Shown: in pieces, positions 1 through 64,000 of the stretch | How the letters are laid out: each line of letters starts with the position of its first letter | How positions within the stretch are numbered: position 1 is the first letter of the stretch | Source of the DNA: Pseudophaeomoniella oleicola | Taxonomy: Eukaryota; Ascomycota; Eurotiomycetes; Phaeomoniellales; Phaeomoniellaceae | Length of the DNA: 64,000 nucleotides | Direction: 5' to 3' | Assembly (NCBI GenBank): GCA_003868215.1 | Contig: QWDQ01000069.1 | Span: forward strand, 53,007-117,006 | Program-made: the position numbers and the translations under genes | Notes under the pieces: model-generated | Database searches by the model: none | Told to the model about the DNA's origin: nothing | What the model saw: the letters and a program-made list of their open reading frames with translations, nothing else

Positions 1-537
1 AGGATGAGACCGGCACATGTTCCCCAGGTCGGTTTCCTCTGGACCCTGCAAATATGAAATTGTGAGTGATCGACCCCCTTACTGATCAGAAAAGGGATAC
101 GGGTTATGTAGGAATTCAAAAATTGTAGCACACTAGAAACCCATAATCCACAGAGTAAAAAAAAGTAAAGCTCATAAAGCTACGCTTCAGGAGGGAAACC
201 AAGAATTAAGGAGGAAGTGAGATGTAGAGTCAGAGAGAGAAAAAAAAGGCAACAGAAAACACACATACTTGACAAACTCCCTCAACCCTTCCAACAGCCC
301 CGACCTCGCCGCCACAAGTGCAATAGCCGTACTCTCCCCTCCGGGGATGATCAATCCATCACACCTCTCCAATTCGGCCGTCGTCCGGACCTCTATGAAT
401 TCAAGTTCTTCCGGTTGTGACGGTGACGGTGACGGTGACGGTGACTGTTGGAGGGCGGCGGCTGCTTTTCGGAGGAGGGTGATGTGTTCGTGGAAGGCGC
501 CTTGGAGGGCTAGGACGCCTACTGTGAGGTGTTGCAT
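1..537 (-). CDS. Pyridoxal 5'-phosphate synthase glutaminase subunit (Pdx2/Sno/PdxT), 3' part outside window
   Basis: This is the class-I glutamine amidotransferase subunit of the Pdx1/Pdx2 vitamin B6 synthase. It supplies ammonia from glutamine to the lyase subunit in the cytosol. Exon 1 (537-269) starts with VGVLALQGAFHEH and holds the oxyanion-type motif LIIPGGEST, both typical of the family. A 223-nt intron (268-46, GTATGT...TTTGCAG) joins to 45-1, which reads VQRKPTWGTCAGLIL. The Cys in WGTCAG is the catalytic nucleophile. The gene runs off the left edge, so the His-Glu part of the triad is not seen. An unusual Ser-Pro repeat (SPSPSPSPS), encoded by tandem GGTGAC on the plus strand, lies between the first strand and the PGGES loop. 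Identity is well supported; the splice join is inferred from frame and motif. Confidence 0.92.
417..450. repeat. GGTGAC hexamer microsatellite inside the Pdx2-like gene
   Basis: About five tandem GGTGAC units. On the minus strand they encode the Ser-Pro run in the N-terminal part of the PLP-synthase glutaminase. Units of 6 nt keep the frame when copy number changes. Confidence 0.85.
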
Positions 538-1290
538 TTCTTTGGATCTGCTGTGGTGGTGGTATCAAGAGAGAGAGAGAGAGGTGTGATATATCAATGC
601 CAGATTTGGCTATTTCTTTAGGAATATTGATTGGTTGGCGTGGTTGATTGGCCTTTGAGGGAAATTCAACACCCTCTCTTCGTTTGAATTTCTACATAGA
701 TTCGGATACAAATTCGAAAAGCCCAAGACACATCCCATGAAAGAGAGTTCCGGGTGTTGTCCACTTGTGAATAATATTGATATATGTGTGCAGTTCATTT
801 CTACTGGGACGACGATGGGAGTCATGTGTAGGTAGTGGCGGCAACCGGACTCGGGTCGCCGAAGTCAGTCTTTCGGTTCCGTGATAGCGTTTCTGCTATA
901 GACATACATCTTTTAAAGTCATAATACTACTATTGTATCTAAAGGGGAACACGGTTTACGGACAGGGATGGTTCATAATTCTTGTACCATGTTCTATTGT
1001 CGCGAATACTCGTAATAGTGTACAGATGCAGTCAATTCTGTGGCGTGGCAAGGGCTTTTGTTGTGGACTGCAATGCGAGACTCTCTCTGGATACTCATGT
1101 TTAGTGGTTGTAGAGTCTCTGGTCCATAATAGTCATTGAATAATCCTCATATATCTCGTAAATAGTCATCTGCGTTTCCTGCTTTCTTGGTAGCAGAAGT
1201 TTAACTAGATCAATCGGGAATCGATCACTGTTCATTTGTTGAGAAGAACAGTATATCCCACGGTCACGAGCTCCCTTTTCCAACCTGTCC
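538..1290. other. Intergenic, no gene seen
   Basis: This stretch holds the promoter side of the Pdx2-like gene (minus strand) and the 3' side of the phosphopantetheinyl transferase. A GA dinucleotide run lies at about 570-582. I see no coding region, RNA gene or mobile element. Confidence 0.6.
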
Positions 1291-2349
1291 TCAAACGCCC
1301 GGAATGCATTCACAGATCCCTGTGGCACATTGTTCCAACTGCCTCCAATCCAAGAATCTCCACTGCTGTTCGTTTTCGCCAACTAGACCCTCTCCATCCA
1401 CCATGATGCTGACGATAAATCCTTTCCCCCAACCCCGAGTAACTACCTTGACCCGTTCCACCCTTTGACCATTGAACCATACATTCGTTCCTCTCTCAAT
1501 ATTGCCCCAATCCTTCTCGTCGGCGCCTTCTTCTGGGACGACAACATCCCTGAATTCGACCTCGCGCAGCCAACCAGCCAGTAAAGCCTCGCCTGTCATT
1601 TTCACGTACGCTTCCTTGAGGGCGAAGAACGTGTAGAAACGTCGTAGTTTGGCCTTAAGGATCTCTTGTATTGTAGCAGCAGGACCGAGCGATAATGGTC
1701 CATGTGTCATATGGGTGACGTCTGCTTCCGAAAAGACGTCGGCAAAGATGGAAATCCACTCATCGAGCCCGGCCGGCGTGGTAACATTGGGCCCACGAGA
1801 AGATTCTGTGGTACACGTTATGTCTATGCCAAGTCGGAGACTCGGCAGCGAGGATGTAGTCTGCGACGTTGGTAGCGGATTGGGTGTCACTGTCGACGAC
1901 GCAGTCAAAGAGTGACCATGTTCGGTTGGAACTGTCAACGGTGGAACGGAGCCTGGGGGGAGGACGGCACCAGCTAGACCTACGAGGCCTGCTTGATGAG
2001 AGACGTTGAATTCCAGGACTGTCTGATCCTCTTTGAGCTGGGTCGAAGGAGCGGTGCTGGGATTCCAAAATGGCCGTCGATGCGGGTCAGGAGTTCGAGA
2101 AATGGTGATCTCGTTCCAGGGTACGCGTGCTGTCCGATGGATGTAGTAAAACTTCAGTAGGGCAGATGCCAGTGACATCTGCCGATCTGGAGGTCTCAAG
2201 AAGCGAAGAACGGACGATTGGATCTCCAATGGTAGAGTGGAAAGAAGTGGCAGGTCCGAATGATTAGAGGTTACCTTGGATGAGGACGTAGATGGCGAGG
2301 GAAAGGTGGATGTGTCAATAAAGTATAGATCAACGTTTGTCTGCCCCAT
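1291..2349 (-). CDS. 4'-phosphopantetheinyl transferase (Sfp/NpgA/Lys5 type)
   Basis: The enzyme moves the phosphopantetheine arm of CoA to a serine of carrier domains. In filamentous fungi a single Sfp-type enzyme usually activates polyketide synthases, peptide synthetases and the lysine-pathway aminoadipate reductase. The 352-residue single-exon ORF shows the family order: the N-terminal substrate segment (QMSLASALLKFYYIH), then FNVSHQAGLV, then the Mg-binding LGIDI, and finally FFALKEAYVKMTG, which fits the (W/F)xxKEAxxK signature. The C-terminus ends in a short Cys-containing tail (CATGICECIPGV). Family members run about 300-350 residues. It lies head to head with the methyltransferase at 2895. 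No PKS or NRPS gene is in this window, so it probably serves targets elsewhere. Confidence 0.88.
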   Translation of the reverse strand: MGQTNVDLYFIDTSTFPSPSTSSSKVTSNHSDLPLLSTLPLEIQSSVLRFLRPPDRQMSLASALLKFYYIHRTARVPWNEITISRTPDPHRRPFWNPSTAPSTQLKEDQTVLEFNVSHQAGLVGLAGAVLPPGSVPPLTVPTEHGHSLTASSTVTPNPLPTSQTTSSLPSLRLGIDITCTTESSRGPNVTTPAGLDEWISIFADVFSEADVTHMTHGPLSLGPAATIQEILKAKLRRFYTFFALKEAYVKMTGEALLAGWLREVEFRDVVVPEEGADEKDWGNIERGTNVWFNGQRVERVKVVTRGWGKGFIVSIMVDGEGLVGENEQQWRFLDWRQLEQCATGICECIPGV

Positions 2350-2894
2350 ATCTCAGATCTTGATTCTGAAGACACCCAAGGCGTTTCCACGGCAGCCTAG
2401 GAGCTGGCTTTTGCAGAATGCTCTGTAGCAGCTAGATCTTGTCCTGGAAGGCAATCCTTATTTCCGAAGAAGTATATGCGAAGTCTTGGGGACTGATGTC
2501 CTTGTCGGTCTGAGCTTTTGGTGGGCTAATAGCTTCGAAGACTGTGTCTACTGCCTTAGATGGATAAGTGTAGCTCATAAATACCTTGATTTGGATGACT
2601 CAGTACACATTGCATCATGAATGTCGTTGAAGTTGAACAAATCTCACTCAACACTCGGAGACATTCAATAGTAATCGGAGACATCTTCTTTATCCAACCA
2701 TTGGCTTTACCAGATTAGGAATAACCTGGCTTACGGATGCTTCATACTTATAGATGATACTGTCCAACATCTGCCAGAAATGAAAGTATTTTTACTTATC
2801 ACAATTCCACAGGAAACTGGCTTCTGTTGCGTTGAGCAGGACATCTTTATCCGGATATCTATAGCCAAAGCAACTACAAAGCCCGTTCGCAACG
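2350..2894. promoter_or_regulatory. Shared promoter between the PPTase and a methyltransferase
   Basis: This 545-nt spacer separates two divergently transcribed genes. I see no uniquely recognisable operator. It is called a bidirectional promoter only from its position. Confidence 0.5.
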
Positions 2895-3731
2895 ATGGCC
2901 TCTAACCTTCCCTCACCAAGCCAAGCAGCGCTAGCTGAACATTTCAAGACAGCGGCGAGGACCTATGAAGAGATGACTGGTGGATTGACAAGGGATATCT
3001 CTAGACACATTTTGGATAATCTGCTTGTCACTCCCTTGTCCTCTGAAAGCATCGTGCTTGACAATGCCGCTGGACCTGGTATTACCGCTACCGAGATCTT
3101 GAAGCTCGGCCTCAAAGACAATCTGCCGCAACAAATCCAAGCGACGGATTTTTCTAAGGAGATGATTGAGGAGCTTGAGAGGCATGGCCACTCAGAAATC
3201 ACGGCCACGGTCATGGATGCCCAGGATCTGAAATTTGACAATGACACTTTCACTCACACATTCCTGTGCTTTGCTATCATGGGTCTACCTGAGCCCGAGA
3301 AAGCCGCCAAGGAGCTTTATCGCACCCTGAAGCCTGGTGGGACAACATATGTTACCACGTGGCTGAGTCTGTGTTGGGCAGAGCCTGTGAACCGTGCACT
3401 TCATCGGGTCAAACCCGATGCACCACAATATCATGGTCCCCTCAAACCCGAATGGTTCACAGCAGAGAAATTGAAGGAGGTTTTGATCTCAGGGGGGTTT
3501 GAGAAAGATAGGACTGACGTGATCAAATGGGATCCCCAGACTGATCCTCGGTTCTGGGACGGGGCATTAGCCTTCTCCCGCGGTCCTATGATAAAACAGC
3601 AGATAACTTCAGACTGGACGGATGAGGAACGAAGACTGTTGGATGAGGCGTTAGAGGAGGAGCTCTTGGGAGAAAAAGAGAGAGGGACGCCGGCAAGTAT
3701 GCCTTGTTGGATAGCGATTGCGACGAAGTGA
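2895..3731 (+). CDS. Class I SAM-dependent methyltransferase
   Basis: A 278-residue single-exon protein of the small-molecule methyltransferase (UbiE/Methyltransf_11-like) superfamily. Motif I is VLDNAAGPGITA (about residues 54-65). The acidic end of beta2 is QATDFSKEM, followed by TVMDAQDLKFDNDTF (motif II region) and LKPGGTTYVTTW (motif III). The C-terminal half has conserved-looking Trp residues (WLSLCWAEPVNR, KWDPQ). Such enzymes are common in fungal secondary metabolism, but the substrate cannot be read from the sequence. No signal peptide or membrane helix is seen, so it is probably cytosolic. It is divergent from the PPTase at 2349 with 545 nt between starts. Confidence 0.85.
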   Translation: MASNLPSPSQAALAEHFKTAARTYEEMTGGLTRDISRHILDNLLVTPLSSESIVLDNAAGPGITATEILKLGLKDNLPQQIQATDFSKEMIEELERHGHSEITATVMDAQDLKFDNDTFTHTFLCFAIMGLPEPEKAAKELYRTLKPGGTTYVTTWLSLCWAEPVNRALHRVKPDAPQYHGPLKPEWFTAEKLKEVLISGGFEKDRTDVIKWDPQTDPRFWDGALAFSRGPMIKQQITSDWTDEERRLLDEALEEELLGEKERGTPASMPCWIAIATK

Positions 3732-4630
3732 ACTTGTCTTGTCGTATTTCGGATGTCGGCCCCTACCTGATGACTGATGGCCCGCTTCTGGCAACCCGCG
3801 TTCCAGATGGGACGACAGTAATTAGTTTCCGGAGATGGCGCTTGGGCTTTTCTCGCGCGAGGCTTCGTACGATAGATGGAATCTCGGTTGGCAGCAAAGC
3901 GAAAAGTGACCTGATCTGGCGGCTTCTGACCGAAAGTTTCCGGAAAGGATGAGTCAGCGTGTCATCCCGATACCGTAACTTACCTCGTTTGTCTTTTTTC
4001 CATATCCTACGTAGTACAATTGTCTTGAAGAGTGCAATGTCGGTAAGTTAACCATATTACCGTCCCGATATGAGATATTCTGCTCGCCTGTGAAGGAGTA
4101 AAGATACCGTCATGTCGATTGAGAGGAGAAATCAATATGGGTTACAGGGAACGTGGAAATAGAAAAAGAAGATCATTCAATTGGCCGTTGACGATCGATG
4201 TGGTTTGTATGATGATGTAGAAGGAGAGAAACGTCATCGGAAGGTCAGAGTTGATGTATTTGAAATGTTTTGTTTTTGTTCCGTTTCGTTTCTTTCCTTT
4301 TCTCCCATGATCATTATGTCAGTGCCAATGGTGAAACCCGAACCTGGGAATTCGAGCCCGAGTCATTTCCGGTCCCAATTATACCTTTCTATCTTGAAAT
4401 AAACATAACGTAGTCTTCTAACTTCTACCTCACTTTGTTCTTGATCCGGAATCAGAAGAATTCTAGATTGACGTTCTGGCCTTCTCTCCGCGCCACCAAT
4501 TGACCAGTATATGAACAGGTCAATCGACCTGAGAAGATCGTAAGATCAGACGTCTCAAAGCTTTATACGAGACATATTGATCCCACTTCATATTTCGCCG
4601 CTGCATCTGTGACATTTCCAATAGTTCGCC
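3732..4630. other. Intergenic, no gene seen
   Basis: This 899-nt stretch between the methyltransferase and the Rcf2-like gene has only short out-of-context ORFs. A small ATG-initiated frame (MNRSIDLRRS, from about 4512) lies roughly 110 nt upstream of the Rcf2 start. It would be a uORF only if the transcript begins that far upstream. Confidence 0.55.
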
Positions 4631-5587
4631 ATGAAGCTCCTTACAAAGGAAGAAGAGGATGCACATTATAGGTATGTCGCCATTGCAACCCCCCAGAACT
4701 GCGCTCGCACGTTTCGCACTTTTCGCTGGACGGTGGAAACACGAACCAGCAGATTATCATCTTCTTACACAGTGAACCGAGCTGACTTTCTGGTTTGCAG
4801 CGCCACAATCAAAGGTGGTCTTCTCGGTGGTGCTACTGGTCTGGGACTCGGCTTCGCGGGTGTCCTTCTTGCGCAACGCCGCTATCCTGCCTTCAACCAG
4901 CTTACTCTACCTCTCAAAGCTTTCCTTATCACCTCATCCGGTACATTTGGCGGTATTGTTAGCGCCGACCATGCTGGACGGGCTTATGAATTGAGTCGCA
5001 ATACCACCGACCAATATTTTGAACAGCGGAGACGGCAAGAAGAGGAGGCACAGAGGGCAAGCATGACCTTTTCGGAACGAGCCATGGAATGGGGTCGCAA
5101 AGAACGCTACAAGATTGTTGGAGGTAGTTGGGTGCTCTCCATGATTGCCTCATTCGCTATTGTCGGTCGAAACCCATACCTCAGCGGTGCACAAAAACTT
5201 GTACAAGCCCGTGTTTACGCTCAAGGTCTCACCCTCGCAGTCCTCGTTGCCTCCGCTGCATTCGAGATCTCCGAACAGAATGCAGAGAAACAGGCCGAGA
5301 AAGAGGGTAGAACGTTACACCACGACGACGAGGATACCAGAAGTCAGAAGGACCTCTGGAAAGATATGGTCGCAGCAGAGGAGGAAAGACTTGCTGAACG
5401 CGATAGAGCTATCAAGGAACAAGAGGAGAAGGATAAAAAGGAAGGGAAACACCACAAGAAGCACCCCGCTCAGCATCCAAAAGCTTATGAGGACGAAGAG
5501 GGCCCAGAGCCAATTCCAGGCAAGAAAGGCGAGGGCAAATCAATGAAGCACCTCACCGACAAGCCGGATCAGAGTTCGGTACCTTGA
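4631..5587 (+). CDS. RCF2: Respiratory supercomplex factor 2-like protein (HIG1 domain)
   Basis: Rcf2 is a mitochondrial inner-membrane protein that associates with cytochrome c oxidase and III-IV supercomplexes. Exon 1 is 4631-4671 (MKLLTKEEEDAHY plus two bases). The intron is 4672-4800 (GTATGT...TTTGCAG), and exon 2 is 4801-5587. The spliced N-terminus, MKLLTKEEEDAHYSATIKGG, has the same layout as yeast Rcf2, and the protein is 275 residues. Two N-terminal helices are visible (GLLGGATGLGLGFAGVLLAQ; FLITSSGTFGGIVS). The HIG1-type segment follows: RYKIVGGSWVLSMIASFAIV, then AQKLVQARVYAQGLTLAVLVAS. The tail is charged and low-complexity (KDKKEGKHHKKH...). The 129-nt intron has no in-frame stop, so an unspliced reading also looks open; the intron is preferred because it restores the family N-terminus. 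Confidence 0.88.
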   Translation: MKLLTKEEEDAHYRYVAIATPQNCARTFRTFRWTVETRTSRLSSSYTVNRADFLVCSATIKGGLLGGATGLGLGFAGVLLAQRRYPAFNQLTLPLKAFLITSSGTFGGIVSADHAGRAYELSRNTTDQYFEQRRRQEEEAQRASMTFSERAMEWGRKERYKIVGGSWVLSMIASFAIVGRNPYLSGAQKLVQARVYAQGLTLAVLVASAAFEISEQNAEKQAEKEGRTLHHDDEDTRSQKDLWKDMVAAEEERLAERDRAIKEQEEKDKKEGKHHKKHPAQHPKAYEDEEGPEPIPGKKGEGKSMKHLTDKPDQSSVP

Positions 5588-5979
5588 GCGCAGACGTCTC
5601 CTGGTCAATTCAAAACCAATACTCTTGCAGAAACGCTCTTGGAGAGGTCCTCAACCCCTTCACCACCCTCAGCAAATCCTTCACTAGCGGCTTCCCATAA
5701 CGGACAAGAAAGGGCCACAGGGAAACGTAGCTTCACCGGTAGGACCTTGTCTTCCAGCTCTGGCTCCCTGCGTCTCCAACGCCAAGTGCGTACGCACTGT
5801 GCCACCATCATCAACATATGGTCCGGAACCAACAACCCATATAATACCTCGATTGCCATATTTATATACTATAGATACTCTGATACATATCCAAAACTTT
5901 TTTTTTTCCTAAATATATTTTTCCCCTTCCAGTGGAATAAGTGCTGCGTGTGCTGTAGTATTACAACTTTGATAGGCCC

Positions 5980-6010
5980 TTCCTCTCCTCTCCTCTCCTC
6001 TCCTCTCCTC
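5980..6010. repeat. CTCCT pentamer microsatellite
   Basis: About six tandem CTCCT units in the convergent 3' region between the Rcf2-like and Erg4 genes. Confidence 0.85.
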
Positions 6011-6092
6011 GCCCTCTCTCCGTCTTTATTTTCCTCCTTCCTTCCATGCCTTTTTTCCTTATAGACATGGGAAACGAACTGTTTCTTAATAC

Positions 6093-6093
6093 C

Positions 6094-6124
<31 letters not shown>

Positions 6125-6165
6125 GTTTTATTCTTTCTTGCGTTCGTTCGTTCGTTCGTTCTTTC
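6093..6165. repeat. CAT trinucleotide run followed by GTTC tetranucleotide run
   Basis: Two adjacent microsatellites. CAT is repeated about ten times (6093-6124) and GTTC about five times (about 6141-6165), separated by a short T-rich spacer. Confidence 0.85.
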
Positions 6166-6942
6166 GTTCTTTCATGCATATATCAAATGTGTGTGTACAA
6201 TTGATTATATATATATTATTACTAAATACTCTCTTCTACCTTTGAACAGTCGAAATCGAAATCGGAGCCGAAGTCGAGGTCGAGGTCGATCCATCATCTT
6301 GTCTACCTAAGATAGCTAAAGGACCTTGTGTATTCTTTTCAGAATAAAAAAAAAACCGCCGAGAAAAAAAAAAGAAGAGAAAAAAAGGGTGAAAAAAAAG
6401 GAAAAGGAAAATAGTCTCACACATCTTCCGTCTTAGTTGTTGGTATTTTTGTTGTTGTTGTTGTTATACACCCTTTTGTTTCTTCAAGTATTGTTCTGAA
6501 ATTGTCCCCCCCCCTTGTACTTGAGTACATACCCTGATCTAAAGAAATATTCCCCCTTTTTGTTTCCTCCTTCTGGATTATGTAGCATCCCAGTGGTACA
6601 GGTTGGTACAGATTGGTACATGGTGTTGGGCGTTCGCCCTCTGCGTCTCCTGCGAGCAGGTATTTTGTGAGAAGATGTTGAAATGAAAATCGAGGGTCCG
6701 AGATTAGGAGGATTCGTTTGTTGACGTCGATGTTTGGTATATGGACGGAAAGAGAGTAACCAGAGGGAAATCCGTAATATACATGGACGAAATGCGTTAA
6801 TGCCGTTAGTGACTCATGATAGGTGAAGAAGCCAGGCGAGGGATTGGTTGCCCGGGTGCTGGCGTCAGAGGTTTGACTTCGGCTTCACATCCTGCAAATG
6901 ACCGAGAAGATCTCGACGACAGCCATATTGATGAAACGATTC

Positions 6943-8839
6943 CTAGAAGACGTACTATAATTACCTACGTTAGTAATGGTCGTCCAACATAGAGCATAAG
7001 GCAGAACACTCACCGGAATAAAAATATACGGTACAAGCCTTTCATACTCGGTCCAGGCCTCTCCGTACTTCCTCCTGCAACGCTGAGTATCTCGGATGGT
7101 ACGGTGGATGATCATACAGAAAAAGAATACAGGATAGAACCATGGGAAGGGGGAGTTGAATCCAGTCAGAAGGGCCCAAGTCACAGCGAAGAAAAAATCG
7201 CACGTATAATGGATTTTGCGAGCTTTTCCGTACCAGCCGTCTGCGAGAATTGTGCCTGCGGGAGACTTGATGATGCGTGGATTCTCGACCGTTTGCCATG
7301 GGAGTTGAGGGAATGTCTTGCGAGGGGTGTCATCGCCGGTTTCCTGACTGCGAAAGCGATTCTTTTGGCTGTTTGTGGTATCCCAGACCCAATAGACCAG
7401 CGCATAAGCGATGTACCAAACGATCATCACGAGCCGGGGCCAGTGATAGTTTTGAGGATCGTGGTTGGCAATGTAGATGGCAGCATGGCAATAACTCAGA
7501 GGGACCCCAGCCATATTCCAAAAGGCGAGCATGAAGCCAAGTTTCTCGTAATACATATCCCAAGATGTAATGATACATTCTTCACCCTTGCAGCAGGCAT
7601 TTGCGTATAGCCAGTGGGCGAATATCAAAAGCCCAACTTCGGCGGAGACGTAGCCATATTCTTTATACTGTCGTGCTGCAGCGCTGACGCTGACCGAGAG
7701 CAGGATATACCAAGGAATGCGCACCTCGAAGAACATCTTGAAGTCAAGCCAGTAGAAAAGACGAGGATTGAGTTCCGCGCCCATGAAGAAGTCGTATACC
7801 GGATAGCCAGTCAATCGATGCTGCCTTCCACGGAGCATAGCAGATAGGTAGAAGTAAAACGACATCAAGAAACCGCTTAGAATCGCGACACTCATCAGTG
7901 GTCCGAACTCGTCGATGATGGTTTCAATTTTGAAAAGCCCAGTGAAATGAAGGCCTGCAAAGATTGCAATGGTTGTGTAGAAGGACCAGACACCAGAGCA
8001 GTAGTAGTCCATCTTTTTGCCACCTTCGTGTCGGAGAGGTTTCCCCTTCTTGTACACGCCTGGTAGGCATAGATAGAAAATCATTTCAACGATAAAGAAC
8101 GTCCAGTACATCGCCCATGCCTTCGCCGTTGGGTATGCACCCGTATATATAAGATGTGCTAAGTGCTTCAGAAAGTCGACGAAACCCTGATCATGCTCAC
8201 GAGTAGGAAACTTGCCATCGTAATAGGTTGCTCCTACCCACATGTAGTACATCAAAGTTGGGAAACCGATCATCATTGCTGAGACGCCCCAAGAACCTCC
8301 AAATTCATAATGGGGGTTGTAGTCAATCTTGGGGTCCAGTCCAGGGGCCCAGCCATCGATGAGTATCTGCTCTTCCTTCGCAGCGCCATTTGCATGGCCA
8401 TTGGCATGACCATTAGCATAACCATTAGCATGACCGTTGGCGTGACCGTTGGCATGACCGTTGGCATGACCGTTGGCATGACCGTTTGCATGACCATTTG
8501 CAGTGCCGTTTATATGGCCATTGGCGTGGCCATTGCTCTCTTCCGCGACTCTAGTCGACTTCCTCTTCCTTGCGGATTTCGCGTTCTCCCCAGGCACCTC
8601 AATTGTGTCAGCGACGTCTGTCGCCGAATCGGTCGCGTCCTCGGAGTCGCTCCTCAATTCTGAAGCAGGGGATTTCCGACCGCGGGTCTTGCGACCTGGT
8701 GTCTCCACGAGATATTCAGGGAACGACGTCTTCCTAGGAAACGCTTGTTAGTACATCATGTGAATCAAGCCACATAACGCGACACGGCGCAAACGACTTA
8801 CTTAGGAGTCTTGCCCGACTGAGTTCGAGTAGTCGGCAT
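6943..8839 (-). CDS. ERG4: Delta(24(24(1)))-sterol reductase, last step of ergosterol synthesis
   Basis: Erg4 reduces the C-24(28) double bond of ergosta-5,7,22,24(28)-tetraenol to ergosterol in the ER membrane. Three exons fit: 8839-8802 ([12 protein letters not shown]), 8733-7014, and a 12-nt last exon 6954-6943 (YVF, stop). The final intron has a TACTAAC branch point, and splicing restores the family ending VPYIFIPYVF. The product is 589 residues with about eight or nine hydrophobic helices. The ERG4/ERG24 signatures are visible: [23 protein letters not shown] and [15 protein letters not shown]. The reading frame stays open from 8708, but that codon is GTG, so the ATG at 8839 with an upstream intron is preferred. 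The N-terminal cytosolic tail carries an expanded Asn-Gly-His-Ala repeat (about residues 75-125) that is not part of the enzyme fold. Confidence 0.92.
8389..8530. repeat. 12-bp tandem repeat coding for NGHA units in Erg4
   Basis: About eleven imperfect 12-nt units (plus-strand core CCGTTGGCATGA and variants). They encode the NGHA run in the cytosolic tail of Erg4. The unit length is a multiple of three, so copy-number change keeps the frame. The last-position differences between units are mostly synonymous. Confidence 0.9.
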
Positions 8840-9319
8840 GGTGGAAATGATCAATTGACAAACTGCGCAGACACGGGGTGGGATTCGGCTCATGTGAGGT
8901 AAGGGTGGTAATGCGCGACGATTATGAAACGAACAATTGAAGATGAGCACCCATTGAACCACTACCTAATAATGAAGGGGCAATTGGAATAGCGCCAATT
9001 CGGCAACGAGTGAGCCGTGGTGATATCAACTCGGAAGACTAAGTCAACTAATTTTCCTGATGTTTTGCTTTCCCCTTTTCGGCTACTACTCCCGCATCAT
9101 CTACAAAGGAAACTAGGCGATGATAAAACTGCTCATTTCCTTTTACAGCATCAATGTTAGTCTACTGTCTGAGCATACGTTGGTGATGAAGCAACTGTCA
9201 TGATGCATTACATAAATGATTGCCATTGTCAATCAGACAAAACCTGACAGATTCCTGATAGTATCTCCATAAAATACATATAAATGGTGCGATTCTGCGT
9301 GAGCACCAAGTAATCCCAA
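8840..9319. other. Intergenic between Erg4 start and RNF10-like stop
   Basis: This 480-nt spacer between two minus-strand genes holds the Erg4 promoter and the 3' end of the RING gene. No further feature is recognised. Confidence 0.5.
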
Positions 9320-11617
9320 TCATGCGCCTCTCCGAGCACTTGAATTGGACATCAACGTGATCTTCTTGTTCTTCTTCTTTCGTGCACCACCTGAAGGTGT
9401 AGACGATTTCGAACCTTCTGCTACGATGCTGGCCTCAACCAATGCCACAGCGTCATCCTGATCGAGAACGTCTTTCTCCCAGTCTTGCAGCCAGCCATCA
9501 TTGATGGGCCCATAATCGGTTATTGTATCATCTTGAGGCGAGGGTGGACGAACAGCGACCGTGCCCCAAACTGTTCTAGGTGTATCTGGACTTGTCCCCG
9601 GACTGGCCAGCGTAGCAAACGCCGATTGAGCCCTGCTATTTTGCCACGGAGGTGACGTCGACAACGCACCTTCATCTACAGACTGAGAGCCAGACACAGA
9701 CGCTAGAGGCTGGAAGTCATTGTCCGAAAACCCCTTCTCAGCAATGCTTGGCCTGCGCCGTCGGGCTGCTGCATACCGTTTATCTTCTTCTTTCTCTGCC
9801 CTCAATCTTTCCTTCTCCTCACGCTCTTCCTTCTCCAGATTGCGCCTACGCCTGCGCTCTATTTCTGGACTGAATTGTTCCAAGAACTCCGGATTGACAG
9901 AGCCGGTCCAGTCGCACTCTAAAAAGCTTACTTCGCACCCGTAGGGCAAATGGGCAAGATATTTTGCCCTCTTTCTCAAATCATCATCAATCACATGGCC
10001 AGTCGAAATGTGTTCTATACGCGGTAAAATTGTCGTTGGAAAAGAAGAGAAATCGCCGAAAGCTGCTCGGAGTATTCGAATATCGAGTGGAGACAGGTAG
10101 AAGTTGGGAAGTGCTTGGTAAAAGAAAAAGGGCGACCCTTGTGGTCGAGGTGGCGGGTGCGAAGCTTTATTTATCGATTTAGAAGATGAAGATGCTTGTT
10201 CAGGAGTGGTCGCAGCAAAGTCGCCGATACGGACATCAGCCATAGCATCGCTAATCTGATTGACCTCGGAAGGTACTGAAGACATCGTCGAGTCGGTGGC
10301 GGCAAATGATGCTTCAGAGCTGTCCAGTAGTCTACGCGTAGAATTCATGTCTGAGGCGGGCGATTCCATGTCCAGTACGGCGTCCGTTGCTATTTCAGAT
10401 GGAACGGGTGCCTTCTGAGCCCTACGGTCTGCTCTTTCTTTCGGAGGTGGCGGGTTGCCCATTCCCTTCATCTTCTCTTTAGCATCTGCAATAGCGGCCA
10501 CTGCTTTTCGCGTCCATGTCGGATCATCACCGAAAATCAATTCGTCTTCCCTTTCCTGTTCAGTGAGCACATCAATCTCGGAATCGAATTGCGCCACCAT
10601 GTAGTCTTCTCCACCTTTCATGAATCGAGCGTAGTCCATTACCTCTGCGACATGAAACCAGGGGATGTCTTCTGTTGGAGGCTCGACATCTGCGGCATCA
10701 CGAGGCAAGGCAAGCGTGCTACCCGGCTCTCGCTTCAGCAGTCTTAGTAATACATCACCGCCTTCTCTGAGCATGCTCGCTTCTTGGCCCTCGAACCAAC
10801 GGACCGGTCTTGTCTCGGAGATATATATACTGTCCTCACATATCGCGCATTTTTTCCATCTCGCTCGTTTCTCTGGTACCGTGTTCGTGCCATCTGTTGA
10901 ATGCATGTACCTTATGAGGCAAGGTAAGCAATAGATATGGCCGCATTTGGCCATGCGTGGTGCCACAGGAGGCGAAAGACAGATTGGGCAGCTCGCCAAC
11001 TGTGTTTGAGCTGAAGCGAGGACTTGCAACACGGCCTCCCAGTCGAGATGGACATCTGCATCAACTGCCTGCGCGTGATAGTCTCTCTCTGGTCGAACGA
11101 TGAAGCGGTAGTTGGCATGAACATATCTCGCCTTGTCTATGGCGTGATAACCGGAACCAAGGCCCCAGGTGGGATTACGTCTCTGGTGGCGATAGTTGTA
11201 CTGCGGTTGATATTGGGGTCGAGGAGGCAGAGCAAAGTTCATGAGATGTGTAATGGAAGTTTGACCCTTGCGACTGTTGATGGACTTCATAGCGGCCTGA
11301 GTCATGGTTAACCAAACGAGCGCCGAGGTATAGAGCATGCTGCTGCCACTTACAGACTCCGCAATGGCATCCTCATCCACCAGCCAGCGTGACTTCTTTT
11401 GAGGCTTATGCTGTTTCCTCTGAGACTGGTTGTTCCGGGGCGTAGGACTCCTAGGACTCGACCCCGCCGCAAAGCTTCCAGAGCTTCCGCTTCGCCTCTG
11501 GCTCCCGGTATCGAAAGACGAGGTTGTAGGGCCCTGAGAGAATGAAGCAGAAGACGGTTGAAGATTGCTACCAGAGCTCTTAGTCGAGGAGGGTACTATA
11601 ATGGGAGTGGAAGACAT
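9320..11617 (-). CDS. RNF10/Mag2-family RING E3 ubiquitin ligase
   Basis: RNF10 (yeast Mag2) mono-ubiquitinates 40S proteins such as uS3 and uS5 on stalled or defective ribosomes. The protein is about 746 residues after removing a 57-nt in-frame intron (11353-11297, GTAAGT...CTCAG), which joins DEDAIAES to AAMKSINSRKGQ. The order is: a Ser-rich disordered N-terminus; a basic patch (KQHKPQKKSRWL); LMNFALPPR; the conserved ANYRFIVRP strand; and a C3HC4 RING (SCPICLSPP...KCGHIYCLPC...KKCAIC, spliced residues about 191-241). Later comes the RNF10-specific block FFYQALPNFYLSPLDIRILR, RAKYLAHLPYGCEVSFLECD, and a charged coiled coil (ERRRRRNLEKEEREEKERL). A C-terminal Lys/Arg-rich end follows. The start is the first ATG. 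It is head to head with the USP10-type deubiquitinase at 12430, its known functional opponent. Confidence 0.87.
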   Translation of the reverse strand: MSSTPIIVPSSTKSSGSNLQPSSASFSQGPTTSSFDTGSQRRSGSSGSFAAGSSPRSPTPRNNQSQRKQHKPQKKSRWLVDEDAIAESVSGSSMLYTSALVWLTMTQAAMKSINSRKGQTSITHLMNFALPPRPQYQPQYNYRHQRRNPTWGLGSGYHAIDKARYVHANYRFIVRPERDYHAQAVDADVHLDWEAVLQVLASAQTQLASCPICLSPPVAPRMAKCGHIYCLPCLIRYMHSTDGTNTVPEKRARWKKCAICEDSIYISETRPVRWFEGQEASMLREGGDVLLRLLKREPGSTLALPRDAADVEPPTEDIPWFHVAEVMDYARFMKGGEDYMVAQFDSEIDVLTEQEREDELIFGDDPTWTRKAVAAIADAKEKMKGMGNPPPPKERADRRAQKAPVPSEIATDAVLDMESPASDMNSTRRLLDSSEASFAATDSTMSSVPSEVNQISDAMADVRIGDFAATTPEQASSSSKSINKASHPPPRPQGSPFFFYQALPNFYLSPLDIRILRAAFGDFSSFPTTILPRIEHISTGHVIDDDLRKRAKYLAHLPYGCEVSFLECDWTGSVNPEFLEQFSPEIERRRRRNLEKEEREEKERLRAEKEEDKRYAAARRRRPSIAEKGFSDNDFQPLASVSGSQSVDEGALSTSPPWQNSRAQSAFATLASPGTSPDTPRTVWGTVAVRPPSPQDDTITDYGPINDGWLQDWEKDVLDQDDAVALVEASIVAEGSKSSTPSGGARKKKNKKITLMSNSSARRGA

Positions 11618-12429
11618 TGCTCACGGCCAAAGAGCAACGCGTTGAATCGAGGTGGAGGAGGGGTGGATAGGGTAATACCGGGAGACTGAGATCATGCAGA
11701 TCCGGTCACGATGCCTTTCGAGACTCTTCAAGATGTCAATTCTCAACAGTAGTATGATCAAAGTGGCTGGACATGAGCAGAGGAATGATATGTGATTGCA
11801 TCAGATCCCCCGAGGGCCGAGGGGTAAAGGTAACAGTAACAGTAACAGTAACAGTAACGAGCCAAAAGGACCCTGGTAAAGGGAAGACGAAGGGCAAACG
11901 TATGACATCTCCGAGTCTTGACCCTTCTCCACCCAAATCGTGCACGGCCAACCTTAACTCGCGAAAAACATCTCACCGAGCAGTTCCAAAAGGTCGAACT
12001 TCCTAGGAAGACGACCAGCTCATCATTTGTTGCCATAGTTCACATCTCCCTCATCGTACCATTTCTTCGATTCTTCAGCCACCATTAGGCTCTCTCTCAA
12101 CCGTCTTTTACTTTTCGCTCTTGTTTCGACCTACCTAGGCCCCCAATTTCCATAACCGCACGAGCTGTTGCGAAACCTCCCAGATCCAGAATCACTCCGT
12201 CACTTCTTTCCCGCTTTGCGTCCGTCTACTAATCCTTACGTCGACATGGCTTCTTGCGCAACTTGAGGCTTTTCCAAATCCTTGCGCTACTGGTCGGGAT
12301 GTCGCCACGTTCTCTTTGAACGGCCCTCCACCACACCAACCCCAAGTGTTTATTCGGTCAGTGACGGATGCTATCTCGGCGGTGCGAGGTAGTGGCAGTT
12401 GAGGTGAGGAAGAGAAACAACGAGCAATA
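11618..12429. promoter_or_regulatory. Bidirectional promoter of the RING ligase and deubiquitinase, with three uORFs on the deubiquitinase side
   Basis: The 812 nt between the two start codons contain a GTAACA hexamer run (about 11828-11857). On the plus strand there are three short upstream ORFs before the deubiquitinase: 12246-12266 (6 codons, MASCAT), 12299-12319 (6 codons, MSPRSL) and 12368-12430 (20 codons). The last stop overlaps the main start as TAATG. Whether these are in the mature leader depends on the transcription start and any leader intron. Confidence 0.6.
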
Positions 12430-15273
12430 ATGAACCATCATCCAATGTCGCCCTATGGGCAACCACCGGCATACCCTCCAAGGCGACAACACGATATGCC
12501 TTATTCTCCTTTACCACCAAACATGCGGCATCAGCCTTACCCGGGTTATTACCCGCCTCACATGGGCGCTCCTATGCCACCATACCCTCCACAGCACTAT
12601 CAACCCAACTGGTTTCCCTACCAGCATATGCCGCCGCAGATGGCTCCGCCGCCACGGCAGTATCAGCCACCCCAGATGCAGCATCACCAACATCCTTATC
12701 AGCCTCTAGTGGTCTCCTCGTATCCTGTCGCTCAACCGCAACTTTCTCCGGTACATGTTCCCCCACCAGCGCTGATCCCACAGCCATCTCCTCAGGTCAC
12801 GCAAATGCCTATCAGACCTCTAGACAAGCCTACATCCCCTGGTCCTCCGTCAACGCCGAGTTCCGTCAATAACGTACAAGACACCCCCAGAACCTCATCT
12901 GCAGCGTCTCACATTTCTGAAAATGCATTGAGTGTGAACCCTCCCTCCGAAGCTTTAACGAAGGATCCTTTCGAGCCTCCTTTACCATGGCTTTCGGTGA
13001 CCGACCAACCCTTTCCTGCCAGAGCCAGAAGACGGAGACGTAGGGTCATCACTCCGCAGTCAGATACAGATCCTGTTCAGTTCCCATATCGGGTTCTCGT
13101 ACAAGTTCCAACTTCTGAAGACGCGTCCGGGACTGTTCTAAGTGAAGCTACTCCGAACGTAGTCCACAATGCGGTCTCCGTACCCGCACGTGAGGATAAT
13201 GCTACGCCTCAGACATCTGTGGCAGAATCGGAAAACGACTCTACACAACCGACGACCCCTTCTTCGGCTGTTCCAGTCACCGAACAGCGATCTCAGATGA
13301 CTCCCACCCAAGCCAAAGCTTCACGTGCCTTCGCTCCTGCTGTGCCAGTGGTACCAGCAGTACCAACGAGCCCTGTAGCGCCGAAGACGCAACGTCGAGG
13401 CTCTGTTGGTTCAGTAACGTCCAAGGATACTTCAGTGGCACAGGTGAATGTTCAGGGGGGAAATGATACGTCAGATGTGGCCGGGACAGCCAGTACAATC
13501 ACTTCGCCTGGTGAAGAGGCAGCTACACCACGTTCTCCTTCACGAGCCCCAAAATCGTGGGCAGACCTTGTCCGTTCCAAGGCGCCTGCACTCACCTCGC
13601 AGGCCATGCCTGCCAGTGGCGACCTTGCAACAGCGGTACTTGGTTCTTCCAAATCAGATTCACTAGCTGATGCGCTTGCGACCATGTCTTCCGATGCTGC
13701 ACTTCGTCCGGAAAAACTTTCCTTCCTCGAACCGAAAGGTCTTGTAAACACTGGAAACATGTGTTATATGAATTCTGTAAGGAGATGCTCACTTTCCTCA
13801 ACCTTTGATTTTACTAACAGCTTTAGATTCTTCAAATTCTTACATTCTGCGTACCCTTCTATGAGTTCCTAGATCGCCTCAGTCGCGAGGCGGTTCACAG
13901 CTTTAAGAGCGATACTCCACTAATTGATGCCATGATCTTATTTACGAAAGAATACCGAGTCATCGACTCAGCTACTTCTGCAGAACAACTGAGGCAACGT
14001 CTGAAACAAGCAGAGCTTGAACAGTATGGCGATGCTTTCACCCCTGAAAATGTATACGAGGTCATAAGGACGTTGCCGCGATTCCGCGATATGCGAGTGA
14101 GTAGATAACGTTTCCAGTAGCGGTCTACAATTTGCTAATGATGCGATGTTTTAGCGCGGACACCAGCAGGACGCACAGGAGTTTTTGGGTTTCTTGCTCG
14201 AGGAACTTCACGAAGAGTGCGCATTGGCCATGAAAAAGGCCAGTGCACCCGGATTCGAACAGTCGGCCGGTTCGGTCACTGACGATGCCGGATCTCAGAA
14301 AGAGGCCGATGGTTGGATGGAAGTAGGTACTAAGCAGAAAGCTTCCACCACCCGATCCTCTGGTATCGTTGGAACAGAGTCCCCCGTCACAAAGATATTT
14401 GGCGGGAAGCTTCGCTCTGAACTGCGGATACCAGGTGTTAGACAGTCCAACACTGTCGAGCCTTTTGAATCTCTACAGCTTGACATTGGCTCACCACAAG
14501 TTAACTCTATCATCGACGCCCTAAAAGGCCTTTCCAAACCCGAGGCTATTCCAGGCGAATTCGATTCACCACGGGGCAAGGTGAATGCCACAAAGCAGGT
14601 ATATATCGAGAAGCTGCCGCCTGTATTGGTTCTCCATCTCAAGCGTTTCCATTACGATTCTGCCACCAAACGTACGGAGAAAATCTGGAAAAAGATTGGG
14701 TATCCTTTGAACCTTGAAATCCCAAAGGAAGCTTTCCCTCCTCAACTGAGGAACAAGATGCTCAACCATGGTGGCATCCCCCAATATCGTCTTACGGGTG
14801 TTATTTATCACCACGGTAGCAATGCCAGTGGTGGGCATTATACTGTTGATGTACGCCGTCAAGACGGAGTAGAGTGGATTCGACTTGATGATACCATTAT
14901 TCGACGCATTCGCGCGCAAGATGTTGCTGAGGGTGGCAGTGAGGAGGACCCTAAGATCCTAGCTGCAGCGCTTGAACGTCATAAGAAGCAAGCGAAGGTG
15001 CCGATCAATGGCAATATGTATGACTCCATTCACGGAGAGGACGAGGAGGACGACGGCTCGGGGGGAAAGGGCTGGAGCCAGGTGAACGGCACTGCCGGTG
15101 GACATTCCAGAACCAAGTCGACTCTTAATTCAGCCAACGGGTTTGCCACACCAACAACCGCGAAAGACTCGTCCGGTCAACAAACTCCAAGCCAAAAGCT
15201 TGCTTCTGGCGGTATCAAAGATAACAAAGTCGCCTACTTGCTATTCTACCAGAGAGTAGGCAGTGCTGCCTGA
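12430..15273 (+). CDS. USP10/Ubp3-family ubiquitin-specific protease
   Basis: Ubp3/USP10 removes ubiquitin from 40S ribosomal proteins and from trafficking and ribophagy substrates. Three exons fit: 12430-13776, 13827-14096 and 14155-15273, with introns of 50 and 58 nt that both end in TTAG. The 911-residue product has a Pro/Gln/His-rich disordered N-terminal third. The Cys box is GLVNTGNMCYMNSILQILTF, with Cys445 as nucleophile. The QDAQEF box (RRGHQQDAQEFLGFLLEEL) crosses intron 2. A long insert follows, then LPPVLVLHLKRFHYD, and the His box YRLTGVIYHHGSNASGGHYT with His767. LLFYQRV closes the fold. The length is close to yeast Ubp3. Both introns interrupt the catalytic domain, so the unspliced frame stops soon after the Cys box. 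It is divergent from the RNF10/Mag2-type ligase, and its leader has three uORFs. Confidence 0.92.
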
Positions 15274-16832
15274 TTTACGGAGGGGTTTTGTTGTCATGGC
15301 TCCTTTAGCAAAGGCACCAATCTACAATTACTCATATTATTTGGGATGTAAATGACGGGCATGCAAGGACTCTATTCGAGCGACGGTACTCTCATCAGCG
15401 CTAGTCCGGGTTCTGCGGTCCCATCTGGTTCATGTACAAAAAGTCAGGCTCGCTCAGAAGCGGAGTCGTAGAGGAGTTGGGGAACATAGTAGGGAGAAAG
15501 CTGCGATGTGATGATGTAGCGGTGGATGAGAGTATAGTAGGAGTAGGTGAAGATAGCATGAGACTACAAGAGGCGACTAATGATGATCATTAAAACCATG
15601 TTCCCCTAGTCATCGTCATTCGCACATTGATAAAACCGATGGTCCTGAGGAGGCCTTCCAAGCCTCTTGGTCCAGGAGTATTCACAGATATCTTCAATGT
15701 TCTGCATCACCTAGTCCGCTCACAGTGGCGTTCTCGTTCCCAACTTCTAGGCCGTGGATTCATCAGCATCACTCAGCAGAATCTTGGTCGATGCAGAAGA
15801 CCAGAATCAGGCAGCGGAGAAGGGGCAAAAGTACCATTCGCGACGATGATCTTCGACATGCTAAGATAAAGTGAGTATCTATATTTCAAATCCCTTTCCG
15901 ATGCCCTCACGGTAAGGTTATGGGCAATCTGACACCGTGCATATATCCAACTAGTTGGGGGAGTCATTCGTTAAGGAATTACTCAGCATTGCTTCAAGCC
16001 GGCCAGTCGGGGTTGCTGGGATTACTCAGCCACCCGAGTTGACTACAGTCCATGTCTGCAATGGCAATCGCTAGATCAACCTCATCCCAGTCTCCAAGAA
16101 GCTTGGTCGTCTTACTTCCTGGTGCGCCTCTGGGTTCAATATACGTCACCGTTGTTTCCTGCACACCCATTTCTCGCCGTAGAACACGACCGCTTGCTCT
16201 ATGTTCGCGGTCTATAATTGACAACATCCTGAGTGCCATCCTACATTTGTATTCGAGACAGACGACTAGCCACGGAAAGGCCTGCATCGGCCCGGCGGAC
16301 ACCAAAGGACTGCGACTGATTACAAACTAGATGAACTACCTTTGTCAATATGGCTTCTCGTACGACAGGGGTCGACGATGCCTGATGCGAAATGTCCTCA
16401 CGGCATCTATCTGTTCCTTCTCTCTCTCTCTCTATCGCCTCTCTTGTAAAAGGTGTCAGCCTTCGCTTCCCAAATAGCTTTTGCTACACGTTCTTAGTGC
16501 ATATATAAAGGCCGGGATGGGCGAGTGCAACTGCATGATGCCCGGTTCAGATGATGCAGAGTCACATCGAAGCTGACCTCCTTCAATGTCGCACTGCGGT
16601 AAATGCGAGTTGGTGATCAGTTCAGCATTTGTCACGTCTTTTCGATTGGATCGCATTTCGTCAATCGTTGCCACGCCCATCTCAGGTATCCATTATACCT
16701 ATCCTGGACAGGATAAGCCCGAGCTCGTTCTGACCGTCAGGGCTGGGATCTCAGCCAGACAAGGAGGAGCTCACGGGTATTTATAGGGGACCGCAGTCCG
16801 TCAGGAATTTCCTTCATAAGCTTCAGGTCATC
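15274..16832. other. Intergenic with one weak minus-strand ORF
   Basis: This 1.56-kb stretch has no recognised gene. A TC-rich run lies at about 16420-16445. The one frame that looks protein-like is listed separately at 15994-16305. Confidence 0.5.
15994..16305 (-). CDS. Possible orphan or remnant ORF, function unknown
   Basis: A 103-codon frame whose second half looks like a real protein (MGVQETTVTYIEPRGAP, then KTTKLLGDWDEVDLAIAIAD). It begins at a non-ATG codon, so a true start would need an upstream exon or the internal ATG in GPMQAF. I do not recognise a family. It may be the 3' exon of a small gene or a decayed fragment. It lies 500-800 nt upstream of the Zn2Cys6 gene on the opposite strand. 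Confidence 0.25.
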   Translation of the reverse strand: MVSAGPMQAFPWLVVCLEYKCRMALRMLSIIDREHRASGRVLRREMGVQETTVTYIEPRGAPGSKTTKLLGDWDEVDLAIAIADMDCSQLGWLSNPSNPDWPA

Positions 16833-19069
16833 ATGGACGATCCGCATTCAGAGCCATCCCCTAGGGCCGCCGAAACTGCGGCGAGGCCGCAAGGGCCGCC
16901 ACCCGCCCCCAGACCTTGTACCAATTGTCGGAGACGGAAGGTACGATGTGATAAGAACGAGCCTTGTGCCAATTGTGTTCGGTCAGGAAACCTTTGTGTA
17001 TATGATGGGTTCGCTCCAAAGTCAGCTGAGACTGGTCTGTCCCGTGATTCGGTCGTAGCCTCAGAGCTGCGAGACCGAGTTTCAAGGCTGGAAGGTCTGA
17101 TTGAGAGTTTGGCAGGCATGAGCATCAGAGATACATCATACCTTCGGCAGGTCGGGGTGACACCAGGAGGCTCGGGGTCGACAGTCTCAATAGCCCCGCC
17201 CCTCGAAAACAGGGATGCAGTTCAGCTGCTCGGAAGAGAAATCTTTGACGCTGAGTCTTCGGTCTACATCGATTCCAGTGCCTGGTCAGAATTGTTCGAA
17301 AGAGTAAGTTTGCTCTAATTAATTAGGGCCTGCTTACACAACAGGAATTATCTAACAATCTCCGGAGGTCGAAGGTCTTAGGTACTGGTTGTCAACTACG
17401 CAGCCTTTAGTCACCCCAGCCGGATTTGCATCGAGTTCTCTTGTATTCAACTTGGGCCACGACTCATCACACCTTGATCCAAGTTCCCATGCATCAATAA
17501 AGAAAAGCGAGCTGATATGCAAGATCTTCTGGCGAATTGTAGAACCTTTCATCAAAGTACTCCACAGACCCAAATTTACTAAAGACCTTGAGCTTTATAG
17601 GCGTCTTTCCCATCCGTCGCAAGCGGATTTTGAAGCGTTACTTTTCGCCATCCACGCACTGACCATTGCAGTACTCCCAGCAGCTATTGTGCAACAGGCA
17701 TTTTCCGAAGAAAAGAATGGCATGCTGGGGCGCTTTCACAAAGAGGCGGAAACAGCGTTGGCTAAAGCGAATTTCCTCACCTCGCGGAGCGAGATTTCTT
17801 TCCAAGCATTACTTTATTATGTGGTGAGAGAAGCTCCATCTCGGCGGCGTTCATTACATTGTTGATCCAATACAGACTCTGCTCTATGAAAGAGGGCAAT
17901 ACGACACCGCCTCGTCCATGTCCGGCCTTGCATTACGTATCGCACAGCGTTTAGGCTTACAATATGATCCCTCAAACTATAACTATACGCCATGGAATTG
18001 TGAATCGCGAAGAAGAATGTGGAATCACGCAGTTTACCTGGACTTCAGGGCACTCACAATATGCGCTGCAGAGCCAGTGACCGCCATAGCACAGGGTCGA
18101 GCGCCACAACCGCCCGCTAATCTAGATGATAGTGATTGGGAAGGATGTCGCTTCGCAAAGAAGACTTCTGTCAGTCAATCCGCACTCGGTTTCAAGGAGA
18201 CCACTTTTGCGATCTTGCGCCGGCAATTGAGTTCACTCTACAGGCGCATTACACAAGCCAGCCTAAGTTTTGAGGCTTCTCAAGCTCTGATCGGCCAGAC
18301 AAGAGTGGCCACTGAGCAAAGCTATCTAAGTCATTTCGATTTGCAACATCCGCTGCATCAGCTTGTAGCAGCCCTCATTCGGCAACATTTCAGTCTACTT
18401 GACATCATTTCAAGACAGATCTACCTCAAGCAACACAAGCCCTCTGCCAGGTCGGGTTCGATCACTGGCATCCACCCAACCTCAGCGCCGAAAGCTCACA
18501 CCTTTCGCCACAGCCTCTTTTTGATGTCTCTTGCACATCTGGAAGATACATCAAGGCTGGAAGCAGAGTACTCCAGATATAAATGGCAATGGATCATTCG
18601 GGACCCTGTGCCGTGGCATGCTATCGCGAGGATCCTGACCGATCTCTGTCACCTGTTCGAAGGGCCGGACGTTGAGCGGGCTTGGAAACAGATCGATCTC
18701 GTATGGGAACGTTACGGTGAAGAGAACGGAGCTCTGGTAGATACTCCGATTTTCGCTCCCCTGAGTTCGATGCGAGCACAGGCGCTTTTTCGGGTTCAGA
18801 AATACCGAGAAGGAGAGACATGGGAGAAAGATGACGACGACAATGTCTTGGAAGCGACTGATCCTCTCCAGTCAGCGGGCCAATTTGGTAGTGCACCATT
18901 TGCTGGGACCTATGCGACGTCAGATCTAGATCTCTCCAGCCAAGAACAGTTTCTTGACATGTATTCGGAGCAATCTTTGGCAGGGCCTAGTGACTTTGGC
19001 AGTGCTTCCTTCCCACATATCCTAGGTGAGGGGCCGCACGACTGGCCATTTGGGGAAGGATCGCAATAA
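16833..19069 (+). CDS. Zn2Cys6 transcription factor with fungal-specific regulatory domain
   Basis: A nuclear DNA-binding regulator of about 706 residues. Exons are 16833-17303, 17368-17823 and 17876-19069. The binuclear zinc cluster is at about residues 30-56 (CTNCRRRKVRC, then CANC and C), with C2-C6-C5-C2-C6 spacing. It is followed by a short dimerisation coil (ELRDRVSRLEGLIESL). The middle-homology domain includes LICKIFWRIVEPFIKVLHRP, GLALRIAQRLGL and RRRMWNHAVYLDFRA. The acidic, Gln/Ser-rich tail may activate transcription. Intron 1 is placed at ...CCGGAG so that VEGLRYWLSTTQPLVTPAGF follows; the nearer CAG would hit a stop. Targets are unknown; the plus-strand dienelactone hydrolase and feruloyl-esterase-like genes downstream are the nearest candidates. 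Confidence 0.88.
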
Positions 19070-19408
19070 CCATCAAGATGAGACACAGATTTCTAGATAT
19101 TGAGAATATAACTCCTGTATGGCCTTTATATTTCAACCGAAACCCCCGGATTGGGCCGAAGGTGACCCCGCTGTCATGAAGTCCCGTCCCTGCCGTCTGT
19201 GCCCCGCTTCGAGAGAACCCTGACGGTAGTAAATATCATAGTAAGTATCAGTAGGACGAAGGAAAGTCCAATCGTATGATACGATTATCTACCTACCTTA
19301 GATACCTAGACGTGACGTTCAACGGTATTTTCGTTATTTCCTTTGCGTGGAGACGGTGAAGGAAAGTACAGAATCCAGCACTCCTTCGTGGTTAGAGAAC
19401 CCGTCAAG
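19070..19408. other. Intergenic, promoter of the dienelactone hydrolase
   Basis: This 339-nt spacer between same-strand genes contains a TACCTACCTTAGATACCTAG tract near 19290-19310. Nothing else is recognised. Confidence 0.5.
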
Positions 19409-20452
19409 ATGCTTATCAACGAATCATTTGTCGATGTTCCCACGACGGTGGGTGGGAAAGGGACAATGCGTACGTCCATAATACTCTGACATGTTCATAG
19501 TCTCTCGATGCGCCTGGGATATGAGTAGCCTGTTCGCCGGAGCTGACACGGCCATTGCCCAGGAATTCATATTTTTCATCCCAGCATTCCTGGATTTCCA
19601 AAGGCCAAGTTCCCTGGAGTCGTGTTATTCAGTGAAATCTACCAAGGTACGCAATCTGGATTTCATTTCTTTACGGACCTGCGGATGTCCATCTCGCTTT
19701 GATGGCCTTGGTCTCATAGTCATAATTGCGTTGGCTAAAGCTACAAAATACTGACCTCCTGGATAGTAACGGGGCCAGTGGCACGGTTTGGCCGGCAATT
19801 AGCGGGTCATGGTTACCTCGTCGCCGCTCCTTCAAGCTATCATGAGTTCACCTCATATGAACCACTGGCATACGACGTTCCAGGGACCGATGCAGGCAAC
19901 AAGTGGAAAGCTGAGAAGCTGTTGGCAGCATATGATGAAGACGCGAAGCTGGCCGTTGATACATTGCTCTCTTTGCCAACCTGCACTGGGAAGATCGGCA
20001 CGACCGGCATGTGTCTCGGGGGCCACCTAGCTTATCGCTGCGCAATGGATTCCAGAGTCAGTGCCGGAGTATGCTATTTTGCGACTGACATCCACTCATC
20101 TACCTTGGGCATGACAACCGCTGAAGTACCAGCCAAGACATCTCTCGAGCGCACCGCCGCAAAGGACATCAAAGGTGAGCTCGTTATGATCTTCGGCAAG
20201 CGAGACAATCACGTACCACCGGACGGCAGGGATCTGATCCGAAAGACCCTGCACGACAGCGGTACTGAATTCAGTTTCTATGAGGTCGCTGGAGCACAAC
20301 ATGCATTCATCAGAGACGAGCTGAGCAAAGGTCGATACGATCCTGCCATTACAGGGGTGTGTTTTGAAATGCTCGAGGAACTGTTTGAAAGGCGCTTGAA
20401 GACTGATCTTGGGCCTGAAGAAGGTAAAGGTGAAGTAGAGAATATTTGCTAG
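19409..20452 (+). CDS. Dienelactone hydrolase family protein
   Basis: An alpha/beta hydrolase of the dienelactone hydrolase family, whose founding members open dienelactone in aromatic-ring catabolism. Fungal paralogues have broader or unknown substrates. Three exons give 276 residues: 19409-19469, 19563-19646 and 19767-20452. The spliced N-terminus reads MLINESFVDVPTTVGGKGTM, then RIHIFHPSIPGFPKAKFPGV and VLFSEIYQ, as in fungal homologues. The catalytic Cys is in GMCLGGH, the Asp is in FGKRDNHVP and the His is in VAGAQHAF. There is no signal peptide, so it is cytosolic. The open frame alone begins at a GTG inside exon 3, so the upstream exons are needed. It lies 340 nt after a Zn2Cys6 regulator on the same strand. 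Confidence 0.87.
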
Positions 20453-21341
20453 ACGTTTCTACATATCTGAGCCGGCAGGATGGACAGATAGTTATGACAG
20501 ACTACGAGCCCAATTGCGGTGCATACTATCGTTTCTGAACCTTCACTCCTGATCGATACTAAACAGCCAACATTATATAACGTTACATAGACCAACAAAT
20601 ACGTAGTTGAATGTCCTTTGATATATATATGTCGCTTAAGCCTATCGTCGTACTTGTCGAAACTACACGGCGGCACTGTAGGGCTGAACACCGTTCGCCA
20701 AGACAGACCAGTAGAGATGCAGGGATCATTGTTCCAACATACTTGTCCCTTGTCCATCTGAGTATATTCTCATCGATCCTCAAATTGGGTTTAATGGACC
20801 GGTCTCGCCGTGACATGAAGAGTGGCATCATCAATCTCGGTTAAGCATTAACCCAACGGTGAGGATTTGGCCATGTCCGTGACTCAGCCCCCTCAGCTCC
20901 CCAAAGGATCGGGGACGCCTAAATCGAGTAAACTCTCGCTTTCATCAACTCATCCCAAGTCCTTGTGAATTGCCTGCCGTCATGGAAATCTAAAAGGACC
21001 AGCTAGGGAGCTAGAGCTGACGGCCTGACATGGTGTGCGATCTCTGCTTGTATGGCCGGACCAGGCTTATGACAAGTGAGCTACCTAGTGGCATTTCATA
21101 TGAAAGCAATCAGCATTGGCAGAAAGAACGCCTGAAGCCACGATACTCTATGGAGCGATGCAACTGTTCGTGCTGACTTCAGCTGCGACACCACCAGTGC
21201 TAATCAATTCTATCCTATAAAGCCATTCTTGTTCCACCACTCTTATCTGCTTCATGGATCAGTCTTGCAGTTTTCGTCTACTAAGATAGACTTCAAGCAC
21301 GGAACTTCTCTCATCTACGACCGCCATCCCTGCCGAAGAAG
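20453..21341. other. Intergenic, no gene seen
   Basis: This 889-nt stretch lies between the dienelactone hydrolase and the esterase. A TATAAA-like element (CCTATAAAGCC) at about 21214-21224 is a plausible core promoter about 120 nt before the esterase start. Confidence 0.5.
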
Positions 21342-22488
21342 ATGGGCCGGCTTTTGCAGTCTTCCAGCATCCTGTTCTGTTGGGTGGTTACTTTTCTTGC
21401 TGTACTGCTGCAGTCCACGATTGCGGATGGTTGTGGCCAGACGCACACCGGCATCGACAAGCTCACTCACAAAACAATATCGAATGGGACTGGATCTCGG
21501 TTCGCAAATTCCCTACTTTCCCCCGGTGTCAAACTGGTCCGGCTAACGATCAAGGCCCAGAGAGTTCGCAATATATCTACCCTCGACTTATGACAAGAAT
21601 GTGGCTACCGGACTGATCTTATCCTACCACGGCAATGGCAAATCCATGGATGAAGAGGCCGCCCTCTCGCGATTCAACGACTCCTCCATCAATCCCAACA
21701 TGATCGCTGTCTTCCCCCAGGGAGTCAAGGCAGCATGGCAGAGCGCCCCCTACGCCGACCACGCTGTAGATGACGTCGCGTTCACGCAAGATCTCCTAGA
21801 CTACATGACCGCCAACTACTGCATCGACAGCGCCCGAATCTTCGCCTCCGGAAAATCCATCGGCGGCGGCTTCTGCGACGTCTTAGCCTGCTCGCCACTG
21901 GGCGACAGATTCGCCGCTTTCGCTATGGCTTCCGCCGCGCTGTACGACGAGTACACAGTACAAAACCAGTCCGCATGCACCGCCACCACCCAACGATCTC
22001 GATCCCCATCGCACCCCATCTTACCACCAATCCTCGAATTCCACGGCACAGCCGACAAAACAATAAACTACACGGGCAACACCACAAAAGAACTACCCCC
22101 GATCCCGACCTGGCTCAACCTCTGGGCCCTCCGAAACGGTTGCCCTTCACCTCCTCAGAACTCCACCATCCCCTACACCTACTACCCCTCCAACGACACC
22201 CTCGGTCACACCGTCCAGCACACAGTCTGGACCTGCGGCGCCGGCGGGTCCTCTACAACTCCTGTCGTCGTCGAACACTACCGCATCGAAGGCATGGGCC
22301 ACGATTGGCCGAGCGAATCGTGTAATGACGATAACCGTAGCAGTAGCAGTAGCAGGAGTGGAGGAGGAGGAGAATGTGATGTCGTGCCGATCGAGGCGAG
22401 TTCGGTGATGATTGGGTTCTTTGAGGGGAATTCGAAAACAGCAGCAGCAGCAGCAGCACTGTCGAACATGGAACGGGATTTGTTATGA
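21342..22488 (+). CDS. Secreted feruloyl-esterase/PHB-depolymerase-type serine esterase
   Basis: A secreted alpha/beta hydrolase of the LpqC/feruloyl esterase group, which cleaves ferulate esters on plant cell-wall xylan or related esters. Exon 1 (21342-21499) has a signal peptide (hydrophobic WVVTFLAVLLQSTIADG). The 61-nt intron 21500-21560 (GTTCGC...GCTAACG...CCCAG) joins NGTGSR to EFAIYLPSTYDKN, giving 361 residues. The oxyanion strand is LILSYHGNG. The nucleophile Ser is in ASGKSIGGGF, the acid Asp is in FHGTADKT, and the His is in EGMGHDWP. Several Asn-glycosylation sites are present. The C-terminus has a Ser/Gly-rich insert and an Ala run, both from trinucleotide repeats. Codons from about 21640 to 22300 are strongly C-ending, unlike the AT-rich flanks. 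The exact ester substrate is inferred. Confidence 0.85.
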
Positions 22489-23131
22489 TTGCTACTATAC
22501 CTTAGATACTTACCTACCTAATGAGTTAGTACTAGGTAGGTAGTGTTGTCGGGTTTGTAGATGGGACGGACGGGAAGGGGACGGGAAAGGGGGGGGGGGG
22601 GGTTGGATAAGTTAGTAAGTTGGTATTTACCTAGTAATAGGCATGCAGACCCGTATTGTCTCTATCATCACTCAGGTTTGTGTGGTCTCGTCCTTACGAG
22701 CCACTGTCTTAAATATTCCAATGGACGCCCTCAAGTTACAGAGGTAATTGATTACCTTATCTATCGAATCGAGAGAAAGTCATTTAAATGCTGACCGTAC
22801 GAAGCGGTCTCCTCCTCCTCCTCCTCCTCCTCCTCCTCCCTTTCCAAGTTGAACGGATAGGTAAGTTACCTTAGTTTTCGAAACGGAGTAAGTTCCAAAC
22901 TTGTTTGTGTTCACAAAAAAAAAAGAAAAAGGTCTTATCAATAAGTAGGTAAATATTTTGGCTAACAAACGCTGATATACAAACATTGCGGTTTGTGGAA
23001 AACTGCAGTTGATTGACAAGAAGGAATTTTGATCATCGATTTTTTCGATCGATCAATCGCGGGAAAAAGTGATGGTGAGAATTCCTGGGGGTATACAAGA
23101 GGTCGGAGGTCCATTCCTATCACGTTTGTTT
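22489..23131. other. Convergent 3' intergenic region
   Basis: The esterase and the rhodopsin-domain gene converge here. It holds a G-homopolymer of about 12 (near 22590-22602), a CTC trinucleotide run (about 22811-22838) and TACCTA-type motifs. No gene is seen. Confidence 0.6.
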
Positions 23132-24338
23132 TTATTTCGCTCTGCTGTATTGTACGTCGACTTGTTGGTCCCGTCTGATCTGCAGCGGCTGCTCGTCGCT
23201 GCTGCCATCAAGCGAGCCTTTGCTTCCTCTTCCGGTGATGGTGGTCGTGACATCGCCCTTGTTTGATAGGCCACGTTCCATGTTGTGCATCTGCAAGTTC
23301 GACGGCGTGTGATGGCGGATGTAGCCGGCGCCTCGGAAGCCAGGGCCTGACGGGTGGCTGTTTTCTGCCGTGCCTTTGCTGGACGAGAAGAAGGTTCGGA
23401 AGAGGGGTCGGAGGGTGATAAGCGAGGCCGCAGGGATGGCAACCCCGATTTCCAAATTCGACCAGATAGCGAGGTCGACGGTGGCGAACAGAAAGTCGGT
23501 GCTCGTGGAGATCTCTCTAACCGTATAGAACCGGATAAGCATAGCAAGCGAGCCGAAGTTGGCGAAGCAGAGCAGCAGACCGACGGTGAGTTTGGTGCGG
23601 AAGTTCATGTTCAGTTTCCTGACGAGGAGCCACGGAAGAAGGCCGAGGCACCAGTCACAGATGCACGAGATCGCACCATGAGCATATACAAAATCGACTG
23701 TAATCACTGGGTCGATGCAATGTCCTTCTAGTGCGGGTCTTGTGGCCGACCAGAAGAACTGGATCGGTTGACACTGGAACATCAACTGGAACATCAGGGT
23801 GACGCCCATCAGTGTCGAGATCGTCATGACTATGTATGTAAGAATGCGCTGCCACGGAATAGTGGTAATGCGTAGAAGCATCAGGCCGATCGAAATTCTG
23901 ACCAGGAGGGACGCTGTCGCATAGAAGATCTCGCAGAAATACCACATCTAGCCCAGTCAGCGATGCACTCCGAAAGAGACGAATCATCTGGCGACCAACC
24001 TTCATAGCATGGGAATAGTTCTCGGGTGCAAGCACTGCCGCATGTTGGCCTGTGCCGTAATGGATGCCGGCGAAAACAAAGGCGGCATATATGATGTAGT
24101 TGATCTTTCCACAGTTAGCTTATTGCGAAGGCCCTCTTAAGAGATGAGTAGGTTGGCATACCAGTGTGAATATGATCATGGCATCATCCATGCCAAACCC
24201 CTTGGAGACAACCACCCGGACATATGATCTCAACGACACACAGACGATGGAAATGAGTAGAAATACGCCAACAGAAGACGCCAGAGCAGGAGCCCTGTTT
24301 TCATGGAGCTCTGCGTAGGTCGGAGTTGCAGACGACAT
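23132..24338 (-). CDS. Fungal rhodopsin-domain (PTH11-like/SAT4 family) integral membrane protein
   Basis: A 365-residue seven-helix plasma-membrane protein. Exons are 24338-24162, 24104-24000 and 23947-23132. Splicing gives FTL-INYIIYAAFVFAGIHYG and HAMK-MWYFCEIFYATASLLV without frame change. Helices are visible at ALASSVGVFLLISIVCVSL, MIIFTLINYIIYAAFVFAG, FYATASLLVRISIGLMLLRI, ILTYIVMTISTLMGVTLMF, ISCICDWCLGLLPWLLV, LTVGLLLCFANFGSLAMLI and NLEIGVAIPAASLITLRPL. The CQPIQFFW motif after helix 4 is typical of the fungal rhodopsin domain. There is no N-terminal CFEM domain. The C-tail is cytosolic and rich in Ser and Gly. PTH11 itself is a surface-sensing receptor in Magnaporthe; most paralogues, like this one, have no assigned ligand. 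An upstream in-frame Met at 24461 is possible but less likely. Confidence 0.85.
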
Positions 24339-27300
24339 CTTGACAACGCTAAAAGAAAAGACCTCGACAGGAATATTGTGAAAGTAGAGAAAGATAGAAA
24401 AGATTGAATCACATGCTATGTGTGAAGAATGGAAGGAGAAAATAGAGAAGACAAGTCTCAAGCTGTTCGGATATGCGAGTAGGCGACATAAAAGACAGAA
24501 TGGTTGAAGATCTCGGCCAAGGTGCTCGAGATCTAGGTTACTGAACGTGCTGAATCTGGACTGAGAAACTATCGACGCTGATCCTGAACCCGTTCTTATT
24601 CCTGCCGTTATTGCAGCGCGCCAGAAGACCCTAAGGCTTGGCTCACGAGCTCGTCCTCGAGTCGGTCAAAATCGACAGTTTTTGCTGGTGAGACGTTACA
24701 AGTAGGTCTAAGGTGGTGAGCGATACCAGCTTCAGGTAAGGCTGGCGTCTGCTTCAGGAGGAGACTGTCGATCTCCTACCAGGAAGGTCGGCTATGGACC
24801 TGGTTAGAAAAGTCTAGCGTACTGCCGGTTCGATCTACTGTAAAACATAGAGGCTAAAATTGACAAGCGCGAAAGCCAGCGTATCAAGTGAGCGTGCCCG
24901 TAGTCTGGTAAAGACTATCTCCAGATACCTACTGCGAGACTGGAGCAGGTTAGATCGGCATCTGAAGTAACCTTTGGAGGTAACCATCGAGCCATTCAAG
25001 GGCCGCACCGTTGCCAAGTTATGTTCAAGATAAGGGAAATCATCGTTTCCTCAGACTATTGAAGGTTACTCGAGAGGGTCGACCAGCAGGGCTTCAATCG
25101 AATACAGTCGATACTATAGTAAGCAGCAGTAATGATGGCAGATGGAACGGGAAGGCGTTTCCCGCGCTGGGCGTCAGGACAGGCTTCCTTGCCGTCTTAC
25201 CCCTGTATCGGCAGTTGATTGTGGCAGGATGGTGGGACGATCTCGTCTGGGCAGCTCTTTTCCCATGAGGTGCATAACTTAGTTGGTACTAGGTATTTAC
25301 TTCCATGATTCGAATAATTCCCATGCTAACGTGCTCAGTAAGTACTAAGTACTATGTTAGCCGAATGCGGATTCCATGATAGCAATCTCACCGCGCATAG
25401 ACTACCATTGGGCTCTGACTGACAGCCCTGCCCTGGCTCTCTTGGCAAATGAGTGTTTTCTGTAGTAATCAGTTGTGATCAGCGATAACGTGGCGACAAT
25501 GAAACAAGTTGGGCATCAACCCCTGAAAGTGCATCAGTATTAGAGCCGACGATCTATCGTCGTACTTTGTGCGTGCCAGGTACAGTACACACTAGGTACT
25601 CAGCTAGTAGGCGGCTCAACGGAAGCAATTTGGATCTGCATGATTGCTAAGAGGAAAAGCCCATTCCAGTGGCTGTCGGTGGGGTCTGTCGACTAAGAAG
25701 AAAAGAGTCGGCGGAAGCGAGACACATTGACACATTGCCACCCCTGTACTATGTACTAGTACACAGCGACAGTACAATTGAATGAGGGGTAAGTTACTGT
25801 TGAACAAAACAGAAGCTTTGATAATTATCAAATGTAGCAGGTGCCAAGTAGGTATTGAAACAAAGGCAACAACGTCACTACATCAATAAGATACCTGGAT
25901 AATGAATGTTTGTCGCCTGTGAGATGTTCTATCGTAAAGCTGCACTGCGTCTGCTAGCACCATTACAGTACATACCCTAAGTAAGGTACTAAATGGTCTG
26001 TAAAAGTCGAATTCTATGTGGCGCGTCAAACGGGTTTGTGGATTGGCGCGAGGGGCGATGGGGATGCGGAAGGGGGATGGCTCGATGGGCGGATGAGGGT
26101 GGAAGTGGAAGTAGAAGTGGAAGTGGGAAGTGGTAGAAGAGAACTCGGTGAGCAAAAGGTAAGAGAATCAAGATGAATAATATGATTACTACATCGGTCA
26201 ATGATCTTCTTCGGCCGATATTCCCAACGTTGAGTAAATAATGATTACTGCGTAGTAATTACATACTACGTAGTACATACTACGTAGTAGTCCGTAGGTA
26301 GGTAGTTCATAGTACTACGTAGTAGTAGTTTCTCAGGATTGTCAGTAATTAGCCGGACCCGTCCTCGCCGTGGATTCGTCGGGTGGGCACTAGACTATAC
26401 TACTACGTAGTACGTACCTAGTAAACTATACTCGTAGTAGACTATCGTACCGTCTCCCGTAGCAGGAGCAATTTTCGACATTGGCAATCGGGGCCTGCCG
26501 AGGTTGAGACAGACACCTTGAATGCCCTCGTCCATGTACTACGGTACCTTTTACTACGTAGTAGCTTCATCGCTTCGTACCTAGCTCGCCTCGCTAGGTA
26601 CTGAGTACCTAGTACTAGGTAAGGTAGGTACCTACTATTCCACTATCTCGTCCCTATTTTCCCCTGAAAACCCCTCGCAACTTCACTGACGGCTGTGGGG
26701 TGCGAGCTGTCAGAAAACAAAAGAAGAAAAAACCTGGAACTTATCATGTTTACTACTAAGTTAAGTACCTCACCTATAGGTACCTAACTAGGAAGTTCTA
26801 TTACAGGATCTATCATGGTGTGAGATTGAGATTGCGCAAGTTACCAGATATCTAATTAATTATCCTACTGAGAGGTAGCGAGGTTAGGTACCTACTATGT
26901 AGTACTTACTGCTTACTGCTTACTACGGTAGGTACCTACTAATAGTATCTTCACTATTGCAATATTTCGGCAAACCGCGCATAACCATTGCCGTGATATC
27001 ACGCACAAAAGGGGCCGCTTCGGAAAAGAGTTGAGGTGAGTTAATACTTAGTAATGAAATATAAGTTAGGAGAAGTTGAATTGGCTGTCAATGCATCTTC
27101 CATCTTCATCTTCTCCTTTAACTTCTCATGTCACAAGGCCACACTTTAACTTCCCACTAGGTACAAACACATACTTACGAAGAGGGTTGAATCCGCCTTG
27201 CGGTTATCCATTAGCTCACAGCAGCAGTTCAAAGCAGCGTCCATCGGAGTGGAAGAAGCCGTTTGGGTCTTCATGCCTCAATGCTACACTTTGAGGAGTC

Positions 27301-27551
27301 TTCGACTTTCGTCCCCCGCCGTGGTGCCGCTCTTGTCTGTGAGAGGACTAGACACCTTGTATCACCACTCTTGATAATCATGTTAGAAGAGGGTAGCTAG
27401 GTACCTAAGTAGGTATGCTATGATCCTCCTACTTGCTACGTATCCACATACTTGGTGAGTAGATATCCCAGAAGAAAGCCAGCATGCCAACAGCGTGTCG
27501 GCGTTATAGGAGTGGTGGGCATGGTTGCTGAGTAGTCATCATGCCCTCACA
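24339..27551. other. Long gene-free stretch with palindrome array
   Basis: This 3.2 kb has no coding region I can support. It is dense in short inverted motifs (GGTACC, CTAGGTAC, TACGTA) and contains the TACTACGTAGTA array given separately. A GGAAGT/GAAGTG repeat lies near 26100-26128. It may hold regulatory DNA, a long noncoding transcript or a decayed element; I cannot decide which. Confidence 0.55.
26246..26563. repeat. Array of perfect 12-bp palindromes TACTACGTAGTA
   Basis: Exact copies occur at 26264-26275, 26278-26289, 26313-26324, 26401-26412 and 26552-26563. A one-mismatch copy is at 26246-26257, and another (TACTATGTAGTA) at about 26893-26904. Each is fully self-complementary. The same 12-mer recurs at 29381-29392, about 100 nt upstream of the beta-lactamase-like gene. 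Confidence 0.85.
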
Positions 27552-29279
27552 TTACCTGACTTTTTCAAACCAGATCACCTGATCTCCTGCCGGTATGAGG
27601 TGGATGCCCACCTTTGCAACCCTCCCTTCTGCATCCAGGTTGAACTCCGCCTTCACAGCATTGCGAGCGAATAGTACAGACACCGTAGTGTCGGTCCAAG
27701 CAACAAAATATTCCCCCGAGACGTGTTCAAGGTCCAGCGTCACATTCACAGTGCGGTGTAATTCTGCATGAAGCACGTGTTCTGTATGCTCTGCAACCGG
27801 AAGCCGGGGAGGAGGCTGACCAATACTGAACGTGATGTCGCGGTATCCAGGATGATAATAAGTGCCCTCATATTCCGATAAGGGGAGAGCAAGGGGTAGT
27901 GGTGGGTTCGGAATACGCGGGTATAGAATCGTTCGTCCGTTCTCATAAGAGGTCAGCATCTGTTCGTCCGATGCGTCCATCTCCGGGATCATGTCGTAAC
28001 GCTCGTTTGCAGGGATATTGAGGACGTCGTCGAGCAGTCGTAGAAACAATGCATCTATGGCATGGCTACCATGAACATCGTTATTGCTCATCATCGCAAC
28101 GCCCCAGCGACAAGATGGCATGAACGCAAGCCTTGCGCTGAAGCCGGTGATGGCTCCCGCATGCATCACAACCGAATTCCCACGATAACTGGTGACGGAC
28201 CATCCAGCTCCATATAGAGGCGGAGAGGTGTGTGGGAACTGCGTTGGCTCATCCATCAACATCCTGGGTTCGACGAGCTCTCGTTGCGCGGTGGCAGAGA
28301 GTGGCAAGGTCTTATCAATCATCGCGTGAAGATATCTCGAACAGTCGAGAACTGAGCTTATGATGCCGCCACCGCCAACCAGCTGCGTGTCCAGCCAGGG
28401 TTGATGGTAGTGCTCATGGCTCCTGTCATCCCAAGAATAACCGTACGCAAATCTACTTCCACTTTCTTTTACACTTTTGAGAGCATCTGAGAGACGTATG
28501 AATGTTGAACTCATGGACAAAGGGCGCCAGATCTTCTCGTGGTGAGAGTCACCTATCCAGCGGCCTGTGAGTGTCTCGATAATGTGTTGGATAACCATGT
28601 AACCAAGGTTGAGATATTGAAATGCTCCTCTTAGTTCCTCAGTCATGGGCAGATGGCGGAGCGAGCGTATCGCATCACGGACAGTGAAGTTAGGGCCATC
28701 ATAGCTCATATCATGGCCAGGGAAGCCGCCAGGAAAGCCCAATCTGTGGGTAAGTACATCTTCGATAGTAGCATGAGCGGTCGCATATTCATCAGGTAGC
28801 ACGAAATCAGCAGGAAGAATCGTTGAGACTCGGCTTCTCAAGGAGAGTGGATTTTGTGACTGAGAAGTGTCTTCAAGAGCCAGAAGCAGAGAAGCTGCTG
28901 TGAAAGACTTCGTGATTGATCCAACGTAGTACAATGTCTCCGGGGTAGCCTCAATGTCTGGTAATACGGCATAACCATAGGCCTGAGACAGTTAGATTCT
29001 TTGTGGGCTCCAATCCGGCGGAGCACACCGTAGTAGTACATCGGTAAAAGTATTATCCATATCTACGACGGCCACTGAAAGACCAGGAGTATGAAAGTGC
29101 TCCAGAATCTGCAGCGCATATTTCTTGAAGCTCGCGTTGAGAGGACTGCGATCTGTGTGTTCCACATAAGCGCTGCATGCTGAGCTCTCTTTCAATGGCT
29201 TTTGGGATGCTGCCGAAGAGCAAGTTGCGAGAACCAAGAAGATGATGAACCTGAACGAAGCGCTAACAAACGAAGTCAT
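27552..29279 (-). CDS. Secreted beta-lactamase/class C PBP-type serine hydrolase
   Basis: A serine hydrolase of the beta-lactamase superfamily (Pfam Beta-lactamase, class C/esterase EstB-like). In fungi these act as esterases, lactonases or transesterases rather than in antibiotic resistance. Exon 1 (29279-29040) encodes a signal peptide (FRFIIFLVLATCSSAAS). The 57-nt intron (29039-28983) joins NTFTD to AYGYAVLPDIEATPETLYYV, and exon 2 is 28982-27552; the product is 556 residues. The SxxK motif is SITK (about Ser102/Lys105), the YxN motif is in FQYLNLGY, and the third motif is HAGAITG. A C-terminal lipocalin-like beta domain follows (YEGTYYHPGYRDITFSIG). It is divergent from an MFS exporter with 464 nt between starts. 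Substrate is unknown. Confidence 0.86.
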
Positions 29280-29743
29280 ATCGGCGATAAGAGTGGCAGA
29301 CTGAGATGCAATGAGAATGTGGATCAATTCTCGGTCCTGCGACATTTCACTTCGACACCGCCCGCGCCACCCCCGTCGCTTACTACGTAGTAATTTATGA
29401 ATGCTGACAACCTCGACCAATGCGGAGAGAATACACGTGACTTGGATAGAGAATGTCCTTCCTTTTCGGGCCGTACTTATTGAATTATTATCACAGTAAA
29501 GAAGACGAGACGGGCGGAAAGCCGATCTATCCGTTTATCTTGAGAATACCGTCGTAAATCTATGATGCAGGCAGTGATGGGTCCACTCACCGCGCATCTC
29601 TTCGCTCGAGATCATTTCAGAATGCCTCGTTTTTCCTTTTTCTTTTTTTGGCCGTGTGTATTTCGGCATGGCGTGTCGGTCAACAGTTTCAATACTGCGA
29701 TTTTGTACAAGATCTCAGTCGGAAGTATAAGTATACAAAGCAG
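29280..29743. promoter_or_regulatory. Shared promoter of the beta-lactamase-like gene and the DHA1 pump
   Basis: A 464-nt divergent spacer. It contains one exact TACTACGTAGTA palindrome at 29381-29392, the same 12-mer arrayed at 26264-26563. Confidence 0.55.
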
Positions 29744-31603
29744 ATGACCACAACCGAGGAGGATGTCTCGTCAACATCGAGAACCATGTCACGCGACCAT
29801 GAAGGTCGACATGGAGAAAGTCCCTCGGATCCTTCTCATGCTGCAGTCGTTCCGGAGACCGGCAGTGCAAGTTCGATAGACCGAGATGATGGATTAGATA
29901 GAGTCCGGACTACTCTCGACCAAGAGCTGCCTCCAGAGACCATCCTGACGACAACCATATCTGGTCCTCCGTATTCAATCTTCACGAAGAGACAAAAGCG
30001 GTTCATCGTGTTCATGGCAGCTTTCGGTGCTTCTTTCTCACCGATTTCCGGAAACATCTACTTCCCGGCTCTAAATGTGCTGTCCGTGGATCTCGGTGTT
30101 TCCAATGCGGACATGAACCTGACATTGACAACATATATGATTTTTCAGGGTCTTGCACCTAGTCTGATGGGAGATCTTGCCGATACTGCCGGGCGGCGGC
30201 CGGCATATCTGCTGTGCCTCGTCATCTATGTTGGCGCGAACATTGGTTTGGCGTTGCAGAATAGCTATGCTGCCCTCCTTGTCCTTCGCTGTCTACAATC
30301 AGGTGGGAGCGGGGCCACTCTTGCCTTGGCTTCCGGTATAGTTGGAGACATATCAACTGCTGCTGAGAGAGGTACCTATCAAGGTGTAGCAACTATCGGT
30401 TCCCAACTAGGCCCGAGTCTAGGCCCTGTACTCGGTGGATTACTAGCAGAATTTCTTGGCTGGAGATCCATTTTCTGGTTTCTCATCATTCTTGCAGCTG
30501 TCTTTCTGCTACCATTCACGCTTTTCTTTCCAGAAACAAGCCGGAACGTCGTTGGCAATGGGTCGATCGCTCCCCAGCCGTGGAACATGACCATCACTTC
30601 GTATCTGAAGCTTCGCCGTCTGCGGAAAGAGCAGGAGAACAGTTCAACGGCAGACGACCTGCATGCTGTACAGTCTCGATCATCCGTACGTAAAACACGG
30701 AAATTTCGGTTTCCAAATCCGTTGGCCTGCTTCCGGATCTTGTCCCACCCTGCGACATTCATGTTGTTGGTATACAATGCGTTCTTGTTTTCCTGTTTCT
30801 ACTACATTCTGTCAACGATACCACCACAATATGCGAAGATTTACGGCTTCAACACCTTGAAAGTAGGATTATGTTACATCCCATTTGGCATCGGCGGATC
30901 TACGGCCGCTTTTGTCCACGGACAGATACTCGATTGGAACTTCAGGCGGACGGCGCGAAAGCTCGGGATGAAAGTAGACCGAAAGCGACAAACAGATATG
31001 CTCAATTTTCCAATTGAAAAGGCGCGCCTGCAAATTTCGTTGCCACTCCTGTACGCAGCCCTTTCTCTATTGCTGATATACGGCTGGGTACTTGAAATTC
31101 AGAGTCCACTGGCAGCACCACTTGTTGTGCTTTTCTTCCTGGGTTACTGCATTACGTCCAACTTCAACACGTCCCAAACGCTGCTCGTAGATTTCCATCC
31201 GACCACTCCTAGCACAGCGACGGCGGCCAATAACCTTCTAAGGTGTCTTTTAGGAGCTGGGTCTTTGGCTCTGCTGGATCCAATAATCGATGCCCTGGGG
31301 ATCGGAGGGACATTCAGTCTACAGGTAGGTATCTTGGTTGCCCTCAGTCCGCTTCTTTGGGTATTATATTTCAAGGGAATGAAGATCAGACAAAAGAGTT
31401 ACGCGAAAGCGAAAGCGAAGGAGGCAGAGGACCGGGGAAGCAGGGACGGATCAGATAAGGCGCCTACCGTTAATGTACCTGAAAGGAAGCATGAAGAGGA
31501 GTTACCGCAACGAGCTGTTGAAGGCATGACGGAGACTCAAGGGCCTCAACTGCGAGAAAAGGGACCTCAAGCAGACTTGGAGGCTGGAGTTATCCAGTCG
31601 TAG
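29744..31603 (+). CDS. MFS transporter, DHA1 drug:H+ antiporter family (Qdr-like)
   Basis: A plasma-membrane proton antiporter of 619 residues without introns. It has a hydrophilic N-terminus and twelve predicted helices. Motif A is GDLADTAGRRP after helix 2, and motif C is the helix-5 region GSQLGPSLGPVLGGLLAEF. A long central loop (about 90 residues, ending RKTRKFRFPNPLACFRIL) and an insert with DWNFRRTARKLGMKVDRKR in the second half are typical of Qdr-like fungal DHA1 proteins. The frame extends upstream to about 29648, but MTTTEEDVSST at 29744 is the better start: the extra stretch is not family-like. The C-terminus is a charged cytosolic tail. Divergence from a secreted hydrolase suggests co-expression in handling a xenobiotic or own product, but that is inference. 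Confidence 0.87.
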   Translation: MTTTEEDVSSTSRTMSRDHEGRHGESPSDPSHAAVVPETGSASSIDRDDGLDRVRTTLDQELPPETILTTTISGPPYSIFTKRQKRFIVFMAAFGASFSPISGNIYFPALNVLSVDLGVSNADMNLTLTTYMIFQGLAPSLMGDLADTAGRRPAYLLCLVIYVGANIGLALQNSYAALLVLRCLQSGGSGATLALASGIVGDISTAAERGTYQGVATIGSQLGPSLGPVLGGLLAEFLGWRSIFWFLIILAAVFLLPFTLFFPETSRNVVGNGSIAPQPWNMTITSYLKLRRLRKEQENSSTADDLHAVQSRSSVRKTRKFRFPNPLACFRILSHPATFMLLVYNAFLFSCFYYILSTIPPQYAKIYGFNTLKVGLCYIPFGIGGSTAAFVHGQILDWNFRRTARKLGMKVDRKRQTDMLNFPIEKARLQISLPLLYAALSLLLIYGWVLEIQSPLAAPLVVLFFLGYCITSNFNTSQTLLVDFHPTTPSTATAANNLLRCLLGAGSLALLDPIIDALGIGGTFSLQVGILVALSPLLWVLYFKGMKIRQKSYAKAKAKEAEDRGSRDGSDKAPTVNVPERKHEEELPQRAVEGMTETQGPQLREKGPQADLEAGVIQS

Positions 31604-32135
31604 TGTGCTAGCCAACGGCACCACTATTGGCAAGGCCGAACAGGTATTCATTTCCTTGCCAGTACGGGCCTGGAGTATTAAGAAAGGGCTGAGGTGGTCA
31701 CAACGCCGCGTTGTCCTATTAGCTTCGGCATTCATAGGAATGCTTCGACGATTATGCAATGACTCAACGAACATATTCTCTTCCATGTCGGGAATCCAAC
31801 TATATTTAGAACGAGTTACTAACCTTATGTCTGACATGTAGCAGAACGAAATACTGATCCTGTAAGTACCATGAGCATCGTTGGATGTAAACTCATCTTC
31901 CGCTCGGGTCTGGGCAGGTCATGGATGCTTAGTCATCTTCAACTATTACATAATCGTGCGATCTCGGAGATCAAAAATTAGATGCCGAATGCGTACCTTG
32001 CATATCATATCACCGTCACGAAAAACCGTGTTGATTTCAGACATTTCACGCCCGGTCATCAAGTCTCCAGTACTTAGTAATTGTTCTCGCGTTCGTGAGT
32101 GATAATACTCTGTTGCCTGCCAGATTTTGACCCCG
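31604..32135. other. Intergenic, no gene seen
   Basis: This 532-nt stretch between the MFS gene and the deformylase has only short shadow frames. Confidence 0.5.
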
Positions 32136-33194
32136 ATGAAATCACCGGCCGTGGTGGTGTCAAGAGCAGTAACACAGACGACCTCATCACTGACCAGAAG
32201 GAACTTCTTCATCCAATCTGCTAATAGTACGCCGCCGCCGCTCTTGAGCCGATCCTTTATAGAAAGAAGAAGAAACATGGCTTCAGCAGCAGCACCACGG
32301 ACATCCAGTGACCATATCTTAACACTGTCATGTCCGGATCGGCCAGGGATCGTTCACTCGGTCACGGGCCTCTTGGCCAAGCGGCACCTGAATATTTTAG
32401 ACTCGCAGCAATTCAGCGATCCGACGTCCAAGAAGTTCTTTATGAGAGTGCATTTCGACAAGGAGGATGGTAGCAGCAGGGATGCCGAAGCTACTACTAC
32501 TGGTACCAAAAGCCTGGATACGGAGGAGTTGCAACCGCATTTCGCGGATCTGGCCAAGGATCTCAACATGGAATTTGAATTACGGCCCGTAGCACAGAAA
32601 CCGCGGGTGCTCATCATGGTGTCCAAGATCGGACACTGTCTCAACGATCTATTATTCCGCCAATCGACGAACCAACTCCCCATCGAAGTGCCCCTGATCG
32701 TCTCCAACCACCCGGACTTCAAACCCCTCGCCGACAGCTACAAGATCCCCTTCCACCACCTCCCCGTCACCGCCGACACGAAGCAACAACAAGAGAGCGC
32801 AATCCTCTCGCTGATCGAACAACACAACATCGACCTCGTCGTGCTCGCGCGCTACATGCAAGTCCTCAGCCCCAAACTCTGCACCCTCATGTCCGGCAAA
32901 ATCATCAACATCCACCACAGCTTCCTGCCCTCGTTCAAGGGCGCCAAACCCTACCACCAGGCCTACGAGCGCGGCGTCAAGATCATCGGCGCGACCGCCC
33001 ACTTCGTCACCGCCGACCTCGACGAAGGCCCCATCATCGAACAGCGCGTCGCCCGCGTCGATCACGCCATGAGTCCCAAGGATTTGACCCAGGAGGGCAG
33101 TAATGTCGAGAGTCAGGTGCTCGCCGCCGCTGTCAAATGGGTCGCCGAGAAGAAGGTGATTCTGAACGGGCATAAAACCGTTGTATTCAACTGA
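32136..33194 (+). CDS. Formyltetrahydrofolate deformylase (PurU type)
   Basis: The enzyme hydrolyses 10-formyl-THF to formate and THF in one-carbon metabolism. From the ATG at 32136 it is 352 residues. The first about 47 are rich in Arg, Ser and Thr with no acidic residues (SRAVTQTTSSLTRRNFFIQS, SRSFIERRR), a typical mitochondrial presequence; the ATG at 32277 (MASAAAPRTSSD) would give a cytosolic form. The ACT regulatory domain follows (ILTLSCPDRPGIVHSVTGLL). The formyltransferase fold has VLIMVSKIGHCLNDLL, the catalytic INIHHSFLPSFKGA (Asn and His) and ATAHFVTADLDEGPIIEQ (Asp). The second half (about 32640-33100) uses almost only C- or G-ending codons, unlike the first half. No intron is needed. 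Confidence 0.92.
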   Translation: MKSPAVVVSRAVTQTTSSLTRRNFFIQSANSTPPPLLSRSFIERRRNMASAAAPRTSSDHILTLSCPDRPGIVHSVTGLLAKRHLNILDSQQFSDPTSKKFFMRVHFDKEDGSSRDAEATTTGTKSLDTEELQPHFADLAKDLNMEFELRPVAQKPRVLIMVSKIGHCLNDLLFRQSTNQLPIEVPLIVSNHPDFKPLADSYKIPFHHLPVTADTKQQQESAILSLIEQHNIDLVVLARYMQVLSPKLCTLMSGKIINIHHSFLPSFKGAKPYHQAYERGVKIIGATAHFVTADLDEGPIIEQRVARVDHAMSPKDLTQEGSNVESQVLAAAVKWVAEKKVILNGHKTVVFN

Positions 33195-34124
33195 AAAGAA
33201 AGCACTATTTAAAATCTTTGAAGAACACGGGATGCCCCTGTGATTATGTTACAGTAGGTACCTATTTACCTACCTACCTACCTAGTTTAAAAGAAAATAG
33301 ATATCCCTTTTTTTTCTTCTTTTTTTTTTTTTAAGATGATCCCTACAGAAAATACCGTACCTAGGTATCTAGTACCTAACCTACCTACCTAGGTACCTTG
33401 TTTGCATTGACGTACGTTAGTAGATAACGGCGCGGGGATTATGGTGCACCCCGAAGCAAAGACCGTGCACGAAACACCCCTCCTCCTCCCCCACTTCCTC
33501 CTCCGAGTCCCCCGCGGCATAAAAAAAGGACTTCCTTTCTCTCGTAAGATAAGGTACAACGAATCTGCCAGGTATCTACCTAGGTACCTAGGTAACCTCC
33601 ATCTGCCCATAACACATGATCCCATTTTTCAACGGCTACAACCTACAACAACAACAACAACAAAAAAGGGGATCACGGGCAGCTAGGGTTTTTTTTTTTT
33701 GGGTAGTACTATTATTATCGGTAATTAGCAAATGGTCTGATTGATCGGTTCCATGAGGTTGAGCGGTTCGGTCGTTTTGGTTCAAGAGCGTATCGATGAT
33801 AAGCCATCTATATACCTAGGATTGTAGACAGGTACTGGGTACTAAGGTAAGATCATGATTTAATCTAGGTAGTAAGCTCGTAAAATGATGGTGAATTTCT
33901 AGTTTGTCAAAAATGTCGGGGGTTGGTGAAGGAGAGAGCAAGTAAAGGCTCGTTATTAGGAAATCATAACATTGTTTTCCCTTTTCTGCAGTGCTCTAGG
34001 ATTCTTTTCTTCGTGAGGTTTCGTAGGTACTCCGTTCATTCACACTTGATCTTCTCTTCTCTTCTCGTCTCATGTCTAACGATCTATTCTTGCAGTAGGT
34101 CACCCGCACCTAGTTGGAAGGCGT
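33195..34124. other. Convergent intergenic region with GGTACC palindrome clusters
   Basis: This 930-nt stretch lies between the deformylase and the LaeA-like gene, which converge. It holds repeated TACCTAGGTACC-type motifs at about 33255-33290, 33355-33400 and 33570-33596, T-homopolymers (about 33307-33333) and a CAA run (about 33645-33663). No gene is seen. Confidence 0.6.
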
Positions 34125-35328
34125 TTATGCTTCGAGCGGTTTTTGGGCGTAATGAATGGCGCTGGAGGTTTGGGTTAGCTACTAGGTAGAGCCCAGGGGA
34201 TCAAGACGGTCACTGGGGAAGGAAGAGTCTACTTACACAGGGACAACACGGTGTTTGCTCAAGTCCTTGTGGGAAGCTTTGCATTGCTCCTTCAAGCCTT
34301 CTAAATCTTCGTGTTTCATATCCAGAGTCTTGCAAAGGAAGTTCGCCGTCCCATTTAGTGCTTCGTCGAAGTTCATGCGCATACATAGGCCGATTTCGTG
34401 GTAGCTTTGTTCTCGACTCCATTCTCCAAGAGGCCATTTGTCTTCCTTTTTATTGATGTTGACGAATCCTGCTTCTTGTAGCTGACTTCCGAATTTATAC
34501 ATGGCGGAACCGTCAACACCAGACTTGGACATAGCTTCTTCAACAAGATCTGCCCACCGAAGGCAGGCATCATCCTTTGGGACCTCATTGACTGCCTCGT
34601 GTCTCAAGGAGTATTCTTGAAGTTCCAGCCAGCCTCCTGGTTTCAGGGCGTTGTAACACCTCTGGAAGTACCTTGGCCAATTTCGGAGCCCGGTGACAAT
34701 CATGCGGCTATGGACATAATCCATCGGCGGGTAGGTCCAGTCGCTGTCACTGTCCACGTTGTCGATTTTAAAGTGGCAGTTTCGGGGAACGAGGGGTGGG
34801 TTAATTGGAGAGAGGTCAACACCGAGAACCTAGCGTTCGAGAATAGCGTCAGCATCAGTATCAGATTCGGGCCAGCTGAGCGCAGAGAACTCACCTCGCA
34901 TTTTGGAAACTGGTCAGCGAATTCCATAGCCCAGGCGCCTGTGCCGGCACCTATATCAAGGGCATGCGTGATGTCATGCGGGAGAGGGGCCAGAAACAGT
35001 CTGTAATCCAGCCCTTTCACCCACATGGCATGTTGAAGATCTAAACGCTGCGCTTCTTGCTATGCAGTATATCGTTAGCAGACTGCGATTTTGATGGATC
35101 GTATAGTGCGGCAAGAGGGTAGCTACCTCATCGTCTGGCAAATGATAAACTGTTATCAAATTAGCGAACTTTCCAGAGGCAATTGTGGGCACAATCCTTA
35201 CCCTTTCTATGATCTGTTCCATCCAATGCGGTCAGTCATCATGGTATGCAACATGCACTGTGGGCGTCAAAGCCTTCATGGTACATACAAGTGTGGCGCC
35301 TTTTCTCGTTGTGGTCTTGACGGTCCAT
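34125..35328 (-). CDS. LaeA-like SAM-dependent methyltransferase with a microexon
   Basis: A class I methyltransferase of the fungal LaeA/TAM-domain group, many members of which affect secondary metabolism; most, including this one, have unknown targets. Six exons give a continuous 289-residue product: 35328-35289, 35213-35202 (12 nt), 35149-35127 (23 nt), 35059-34895, 34829-34237 and 34161-34125. The spliced N-terminus is RRHTYHRKVYHLPDDE followed by QEAQRLDLQHAMWVKGLDYR, matching the family order. Motif I is ALDIGAGTGAWA; then VLGVDLSPINPPLVP, WTYPPMDYVHSRM and LKPGGWLELQEY. The last intron (GTAAGT...GCTAACC...CCAG) replaces the read-through stop at 34233 with AIHYAQKPLEA. Exons 2, 3 and 6 rest on frame and homology reasoning alone. 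Confidence 0.82.
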
Positions 35329-38229
35329 AACGTTCGTACCGGAGTGAGCGGTGTTTGACATGCTATCTCAGGCTGAGTGTCACACAAGCTCGTCTGTCTG
35401 ATATCTTCGACGCAGTGGTATTGGTATAAAAATCTTATGTTCGATAGGTGAATTGCATGTGATAGAAGATCGCTAAAAAAGAATACTCTGATTAATCTAT
35501 GTCTTGTACATCCGAGCTATCCACACATTTTCCAGTTAGTGTCCCAAAGCCTTACAGACACATGACAAGAAACGAGATCGGGAGAAGTTGGATCGGCTGT
35601 AAAGATGGTCAGTCATACTAGGTAGATAGTAGTTACAGTACATTCGAGAGTCCGGCGGCATTCCACGCGAGACTCGGAGGGTCGGATACGGATTGAACTA
35701 CTGTATATCATAGGGTGATTTGTACCCGTCACACCGAGAGCAGCAAGGATCGGGTGGTTGCTTCAGTAAAAGATCGATCATGGTCGCTGGTCGCCGAGTT
35801 GCAATGACCAGAATGAGCAGAAGAACTCAGTGATCTCCAGATTGGTTTCCATGTTCCGACTGTGGGGCATGTTACAGCACCTGAGCGGTCAGACCACCAC
35901 AATCGTTACCGTATTAACCCAGAATGGTTATATCACCACCGTGCGAGCCCTCAAAAGACACCCGGTTGTCGGTGCTGCAATCCGTTTCATTGCCTCTCTC
36001 GAGTCTCGACGGAATTGTCACTCCATTGTTTATGAATCAAGGTACTGTAATCGGGCCTGTCCGTCGAGACACAGGAGGCATTGCACGCCACTTTGCTTGA
36101 TGACGGCGAGACGGTCTCTCAAAGGAACGAGCACAGAGTAACTTTTATCATGATTACGCAGGCTGTGAAGATCGGACCGGTAGGCGATAACATGATGGTT
36201 TTTCGAAGAATACTCGGATACCGGTCAATCTCCCTTGTGATCTTCACGTATTAGTAAGGTAGTCCATAGGCCTCTGGAGGTACTGTACAACGGTACCTCG
36301 TGTTCTGTGCCTTCATATCGAGAATTGATTATTAGGCAGGCGGCAGGCAAGTCTAAGAATAATCCATCCCCACCAGCCTCTATCAACCCTTGAATCAAGC
36401 CCCGCAAAAAGGGTCTTCCCGCTACATCTAAGCCCAGACGCATCACAACACCTGCAAATTACAGGATACTACGTCCCTCAGGTGGATGAAAGCATCTCAT
36501 CGCTGCCTGATCCTCGTCAATGACGCCTCTACCAGGTTCAATCCCTCGCCGAGTTGCCCAGACATACTTGCTATGTACCATGGATCACGGATGCGTTCAG
36601 TTACCAATCATACCAATCCGATAGGTGGTTTACCCAGGAGAGTAGAGGACGTCGCAACAAGGAGGGATATACTAATCCGGTAGTGGTGGGTGGTGAATGC
36701 TAGGCATCGTGGCACACGGGGGCCAGCTAGATCCATATGCAATGTAGCTATACCAACAGGCATCTTCAGGCCTCGTGCTCGAATCCACATCCCACACTGC
36801 CTTCCCGTCCCTTGACGCAGAAGCGCTCCTATCGGAGCGATGCAACTTTTCCACTGTTTGCTTTACCCCTGGCTAAACTGTGAAGTGGGCCGGTGCGTCC
36901 GGATTCTCCGTGGACAGTACGTACTATTAGTACGTCTACTGTGGAGTACATGCAGTTGGCGAGAGGGAGGATTGGCTGAGGTGTAGGCGAGAAGGGCTCT
37001 GTTCAAGATCTCTACTTCCATATTATGGAAACGATACGACTGCAGTCCCCGCCCTTCAAGGATGCCATTCCCAAGGGTGCCCTGGATGTGTGTATTGTGA
37101 TACGGCAGCAAATGAGATTTGTAGATGTTACATACCCATTGGATTTCGGTAGGTTGACCCCTCACTTGTCGAGTCCAGCAGATGTTGTTGGCATAGTATC
37201 AGCTGTGTACGCATCTCGCCAGCTCGTGTATACAGACTTGCACCGTATGACAACGCTATCTCCATCGGCGGGTGAGTGGCGGGTCAGCATGTGCTAATAC
37301 CAAACATCTATCAAGATATGATCTAGATGCCACGGTCACTGCCCAATAGCCTTACCAATGATCGGGCGAGGAATCCCTGCTGCATCTTAGCCTTCTTGCC
37401 GTCTCACGGGGAATAGCTCAAAGGTACTGACTAGACTATTAGCCGGCATCCTTCGGCTCAATCAAGGGACCCTTGGACACACACTTTGGCAGAAGCTGTG
37501 AAGGGGTTAAATTTAAAATCGTCACCCTAACCACGTCAGCAATCGGCATCTTTCTGCTTGCACAGCATGATACAAGTACCTAAAGGTAGTCAGTAGACAA
37601 GAGGTCGTACTGCATCTAAAGTGTCTACATTGTGGTTGGGATATATATGAGGTACACACCGTGAGGACCGCCATATTTCTTGGGTCCAATGATATTCCCA
37701 CCAGCCCACGGTGTGAATTTATGCTTGCAGGACTGTAGTACAGCATAGTACAAAATACAGAGGGTAAGCACATATGCCACTGATATTGTATCCAACATGT
37801 TTCCTACAATTAAATTCATTCGACCAACAAATAGAATCCGTCTTTATCTGAAGGGATACGCCAATCAATGAGCTTGTGCTGTGTCTCCAAATGATCGTAT
37901 TTAGGGCTGGACATAACGGCGCGCCGCTAAGGTACGACGCGCCATGAGGGACTCAGATAATTAATAAATATTTCATCATTATCATTATCTGAGGCTACTA
38001 TTGTACCTATCATGCACATACCTTACCTACCTTGGTTATCGAATAATAAACCGTCGCACTTACCTTCATTCCAATCGGAGACTTCCTCAATCTATGATAA
38101 TTGATTCCTCGGTCCTTTCTGCACAACCCATCGTCAGGCCAATGCTACAGTGGCCGATCGCCCTGCCCTATGGTCCCGGAGACGGACGTTCGCGCTCGCC
38201 TGGGGAAGTTGGCGCTGAACAGTGAGAGT
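35329..38229. other. Gene-poor stretch between divergent genes
   Basis: This 2.9 kb lies between the LaeA-like gene and a Zn2Cys6 gene. It has several 60-100-codon frames on both strands, none with a recognisable motif or splice-consistent extension. I see no transposon ends, tRNA or rRNA. Confidence 0.5.
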
Positions 38230-40092
38230 ATGCATGACACTTCACTACCCATCAGAAAGAAGAAGAAGCATCGCAAATTACGGACAGGGTGCATTACCTG
38301 CAAGTAAGTACTCCATGCAGCATATTGATAGATGCGTGTCGTTGAACTCAATGGTATCGACAGGAAGCGTCGTGTCAAATGTGACGAAGCCAAACCATAC
38401 TGCGTTCGTTGCACCAACACGGGCCGTAAATGCGACGGCTATGAAGAGATCACTCCCAGAGCCACTACGTCGAACGGTTCAAGGACGTTGCTTTCTAAGG
38501 GTTTCATTGCGTCCGATAAAGTCGATGCGAGCTTGCAGCGTTCGCTGTCTACCATGTCAAGTTCATCTGACGAACTCGATAGTTTCCAGTACTTCTGCGA
38601 GAAGACAGCCCCTCTTCTTGATTCGATAAGCCTACAGCAATTCTGGCACAGAGCTTGTATTCCACTCTATCACACCAACGACATGATCAAGAACCTTGTG
38701 CTTTCAATCTCATCAGTGCATCAAAGCTTTAGCCGTCCAAACAACTCCATACGCGCTCAAAGGCTATTTTTCTACACACACCTGGACAAGGCGTTTCGAT
38801 ATACCAGACAGAACATTGACAAAATATGTCAGTATACGGAAGACTCGGTTGGAAACGACATGGGTGGCGCTGTTGTCATGGCCAGCCTCATGTTTACAGC
38901 TTGCGAAGATTTAGCTGGCCGAAGTCAGACGGCTCTCCGACATGCAGCCGCCGGGTTCAAGTTTCTACATCGGTATGAAGCGCTGAAGAAAAGCTCAGGA
39001 GGCAGACTTCACGACGAAATTATCGAAAAGTTTGTCTACCCGACCTTGAACATTGTCAGAGAACGGACGGCACAATTCGATATGGGAGACATTGCAGTAG
39101 CCTCAGCCCACGACATAGCTTCACCCTCTTCATCAGAGAGCGAAACGGATGTCATTCAATTGCCTGTAAAGTGGGTTCGCATCGAAGATGCACGCAGGAG
39201 CATTTATACCATCGTCGGAAAACACCTCGATAGAGTTGCCACTCTTGTTGTCACTCCTGGCCAGGGCCCCAACAAAACTAGACTCAGGCTAATCCACCAG
39301 GCCAGCGCGCAAATGGGCTTCATGAATGACGACTTCATGCATGCCAACATGGACAACTTTGATCCCACATTCAAGGCGGCATGCGGAATGCTGAGAAATC
39401 ATCATCTCACCCATGCAATGATGTGCCGTACGTTGCACTACCCGGATGAGACGATATTCGATACATATGGACCCTTCTCCGCTGTTGTATACAAAGTGCA
39501 ACCCATCATTGAAGGTTATTTTGAACTTGTGAGGACAAAAACCAACGACCGGATTGATGCAGATCCCGACTTTGGGTTCATACCGCCTTTATACATGACG
39601 GCTTCCCGCTGCAGAGACCCGAGGCTCAGGAGAGAAGCACTTTTTTGGTTGTACAAATTGAGGAGGACGGAAGGATCTTGGAATTCTTTCGTCGCCGCCA
39701 GAGTCGCTCAGACCATTATGGACATCGAAGAGCGCAATTGCGGTCTAGTCAAGAAGAAGACCGATATACCCGTGGAACATCGCATACGCGCTCGCCATGT
39801 GCGGCTAGATAAGAAGACCGGCCGGCTCATGCTATCGTACCTTCGTTGGCCCTACGCAGCAGATAGCGATGTATGCGAAGAGTGTGTCAATGGCTTTGAT
39901 CAGCGGGATGACAACTATCGATCAATCATTGACCAGGTTGTCTTTGTAAGTCAAAATATCTACTTTTGATCTGTTTCGAAAACCATCATACACGAATACT
40001 GACCTATCATTAAGCCATTGACGGACATAATACGACTCTGCGGCTATCAGGGGCTTGTCAAAGGCCGCCCTCTGATGATGCCGAATACGTGA
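38230..40092 (+). CDS. Zn2Cys6 transcription factor
   Basis: A nuclear regulator of about 577 residues. Exon 1 is 38230-38303 (MHDTSLPIRKKKKHRKLRTG, then CITC). The 60-nt intron 38304-38363 splits the zinc cluster, exon 2 is 38364-39945, and exon 3 is 40015-40092. Splicing restores CITCKKRRVKC followed by DEAKPYC, VRC and TNTGRKC, i.e. C2-C6-C6-C2-C6 spacing. The first in-frame ATG at 38170 would add 20 residues. Downstream lies an alpha-helical regulatory region (FQYFCEKTAPLLDSIS, FWHRACIPLYHTNDMIKNLV, MGGAVVMASLMFTACEDLAG), typical of the DUF3468/Fungal_trans_2-like class seen in many orphan regulators. Exon 3 is inferred from the GTAAGT donor after DQVVF and is the least certain part. No obvious target gene adjoins it. 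Confidence 0.83.
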
Positions 40093-42636
40093 TTTCTATG
40101 CAACGACGAGTCGAGACCGTTTCACAGCAAGGAAATCTAGAAGAGAGAGCGCCTTTGACTCTTCGACTGAAGCACTCAAGCACTCTGAGTATTGCCTCGA
40201 CAGCATGCGGAATTTCTCATAGTGGCACATACACTCGAGTCGCCGACGTCTTTCTTGTCCGTCCTCTCTCGTTTCCACGCGGGCATACAAGAATGAACAC
40301 ATCACTACCCACTGCTAGGCTTCCTGAGAAGACCGACTAGAGGTACCTTCGCAACATCAGCAAGCGTCTTTACGCACTTTCCAAAACGGACCTATCATCG
40401 CATGAACCTTCTCGTCCGTCTGCCGACGTATGCTCTCCTTCAGCGATCCCCAGTCGAACGGGTTCTGGACGACACCATCTCGTGGAATATAATAGTTTCA
40501 GAACCTTGATATCGTCTCAGACAACTTGGAACGTGTCATCCTTGCATTCTACCTTGTGCCGCATGTCGTCTCTACTAGCCGAACCGGAAGTTCAACTTGA
40601 ATGCCGCATGGGCGGACGGGTTGGAGTGATATATACTACTAGGATTCAGTACGTCCCCGGGTACATGACTGACCGCGGGGATGAGATTTCTCCTACCTCG
40701 ATCCAATGTGAGCTGGATTTTGGGTGACGGCCCTCGGGCAACCCAACGCACCAACACCTTGACAAAAGCCCGCAGTGAGTGGGGAGCGACGAAGGACGCC
40801 ACCGTTCCGACTCAAAGCCTCTGCGAGGTGCCCGCCAGGTACTAGACGATAGGTACCTAGGTCCTTTACACACCTACAGGGTACATAGGACGCCCCTGTA
40901 CTGGCCCCTGAGCTTATCGTTGCCCGTTGTGATTTTTTCAAAAGTCGGAATTACTAGATCGCGAGTTCTACTAGAAGACGCCAAGGACCCGACCCGATGG
41001 CCGGGGCTGGGTTAATGATAAGGCCCATACTGCAGTGGTTGTTCAAAATCATGCATAGCCCAACCCGAAACCAGACCCGCCATCTAGCGCAGCCTTCGCA
41101 GTGACATTACCATGTATTGTACCTAGTATTGTGATGTAACTGTCAGGTTATAGTTGTGTTATGAAGCCTTCAATGCCTGAGGCCCCTACCAAAGTGAAGC
41201 CTCCATGTTACTGGCAGCAGCAGGGTGACGATACTGTTACGTATTGTACTAATATGTAATTTCCAGATCTACTTAAGATCAACAATAAATTTTCCCCTTC
41301 ATAGCGATGGTTCCATTACACAACTATAGTACCTGTATTCACATCCTACTTTCGACCATCAGTGCCCTGGGGAGGAAAGGCCAAACCCACGGAAGCCAAA
41401 GGGATACTAGGTACCTACCTACTTGAGTAATTCCAGTAAAAGTTAGAAGGATGAGGCATCGAATTTCCTCGCTGTCACTTGCGAGAATGCGTAATTGGCT
41501 GAATTCGTTCTATCAGGCGGGGGCTTCCCGGATTTTGTGAAGCTTCTTACACTACGAGAGGGACCTCCTACCTACCTTCAATGCAACGTTTCTGGGCTTG
41601 CTAGCAACCCGGTGCGATCAATACCATGTATGTATGTATGTATGTAGATTGAAACGATGAGAGCAAACCAACAAGTACCGGTCACATACTAGGCCTGCTA
41701 CCTATTCATTATCGCCGACACCGTTGAGTTGTGAAAGACGTGGGTGGGAGATTCAGTGTAGGTTAAGTTCAATTTGTTAACAACAGGGGTCACCAGTGAT
41801 TTTGAAATTCACCATCATCATTGTTCAGCGACCGCGTCAAACTCACCTTAGTTGCAAATTGGACCTTCTTTTCGACATCGGACTGATGTCGTAATTACCT
41901 TACATATTTGTGAAAATAGGTACATACGGTACCTAACCTAGGTAGGTAATTGAATTCAGTGGTACCCAATAATCACTGTTGCAACCAGCGACCGCGTCAA
42001 TCATAGTAAAACAATAAAGTCCGTCGTAATTTCTTGTTTGTGACAATACGTGGACGTGTGGTGCTACTGTGACGGCCGTGACAACTGTGGCAACTGTGGC
42101 AAGCGCGATACCTTAAGTAATCGTGACGGGGCAGCTGGAATTTGCAAAACCACGGCCTGGCCAAGAAATAAGGTAGAGAACGTCTCAGGTTGAGTAGCAC
42201 TTATTCCGCCCTTCTATTATCATAAATTGTTTCTTTGGGGTTGTCTTTCATTCTTTATTGATTGGCTATCAACCTTGACATTGCGTCAATTTCCTCTATG
42301 CTGCCCTAGTATTGTTGATGTACTAGGTAGGTACCTAGTAGGCGCCTATAATTTCGTACAGTACCGTATGTCGAGACGTCGAAAGGGCTTGTCTGGAACA
42401 GCGTCGTCGATAGGCTGCGCCCTGGGTCGGGTTGGGTTGCCTAAACGTCTACCCGTACCCAACCCACTGCGTGTACCCGGCGGATTACCTTGGATGTTAC
42501 TTGCGGGTTGCCAAGTATTATGTATCAAAACCCAATTGGGTCAGCAGGTTGGTTGGGTAGAGGCAACCGGCAACCAAATCGAAACAAATTGCAACCTGCT
42601 GGTGCAGTAGCTTAGTTGCCGACCACGCGCGTAAGA
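40093..42636. other. Gene-free stretch with possible decayed hAT-like sequence
   Basis: This 2.5 kb between the ends of two Zn2Cys6 genes has no supported gene. It contains GGGTTGGG/CCCAACCC patches (about 40985-41070 and 42420-42600), a TGTA tetramer run (about 41625-41646) and GGTACC motifs. The patches resemble ends of hAT-type elements but no terminal pair could be matched. Confidence 0.45.
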
Positions 42637-44854
42637 TCACGCCTGCATTGACTGCCAGAAGGCATCAGAATTGTCAAGCTGGAAGCCCTCGACTAGTGCA
42701 GACCATGCTGGCCACTCATCTTCGTCATGGTCAAGGCCGAGCATATCACTGTCCATGCCTTCCCCGAGCATGTCTGGATACGCAGAGACATCTCCGCCCT
42801 CCTGTGTCCCTTCTCCGGACATTAGGCTTGTGATACTAACGTCTAGATCTCCTCTTGGGTTGTGTTGTCGAATCCTTTCTCTCATTGATAAGGCCTTTGC
42901 TTTGAGCGCCTTCAACATCGCTGATTTAGATCCAAAACCCATAGTGGCCTCGTCCCAAAGCTCGTGAGAGAATTGGGTTTCTATCGCCCTCCATGCCCTG
43001 TCGACATTTGGTCCCTGAGGTTTAACGCACAGGTACCACAGAACGTACATCGTGACATGGTATTGTGGATAAGCCTTCCGAGCCCATGCGAACTGCTCCA
43101 ACAAGCCGTCTTCGCTGTGAAGCCTCGGCTCTAAGATCTCCAGAGCCTCGATAAGATTCTGCTCGGTTGCAAACTCCATATGTGGGCCAGCGCGCTGTAA
43201 TAAAACCCACTGCAGTCTTGTCACAAAGTCGAGCTTTCGAAGCAGGAAGCGGGAGCAAAGGAGTGTCAGACGATGTTGAGGTATCACAGGGTTGCAATTC
43301 GCCAGCCACCTATCGATGTTCATCTTGGTCTCTTTGATGATCTGCGCTCTCACATCTTCCCTTGGAGGAGACGAAGATGCGGCGGCGATAGATGCCAGCT
43401 TCAGCATGGACTTAGCAAGTTCGATGTTGATTAGCGAAAACGTCATGGCAGTCCAGCTTTCTTTCGCAACGGGAGGGCGCTGCATTTCCGGATAGAGATC
43501 TGTATCGTCAACATTGGCAGGTAGGCTAACATCGGACACCAGTAAAAGGCTGTTCACATTCTCTAGACCGTAATCTTCACCTGCGCGGCCATCGCGAGTA
43601 AGTAAGTGCCACCAAAGGCGACGGCGGATTTCAGCCTGGAAAGAAGACAGGCCCAGTCGATCTCCGTCGCGATGAAGACCTAATGACTGAGCTATACGGA
43701 TTGCAAGGCCGTTCAAAATCCATATTCCCTTACCGTGATTATGGACACGGAGCGCTGACTAGAAATGATACAGGTTCGCTTGAGTACATTCTTGGTAGTA
43801 ATAAAGCAGCAAATGGGAAGGAGCGTACCAGGTATATTGCCAAGGCATGAAGCCCAGTAATTGTCGGCCGATCTAAGAAATCTCCATGAGCGAATGCTTG
43901 TTCCAGACCGAGCTTGTATCGCATTAGAAGCGTATTTTTATCGCATCCTAAAGTCATCTGCACTTCCGGACTGTCAAGAGAGACTGTTGACGCAAAGTAA
44001 ATGGCGAAGCTTAGTGCAAGGTTCTCTGAAGATGCCGTTGTCGGGTCATCAATAGTTGAATACACCTTGACTTCATCTGTGGGCAAATGCAATAGCTTCA
44101 ATCCCGCGCAACTCTCGACATTGTCCACGTAGATTTTCCAATGTCGTACAGCCAGCTGTTTTGACGGGTGAAGACTAGATGGAGCCAATGACGACGAGGG
44201 AGATGAAAGAATGCCCAAGGCATTGAATGGAGAGCATTCTCCAGGATGCGGCGACACCGTCTGAGGGGGCGTCAGGACGGATTCAATGTTTGGCTCCTAT
44301 ACAAGAGTCAGAACTATAGACTGCATTTTGTTTATGGACAGTGTTGGTACTGAAACTTCTTCAATAACTCTAGACAAGAGTATTTCGCTGAAGTACTGGC
44401 TTGATGACCCCTTCTGGACGAGGATGTCTTCCCTGGCTCTCTTGCTCGAGTTCAGATTGTCGGAGCCTAAAGCCGTCCTTGACTGCGTCGAAGGAGTTGA
44501 AATGGCGGTTTCAGACCTGGGAACAGTTGGAACCGATGACTCTTCGACTCCGACTTTGGCAGCAGATTTCTCTAGACTGGAAATGCGGGAGGCCATGTCC
44601 GCCATGATGGTCTTCTTCGCCCGTCGTTTCCGTGGACCTAATGGAGGGTAAGTGCAGACCCTACCAGCTCGGGCGCACGGTGAACATGGCTCTTCTTTGT
44701 CACATCGGATTTTCTTGCTGTTGCAGCCATGACACGAACGGGCAAGCCAACGGCTAGTCGGCGAGGATGCAGCTGCCGAAGCTCTCTGCTGCTCTAATCT
44801 GGGCTCGGAGAGTGGAGTGAGACTGGATTGGATGCCTGTTGATTCAGAACCCAT
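42637..44854 (-). CDS. Zn2Cys6 transcription factor with fungal-specific regulatory domain
   Basis: A nuclear regulator of 695 residues. Exons are 44854-44357, 44296-43829 and 43758-42637; introns are 60 and 70 nt with canonical ends, all in phase 0. The zinc cluster is SCHGCNSKKIRC, then DKEEPC, SPC and ARAGRVC, followed by a basic stretch (GPRKRRAKK) and a coil (MADMASRISSLEKSAAKV). The middle-homology domain has LNGLAIRIAQSLGLHRDG and FQAEIRRRLWWHLLTRDGRAGE with PANVDDTDLYPEM, the usual Fungal_trans signature. The tail is acidic (MDSDMLGLDHDEDEWPAW), suggesting an activator. It is divergent from the monocarboxylate-type transporter at 45411 with 556 nt between starts. Confidence 0.88.
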
Positions 44855-45410
44855 GGCAATATACCAATGTGCTTATCTCCGGAGATGCAAACTGGAATTA
44901 TATGCCACGGTCTAATGAAGAGATTAGGTAGTCGATAGGTAGTCGATATGTGGTAGTAGGTACAGTACATATACCGAAGATGCATTTCGGCCTTAGTCAG
45001 CGATCCTTATCGGCCTGTTTTGTTAGTATTTTACGACCGAGCCCGAAATATCCTTGGCACGTATACGACCGTCACCGACTATGTCTCCTTTGTACCAAAC
45101 TACGAGTCGCTCTTGGTTCGGCAGACATCGTTTCTTCAGCTCCATGTCTTCTGCCATGGAAGGCATACTGGCCATGTGCATCACTCTATTCAGGGTTCCG
45201 GAATTAGTAGAATGTAGCCCTAATGCCGGGACATCACTTCCAGTGTAGAGGTTCCCTTCTCTTCCAGGCTATAAGTACGGGTTGAAGGGGCAGCATCGAA
45301 TGAGTTCTAATCTACCTCAGTCCTATTATTTCTTTCCTTCTTTTCGTCTCAGTTTTAGCAGACGTTCTCTATCTTACATTGACCAAATCCAGTTTCGATT
45401 TGCAGCAACC
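44855..45410. promoter_or_regulatory. Shared promoter of a Zn2Cys6 regulator and an MFS transporter
   Basis: A 556-nt divergent spacer. GGTAGTCGATA occurs twice in close tandem (about 44925-44948). A pyrimidine-rich stretch lies before the transporter start (about 45320-45370). Regulatory role is inferred from position only. Confidence 0.5.
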
Positions 45411-46941
45411 ATGTCTGATCCAAAACAGGAGCCTACGCTAGCAGATGATCCGACGGTCGAAAGAAAAACCGAGAACGCAGAATATCAAGCTGAAAGTTCG
45501 AACATATCCTCTACCTCGCACGAACGTGACGTACAGAGTGATGCTGAGAAGGCTACTCTACCAAAGCCTCCAGGCAGTGATGCACCGGATGGCGGTACCG
45601 TCGCTTGGCTTGTCGTGCTTGGTGCTTGGTGCACTTCTTTCTGCAGCTTTGGTTGGCTGAACAGTATGACTGGCTTCCATCATTCATGACTATAACTGCT
45701 TACCTTGACGATGACATTTAGGCATTGGAGTCTTCCAAGAATACTACCAGAACGAACTACTCAGCGGTTACTCACCAAGCACCATCTCATGGATTCCGTC
45801 TTTACAAATCTTTTTCATGATGGCCATGGTATGCGCCATGATCCTCATCTCAAAAAAGCAAACTTGCTGATTGCTGCTTAGGGACTCGTTGTCGGCACCT
45901 TGTATGATCACTATGGTCCTCGCTGGCTGCTCCTCGTTGGCAGTCTTATGCACATCTTCGGCATCATGATGACCAGCCTGGGCACCAAATACTATCAGAT
46001 ACTCCTTGCGCAGGGACTGTGCTCAGGCATTGGTGTCTCAGCAATCTTTCAGCCCTGTATGCATCTAGGTTTCATCATTCGATGCCAGTAGGCTAATTGT
46101 TGCAGCTGTCACTTGCGTCGCCGGCTGGTTCAATCGTAGACGTGGTGCAGCCTTTGGGATCTTGTTCACGGGCTCAAGTATTGGCGGTGTCGTCTTCCCA
46201 ATCATGGTGTCGCATCTCATACGTGAAGTCGGCTTCGGCTGGGCTATGCGTATTTGCGCATTCCTCATGCTTTTTCTCCTGATAATCGCTAATATGACCG
46301 TCCATGCCTATCGTCCCCCATACCCACAGAAAATCACCATTGCCCAGCTGGTCAAACCTTTGAGAGAGATTCAATTCGTCCTCACGGCGGTCGGTATGTT
46401 CTGTTTCAGCTACGGTTACTTCGTCGTTATCGATTATCTCCCTGCACAGGCTCTCAGTGCAGGCATGGACCCAAATCTAGCCCAGTATCTGCTACCCATC
46501 CTGAACGCCGCCTCGTTGTTCGGACGTCTTTTCTCGGGCTTTTTGGGCGACAAAATCGGCAGATACAACATTTTCATCGTCGTCTGCTATCTGTCTGGCA
46601 TCTGGATACTGGCGCTGTGGCTTCCCGACACGAGCAATCCGGCGCTGATCGTCTTCGCGCTCCTGTTTGGTTTCTTTTCTGGTGCTTACGTCTCACTGAT
46701 TACGCCTATGGTCATGCAGATCTCGCCCATGGCCGAGCTTGGGTTCCGTACTGGCATTATTCTCTTTGCTCTCGCAATCGGCGGCTTAACGACCAACCCC
46801 ATCAATGGCGCCATATTGGACGGCTCGGGTGGTTGGACTGGTCTCAAGGTCTTCTCTGGAGTGCTCTGTGTTGCCGGCACCACATTCGTACTCATCGCGC
46901 GAGTCAGAAAGACTGGGTGGAAATTGATTGAACGCTATTAG
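45411..46941 (+). CDS. MFS monocarboxylate-type transporter (MCT/SLC16-like)
   Basis: A plasma-membrane MFS carrier of 456 residues of the fungal monocarboxylate porter family, which in fungi mostly lacks proven substrates (riboflavin for yeast Mch5). Exons are 45411-45663, 45722-45828, 45882-46056 and 46106-46941. The N-terminal family mark is DGGTVAWLVVLGAWCTSFCSFGW. It is followed by IGVFQEYYQNELLSGYSPST, ISWIPSLQIFFMMAM-GLVVGTLYDHYGPRWLL and SVTCVAGWFNRRRGAAFGI. The second half has FGRLFSGFLGDKIGRYNIF. Twelve helices are predicted by eye, with a hydrophilic N-terminus of about 60 residues. It lies between a divergent Zn2Cys6 gene and a same-strand 2OG dioxygenase. Confidence 0.88.
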
Positions 46942-47860
46942 ATTGCGTGTCTGTCGAGAACACACAAGCCACTTGCATGACTTGATAATTATTTCGTCCA
47001 GTACTTTGACCAAGAACATATTCCTTATGTAATACTACTTCCTAGATTGGCAGCAAAGAAAGCCCAAATAAAGAGCTCTCTCCACTCCAAACACTACCGC
47101 GTACTACATCCTTTCCATGAACCTGGAGGGGAGAATCAGAGCATTCGAAACGGCATCAACCCATGGACCTCTGACAATGTCGGTATGCAAGTGTGCAACA
47201 TGCTCGGTCAGTCTTACTGTATAGGCCGCACTAATTTTCGAGGAACGGCCGAAAGCAACATCATAACAAAGGGTGTACTTATCTGCTATGTATGCAAAAT
47301 ATTAGTACGATACGTCGTAATGGCTTCTCCTGAAGGATAGGAAATACACCAAACAGCCTTTTTACTACCCAATTCGGAAAGGAGACGCCAACGAAATAGG
47401 CCAAAATGCATTCTGAAAGGAATAGAACATTGGGAAAACAATGAATTGTCAACGATTAATCAATGGTCTCTTCTGAATCAACTCAAGCTAATCTGACACA
47501 TGTCTCTGATAATGGAGTTAGGAGTGATTTCTTTGTCCTTTGTTTCGCGTTATCTATTGGCATCGCTATATTACATGATCGCGATAAATTATGGAGATAC
47601 TCGTTGCAAATTCCGCGATGGCTTCACCGTCGCATCTGGTCTACCATACCTCGACCGCGAAGGCATTGACTGCATGCTCAATGATAAATAGGCCCATGAT
47701 CCCCTTCTCTCTTCGACGTTTTTCAAATACTCTCTTCACGCTTTCTAGACTCGCATATCTGGTATTTGTTAGTCTCACAACCCCTTCCTCTGACATCTGT
47801 CCACAGATCCATCTTCCGACCGAACTCATCTCGATTCGAACGAAACCTACTCCTGACACA
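46942..47860. other. Intergenic with open leader frame of the dioxygenase
   Basis: This 919-nt stretch has no separate gene I support. From 47591 the frame is open into the dioxygenase, with Met codons that could extend it, but this part (SLTTPSSDICPQIHLPTELI) looks like leader sequence. Confidence 0.5.
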
Positions 47861-48991
47861 ATGGCTCCTCGTGGGCATTATACATTTTTGACAACCGACT
47901 TTGACCCTGCAGCACACCTCGTTACAAACCCCATCAATGGTGACACGCCTACTGCGACCATGAAGTCTCTCGGCATCGAAGACTCTCCACTCAGCTCTAC
48001 CGCCTTTACTGGTCCTTTCCCTCTGCTGACTCCCGAAGCTGTGCGACTTCACCGTCAAGAGTTGTTCCAGCCACGGGTCCTCGGGGCTTGCATGTATCAG
48101 ACTAAGATCGAGAGTCCCTCGGTCCAGCTCCGAGGTTTCGCTCCCGCTCATGCTCCATTCATTCACCAGTTCTGGATCAGCAGAAAGGTTACAGACATCG
48201 TCAGCAAAGCTGCCGGAGTTCCGCTAGAGCCTGTGATGGATTATGAGATCTGCCATGCCAACATTCAGGTCAAATCTCCTACAGAATGCGGTAAGAGCCA
48301 TGTTGAACAAATCAAGGAGTTTCCTGTCGAAGTAAGTACATTCTCAACCACTGAACCGGACCAAGAATTAACCTCGTTGATCCAAAACCCGCGCGCTCTC
48401 AACAAGGAGGATATGGTCGTCGATTGGCACAAGGACTGCTATCCCTTCGTCGTGATCTTGATGTTGAGCTCACCGGAGGGAATGAGTGGTGGTGAGACCG
48501 TGGTTTGCAATGGCAAAGGTGAGTACAAGTTTATCAAAGCACCATCCGTCGGCCAAATCTTGGTCTTCCAAGGCGGTCGCATTGACCATGCCGCTCTCCC
48601 TGCCCTCGGTGGTGCTGAACGTATCACTCTCGTCACATCCTACCGTCCATCGTCCATACTTTCTCCTGAACGTCTGCTGTCCTGCGACATCTCCCATCTG
48701 GGCAATGTTCGCCATCAGTCCCGCCTCTCCGAACTCTACTATCAATGGGCGATGTACCGACTCTCTGTCGCTGAGAAGGCCATCACTGAAAAGAGGCAAC
48801 TATTGATGTTCAAATACGTATCAGCTCATGTTACTGAGTTCGTCCCATGTGGTCCGCTCGAGAGAAACGAGGGTGACTGCCATACCAAGGTCGTCGACTT
48901 GGCAGACTTCAAGAACTTCATGTCCAAGTTGGTCGAGTATCTGAACAAGACTACCAAGGAATTGGCTGCGATTGGAGAGTACTCCGAGTGA
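47861..48991 (+). CDS. Fe(II)/2-oxoglutarate-dependent dioxygenase-like protein
   Basis: A 376-residue single-exon protein of a fungal 2OG-Fe(II) oxygenase group. The iron ligands are the HxD in VVDWHKDCYPFVVILML and the distal His in GGRIDHAALPALGGAERI; the 2OG-binding Arg is in ERITLVTSYRPSS. Between them lies GMSGGETVVCNGKGEYKFI. The N-terminal half (LTPEAVRLHRQELFQPRVLG, QLRGFAPAHAPFIHQFWISR) and the helical C-terminus (LYYQWAMYRLSVAEKAI) are conserved-looking but not assigned. Substrate is unknown. The ATG at 47861 (MAPRGHYTFLTTDFDP) is chosen because the open frame upstream to 47591 looks like leader. It sits between an MFS carrier and a Zn2Cys6 regulator on the same strand, which suggests a small cluster. 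Confidence 0.82.
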   Translation: MAPRGHYTFLTTDFDPAAHLVTNPINGDTPTATMKSLGIEDSPLSSTAFTGPFPLLTPEAVRLHRQELFQPRVLGACMYQTKIESPSVQLRGFAPAHAPFIHQFWISRKVTDIVSKAAGVPLEPVMDYEICHANIQVKSPTECGKSHVEQIKEFPVEVSTFSTTEPDQELTSLIQNPRALNKEDMVVDWHKDCYPFVVILMLSSPEGMSGGETVVCNGKGEYKFIKAPSVGQILVFQGGRIDHAALPALGGAERITLVTSYRPSSILSPERLLSCDISHLGNVRHQSRLSELYYQWAMYRLSVAEKAITEKRQLLMFKYVSAHVTEFVPCGPLERNEGDCHTKVVDLADFKNFMSKLVEYLNKTTKELAAIGEYSE

Positions 48992-49767
48992 AGAGTCATG
49001 CAGTCAACATCTTATGATTACAGAGTTTGTCAGAGCGTACACTCAACGGAAGAACTGGGGAGAAGATAAGCAAAACACGGCATCTCGAAGCTGGACTGTG
49101 ATGAGCACAGTAGTGTCGAAAGTCGGGTAAGGTAAGCGTAAGACGAGGTATTTTGGTTCTCATTGTGCTGTTGAACCACAACCATAGAGTTTAGACTCTC
49201 TTCGACCAAGGTAGATGAAAAAGGTCAATTAGTTGAGGTTCAAGATAGGTACAGTAAGCCAATACAGAAGCGAAAAGCTTATAAAACCCCTAGAAATTCC
49301 CATACTGCAATAATCTCTCAATGTAGTAGTACTTGGTGATGTTGTCTGCTTCAACTTGACTTGCGCCATACGTCAACGCGGAGGAGCGAGAACTTCTCGG
49401 CTCCAAGAAAGGGGTTATCGAGCACTTCGTATGCTGTTAGCTTCGACATGAATTACCGTTACGAAGGCTTCAAATGACAATGATTCCTGATGCTGTTGAA
49501 GCCAAGATCCTGAAGGCAGGACCAGCTGCATGGAAGAGGGAGGAATATGCTAATCACGTGAATAGGGTGAAGAAATACCCTAATTCGGGACCGAGAGCCA
49601 AGAATGTTATCTCCGACTCCGAGATCCTCGCCGTTCCATGGCATAACATCTTCGATACTTGATTTCTATATTACCTTATGCCTCGATAGGTATCATTTGA
49701 CGTATTCTACTCTCAACTGCGTGTTACATGATCGTAAATCTTCTTCACATTAATCTCGGTCGAGACA
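48992..49767. other. Intergenic with a possible small ORF
   Basis: This 776-nt stretch between the dioxygenase and a Zn2Cys6 gene contains a TATAAAA-like element at about 49279-49285 and the 62-codon frame at 49474-49662 described separately. Confidence 0.45.
49474..49662 (+). CDS. Possible small protein, 62 residues, unknown
   Basis: An ATG-initiated frame with protein-like composition: an amphipathic Ala/Lys helix region (PDAVEAKILKAGPAAWKREE) and YANHVNRVKKYPNSGPRAKN, then an end in WHNIFDT. No signal peptide, Cys pattern or family is recognised. It may be a real small protein, the last exon of a lost gene, or chance. Confidence 0.25.
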   Translation: MTMIPDAVEAKILKAGPAAWKREEYANHVNRVKKYPNSGPRAKNVISDSEILAVPWHNIFDT

Positions 49768-52211
49768 ATGTCTGCGCTACGACACCAGACCGATCAACCT
49801 CCGGATCCGAGACCAGTGGATGCCGCCAAAATAACCCGAGGCCATAGTTGTGTCGTTTGCCAGCAACGAAAAGTCAGATGCGATGGACAGAGGCCTTGTT
49901 CGAGATGCGTAAAGGCCAACGTGGACTGTATATCGAAACCACCGACAACCCCACGACGCCGGAAAGTCAAGCCTCCACATTCCAAAGGACAAGTCCTCTC
50001 TCGACTGAGTAGGTGTGAAGAGCTTCTCGAGAAGAAAGGTCTGGACACCGATGGGAGTATAGCGTCTCCAGAATCAAGCAAGCAAGGGGTCATTCAGCAC
50101 AATACCACGTGGACCAAACCATCTCGGGGCATTCATAATGATGGTGCCTTGATAGTTGAAGAGGGTCGTGAGAGGTATATCGAAGAGTATGATAACAGAA
50201 CCTTGCTCTTATATCGTAATAGTTGCTAACTCAAGTGCAGTACCATGTGGGGTAGGCTTACTGGCGAGGTTAGCATATACCTTTCGGACTTGACAATCCT
50301 GACATACTATGGACGCTCACTGCCTCACAGCTTCAATCCACGGAAGCAGCTAGTCTGCCGTCGACAGCCGCCAAGGCTATCCCTTCTCCTTCACCCGTCT
50401 TCCAGGCAGAGAATTTCATCTTTGGTAGGCCTGTGGTTGAATCTCTGACGTCGAGGCATCCTGATCCAGTCAAGATCTTCACACTGTGGCAGCTCTGCCT
50501 GGAAGACGTGAATGTGTTGGCTAGGGTCCTTCATGCACCCACCGTCCAGAATCTAGTTCTTAGGGCGACAAGAGACCTCAGCCAGATCGAACCGAACCTA
50601 GAAGCTCTACTCTTCTCAATCTATCTGTCCGCTGTGAGCTCTATGCAAGACGACGAGTGTTTAAAAATAATGGGCGAATCCTCGATCATCTTGAAGGAAC
50701 GCTATACATATGCGGCCCAGCAAGCCTTGATCAATGCCGGACTTCTCAAGACACCAGACGTTATGGTAATGCAGGCTTTCACTCTATTTCTGGTAATTGA
50801 GGTCTATGCAATGTTACAAAGCTACTTGTTAGGACTAACAAGCTTCACATAGCTATCTATCCGTCCATACACCGACGCGCACACCATGTGGCTCATGACG
50901 GGGCTCGCGATTCGATGCAGTAGAACTCTAGGCCTCCATCGGGAAAGAGCACTATCAGGTCTCCCTATCTTCGAAGCCGAGATCCGACGGAGATTATGGT
51001 GGCAGCTACTCTTGCTCGACAGTCGGTCTGCAAAACTTGTCGGTGTCTCATCTGAAACCGATTCCTGGGACACTCGACGACCACTCAACGTCAACGACAG
51101 TGATCTTCATCCCAACATGAAAGAACCACCGATAGAGCATCCTGGAGTGACTGAAATGCTCTTCCCATCAGTCCGATACGAGATTGGCGAATTTGTCCAC
51201 AATCATAAGGATACCATACAAGCTCATTTATCTATGAGCGAGAAGAACGCTGCAGTGGAACAACTCATGGACCACTTGCAACAGAAGTATGTCAAGTACT
51301 GCGACCCTTCCATTCCGCTGCATTCTCTCGCTGTCCACTTGATCAGGTCTGCAGTTTGCCGCATCAAGTTGTCTACCTACCGTCAATATCAACACCCCGA
51401 GCAAATCGCAAGCCTACCCCAGCAAGAAAAAGACATGCTCTTTTCGATCTGCCTGGAAATGCTCGAGATCCACAACAGAACAAGAAGTGCGAAGAGTATC
51501 CAGAAATACATATGGCACCTCAAAGTCTTCTATCCCATCGAAGCATTAACCTTCATGCTCAGCGAACTCGCATATCGCAAACCAGACCAACCGATCGCCG
51601 GCGACCTCGTCGACCACGCCTGGAAACACGTCCTGCGAGCCTACGAACTCCATCCAGAATGGGCCAACGACCGCAGCAACGCGCTGTACGTAGCCCAGGG
51701 AAATCTCGCCGTCAAAGCTTGGGAAAAACGACCGCCGTCCAGCGTCGTCTGGCAGAATGACTCGGTCCCTCCCACATCTCCACGGCCGCCGACACCTCCA
51801 TTGATCTCAACTCTCCGCTCCCACCGCACCGCCAAACACGCACCATCCACACCCCCAACCTCCTCGCTGCCATCAACATCCTCCTCTGCCATCCCCACTA
51901 CTACCACCATGTTCAACCCCCCACCTTCTACCCACCCATCACACCCCTCTCCCCACGACCCAACAACACCCTACACCCAACAACCCCAACCCCAACCCCA
52001 ACCCCTCCTCGACCTCTCATCCTCCACTACCAGTAGCAGCACCAGTGGCACCCATCTCGACCTCACACATTTCCTCCCCTCGACCTTCCAAACCGACATC
52101 CTCTCCCAAAGCTTCCTGCCGGAATACATGCTCACGTCCGATGAGCGAGGTGCGCCGGATTGGGAGTATTGGCAGTATTTACTTGAGGGGAGAGATTTTA
52201 CTACTCTTTGA
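49768..52211 (+). CDS. Zn2Cys6 transcription factor with fungal-specific regulatory domain
   Basis: A nuclear regulator of 755 residues. Exons are 49768-50186, 50241-50268 (28 nt), 50331-50792 and 50853-52211. Splicing reads ERYIE-DTMWGRLTGE-LQSTEAASLPST without a frame break. The zinc cluster is CVVCQQRKVRC, then DGQRPC, SRC and VKANVDC, followed by basic PTTPRRRKVKPP and a short coil (LSRLSRCEELLEKK). The Fungal_trans domain includes LWQLCLEDVNVLARVLHAPT, MTGLAIRCSRTLGLHRER and FEAEIRRRLWWQLLLLDSRS with LNVNDSDLHPNM. The last 170 residues are low-complexity Pro/Ser/Thr/Gln. The small exon 2 is the least certain piece. It follows the 2OG dioxygenase by 776 nt on the same strand. Confidence 0.86.
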
Positions 52212-52761
52212 AGGAACATCAGAATTTTGTTTGGGGGGGGAATGATGATGGGTGTCATATACCTACCCGCCTCTATGAATCGATCGATATACATGTCAAC
52301 CTAGGTAATTAGTTACGAGTTTTGATTTGCAAGCTGCTTGACACCTAGGTCTGTAGTCTACTATTTAATCCAGATATTCGTTATTGCTGATGAGGTATAC
52401 CCAATTGACCTGCATACCCTTCCCTCTTTTTCCTTTTTCCTTTTTCCTTTTCTTCCCCTTCCTTCTCTTTCTCTATTCATACTAAACACCTTATCTATCT
52501 ACCTACCTACCTTCCTTCCGTTCCACTTCCCCTTCAATCCTTCACCCTTGTTCTTGAATATCTCAACTAGAAACAGAAAATTTGCGGGGGGGGGGTGGGG
52601 GGGGTTGAAAATGTAAAATTTTCCATTTCGTTTTGAGATTTAATAAGGTATGTATATATATATTATCTTCGTTTGAGAGAAAACGTGGTGGAGGAGGAGG
52701 AGGAGGAGGAGGGGAAGGGGAGAACAAGAAAAAGTGAAAGAGAAAAGAGCGACGATTTTTT
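52212..52761. other. Convergent 3' region with polypyrimidine and GGA tracts
   Basis: The Zn2Cys6 gene and the minus-strand symporter gene converge here. It holds a long T/C-rich stretch (about 52425-52530), a G-homopolymer pair (about 52585-52603) and a GGA run (about 52690-52712). No gene is seen. Confidence 0.6.
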
Positions 52762-54859
52762 CTAACAAGACCACATCCTCCTCTTCTGCCCTCCCCCTTC
52801 CCCTCTCTCCCCTCCACTCTCTTCTCCTCCTCCATTTCCCCTCCCCTCCCTCCTCTTAACCCGAAGATTACTGCCCCAATACCACCCGATCTGCGCCGCC
52901 ACCGTCGCCACACACACAGCCGCAAGACACAACATGGCGGTGAAAGCGGTCTTGTACAAGGGAGCGTCGTGCGTGCGGAAGACTTGGCCGCCGGCGATCC
53001 CGGCGGCGTTTGCGGACATTATTATCATTATAGAAAAAAGGGAATGGGGAGGGTTAGTAAAAGGGGAAAGGAAAAAGGAGGGGGAAGGAGAAAGAAGGGG
53101 AGAAAGGACGTACGCCATGGCGATGGAGCGTTGGGGTGGGGTGTGGCAGTTTACGGAGAGCCAGGATACGTTCAGGATGCTGGACATGTAAAGTTAGTGA
53201 CGTTGATGGTATGCGGAGTCTTGTCGTTTTCATCGTTGCTCAAATGAATGGGATAGGACAGGAGAATGGGGAGCTAGACTTACTGGATCACTGAATTCGT
53301 CGCGTTTGCACACACGATGGCGGCATATCGGTTCCATTTCGCCCAGTGGATGGATCCGAAGAGACAGGCGTAGGCAACTAGGGACCAGATGGCGGCGATC
53401 ATGGTTGCCGGACCACGAAGACCAATACGATCACTGTTGTGCAATGGCGTATCTGTGGTTAGCTTTGGATGTGTTGGGGGTAGCGAGGAGATGTAAATGA
53501 ATAGCAAACCGAGTGGGAATGAGAAGAAGGGTCAAAATTGACACTTACGCCATGAACCCCAACAGCACAACAATCACGGCCGCACAGAAGTTTCCGACCG
53601 AAAACAACGCGTTCGCTTTGACTTTTGTGAAACCCAAGCTCTTGATGATCGAAGGCGAATACGTTTGCACCGCGTTCACCGAGATCGTCGATGTCAACGT
53701 GATCAGGACGTGGACCAAGATCCTGGGGTTGCGGACCGTTGCCCAGACATCTTTGCCGTGGATGGGGAGTTTCGAGCCAGATGTCTTGCCGGGATCGTCG
53801 AGGAGGACCCGACGTACGAGGATGTACTGTTCGCGGCTGGTGAAGTAGCTCCATTTCCCGAAGCTGATGAGTGGTTTACCGTTGCCGACGCCGGGAGGGA
53901 GGAAGAGGATGAAGATGATGCCGATACCGATTGTCATTACACCTTCGACTGCGCGAGGTTCTGAATTAGCCTTGCTCCCGAGCAGTGGGAAGACGAGAGG
54001 ATTCCATACTGATGAAAAGCCACCTCCAACCGGCCACTCCGTCACGCCCTGCCATGGTTAGGATCCCAGCTCCAATGAGGGACACCGTTGCCGCCGCAAG
54101 AATATTCCCGAGAAAGAAGATCGAAACGCGGAGACTGGTTTCGGACGTCTTGTACCAAGTTGACATGGTGTATAGCGCACCGGGGGTTGAGAGCTTTAGA
54201 ATTGATATCCCCCTGCCGGTTTGGGAGACCGATCGCTCACCTGGTATGAACCCTGCCTCGCACAGGCCGAGCAGGATTCGAGTTGCGAGGAAGCCTGCAT
54301 AGTTGGTCACGAAAGCCTGGAAGGTAGCGACTAGACCCCAGCTTATGATCTGAAAGGACAACCACTTTTGGGGACCGATCTGTGAAGCGTTCGAATACAA
54401 TCAACAACCTCTACTCGACAGTAGAGTATGATACAATCCCACATACCTTTTGAAGAAGGATATTTGAAGGAATCTCAAGAACGACTATTCCTGCTGACAG
54501 GAGACTGTTTCCCACATTGATTTGATTCGTCGTGACACCCAAGTCCTCCGTAATAGTATCAGTCAATGCATTGCCAATATTTCCACGGTCACACTGAAGA
54601 GCGAAAAAGGCGAGGCCCAGTATAGGAAGCAGGATGAAGTCGATCCTATTGCCCAATGTAGTAATTAGTATAGATAGGTAGGTATATATCAAACCCCGTG
54701 AAAGATACTACTAAGGACTAAAAGCAGAACTAACTTTCGTTTCGCTGAACGCTCTTCACTCTCGGTCCAATCGGGGGTAGTGTTTTCGGTAATGTTGACA
54801 GCGACCAGATCGTCCTGGCCGTCGACCTTTTGGCTGGCATACGTCTGTTGAGCCACCAT
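52762..54859 (-). CDS. MFS anion:cation symporter family permease (Dal5/Tna1-like)
   Basis: A plasma-membrane uptake carrier of the ACS family, which imports allantoate, nicotinate, pantothenate and similar anions. Exons are 54859-54735, 54645-54447, 54379-54010, 53948-53549, 53433-53284 and 53179-52762, all with GT-AG introns. Family marks are RKIDFILLPILGLAFFALQCDRGNIGNA, LLQKV-IGPQKWLSFQIISWGLVATFQ, ATRILLGLCEAGFIPG, WYKTSETSLRVSIFFLGN, GWRWLFIIEGVMTIGI and NVSWLSVNCHTPPQRSIAMA. Two in-frame segments (54240-54181 and 53113-53030) look like introns with a proper donor but no AG acceptor. Kept, the protein is 553 residues; removed, about 505, the usual ACS size. The tail after WYWGSNLRVKRREG is Gly/Glu/Arg low complexity, so the true 3' end may differ. 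Confidence 0.8.
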
Positions 54860-55642
54860 GATGCCGTGTAGTAGTAGCAGTAGTAGTAGCGCAGATCTCG
54901 GCCGCAAAGAATGTCGCGCTCGCCGTTACTTGTATGAAAGAAAATCAATACGAGCACATCGATTTATCTGATCTCCCGCTCGGAAGCAAGAACAAATGAA
55001 CGACAAGCAGCTTTTGAACCGTGACCTCTTGAAGGTACAGTATGTATACAGTAAAAAAGATGAAGAAGGAGAAGAAACGAAACCGAATCTCTCACAGGGC
55101 CAGGCTTTACCGACGAAATCCCATTCCATCCCACCCGACCTTTGACTACTAATGTTCCGTTCTTGCTGAATGCATCGTACCCCGTCTCGCCCTGATCTGA
55201 TACATTCGCCCGATGGCGTGCTCGTCTCAGGCTGGTTGAGATCATCACCCGGTGAGACCCGTTGGTGACCAATCAGAATCCACGGTCAGATTAGGATTCC
55301 GAGTGGCTTATCTTATCTTATCGAATTATATTATCACCCTCGCTTGCCCAATGTCTAAGGGATTGACTGGGTCACTGAGAAGGACATCTTTCTTCTTGGA
55401 ATGTATACTCGATGCAAAGGAGACATATGTCAAGCAATTATAGGCAGTAGGAGGTCGGTTCCATGATTGTATATGTAAGGAAAATGAATTACTGGTGTAG
55501 GAAAGCCCTTGTATAACCCGATACGATCAAACTCGAAGACGATCAACAGGATTACACCCAGACGTAAGGTATCTGATAACAACGGTCATCATGTAGTTGA
55601 AACAAACAAAAGAATCATAACAGAGACAAGACATGGTAACAC
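54860..55642. other. Intergenic, no gene seen
   Basis: This 783-nt stretch is upstream of the symporter gene and downstream of the membrane protein at 55643. A TAG trinucleotide run lies at about 54868-54890, just before the symporter start. Confidence 0.5.
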
Positions 55643-57172
55643 TCAAACCGTTTCATTGACTTGCACCGGGGAAATCGCTGCTTTGCTCTCGTAACCCGTC
55701 GGTGAGTGAACCGGAGTGTCAGCGTTGAAACCCGTCTCTCGAGGTGTCCCATGAGGGACCATGCCAGCAGCAGATGTCACAATGTTGCCCTTGGGGACCA
55801 GACTCATGTTCCTACCATAGTAATGACTGCTGAACAACCACTTCTTGAGATGATGACCGCGTGGATGCTGTTCGACGCCTTCGCCCAAGGCCGATTCGTG
55901 GACGGCGTGTTTCATCCATTCGATCAAGCCATTGGGGGTATGCTTGAGGATCTCTTTACTCGATGGACCGTTTTGCATCTCGTTGCTGTCGTGACGCTTG
56001 CGGGCACGACGGACCGCGAACCAGAGGGCGATGGTATAGACAAACATGAAGACGAAGATAGAGGCGACGACGAAGACGAGGGCAATGATCGGGGGTGGGA
56101 GGTTCACACCCTCGACAATGCAGCCTTGGGTCATGTCGGTGAAACTGTCCGTCGGCGCGCCACGGGTGTCCGAGGATGCGCTTCCGGCGACCATGACCAA
56201 GCTGTTGAGGATCCATTCGAGGTTGTCGATGATATCTTCGGAGGATATCGAGTATGTCATGTCAAGTCCATTATACATATAGCCGTGGATGAGATTGACC
56301 CATGAATTAAATGTTACTGTCGTGTTTACGGTGCTGAGGATGTCTGAGATAAAAGGAGATTCACCTTCCACCGCTTGAAGGGAACATTTGTAGGCCTGGA
56401 TCCACTGGACGCCGTTTTCAAGGTCATCCCAAGTGTCGACTGCGGCACGGATATCCCATGAAGTGCCTGGACCAGAACCTGACAAGAGCACCAGTTGTCC
56501 AAAGCCAAACGCTTCGTACATGCTGCCAGACGTCATGTCTCCGGCCGGGTCTTCGGCTTCGGCGTAAATCAGTCCTCTGCTGACCAAGTCAACCATAATA
56601 TCGTGGTACATAGGAAAGTCCGCTGCATTATATGATGTGTTTTGACCATTCTCAGAGCATGCCCACTGTCCGAGGAAGTCATCATCGTCAGCGGAGAAGG
56701 TGGTTGAATCATCAGCCTTCGCATAGATACCCATATACCCGCCATTGAGACGGCTAGTGTATTGGGCGTTGCTGGCTCGAATATAGGCCATCCCGTTGTA
56801 TGTTGGATAGTACCCGTAGGGCTTTTCAAGAACGACGCCTTCGGTGAAGAAGCACCTGGACGGAAGACCATAGGAATGCACTAGGCCACTGACAGCGAGG
56901 TCCGAGACAATGGCGAGGACAGCGCAAAGGATCATCAATGCCCCTAGCCACCCTGCTGGGAAACGTCGAAGGTGGAGCATGACCTTTACCGGCTGGAATC
57001 CCTTCAGCCAACCAGTCATTGCGGTCATGTTGACAGTCTCTCCCCGCAGAAGCTTCAACTTGACTCGTAGACGGCAGCATCTGTCCCCGAGGAAGGCAAT
57101 CAGGAAGAGAAAGACGATAAAAAAGACACGAAGAACGGCCCGGAAGAGGCCACTGCCCACGTAGAGATGCAT
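55643..57172 (-). CDS. Unrecognised fungal membrane protein with large luminal/extracellular domain
   Basis: A 509-residue single-exon protein I cannot assign. It has an N-terminal helix (AVLRVFFIVFLFLIAFLG), a second helix (GALMILCAVLAIVSDLAVSG), and then about 270 residues with many Asp, Gly and aromatic residues and Asn-glycosylation sites (GQNTSYN, NTTVTFN), probably extracytosolic. A last helix (IIALVFVVASIFVFMFVYTIALWF) precedes a cytosolic tail with RRARKRHDS and Pro/Ser/Thr-rich sequence. The ectodomain has a few Cys (SRCFFTEG, QWACSENG, YKCSLQ, QGCIVEG) that could pair. The start at 57172 is the first ATG. The next gene upstream on this strand (60240-58341) is also an orphan membrane protein. 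Confidence 0.7.
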   Translation of the reverse strand: MHLYVGSGLFRAVLRVFFIVFLFLIAFLGDRCCRLRVKLKLLRGETVNMTAMTGWLKGFQPVKVMLHLRRFPAGWLGALMILCAVLAIVSDLAVSGLVHSYGLPSRCFFTEGVVLEKPYGYYPTYNGMAYIRASNAQYTSRLNGGYMGIYAKADDSTTFSADDDDFLGQWACSENGQNTSYNAADFPMYHDIMVDLVSRGLIYAEAEDPAGDMTSGSMYEAFGFGQLVLLSGSGPGTSWDIRAAVDTWDDLENGVQWIQAYKCSLQAVEGESPFISDILSTVNTTVTFNSWVNLIHGYMYNGLDMTYSISSEDIIDNLEWILNSLVMVAGSASSDTRGAPTDSFTDMTQGCIVEGVNLPPPIIALVFVVASIFVFMFVYTIALWFAVRRARKRHDSNEMQNGPSSKEILKHTPNGLIEWMKHAVHESALGEGVEQHPRGHHLKKWLFSSHYYGRNMSLVPKGNIVTSAAGMVPHGTPRETGFNADTPVHSPTGYESKAAISPVQVNETV

Positions 57173-58340
57173 GATTTAATGGGGGACGGCAATGAATTGT
57201 GAGACGGAAAAATGATTGAAGATGACCGGACATAGGTAGGAAATTCCATTGATATATATATATATATATGTATATCAGTCGGGAGAGAGACCAGAATTTG
57301 ACACTACAGACTTGGAGCCTCTCCTGTGACTTCCCGGGGGGACTGCAAGCAGCCATCTCACACGCAATGCAATTATGCCATTAACTTACCAAGAGCGTGG
57401 CTTCGTTAGATATCCCGAAGAAGATCAGGACTCCGTGTGCACTATGCAGGTCTCACTGGAACTCAAAGGTGAAAGTCGCCGAGATGCACAGTAATTGGAC
57501 AGTGGTGACAGAACAAGAAGCTCATGGCTGATTGTGCACAAGGCTGGCAGGGGTGCGTTGGCTGTCTATAAGGGGCCAAAAACGCCCATAATGTGATGAA
57601 AATTGCCTATTTCAGCCCTCTGCTGACTCTGTGAAAAGCGATGAGTTCGCTATGAAGCTGGGCATTGCACAACTGGGAAAACAACCAGAGAAAATGGCAT
57701 CCAGACCCGACACTGCAACTATTGATTGAATCAGGATCTGCCATCGATAGCTACGGCGATATCCACAAGCTTCCATCTCGTCAATGATCAATTCTCATTG
57801 GCCGCCACCATCCCAACCAGACGTCGCCCTATCCTACTATTCAACACTCTATCACACGCATACACATCCAGCCAACACAGACTAAGAAGAAAAAAAAGAG
57901 GCTGATAAAACACACCTACTAATACTGTTACCACCATCGCTCAAATTATCACCCCCAAATTTTCCCCCATCTTTCCTTAGGAGAAGAAGAGATATCAGGG
58001 CTGGGCTGGGCTGGGCTGGGCTGGGCTGGGGTAGAAGCGGTATATGTCTCAGCCTCATGGACCGGGGGAAACGGAGGGGAAGGGGGTGGTAAGCAGAGAA
58101 AGAGAAGAAAAGCAAAAGCTCATTGTACACTCTACATCTCTATCTATCCCAGTTTAATTTGCTTATACTATAAAGAAAGTATTAGAAATAGATTGGCTGA
58201 GGTAGTCAGTCAGTTCTACAGTACTGATGATGGTCGAAGTACCATCTCAATTCCAAAAGCAAAGAATTAATGAATTTGAGTACGTGAAAACGAGCTATAA
58301 TATGCAACAAAGCAGTATCGGCTGTCTAATAATCGCCAGG
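57173..58340. other. Intergenic with simple repeats
   Basis: This 1.17 kb between two minus-strand membrane-protein genes contains an AT run (about 57254-57270) and tandem GGCTG units (about 57990-58030). No gene is recognised. Confidence 0.55.
57990..58030. repeat. GGCTG pentamer microsatellite
   Basis: About seven tandem GGCTG units in the intergenic space between two membrane-protein genes. Confidence 0.85.
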
Positions 58341-60240
58341 TCATGATCTCCTCGCTTCCCCATCATCTATAAGCGCTTCGGTCAGCACCGGAGAACCTCT
58401 TCTGGAAGACTTCTCATTCTTCAGACCATCCGCGTGATCGTCTCCGAAATCCTTTGCAACAGATGAATGAGTAGTAGTTTCCTGCCCCTTGATCGCTTTA
58501 CTCTCGTCCGAGAACCAGGTGTGAATGTACTCGACGATGACGGGAATCCAGATGGCAACGGCCAGTAATTGCCCGTAACCCCATTTGTTGTCCTCGTTTT
58601 CGTAGCCTGCCCGCCTCTCCCGGGAGCGTAAATCTTGGATGAAGACGATATCGAAGATAGAGTCCAGGATCCCATAAACTGCGACTAATACCGCAATAAT
58701 CTCGTTACGCCTGTCCTTGATATAGGCTTTGAGCGCTTTCAACCATGCGGTAAAAGCGTGAAAGCCTTGTTTCAGTTTGTCTTTTGCTCCATTGTATACT
58801 CGAATATGCCTGCTCGATTCATCTAGAGCCCGCCCTGGGCCCGAGCGACTGGTATGAAGGCGCTTAGATAGATTTGGAACTCGTAGGTACGTTGATATGG
58901 TCGGGTATTGCCGCTGTTTCTTCGGCAGACTACCTTGATATCGATTTTGCCATGGCCATCGGATGTCGGAGAGCGAACGGGTATATCTCACGGGTAATAG
59001 TGGAGTGATCAGCACCAACATCAACAAGATCGCCCAGATGCCTTTGACGATGTATCTCCTCTCGAAAGATGTTTCAATTTGAGGGCCCCAGTTGAGACAT
59101 GTAAGCTGCTCCTCAGGATAGCTTTTTGCTTTCCGAAACATGAATTGTATCATGAAGGTCAATAACGCCGCCACGGCGACCAACAAACGCCTCATTCCAA
59201 TCCTCTGGAAGCGTGATTGTCGATACAATAGTGCGAGCATTGTCACAGGAGTGTTGATGGTGAACAAGGAAGTCGCCTGGCTCAGCTTAGCTTCATAAAG
59301 GGAAGGATGCGCGCGGTAGTTGTATATGACAGATGCGATTGACACGGATATCGAGTAGTATGCCGAAGCATCCAGCAGTGCTGCCGAAGCATCTGCGAGC
59401 GCTCTGTTGTGCTGATTCCACCGCAATGCGATCCCTCTATGGGATGAACGGGATTCTGACCACGTGAATCCGACAAGAATCCTGAGGGTCATCGCCAGAC
59501 AGACAAAAGCTAGCATGGAGACTTCAATATAATTGGCTACGACCACCTGCGCAGGTCCTCCAGTCAGCGCAAGGACAGCTTGATCAGAATTGACTTACCC
59601 CAATACCTCCGAGATCAGGATTACCAGTACTGTTGGCGCCACAGATCCTAAAAGCACAGGCATCCGGATAGGTCCACTGAGTTCCGGGATAGAGTATGGA
59701 ACCATTATGTAGCTTCTGTGAGTCTGATGGCAGGCCACAACAGTCAAATACTAGGCAATCAGCGATCATATTTGAGATTGTGTAACTAGAGGACGAGTAG
59801 TAGAACAAAGCCTTGCTCGGTTTATTGTCAGTATTTTGCGTCTTGTCAGTCTGACAGATCTTAGCATCGAGAAGCACTCTCTCAAACGGATGCAAATCAG
59901 TAAGATCAACTGTTTCATTGTAATTATCCCAAAAGTAGGAATACAGCGGATTGTAAGTATCGGCAAAGAAGTCGACCGCCCCTGAGGTATTTGCCCACGC
60001 GTTGATCTGGCTATCTGATAAGTGAGGCACTTTGCTGGATGCATCGATCGGTGCTTGATCTTCCAGGATTGAGCGCCAGAAATCGGACCATATCGGCGGT
60101 GTCGCAGACCAATACGGGTCGCTGGGATTGTTGAAATATTGGTTGTAGATTTGAACACCACTTTTGATATTTCCACAGCTCCCAGTATAGTCGAGGCCAT
60201 CAGTGGTGCTGTAGTACTGCAGGTACGGTACCAACGCCAT
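58341..60240 (-). CDS. Unrecognised membrane protein: Cys-containing ectodomain plus about seven helices
   Basis: Exons 60240-59599 and 59546-58341 join through a 52-nt intron (GTAAGT...GCGCAG), giving about 615 residues from the ATG at 60240. The frame stays open to about 60345, so a further 5' exon with a signal peptide or anchor is possible; I could not place it. The N-terminal about 210 residues are hydrophilic with Asn-glycosylation sites (WANTSG, NYNETV, NGSIL, ANSTGN) and Cys (TGSCGNIK, AKICQT, DCLVFDCCGL, DACAFRICGA). Seven hydrophobic segments follow, such as YIEVSMLAFVCLAMTLRILV, YYSISVSIASVIY, FTINTPVTMLALLY, LLVAVAALLTFMIQFMF, IWAILLMLVLITPLLPV, IIAVLVAVYGILDSIFDIV and LLAVAIWIPVIVEYI. 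This is a receptor-like layout, but no known family is recognised. The tail is charged and cytosolic. Confidence 0.65.
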
Positions 60241-63200
60241 TGTGGCTTTCGATGAAGTTAAGATAAGCCTGTGGTAGTCCGTCGCAGCTAGATTGCTGAC
60301 CAACTCATCACCCGCGAGATAGGATGATGAAAGAACATCAATCAGTCAAAAGAAGACAGGGAGAGAGAGACTCATAAGAGATTAGAAGAGTCAAACAGAA
60401 ATGGAATACAGAAGATTCATAAGCAGTAAGCGCACGATGGATAGGTCATCTCTAGCATGAACAGGGTAATACATTGATATGCATGTATGGGTCGTCGAGA
60501 TACCTTAGGCGTCTTACCTAATATCTAGTGATGAGGCTCGTCACATATCCCCTTTGAAACGGCTGTGGTAGGGATCTTTCTGAATGACCCATCAAATAAG
60601 AAGACGTTATGAAGAGACAGCAAGATGACAAGTCATCCGTGAATGCACCATGATAAATATAACTGCGACATCTTGCAGCACACCTGTTCAGATGTGAACG
60701 CGAAAGCAATCCTTGAACTGAGGGAAATTCCACGGCACGGAAGCGGGTGAGGCCTTAATTCTGGCTCCTTCTGGAGACCTTTCGTTATCCCAGCTTTCCT
60801 TGTTCGACGTGTGGCGGCGTTGGGGGCCATTTCCACCCCAATGGGATGGCACAGTAAAGGAGGGTCATGATTGTCGCACAGGATATCGCGACCATCGCAT
60901 GAAGAAGTACCCGCTAGTGCTTATGCCCCCACTAAAAATGCCTGCCGGAAATGGGGGCTATCACCGTCCAACCACGCTATGTTAGGTCACAGCTCCTCCA
61001 AGACATCGAACAACGGTGCACGCTTCCTCGGTCGGTGATGCGAGATATGGAAGACTGTTGCTCGCCACTGCAGATAGTGCAGGTGTGCGACCGTGGTAGG
61101 AAAGGCGCTATATGGTAAGGCAAGAGGGTCACACGCTGCAGGACAGGTGTTGCCTAATATGGTACAGTCCCAACACGTCTCTAAAACTTTTGCAGTAGAC
61201 CTGCTTCTGGTATCCTTGCACGCGCGACTCTCCTGGTCACTAGATACAGACCTTCTCTACGGAGAAAGAATAGTACCCTCTGACCGAAGAGCCTACATGA
61301 GCGATCACTCTCATCCGTGGCCGCATAGCACACCCAAATCATGTTGGACGACGTCGCTAAGGGCTTACGCTTCGCAGACGGTTGAACGACCCCTTGAAAC
61401 ATTTCTGTATCGTTCGATTGGTCGCCTCAGGGGAAGACTTGGAGCTTTGCGACCCCTGGGTATCCGTCCCATTCTTGCTGCTGCTGAGGTGTGGTCGCAA
61501 GTTGCAACAACTGACCACCATAAACCCGGCTTTAGCACGCACATGTAGATCAACATCCTCGACTGTGAATCGATGTATAAGGACTAGCATGTCGAAGAAA
61601 GTGAGACGTGAGTTCTCTCAAGATCTGAGACCTAGAAGTCTCACACGTAAGATGCGCATTGAAGACATCGGAAGGTATTGTTTTCATCACCCTCAGGCCT
61701 TTGACTCCAAAGCAAGAAGGGCCCTTCGCATGTAGCTGAGAGATCGACACTGTTGAAGAGTTAGAGGCAGAATGTCTGAAGGACTAGGGACTCTTTCATG
61801 TCCAAGGCTCACCGCTTTGGTATCGTTGACTCAGCAGCAGGATCGCCCTGGGAGCTACCCACAGTAATGTATATGGCCATGGATTCAGAAGCGCGGTTGC
61901 CTTTACCCTTCGCCTTTCTACTCACCTCATCGTAGTAGAGTATTCCTGCTATGTTGCATCAATGTTATATCACCAAAGGACAGTGTCTTCAGGTACCGTT
62001 GCTTTCTTAGGCAGCCCTGGGATGACCCAGGAAGAGCAGTCTTTCGAGGATGTGGTCATCTACGGGTTCTTCAAATACGCAACTTGAATGGCATCGGAGC
62101 CCATGAGACCATTGCTCAGACCGCAGGATTCACGGGGGGAGCCTGAGACGTCTTGTCGAGCTGGCGAAGCAGTACAGTGATGCGGGCTGTGAGGGTTGCT
62201 AAATCAGATCAATGGCCGAGATCGTATCGTGGAGGTCTGATATCAACTGCGTACACATTTGATGTTGCCGTTTCCCGATAGAGGCGGCATACCGCGGTGT
62301 GGACAGGGTACATGATGAAGTCAAGTCCGACGACTCTAAGTCAGTCAGATCGCCAAGACGGCAGGACGAGGAAGTAATGTTGGAGAGCCATGTTTAGCAG
62401 CTAGCTGGCTGTTGGTGGCTGGATGTTCGGGGCCGAGGTGAACACCTTGGTGGGATGAAGGTCATGAGCTTTGAAGTATGTCCAAAGCCGGTAGCTCACC
62501 TTCCATGTCTCTGACTAGTTCCTCTACCGGATCAAAGTCTGAACTAATAGTGTCAAGAATGAGACGATGACACCTCTAATGCATCGACTCGGGCAAATGT
62601 ACTGCGGTGATGCACCACTGCTCAAAAGCTTCGGTCCAGACGGGAGCATTACCTGCTTGCATGAGGTGGCCTTGCTGCAGAAAGCCCGGGAGACGACCAA
62701 AGACTAAAAAAAGCCCACAGACATACATAATTGGAAGAGCGACACAGCGGCTGTTAGCTCCACCCTGATGGACAGAGCCTCTCTAGGTGCTTATGGCCCC
62801 GTGGGGGCCAAATGAGGCAGATCAGGAAATGCTGGTAGAGCATTTTCCACGCGCTTGCCGCCGAAGAAATGGCCGAGAAGACTGAACCAGGATCAGGCAA
62901 TGAGCAGAGATGCATCCCGTCCCGCCTTCTAGAGCGGTGAAACTCAATCGTTGGGTGCAGCTCGGAGGATTGGTCTCTCGAATATCAAGAAATCTAGACG
63001 TGTCGTGGTAGACCATTAAAGCCTATCATGCATGGTTTCGTCAGAAAGTGAGGCGATCATTGCTCTCTGACGAGCTGATATGCTAATTCTTACGGCATCT
63101 AGACGGCGAGGGAAATGATACGTGGGCAACGGAATTGCCTCGTGGTCAGAAACAACAAGTTGTTGGATGTGAAGAGACCAACTCTCAAGCATGGCCGAAA

Positions 63201-63924
63201 TATCCAACCAGATCTATTTGCGATGACTCATATACCCTACCGTTCAAGGACAGGGTTTGCTAGAAGACGGCAACTTCAAAGAAGGAGCAGTCGTTAACAT
63301 TATTGTACGTTGGAATAAGCCAGACCGCGTCACGAATGTTGCATTGCTGCAGAGCATCTCATAATGGAAGTGCCTGGCGCTCACTGTCCCTGCATAATGG
63401 TGTAGATGAGGAGGAGGTGGATGCAACCTTGCGTGTCGGATGCAACGGCCTGCAGAGGTGAATCTGATTATTGCTACCTTATCCTTGTTGCTTTTGTTCT
63501 TCTGCGTGCTGCATGCAGGAATGGTATGCCGAACCCAAGAAAAGAATAAAAAGTCTCTGCCGCACCGACGCGCATAAGGTTTTTGATTGAATCTCGGTCT
63601 TTGGGTCCTGCGAGTGTCGAAAGTATGCAATGCTGTTGCAGGGAATCCCTGCCTGTCAGCTGAAATATGCCGGGTTCTAAAGCTGAACGAAAAAGTTAGT
63701 GTCTCCTAACCATGGGTCACCCCTTCAGAAGACCATCGTCGAACCAAGGTGTTATTTTACTGTACATGAAACCCCTCTGAATTACCGTATTGTAACATTT
63801 CGATGGGAGTTTCGATGGGCAAGATGAGGCTAAGTTCGTGTCAAGGGCGATAGAGGTTTGGCCAACCATCCCGCGTCTACCTTAGACTGTACTACGGTCC
63901 ATACTACGTACTACGTACTACGTC

Positions 63925-64000
<76 letters not shown>
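60241..64000. other. Right-hand gene-free stretch
   Basis: Over 3.7 kb I find no coding region I would support. The longest frame (61093-61548, plus, 151 codons) has no motif, and other frames overlap it on both strands. Base composition is not AT-rich, so this is not an obviously RIP-mutated transposon. No reverse transcriptase, transposase, tRNA or rRNA is recognised. It ends in the GTA microsatellite. Confidence 0.5.
63923..64000. repeat. GTA trinucleotide microsatellite at the window edge
   Basis: About 25 uninterrupted GTA units reach the last base, so the true length is unknown. Just upstream (about 63902-63924) lie repeated TACTACG/CGTAGTA pieces related to the TACTACGTAGTA palindrome. 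It is not a telomeric TTAGGG-type repeat. Confidence 0.9.

Follow-up and report, generated by a model that had tools for sequence, protein, structure and literature searches.

The ubiquitin ligase RNF10 and the protease USP10 act in opposite directions on the small ribosomal subunit. RNF10 ubiquitinates RPS3 at K214, Mag2 modifies the corresponding K212, and ubiquitinated 40S subunits are rescued by USP10, according to the available sections of PMC11604940. Those sections, together with the excerpts of PMC12583759, support the opposed biochemistry of the two enzymes and bear out the claim, made in an earlier sequence-only reading of this DNA, that RNF10-dependent ubiquitin on uS3 is countered by USP10. 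For yeast Ubp3, the excerpts at hand report that it acts on monoubiquitinated uS3 (Jung et al. 2017, cited in PMC12583759) and on Hel2-dependent chains (PMC11775340), and they also tie the enzyme to uS10 chains. Ubp3 further acts on uL23 in 60S ribophagy and appears dispensable for the starvation decay of 40S subunits (PMC8122580, in part), and in M. oryzae the 60S marker Rpl25 is lost through ribophagy in a Ubp3-dependent manner (PMC9104258, in part). Mag2-dependent uS3 ubiquitin serves the decay of 18S non-functional rRNA, not that of miscleaved 18S (excerpts of PMC11045238). The sequence-only reading had tied both yeast enzymes to the decay of defective 40S subunits; for Ubp3 that link is indirect and was overstated. 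Ligase and protease do oppose each other in the published work, though not exclusively: the protease has other substrates, and therefore a fixed RNF10:USP10 ratio would tune only part of its work.

Adjacent pairs of ribosome-related genes are also described in fungi. In S. cerevisiae, 44 of 282 ribosome-biogenesis genes (16%) lie in adjacent pairs, counting all orientations, and such pairs in fungi are kept and co-regulated more often than random pairs (PMC3500266, as far as its text was available); neither MAG2 nor UBP3 appears in the main text of that paper. The locus described here resembles these pairs in its immediate adjacency and in its divergent orientation, one of the arrangements found there, and differs from them in that our pair is known from gene order alone. 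It is possible that the RNF10–USP10 pair is a new example of this known fungal phenomenon. The yeast MAG2 and UBP3 genes presumably lie on different chromosomes; no paper documenting their placement was found in the open-licence PMC literature, and no description of an RNF10–USP10 linkage was found among the titles and abstract beginnings listed for that literature.

The window, by which we mean the whole analysed stretch of 64,000 nt, spans positions 53007–117006 of contig C79 in an assembly of 26.1 Mb in 112 contigs, and contains no N. Gene models built from the sequence place an RNF10/Mag2-type RING gene on the minus strand (9320–11617) and a USP10/Ubp3-type protease gene on the plus strand (12430–15273). 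Their start codons lie head-to-head, 812 nt apart (11618–12429), and the coordinates and opposite strands given in the sequence-only reading are confirmed. The RING gene consists of a first exon with its ATG at 11617 (11354–11617, residues 1–88), a 57-nt intron (11297–11353, GTAAGT...CTCAG) and a second exon with its stop at 9320 (9320–11296, residues 89–746). The intron is in frame, and the open frame of 766 codons gives a product of 746 aa after its removal. Exon 2 encodes the RING (residues 191–241) as well as the FYQA...LSPLDIRIL and YLAHLPYGCEVSFLECDW blocks. The protease gene has two introns and a product of 911 aa. Its first exon (12430–13776) encodes a Pro/Gln-rich N-terminus and the Cys box GNMCYMNS from residue 442. 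Intron 1 (13777–13826), exon 2 (13827–14096) and intron 2 (14097–14154) follow, and exon 3 (14155–15273) carries the QQDAQEF box, the WMEVGTKQK and IFGGKLRS blocks, the His box GGHYT from residue 765, RLDDT from residue 782 and the stop. The splice sites of both genes were read from the sequence alone. With the RING ligands and the Cys, His and Asp boxes of the protease preserved, both genes look intact.

Each gene is followed by a tandem neighbour. Downstream of the RING gene lies an ERG4/ERG24-family gene (main frame 6885–8747, minus strand, assigned by Pfam), whose frame has an extended HANG-type repeat close to the N-terminus. Downstream of the protease gene lies a fungal transcription factor gene (16734–19069, plus strand), with a Fungal_trans match in its last frame.

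The RING protein matches the Pfam model zf-C3HC4 at residues 191–241 (E 6e-07; 29.7 bits against a cut-off of 21), and so has the C3HC4 RING domain of RNF10/Mag2 ligases. No other Pfam model scored above its cut-off, and weaker RING models overlap the same match. A PDB search with a limit of E 1 gave 33 matches, almost all to general RINGs; BRCA1 ranked first (E 8.7e-05), and none was named RNF10 or Mag2. We compared the protein with two provisional pieces of human RNF10 that did not come from a database, the human protein being the only reference in this comparison. The RING-region piece scored 181 (maximum of 48 in 200 shuffles) and the C-terminal piece, which holds the FYQA...YL.HLP block, scored 167 (maximum of 52 in 200 shuffles). 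Like human RNF10 and yeast Mag2, the RING protein has a C3HC4 RING, and as judged against the provisional human pieces it appears to share the downstream FYQA/LSP..IR.L and YL.HLP..CE.S blocks and the basic coiled region after them. The two blocks that the sequence-only reading had quoted as RNF10-specific are present in the protein. Only two matches to it were found in its own genome, namely its own two exons, and no second copy was found in the 26.1 Mb. Single-sequence AlphaFold models, with mean pLDDT values of 53.0 (136 residues) and 39.8 (658 residues), were too poor for a fold search. We take the protein as RNF10/Mag2, an assignment well supported by leads and exclusion, and infer exact orthology.

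In the 911-aa protein, a UCH domain at residues 437–803 (Pfam, E 1.1e-46), overlapped by a weaker UCH_1 match, is accompanied by the Cys, His and Asp boxes of a USP, starting at residues 442, 765 and 782. Against a provisional sequence of the catalytic region of human USP10, likewise not from a database, the protease scored 566, and seven other USP frames of the genome scored 64–202. It exceeds these paralogue frames at least 2.8-fold, in a comparison that covered longest frames only (L001–L006 and L008, with L003 represented without its Cys-box exon) and had the human protein as its only reference. A total of 24 UCH match rows was obtained for the genome, including the protease gene described here and cases in which several rows are exons of a single gene; further UCH matches stand outside the comparison. 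The next best relative of the protease in its own genome is 29% identical (E 2.2e-13), and no second copy was found in the 26.1 Mb.

The best solved relatives of the protease are USP12/46 (E 4e-21), and no USP10- or Ubp3-named entry appears among the best 60 of its 94 PDB matches. An identity as USP12/46 (CreB) was nevertheless rejected. The match reaches only E 4e-21, the protease has no CxxC pair, unlike the aligned USP12 chains, and a separate USP12/46 gene on contig C56 (L003) matches the same chains at E 2.6e-96 over 421 residues of its 662-residue frame, which argues that the window protease is a different enzyme. Like human USP10 and yeast Ubp3, it has a C-terminal UCH domain behind a long N-terminal region, with intact Cys, His and Asp boxes and no CxxC pair, and it shares with the provisional human USP10 sequence the W.EVG.K.K and IFGG..RS blocks and EKLPPVLVLHLKRF. 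It differs from USP10 in that its sequence contains no FGxF, the form of the G3BP-binding motif. A PDB search with residues 1–427 gave no hit at E values up to 10, so that no Bre5-binding segment was recognised. The assignment as USP10/Ubp3 is well supported by leads and exclusion, and exact orthology is probable. The two identities proposed in the sequence-only reading are upheld to this extent, the provisional human sequences counting as a lead only.

As a separate observation, the RNF10-type protein contains FGDF at residues 501–504, and the FGxF count in the protease is zero. The count expected in RNF10 from composition is 0.003, and the letters FGDF are those of the G3BP-binding motif of human USP10. 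Since the motif lies inside the C-terminal block common to the provisional human RNF10 sequence, it may be a structural coincidence.

Other components of the 40S pathway are found elsewhere in the genome. On contig C1, the uS3 gene retains the EPK acceptor lysine. Its product aligns ungapped, residues 6–187 on 47–228 of the double-length chain 9p8h and residues 6–190 on 47–231 of single-length chains such as 4kzx, both of which we take to be mammalian-type uS3 chains, and in both alignments the EPK lysine falls on residue 214. The idea that the equivalent of yeast K212 is lost in filamentous fungi was rejected on this basis. The lysine is also kept in PDB 7r81 and 7olc, the best matches among single-length chains and presumably those of Neurospora crassa and Chaetomium thermophilum, respectively; on this ground we take the DNA to come from a filamentous ascomycete. 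A tail QPxSQDYGAK after the EPK lysine (C1:893749–894048, L011) is common to the window genome, 7r81 and 7olc. The uS5 N-terminus has a KSEEKEW block, in the region where we take the human RNF10 sites to lie. Contig C94 carries a candidate gene of the Bre5/G3BP type, with NTF2 matches in two exon frames (Pfam, E 8.2e-18 and 8.8e-05), a weak RRM_1 match (15.3 bits, where the cut-off is 20.7) and a tail that looks RGG-rich on visual inspection. The genome thus appears to encode the writer and the acceptor lysine together with candidates for the eraser and the cofactor, and the pathway chemistry is plausible.

The 812 nt between the start codons were scanned for promoter elements. Pyrimidine-rich 40-nt segments precede each gene, at approximately 11650–11690 on the RNF10 strand and at 12038–12130 and 12198–12242 on the USP strand. 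They do not fix the start sites, because the RNF10 strand is equally rich at the far end of the region (12390–12429). The minus strand has two copies of GATGAG, which we take to be the core of the PAC motif, 31 nt apart (12024 and 12055), against 0.37 expected from mononucleotide shuffles; both sit in the USP-side half. AGGGG (2 against 1.74 expected), CCAAT (1 against 1.58) and GATA (1 against 2.21) are no more frequent than expected or nearly so. The 812 nt contain neither the complete PAC octamer nor any of the RRPE, CRE, HSE and TATA patterns tested, and the scan gave no strong known motif common to the two sides. Short upstream ATG frames occur on both sides. The region also contains a perfect microsatellite, (GTAACA)4.8 at 11830–11858, which could vary between strains. 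These elements do not distinguish one promoter from two; because of its length, the region most likely holds two separate, possibly overlapping promoters.

To place the arrangement in its surroundings, we used a gene order sample of 20 calls, hand-picked from 41 frames of at least 170 aa with the help of Pfam scans on 20 frames. Pfam matches support all but three of these calls, and adjacent frames were joined into one gene where this seemed justified. The 19 neighbouring pairs comprise 4 divergent, 4 convergent and 11 tandem pairs. The divergent spacings are 23, 512, 812 and 1196 nt, of which only 812 was measured between start codons; the others separate the ends of stop-to-stop frames and are hence lower bounds. 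Neither the orientation nor the spacing of the RNF10–USP10 pair is unusual in the window.

Beyond the window, no relative of RNF10 was confirmed in prokaryote genome contigs, searched with the whole protein and with two conserved stretches, or in viral contigs, and no relative of the USP was confirmed in viral contigs; these prokaryote and viral collections are uninformative for fungi. For M. oryzae, UBP3 is given as MGG_05996 in a review table (PMC9599802) and MGG_05995 as a translin-family protein (PMC11481914), in the parts of these sources that were available. MGG_05994 is listed as unknown, and MGG_05997 and MGG_05998 are absent from the open-licence PMC papers found. The translin matches of the window genome lie on contigs C61 and C2, not at the USP locus. 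If MGG tag numbers follow chromosome order, as we assume, translin adjoins UBP3 in M. oryzae and lies on other contigs here, which hints that one flank of UBP3 may differ between the two genomes; an RNF10 gene could lie on the other M. oryzae flank.

The reading that we prefer, at a probability of roughly 0.6, is that of two ordinary, intact 40S surveillance genes that are neighbours in divergent orientation. The adjacency itself is a fact, and it may be neutral. This reading draws on the gene models and domains, on the lack of a second copy of either gene in the genome, on the identity leads and exclusions, on the uS3 lysine, the uS5 block and the candidate Bre5/G3BP-type gene, and on the ordinary frequency of divergent order in the window. 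The enzymatic roles of both proteins in this fungus are predicted from their sequences. RNF10 would monoubiquitinate uS3 on stalled 40S subunits, most likely at the EPK lysine (human K214), and perhaps uS5 as well; the USP, which probably works with a partner of the Bre5/G3BP type encoded on another contig, would remove ubiquitin from 40S subunits and from other substrates. Counted against this reading are two sets of published results, each taken from part of its source: the pairing is not functionally arbitrary, since RNF10 and Mag2 modify corresponding lysines of uS3 and ubiquitinated 40S subunits are rescued by USP10 (PMC11604940), and fungal ribosome-related pairs are kept and co-regulated above random pairs (PMC3500266). 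The pair could instead be a selected writer-eraser module, close to the shared promoter and fixed ratio put forward in the sequence-only reading: expression of RNF10 and USP10 would be coupled through one bidirectional promoter, so that uS3/uS5 monoubiquitin would stay reversible under translation stress. We regard this as possible but doubtful. It fits two intact genes that have no second copy in the genome, the presence of the acceptor lysine and of the candidate Bre5/G3BP-type partner, and the precedent of paired ribosome-biogenesis genes in S. cerevisiae. The excess of GATGAG cores would also suit it, but both cores lie on the USP side, neither RRPE nor a complete PAC octamer is present, and 812 nt are long enough for two promoters; the translin gene numbered next to M. 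oryzae UBP3, with its matches on other contigs here, likewise speaks against a selected module. A further-reaching proposal seems to us unlikely: that the divergent linkage of RNF10 and USP10 is ancient in Pezizomycotina, and that a promoter common to both holds their ratio constant and in this way determines when stalled 40S subunits are rescued and when they are degraded.

It is far less probable still that one of the genes was misidentified and is a member of a different RING or USP family, with no writer-eraser relation between the two. Such an error would agree with the general RING and UCH models that were all Pfam gave, with PDB matches that include no RNF10- or USP10-named row (all 33 for the RING protein and the best 60 of 94 for the USP) and have BRCA1/TRIM RINGs and USP12/46 as the best solved relatives, and with positive evidence that rests on provisional human sequences. 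It is opposed by the margin of the C-terminal block of provisional human RNF10 over its shuffles, by the lead of the protease over seven paralogue frames against provisional human USP10, and by the genome's own USP12/46 gene and the missing CxxC pair.

The finding gains interest only if the linkage is old, and is otherwise modest. Should the linkage be old and the genes co-expressed, it would provide genetic support, independent of the work in human cells, for RNF10 and USP10 as matched writer and eraser, and in a haploid fungus a single change between the genes would affect the two arms of 40S surveillance together. Should the pair reflect a local neighbourhood only, its relevance is confined to annotation.

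Two further observations concern the same window. At 27552–31603, a beta-lactamase-family frame and an adjoining frame with no Pfam match face an MFS transporter frame in head-to-head orientation; measured between the ends of stop-to-stop frames, the gap is only 23 nt. At 32106–33194, Pfam identifies a protein with ACT and formyltransferase domains, which we take to resemble the bacterial formyltetrahydrofolate deformylase PurU.
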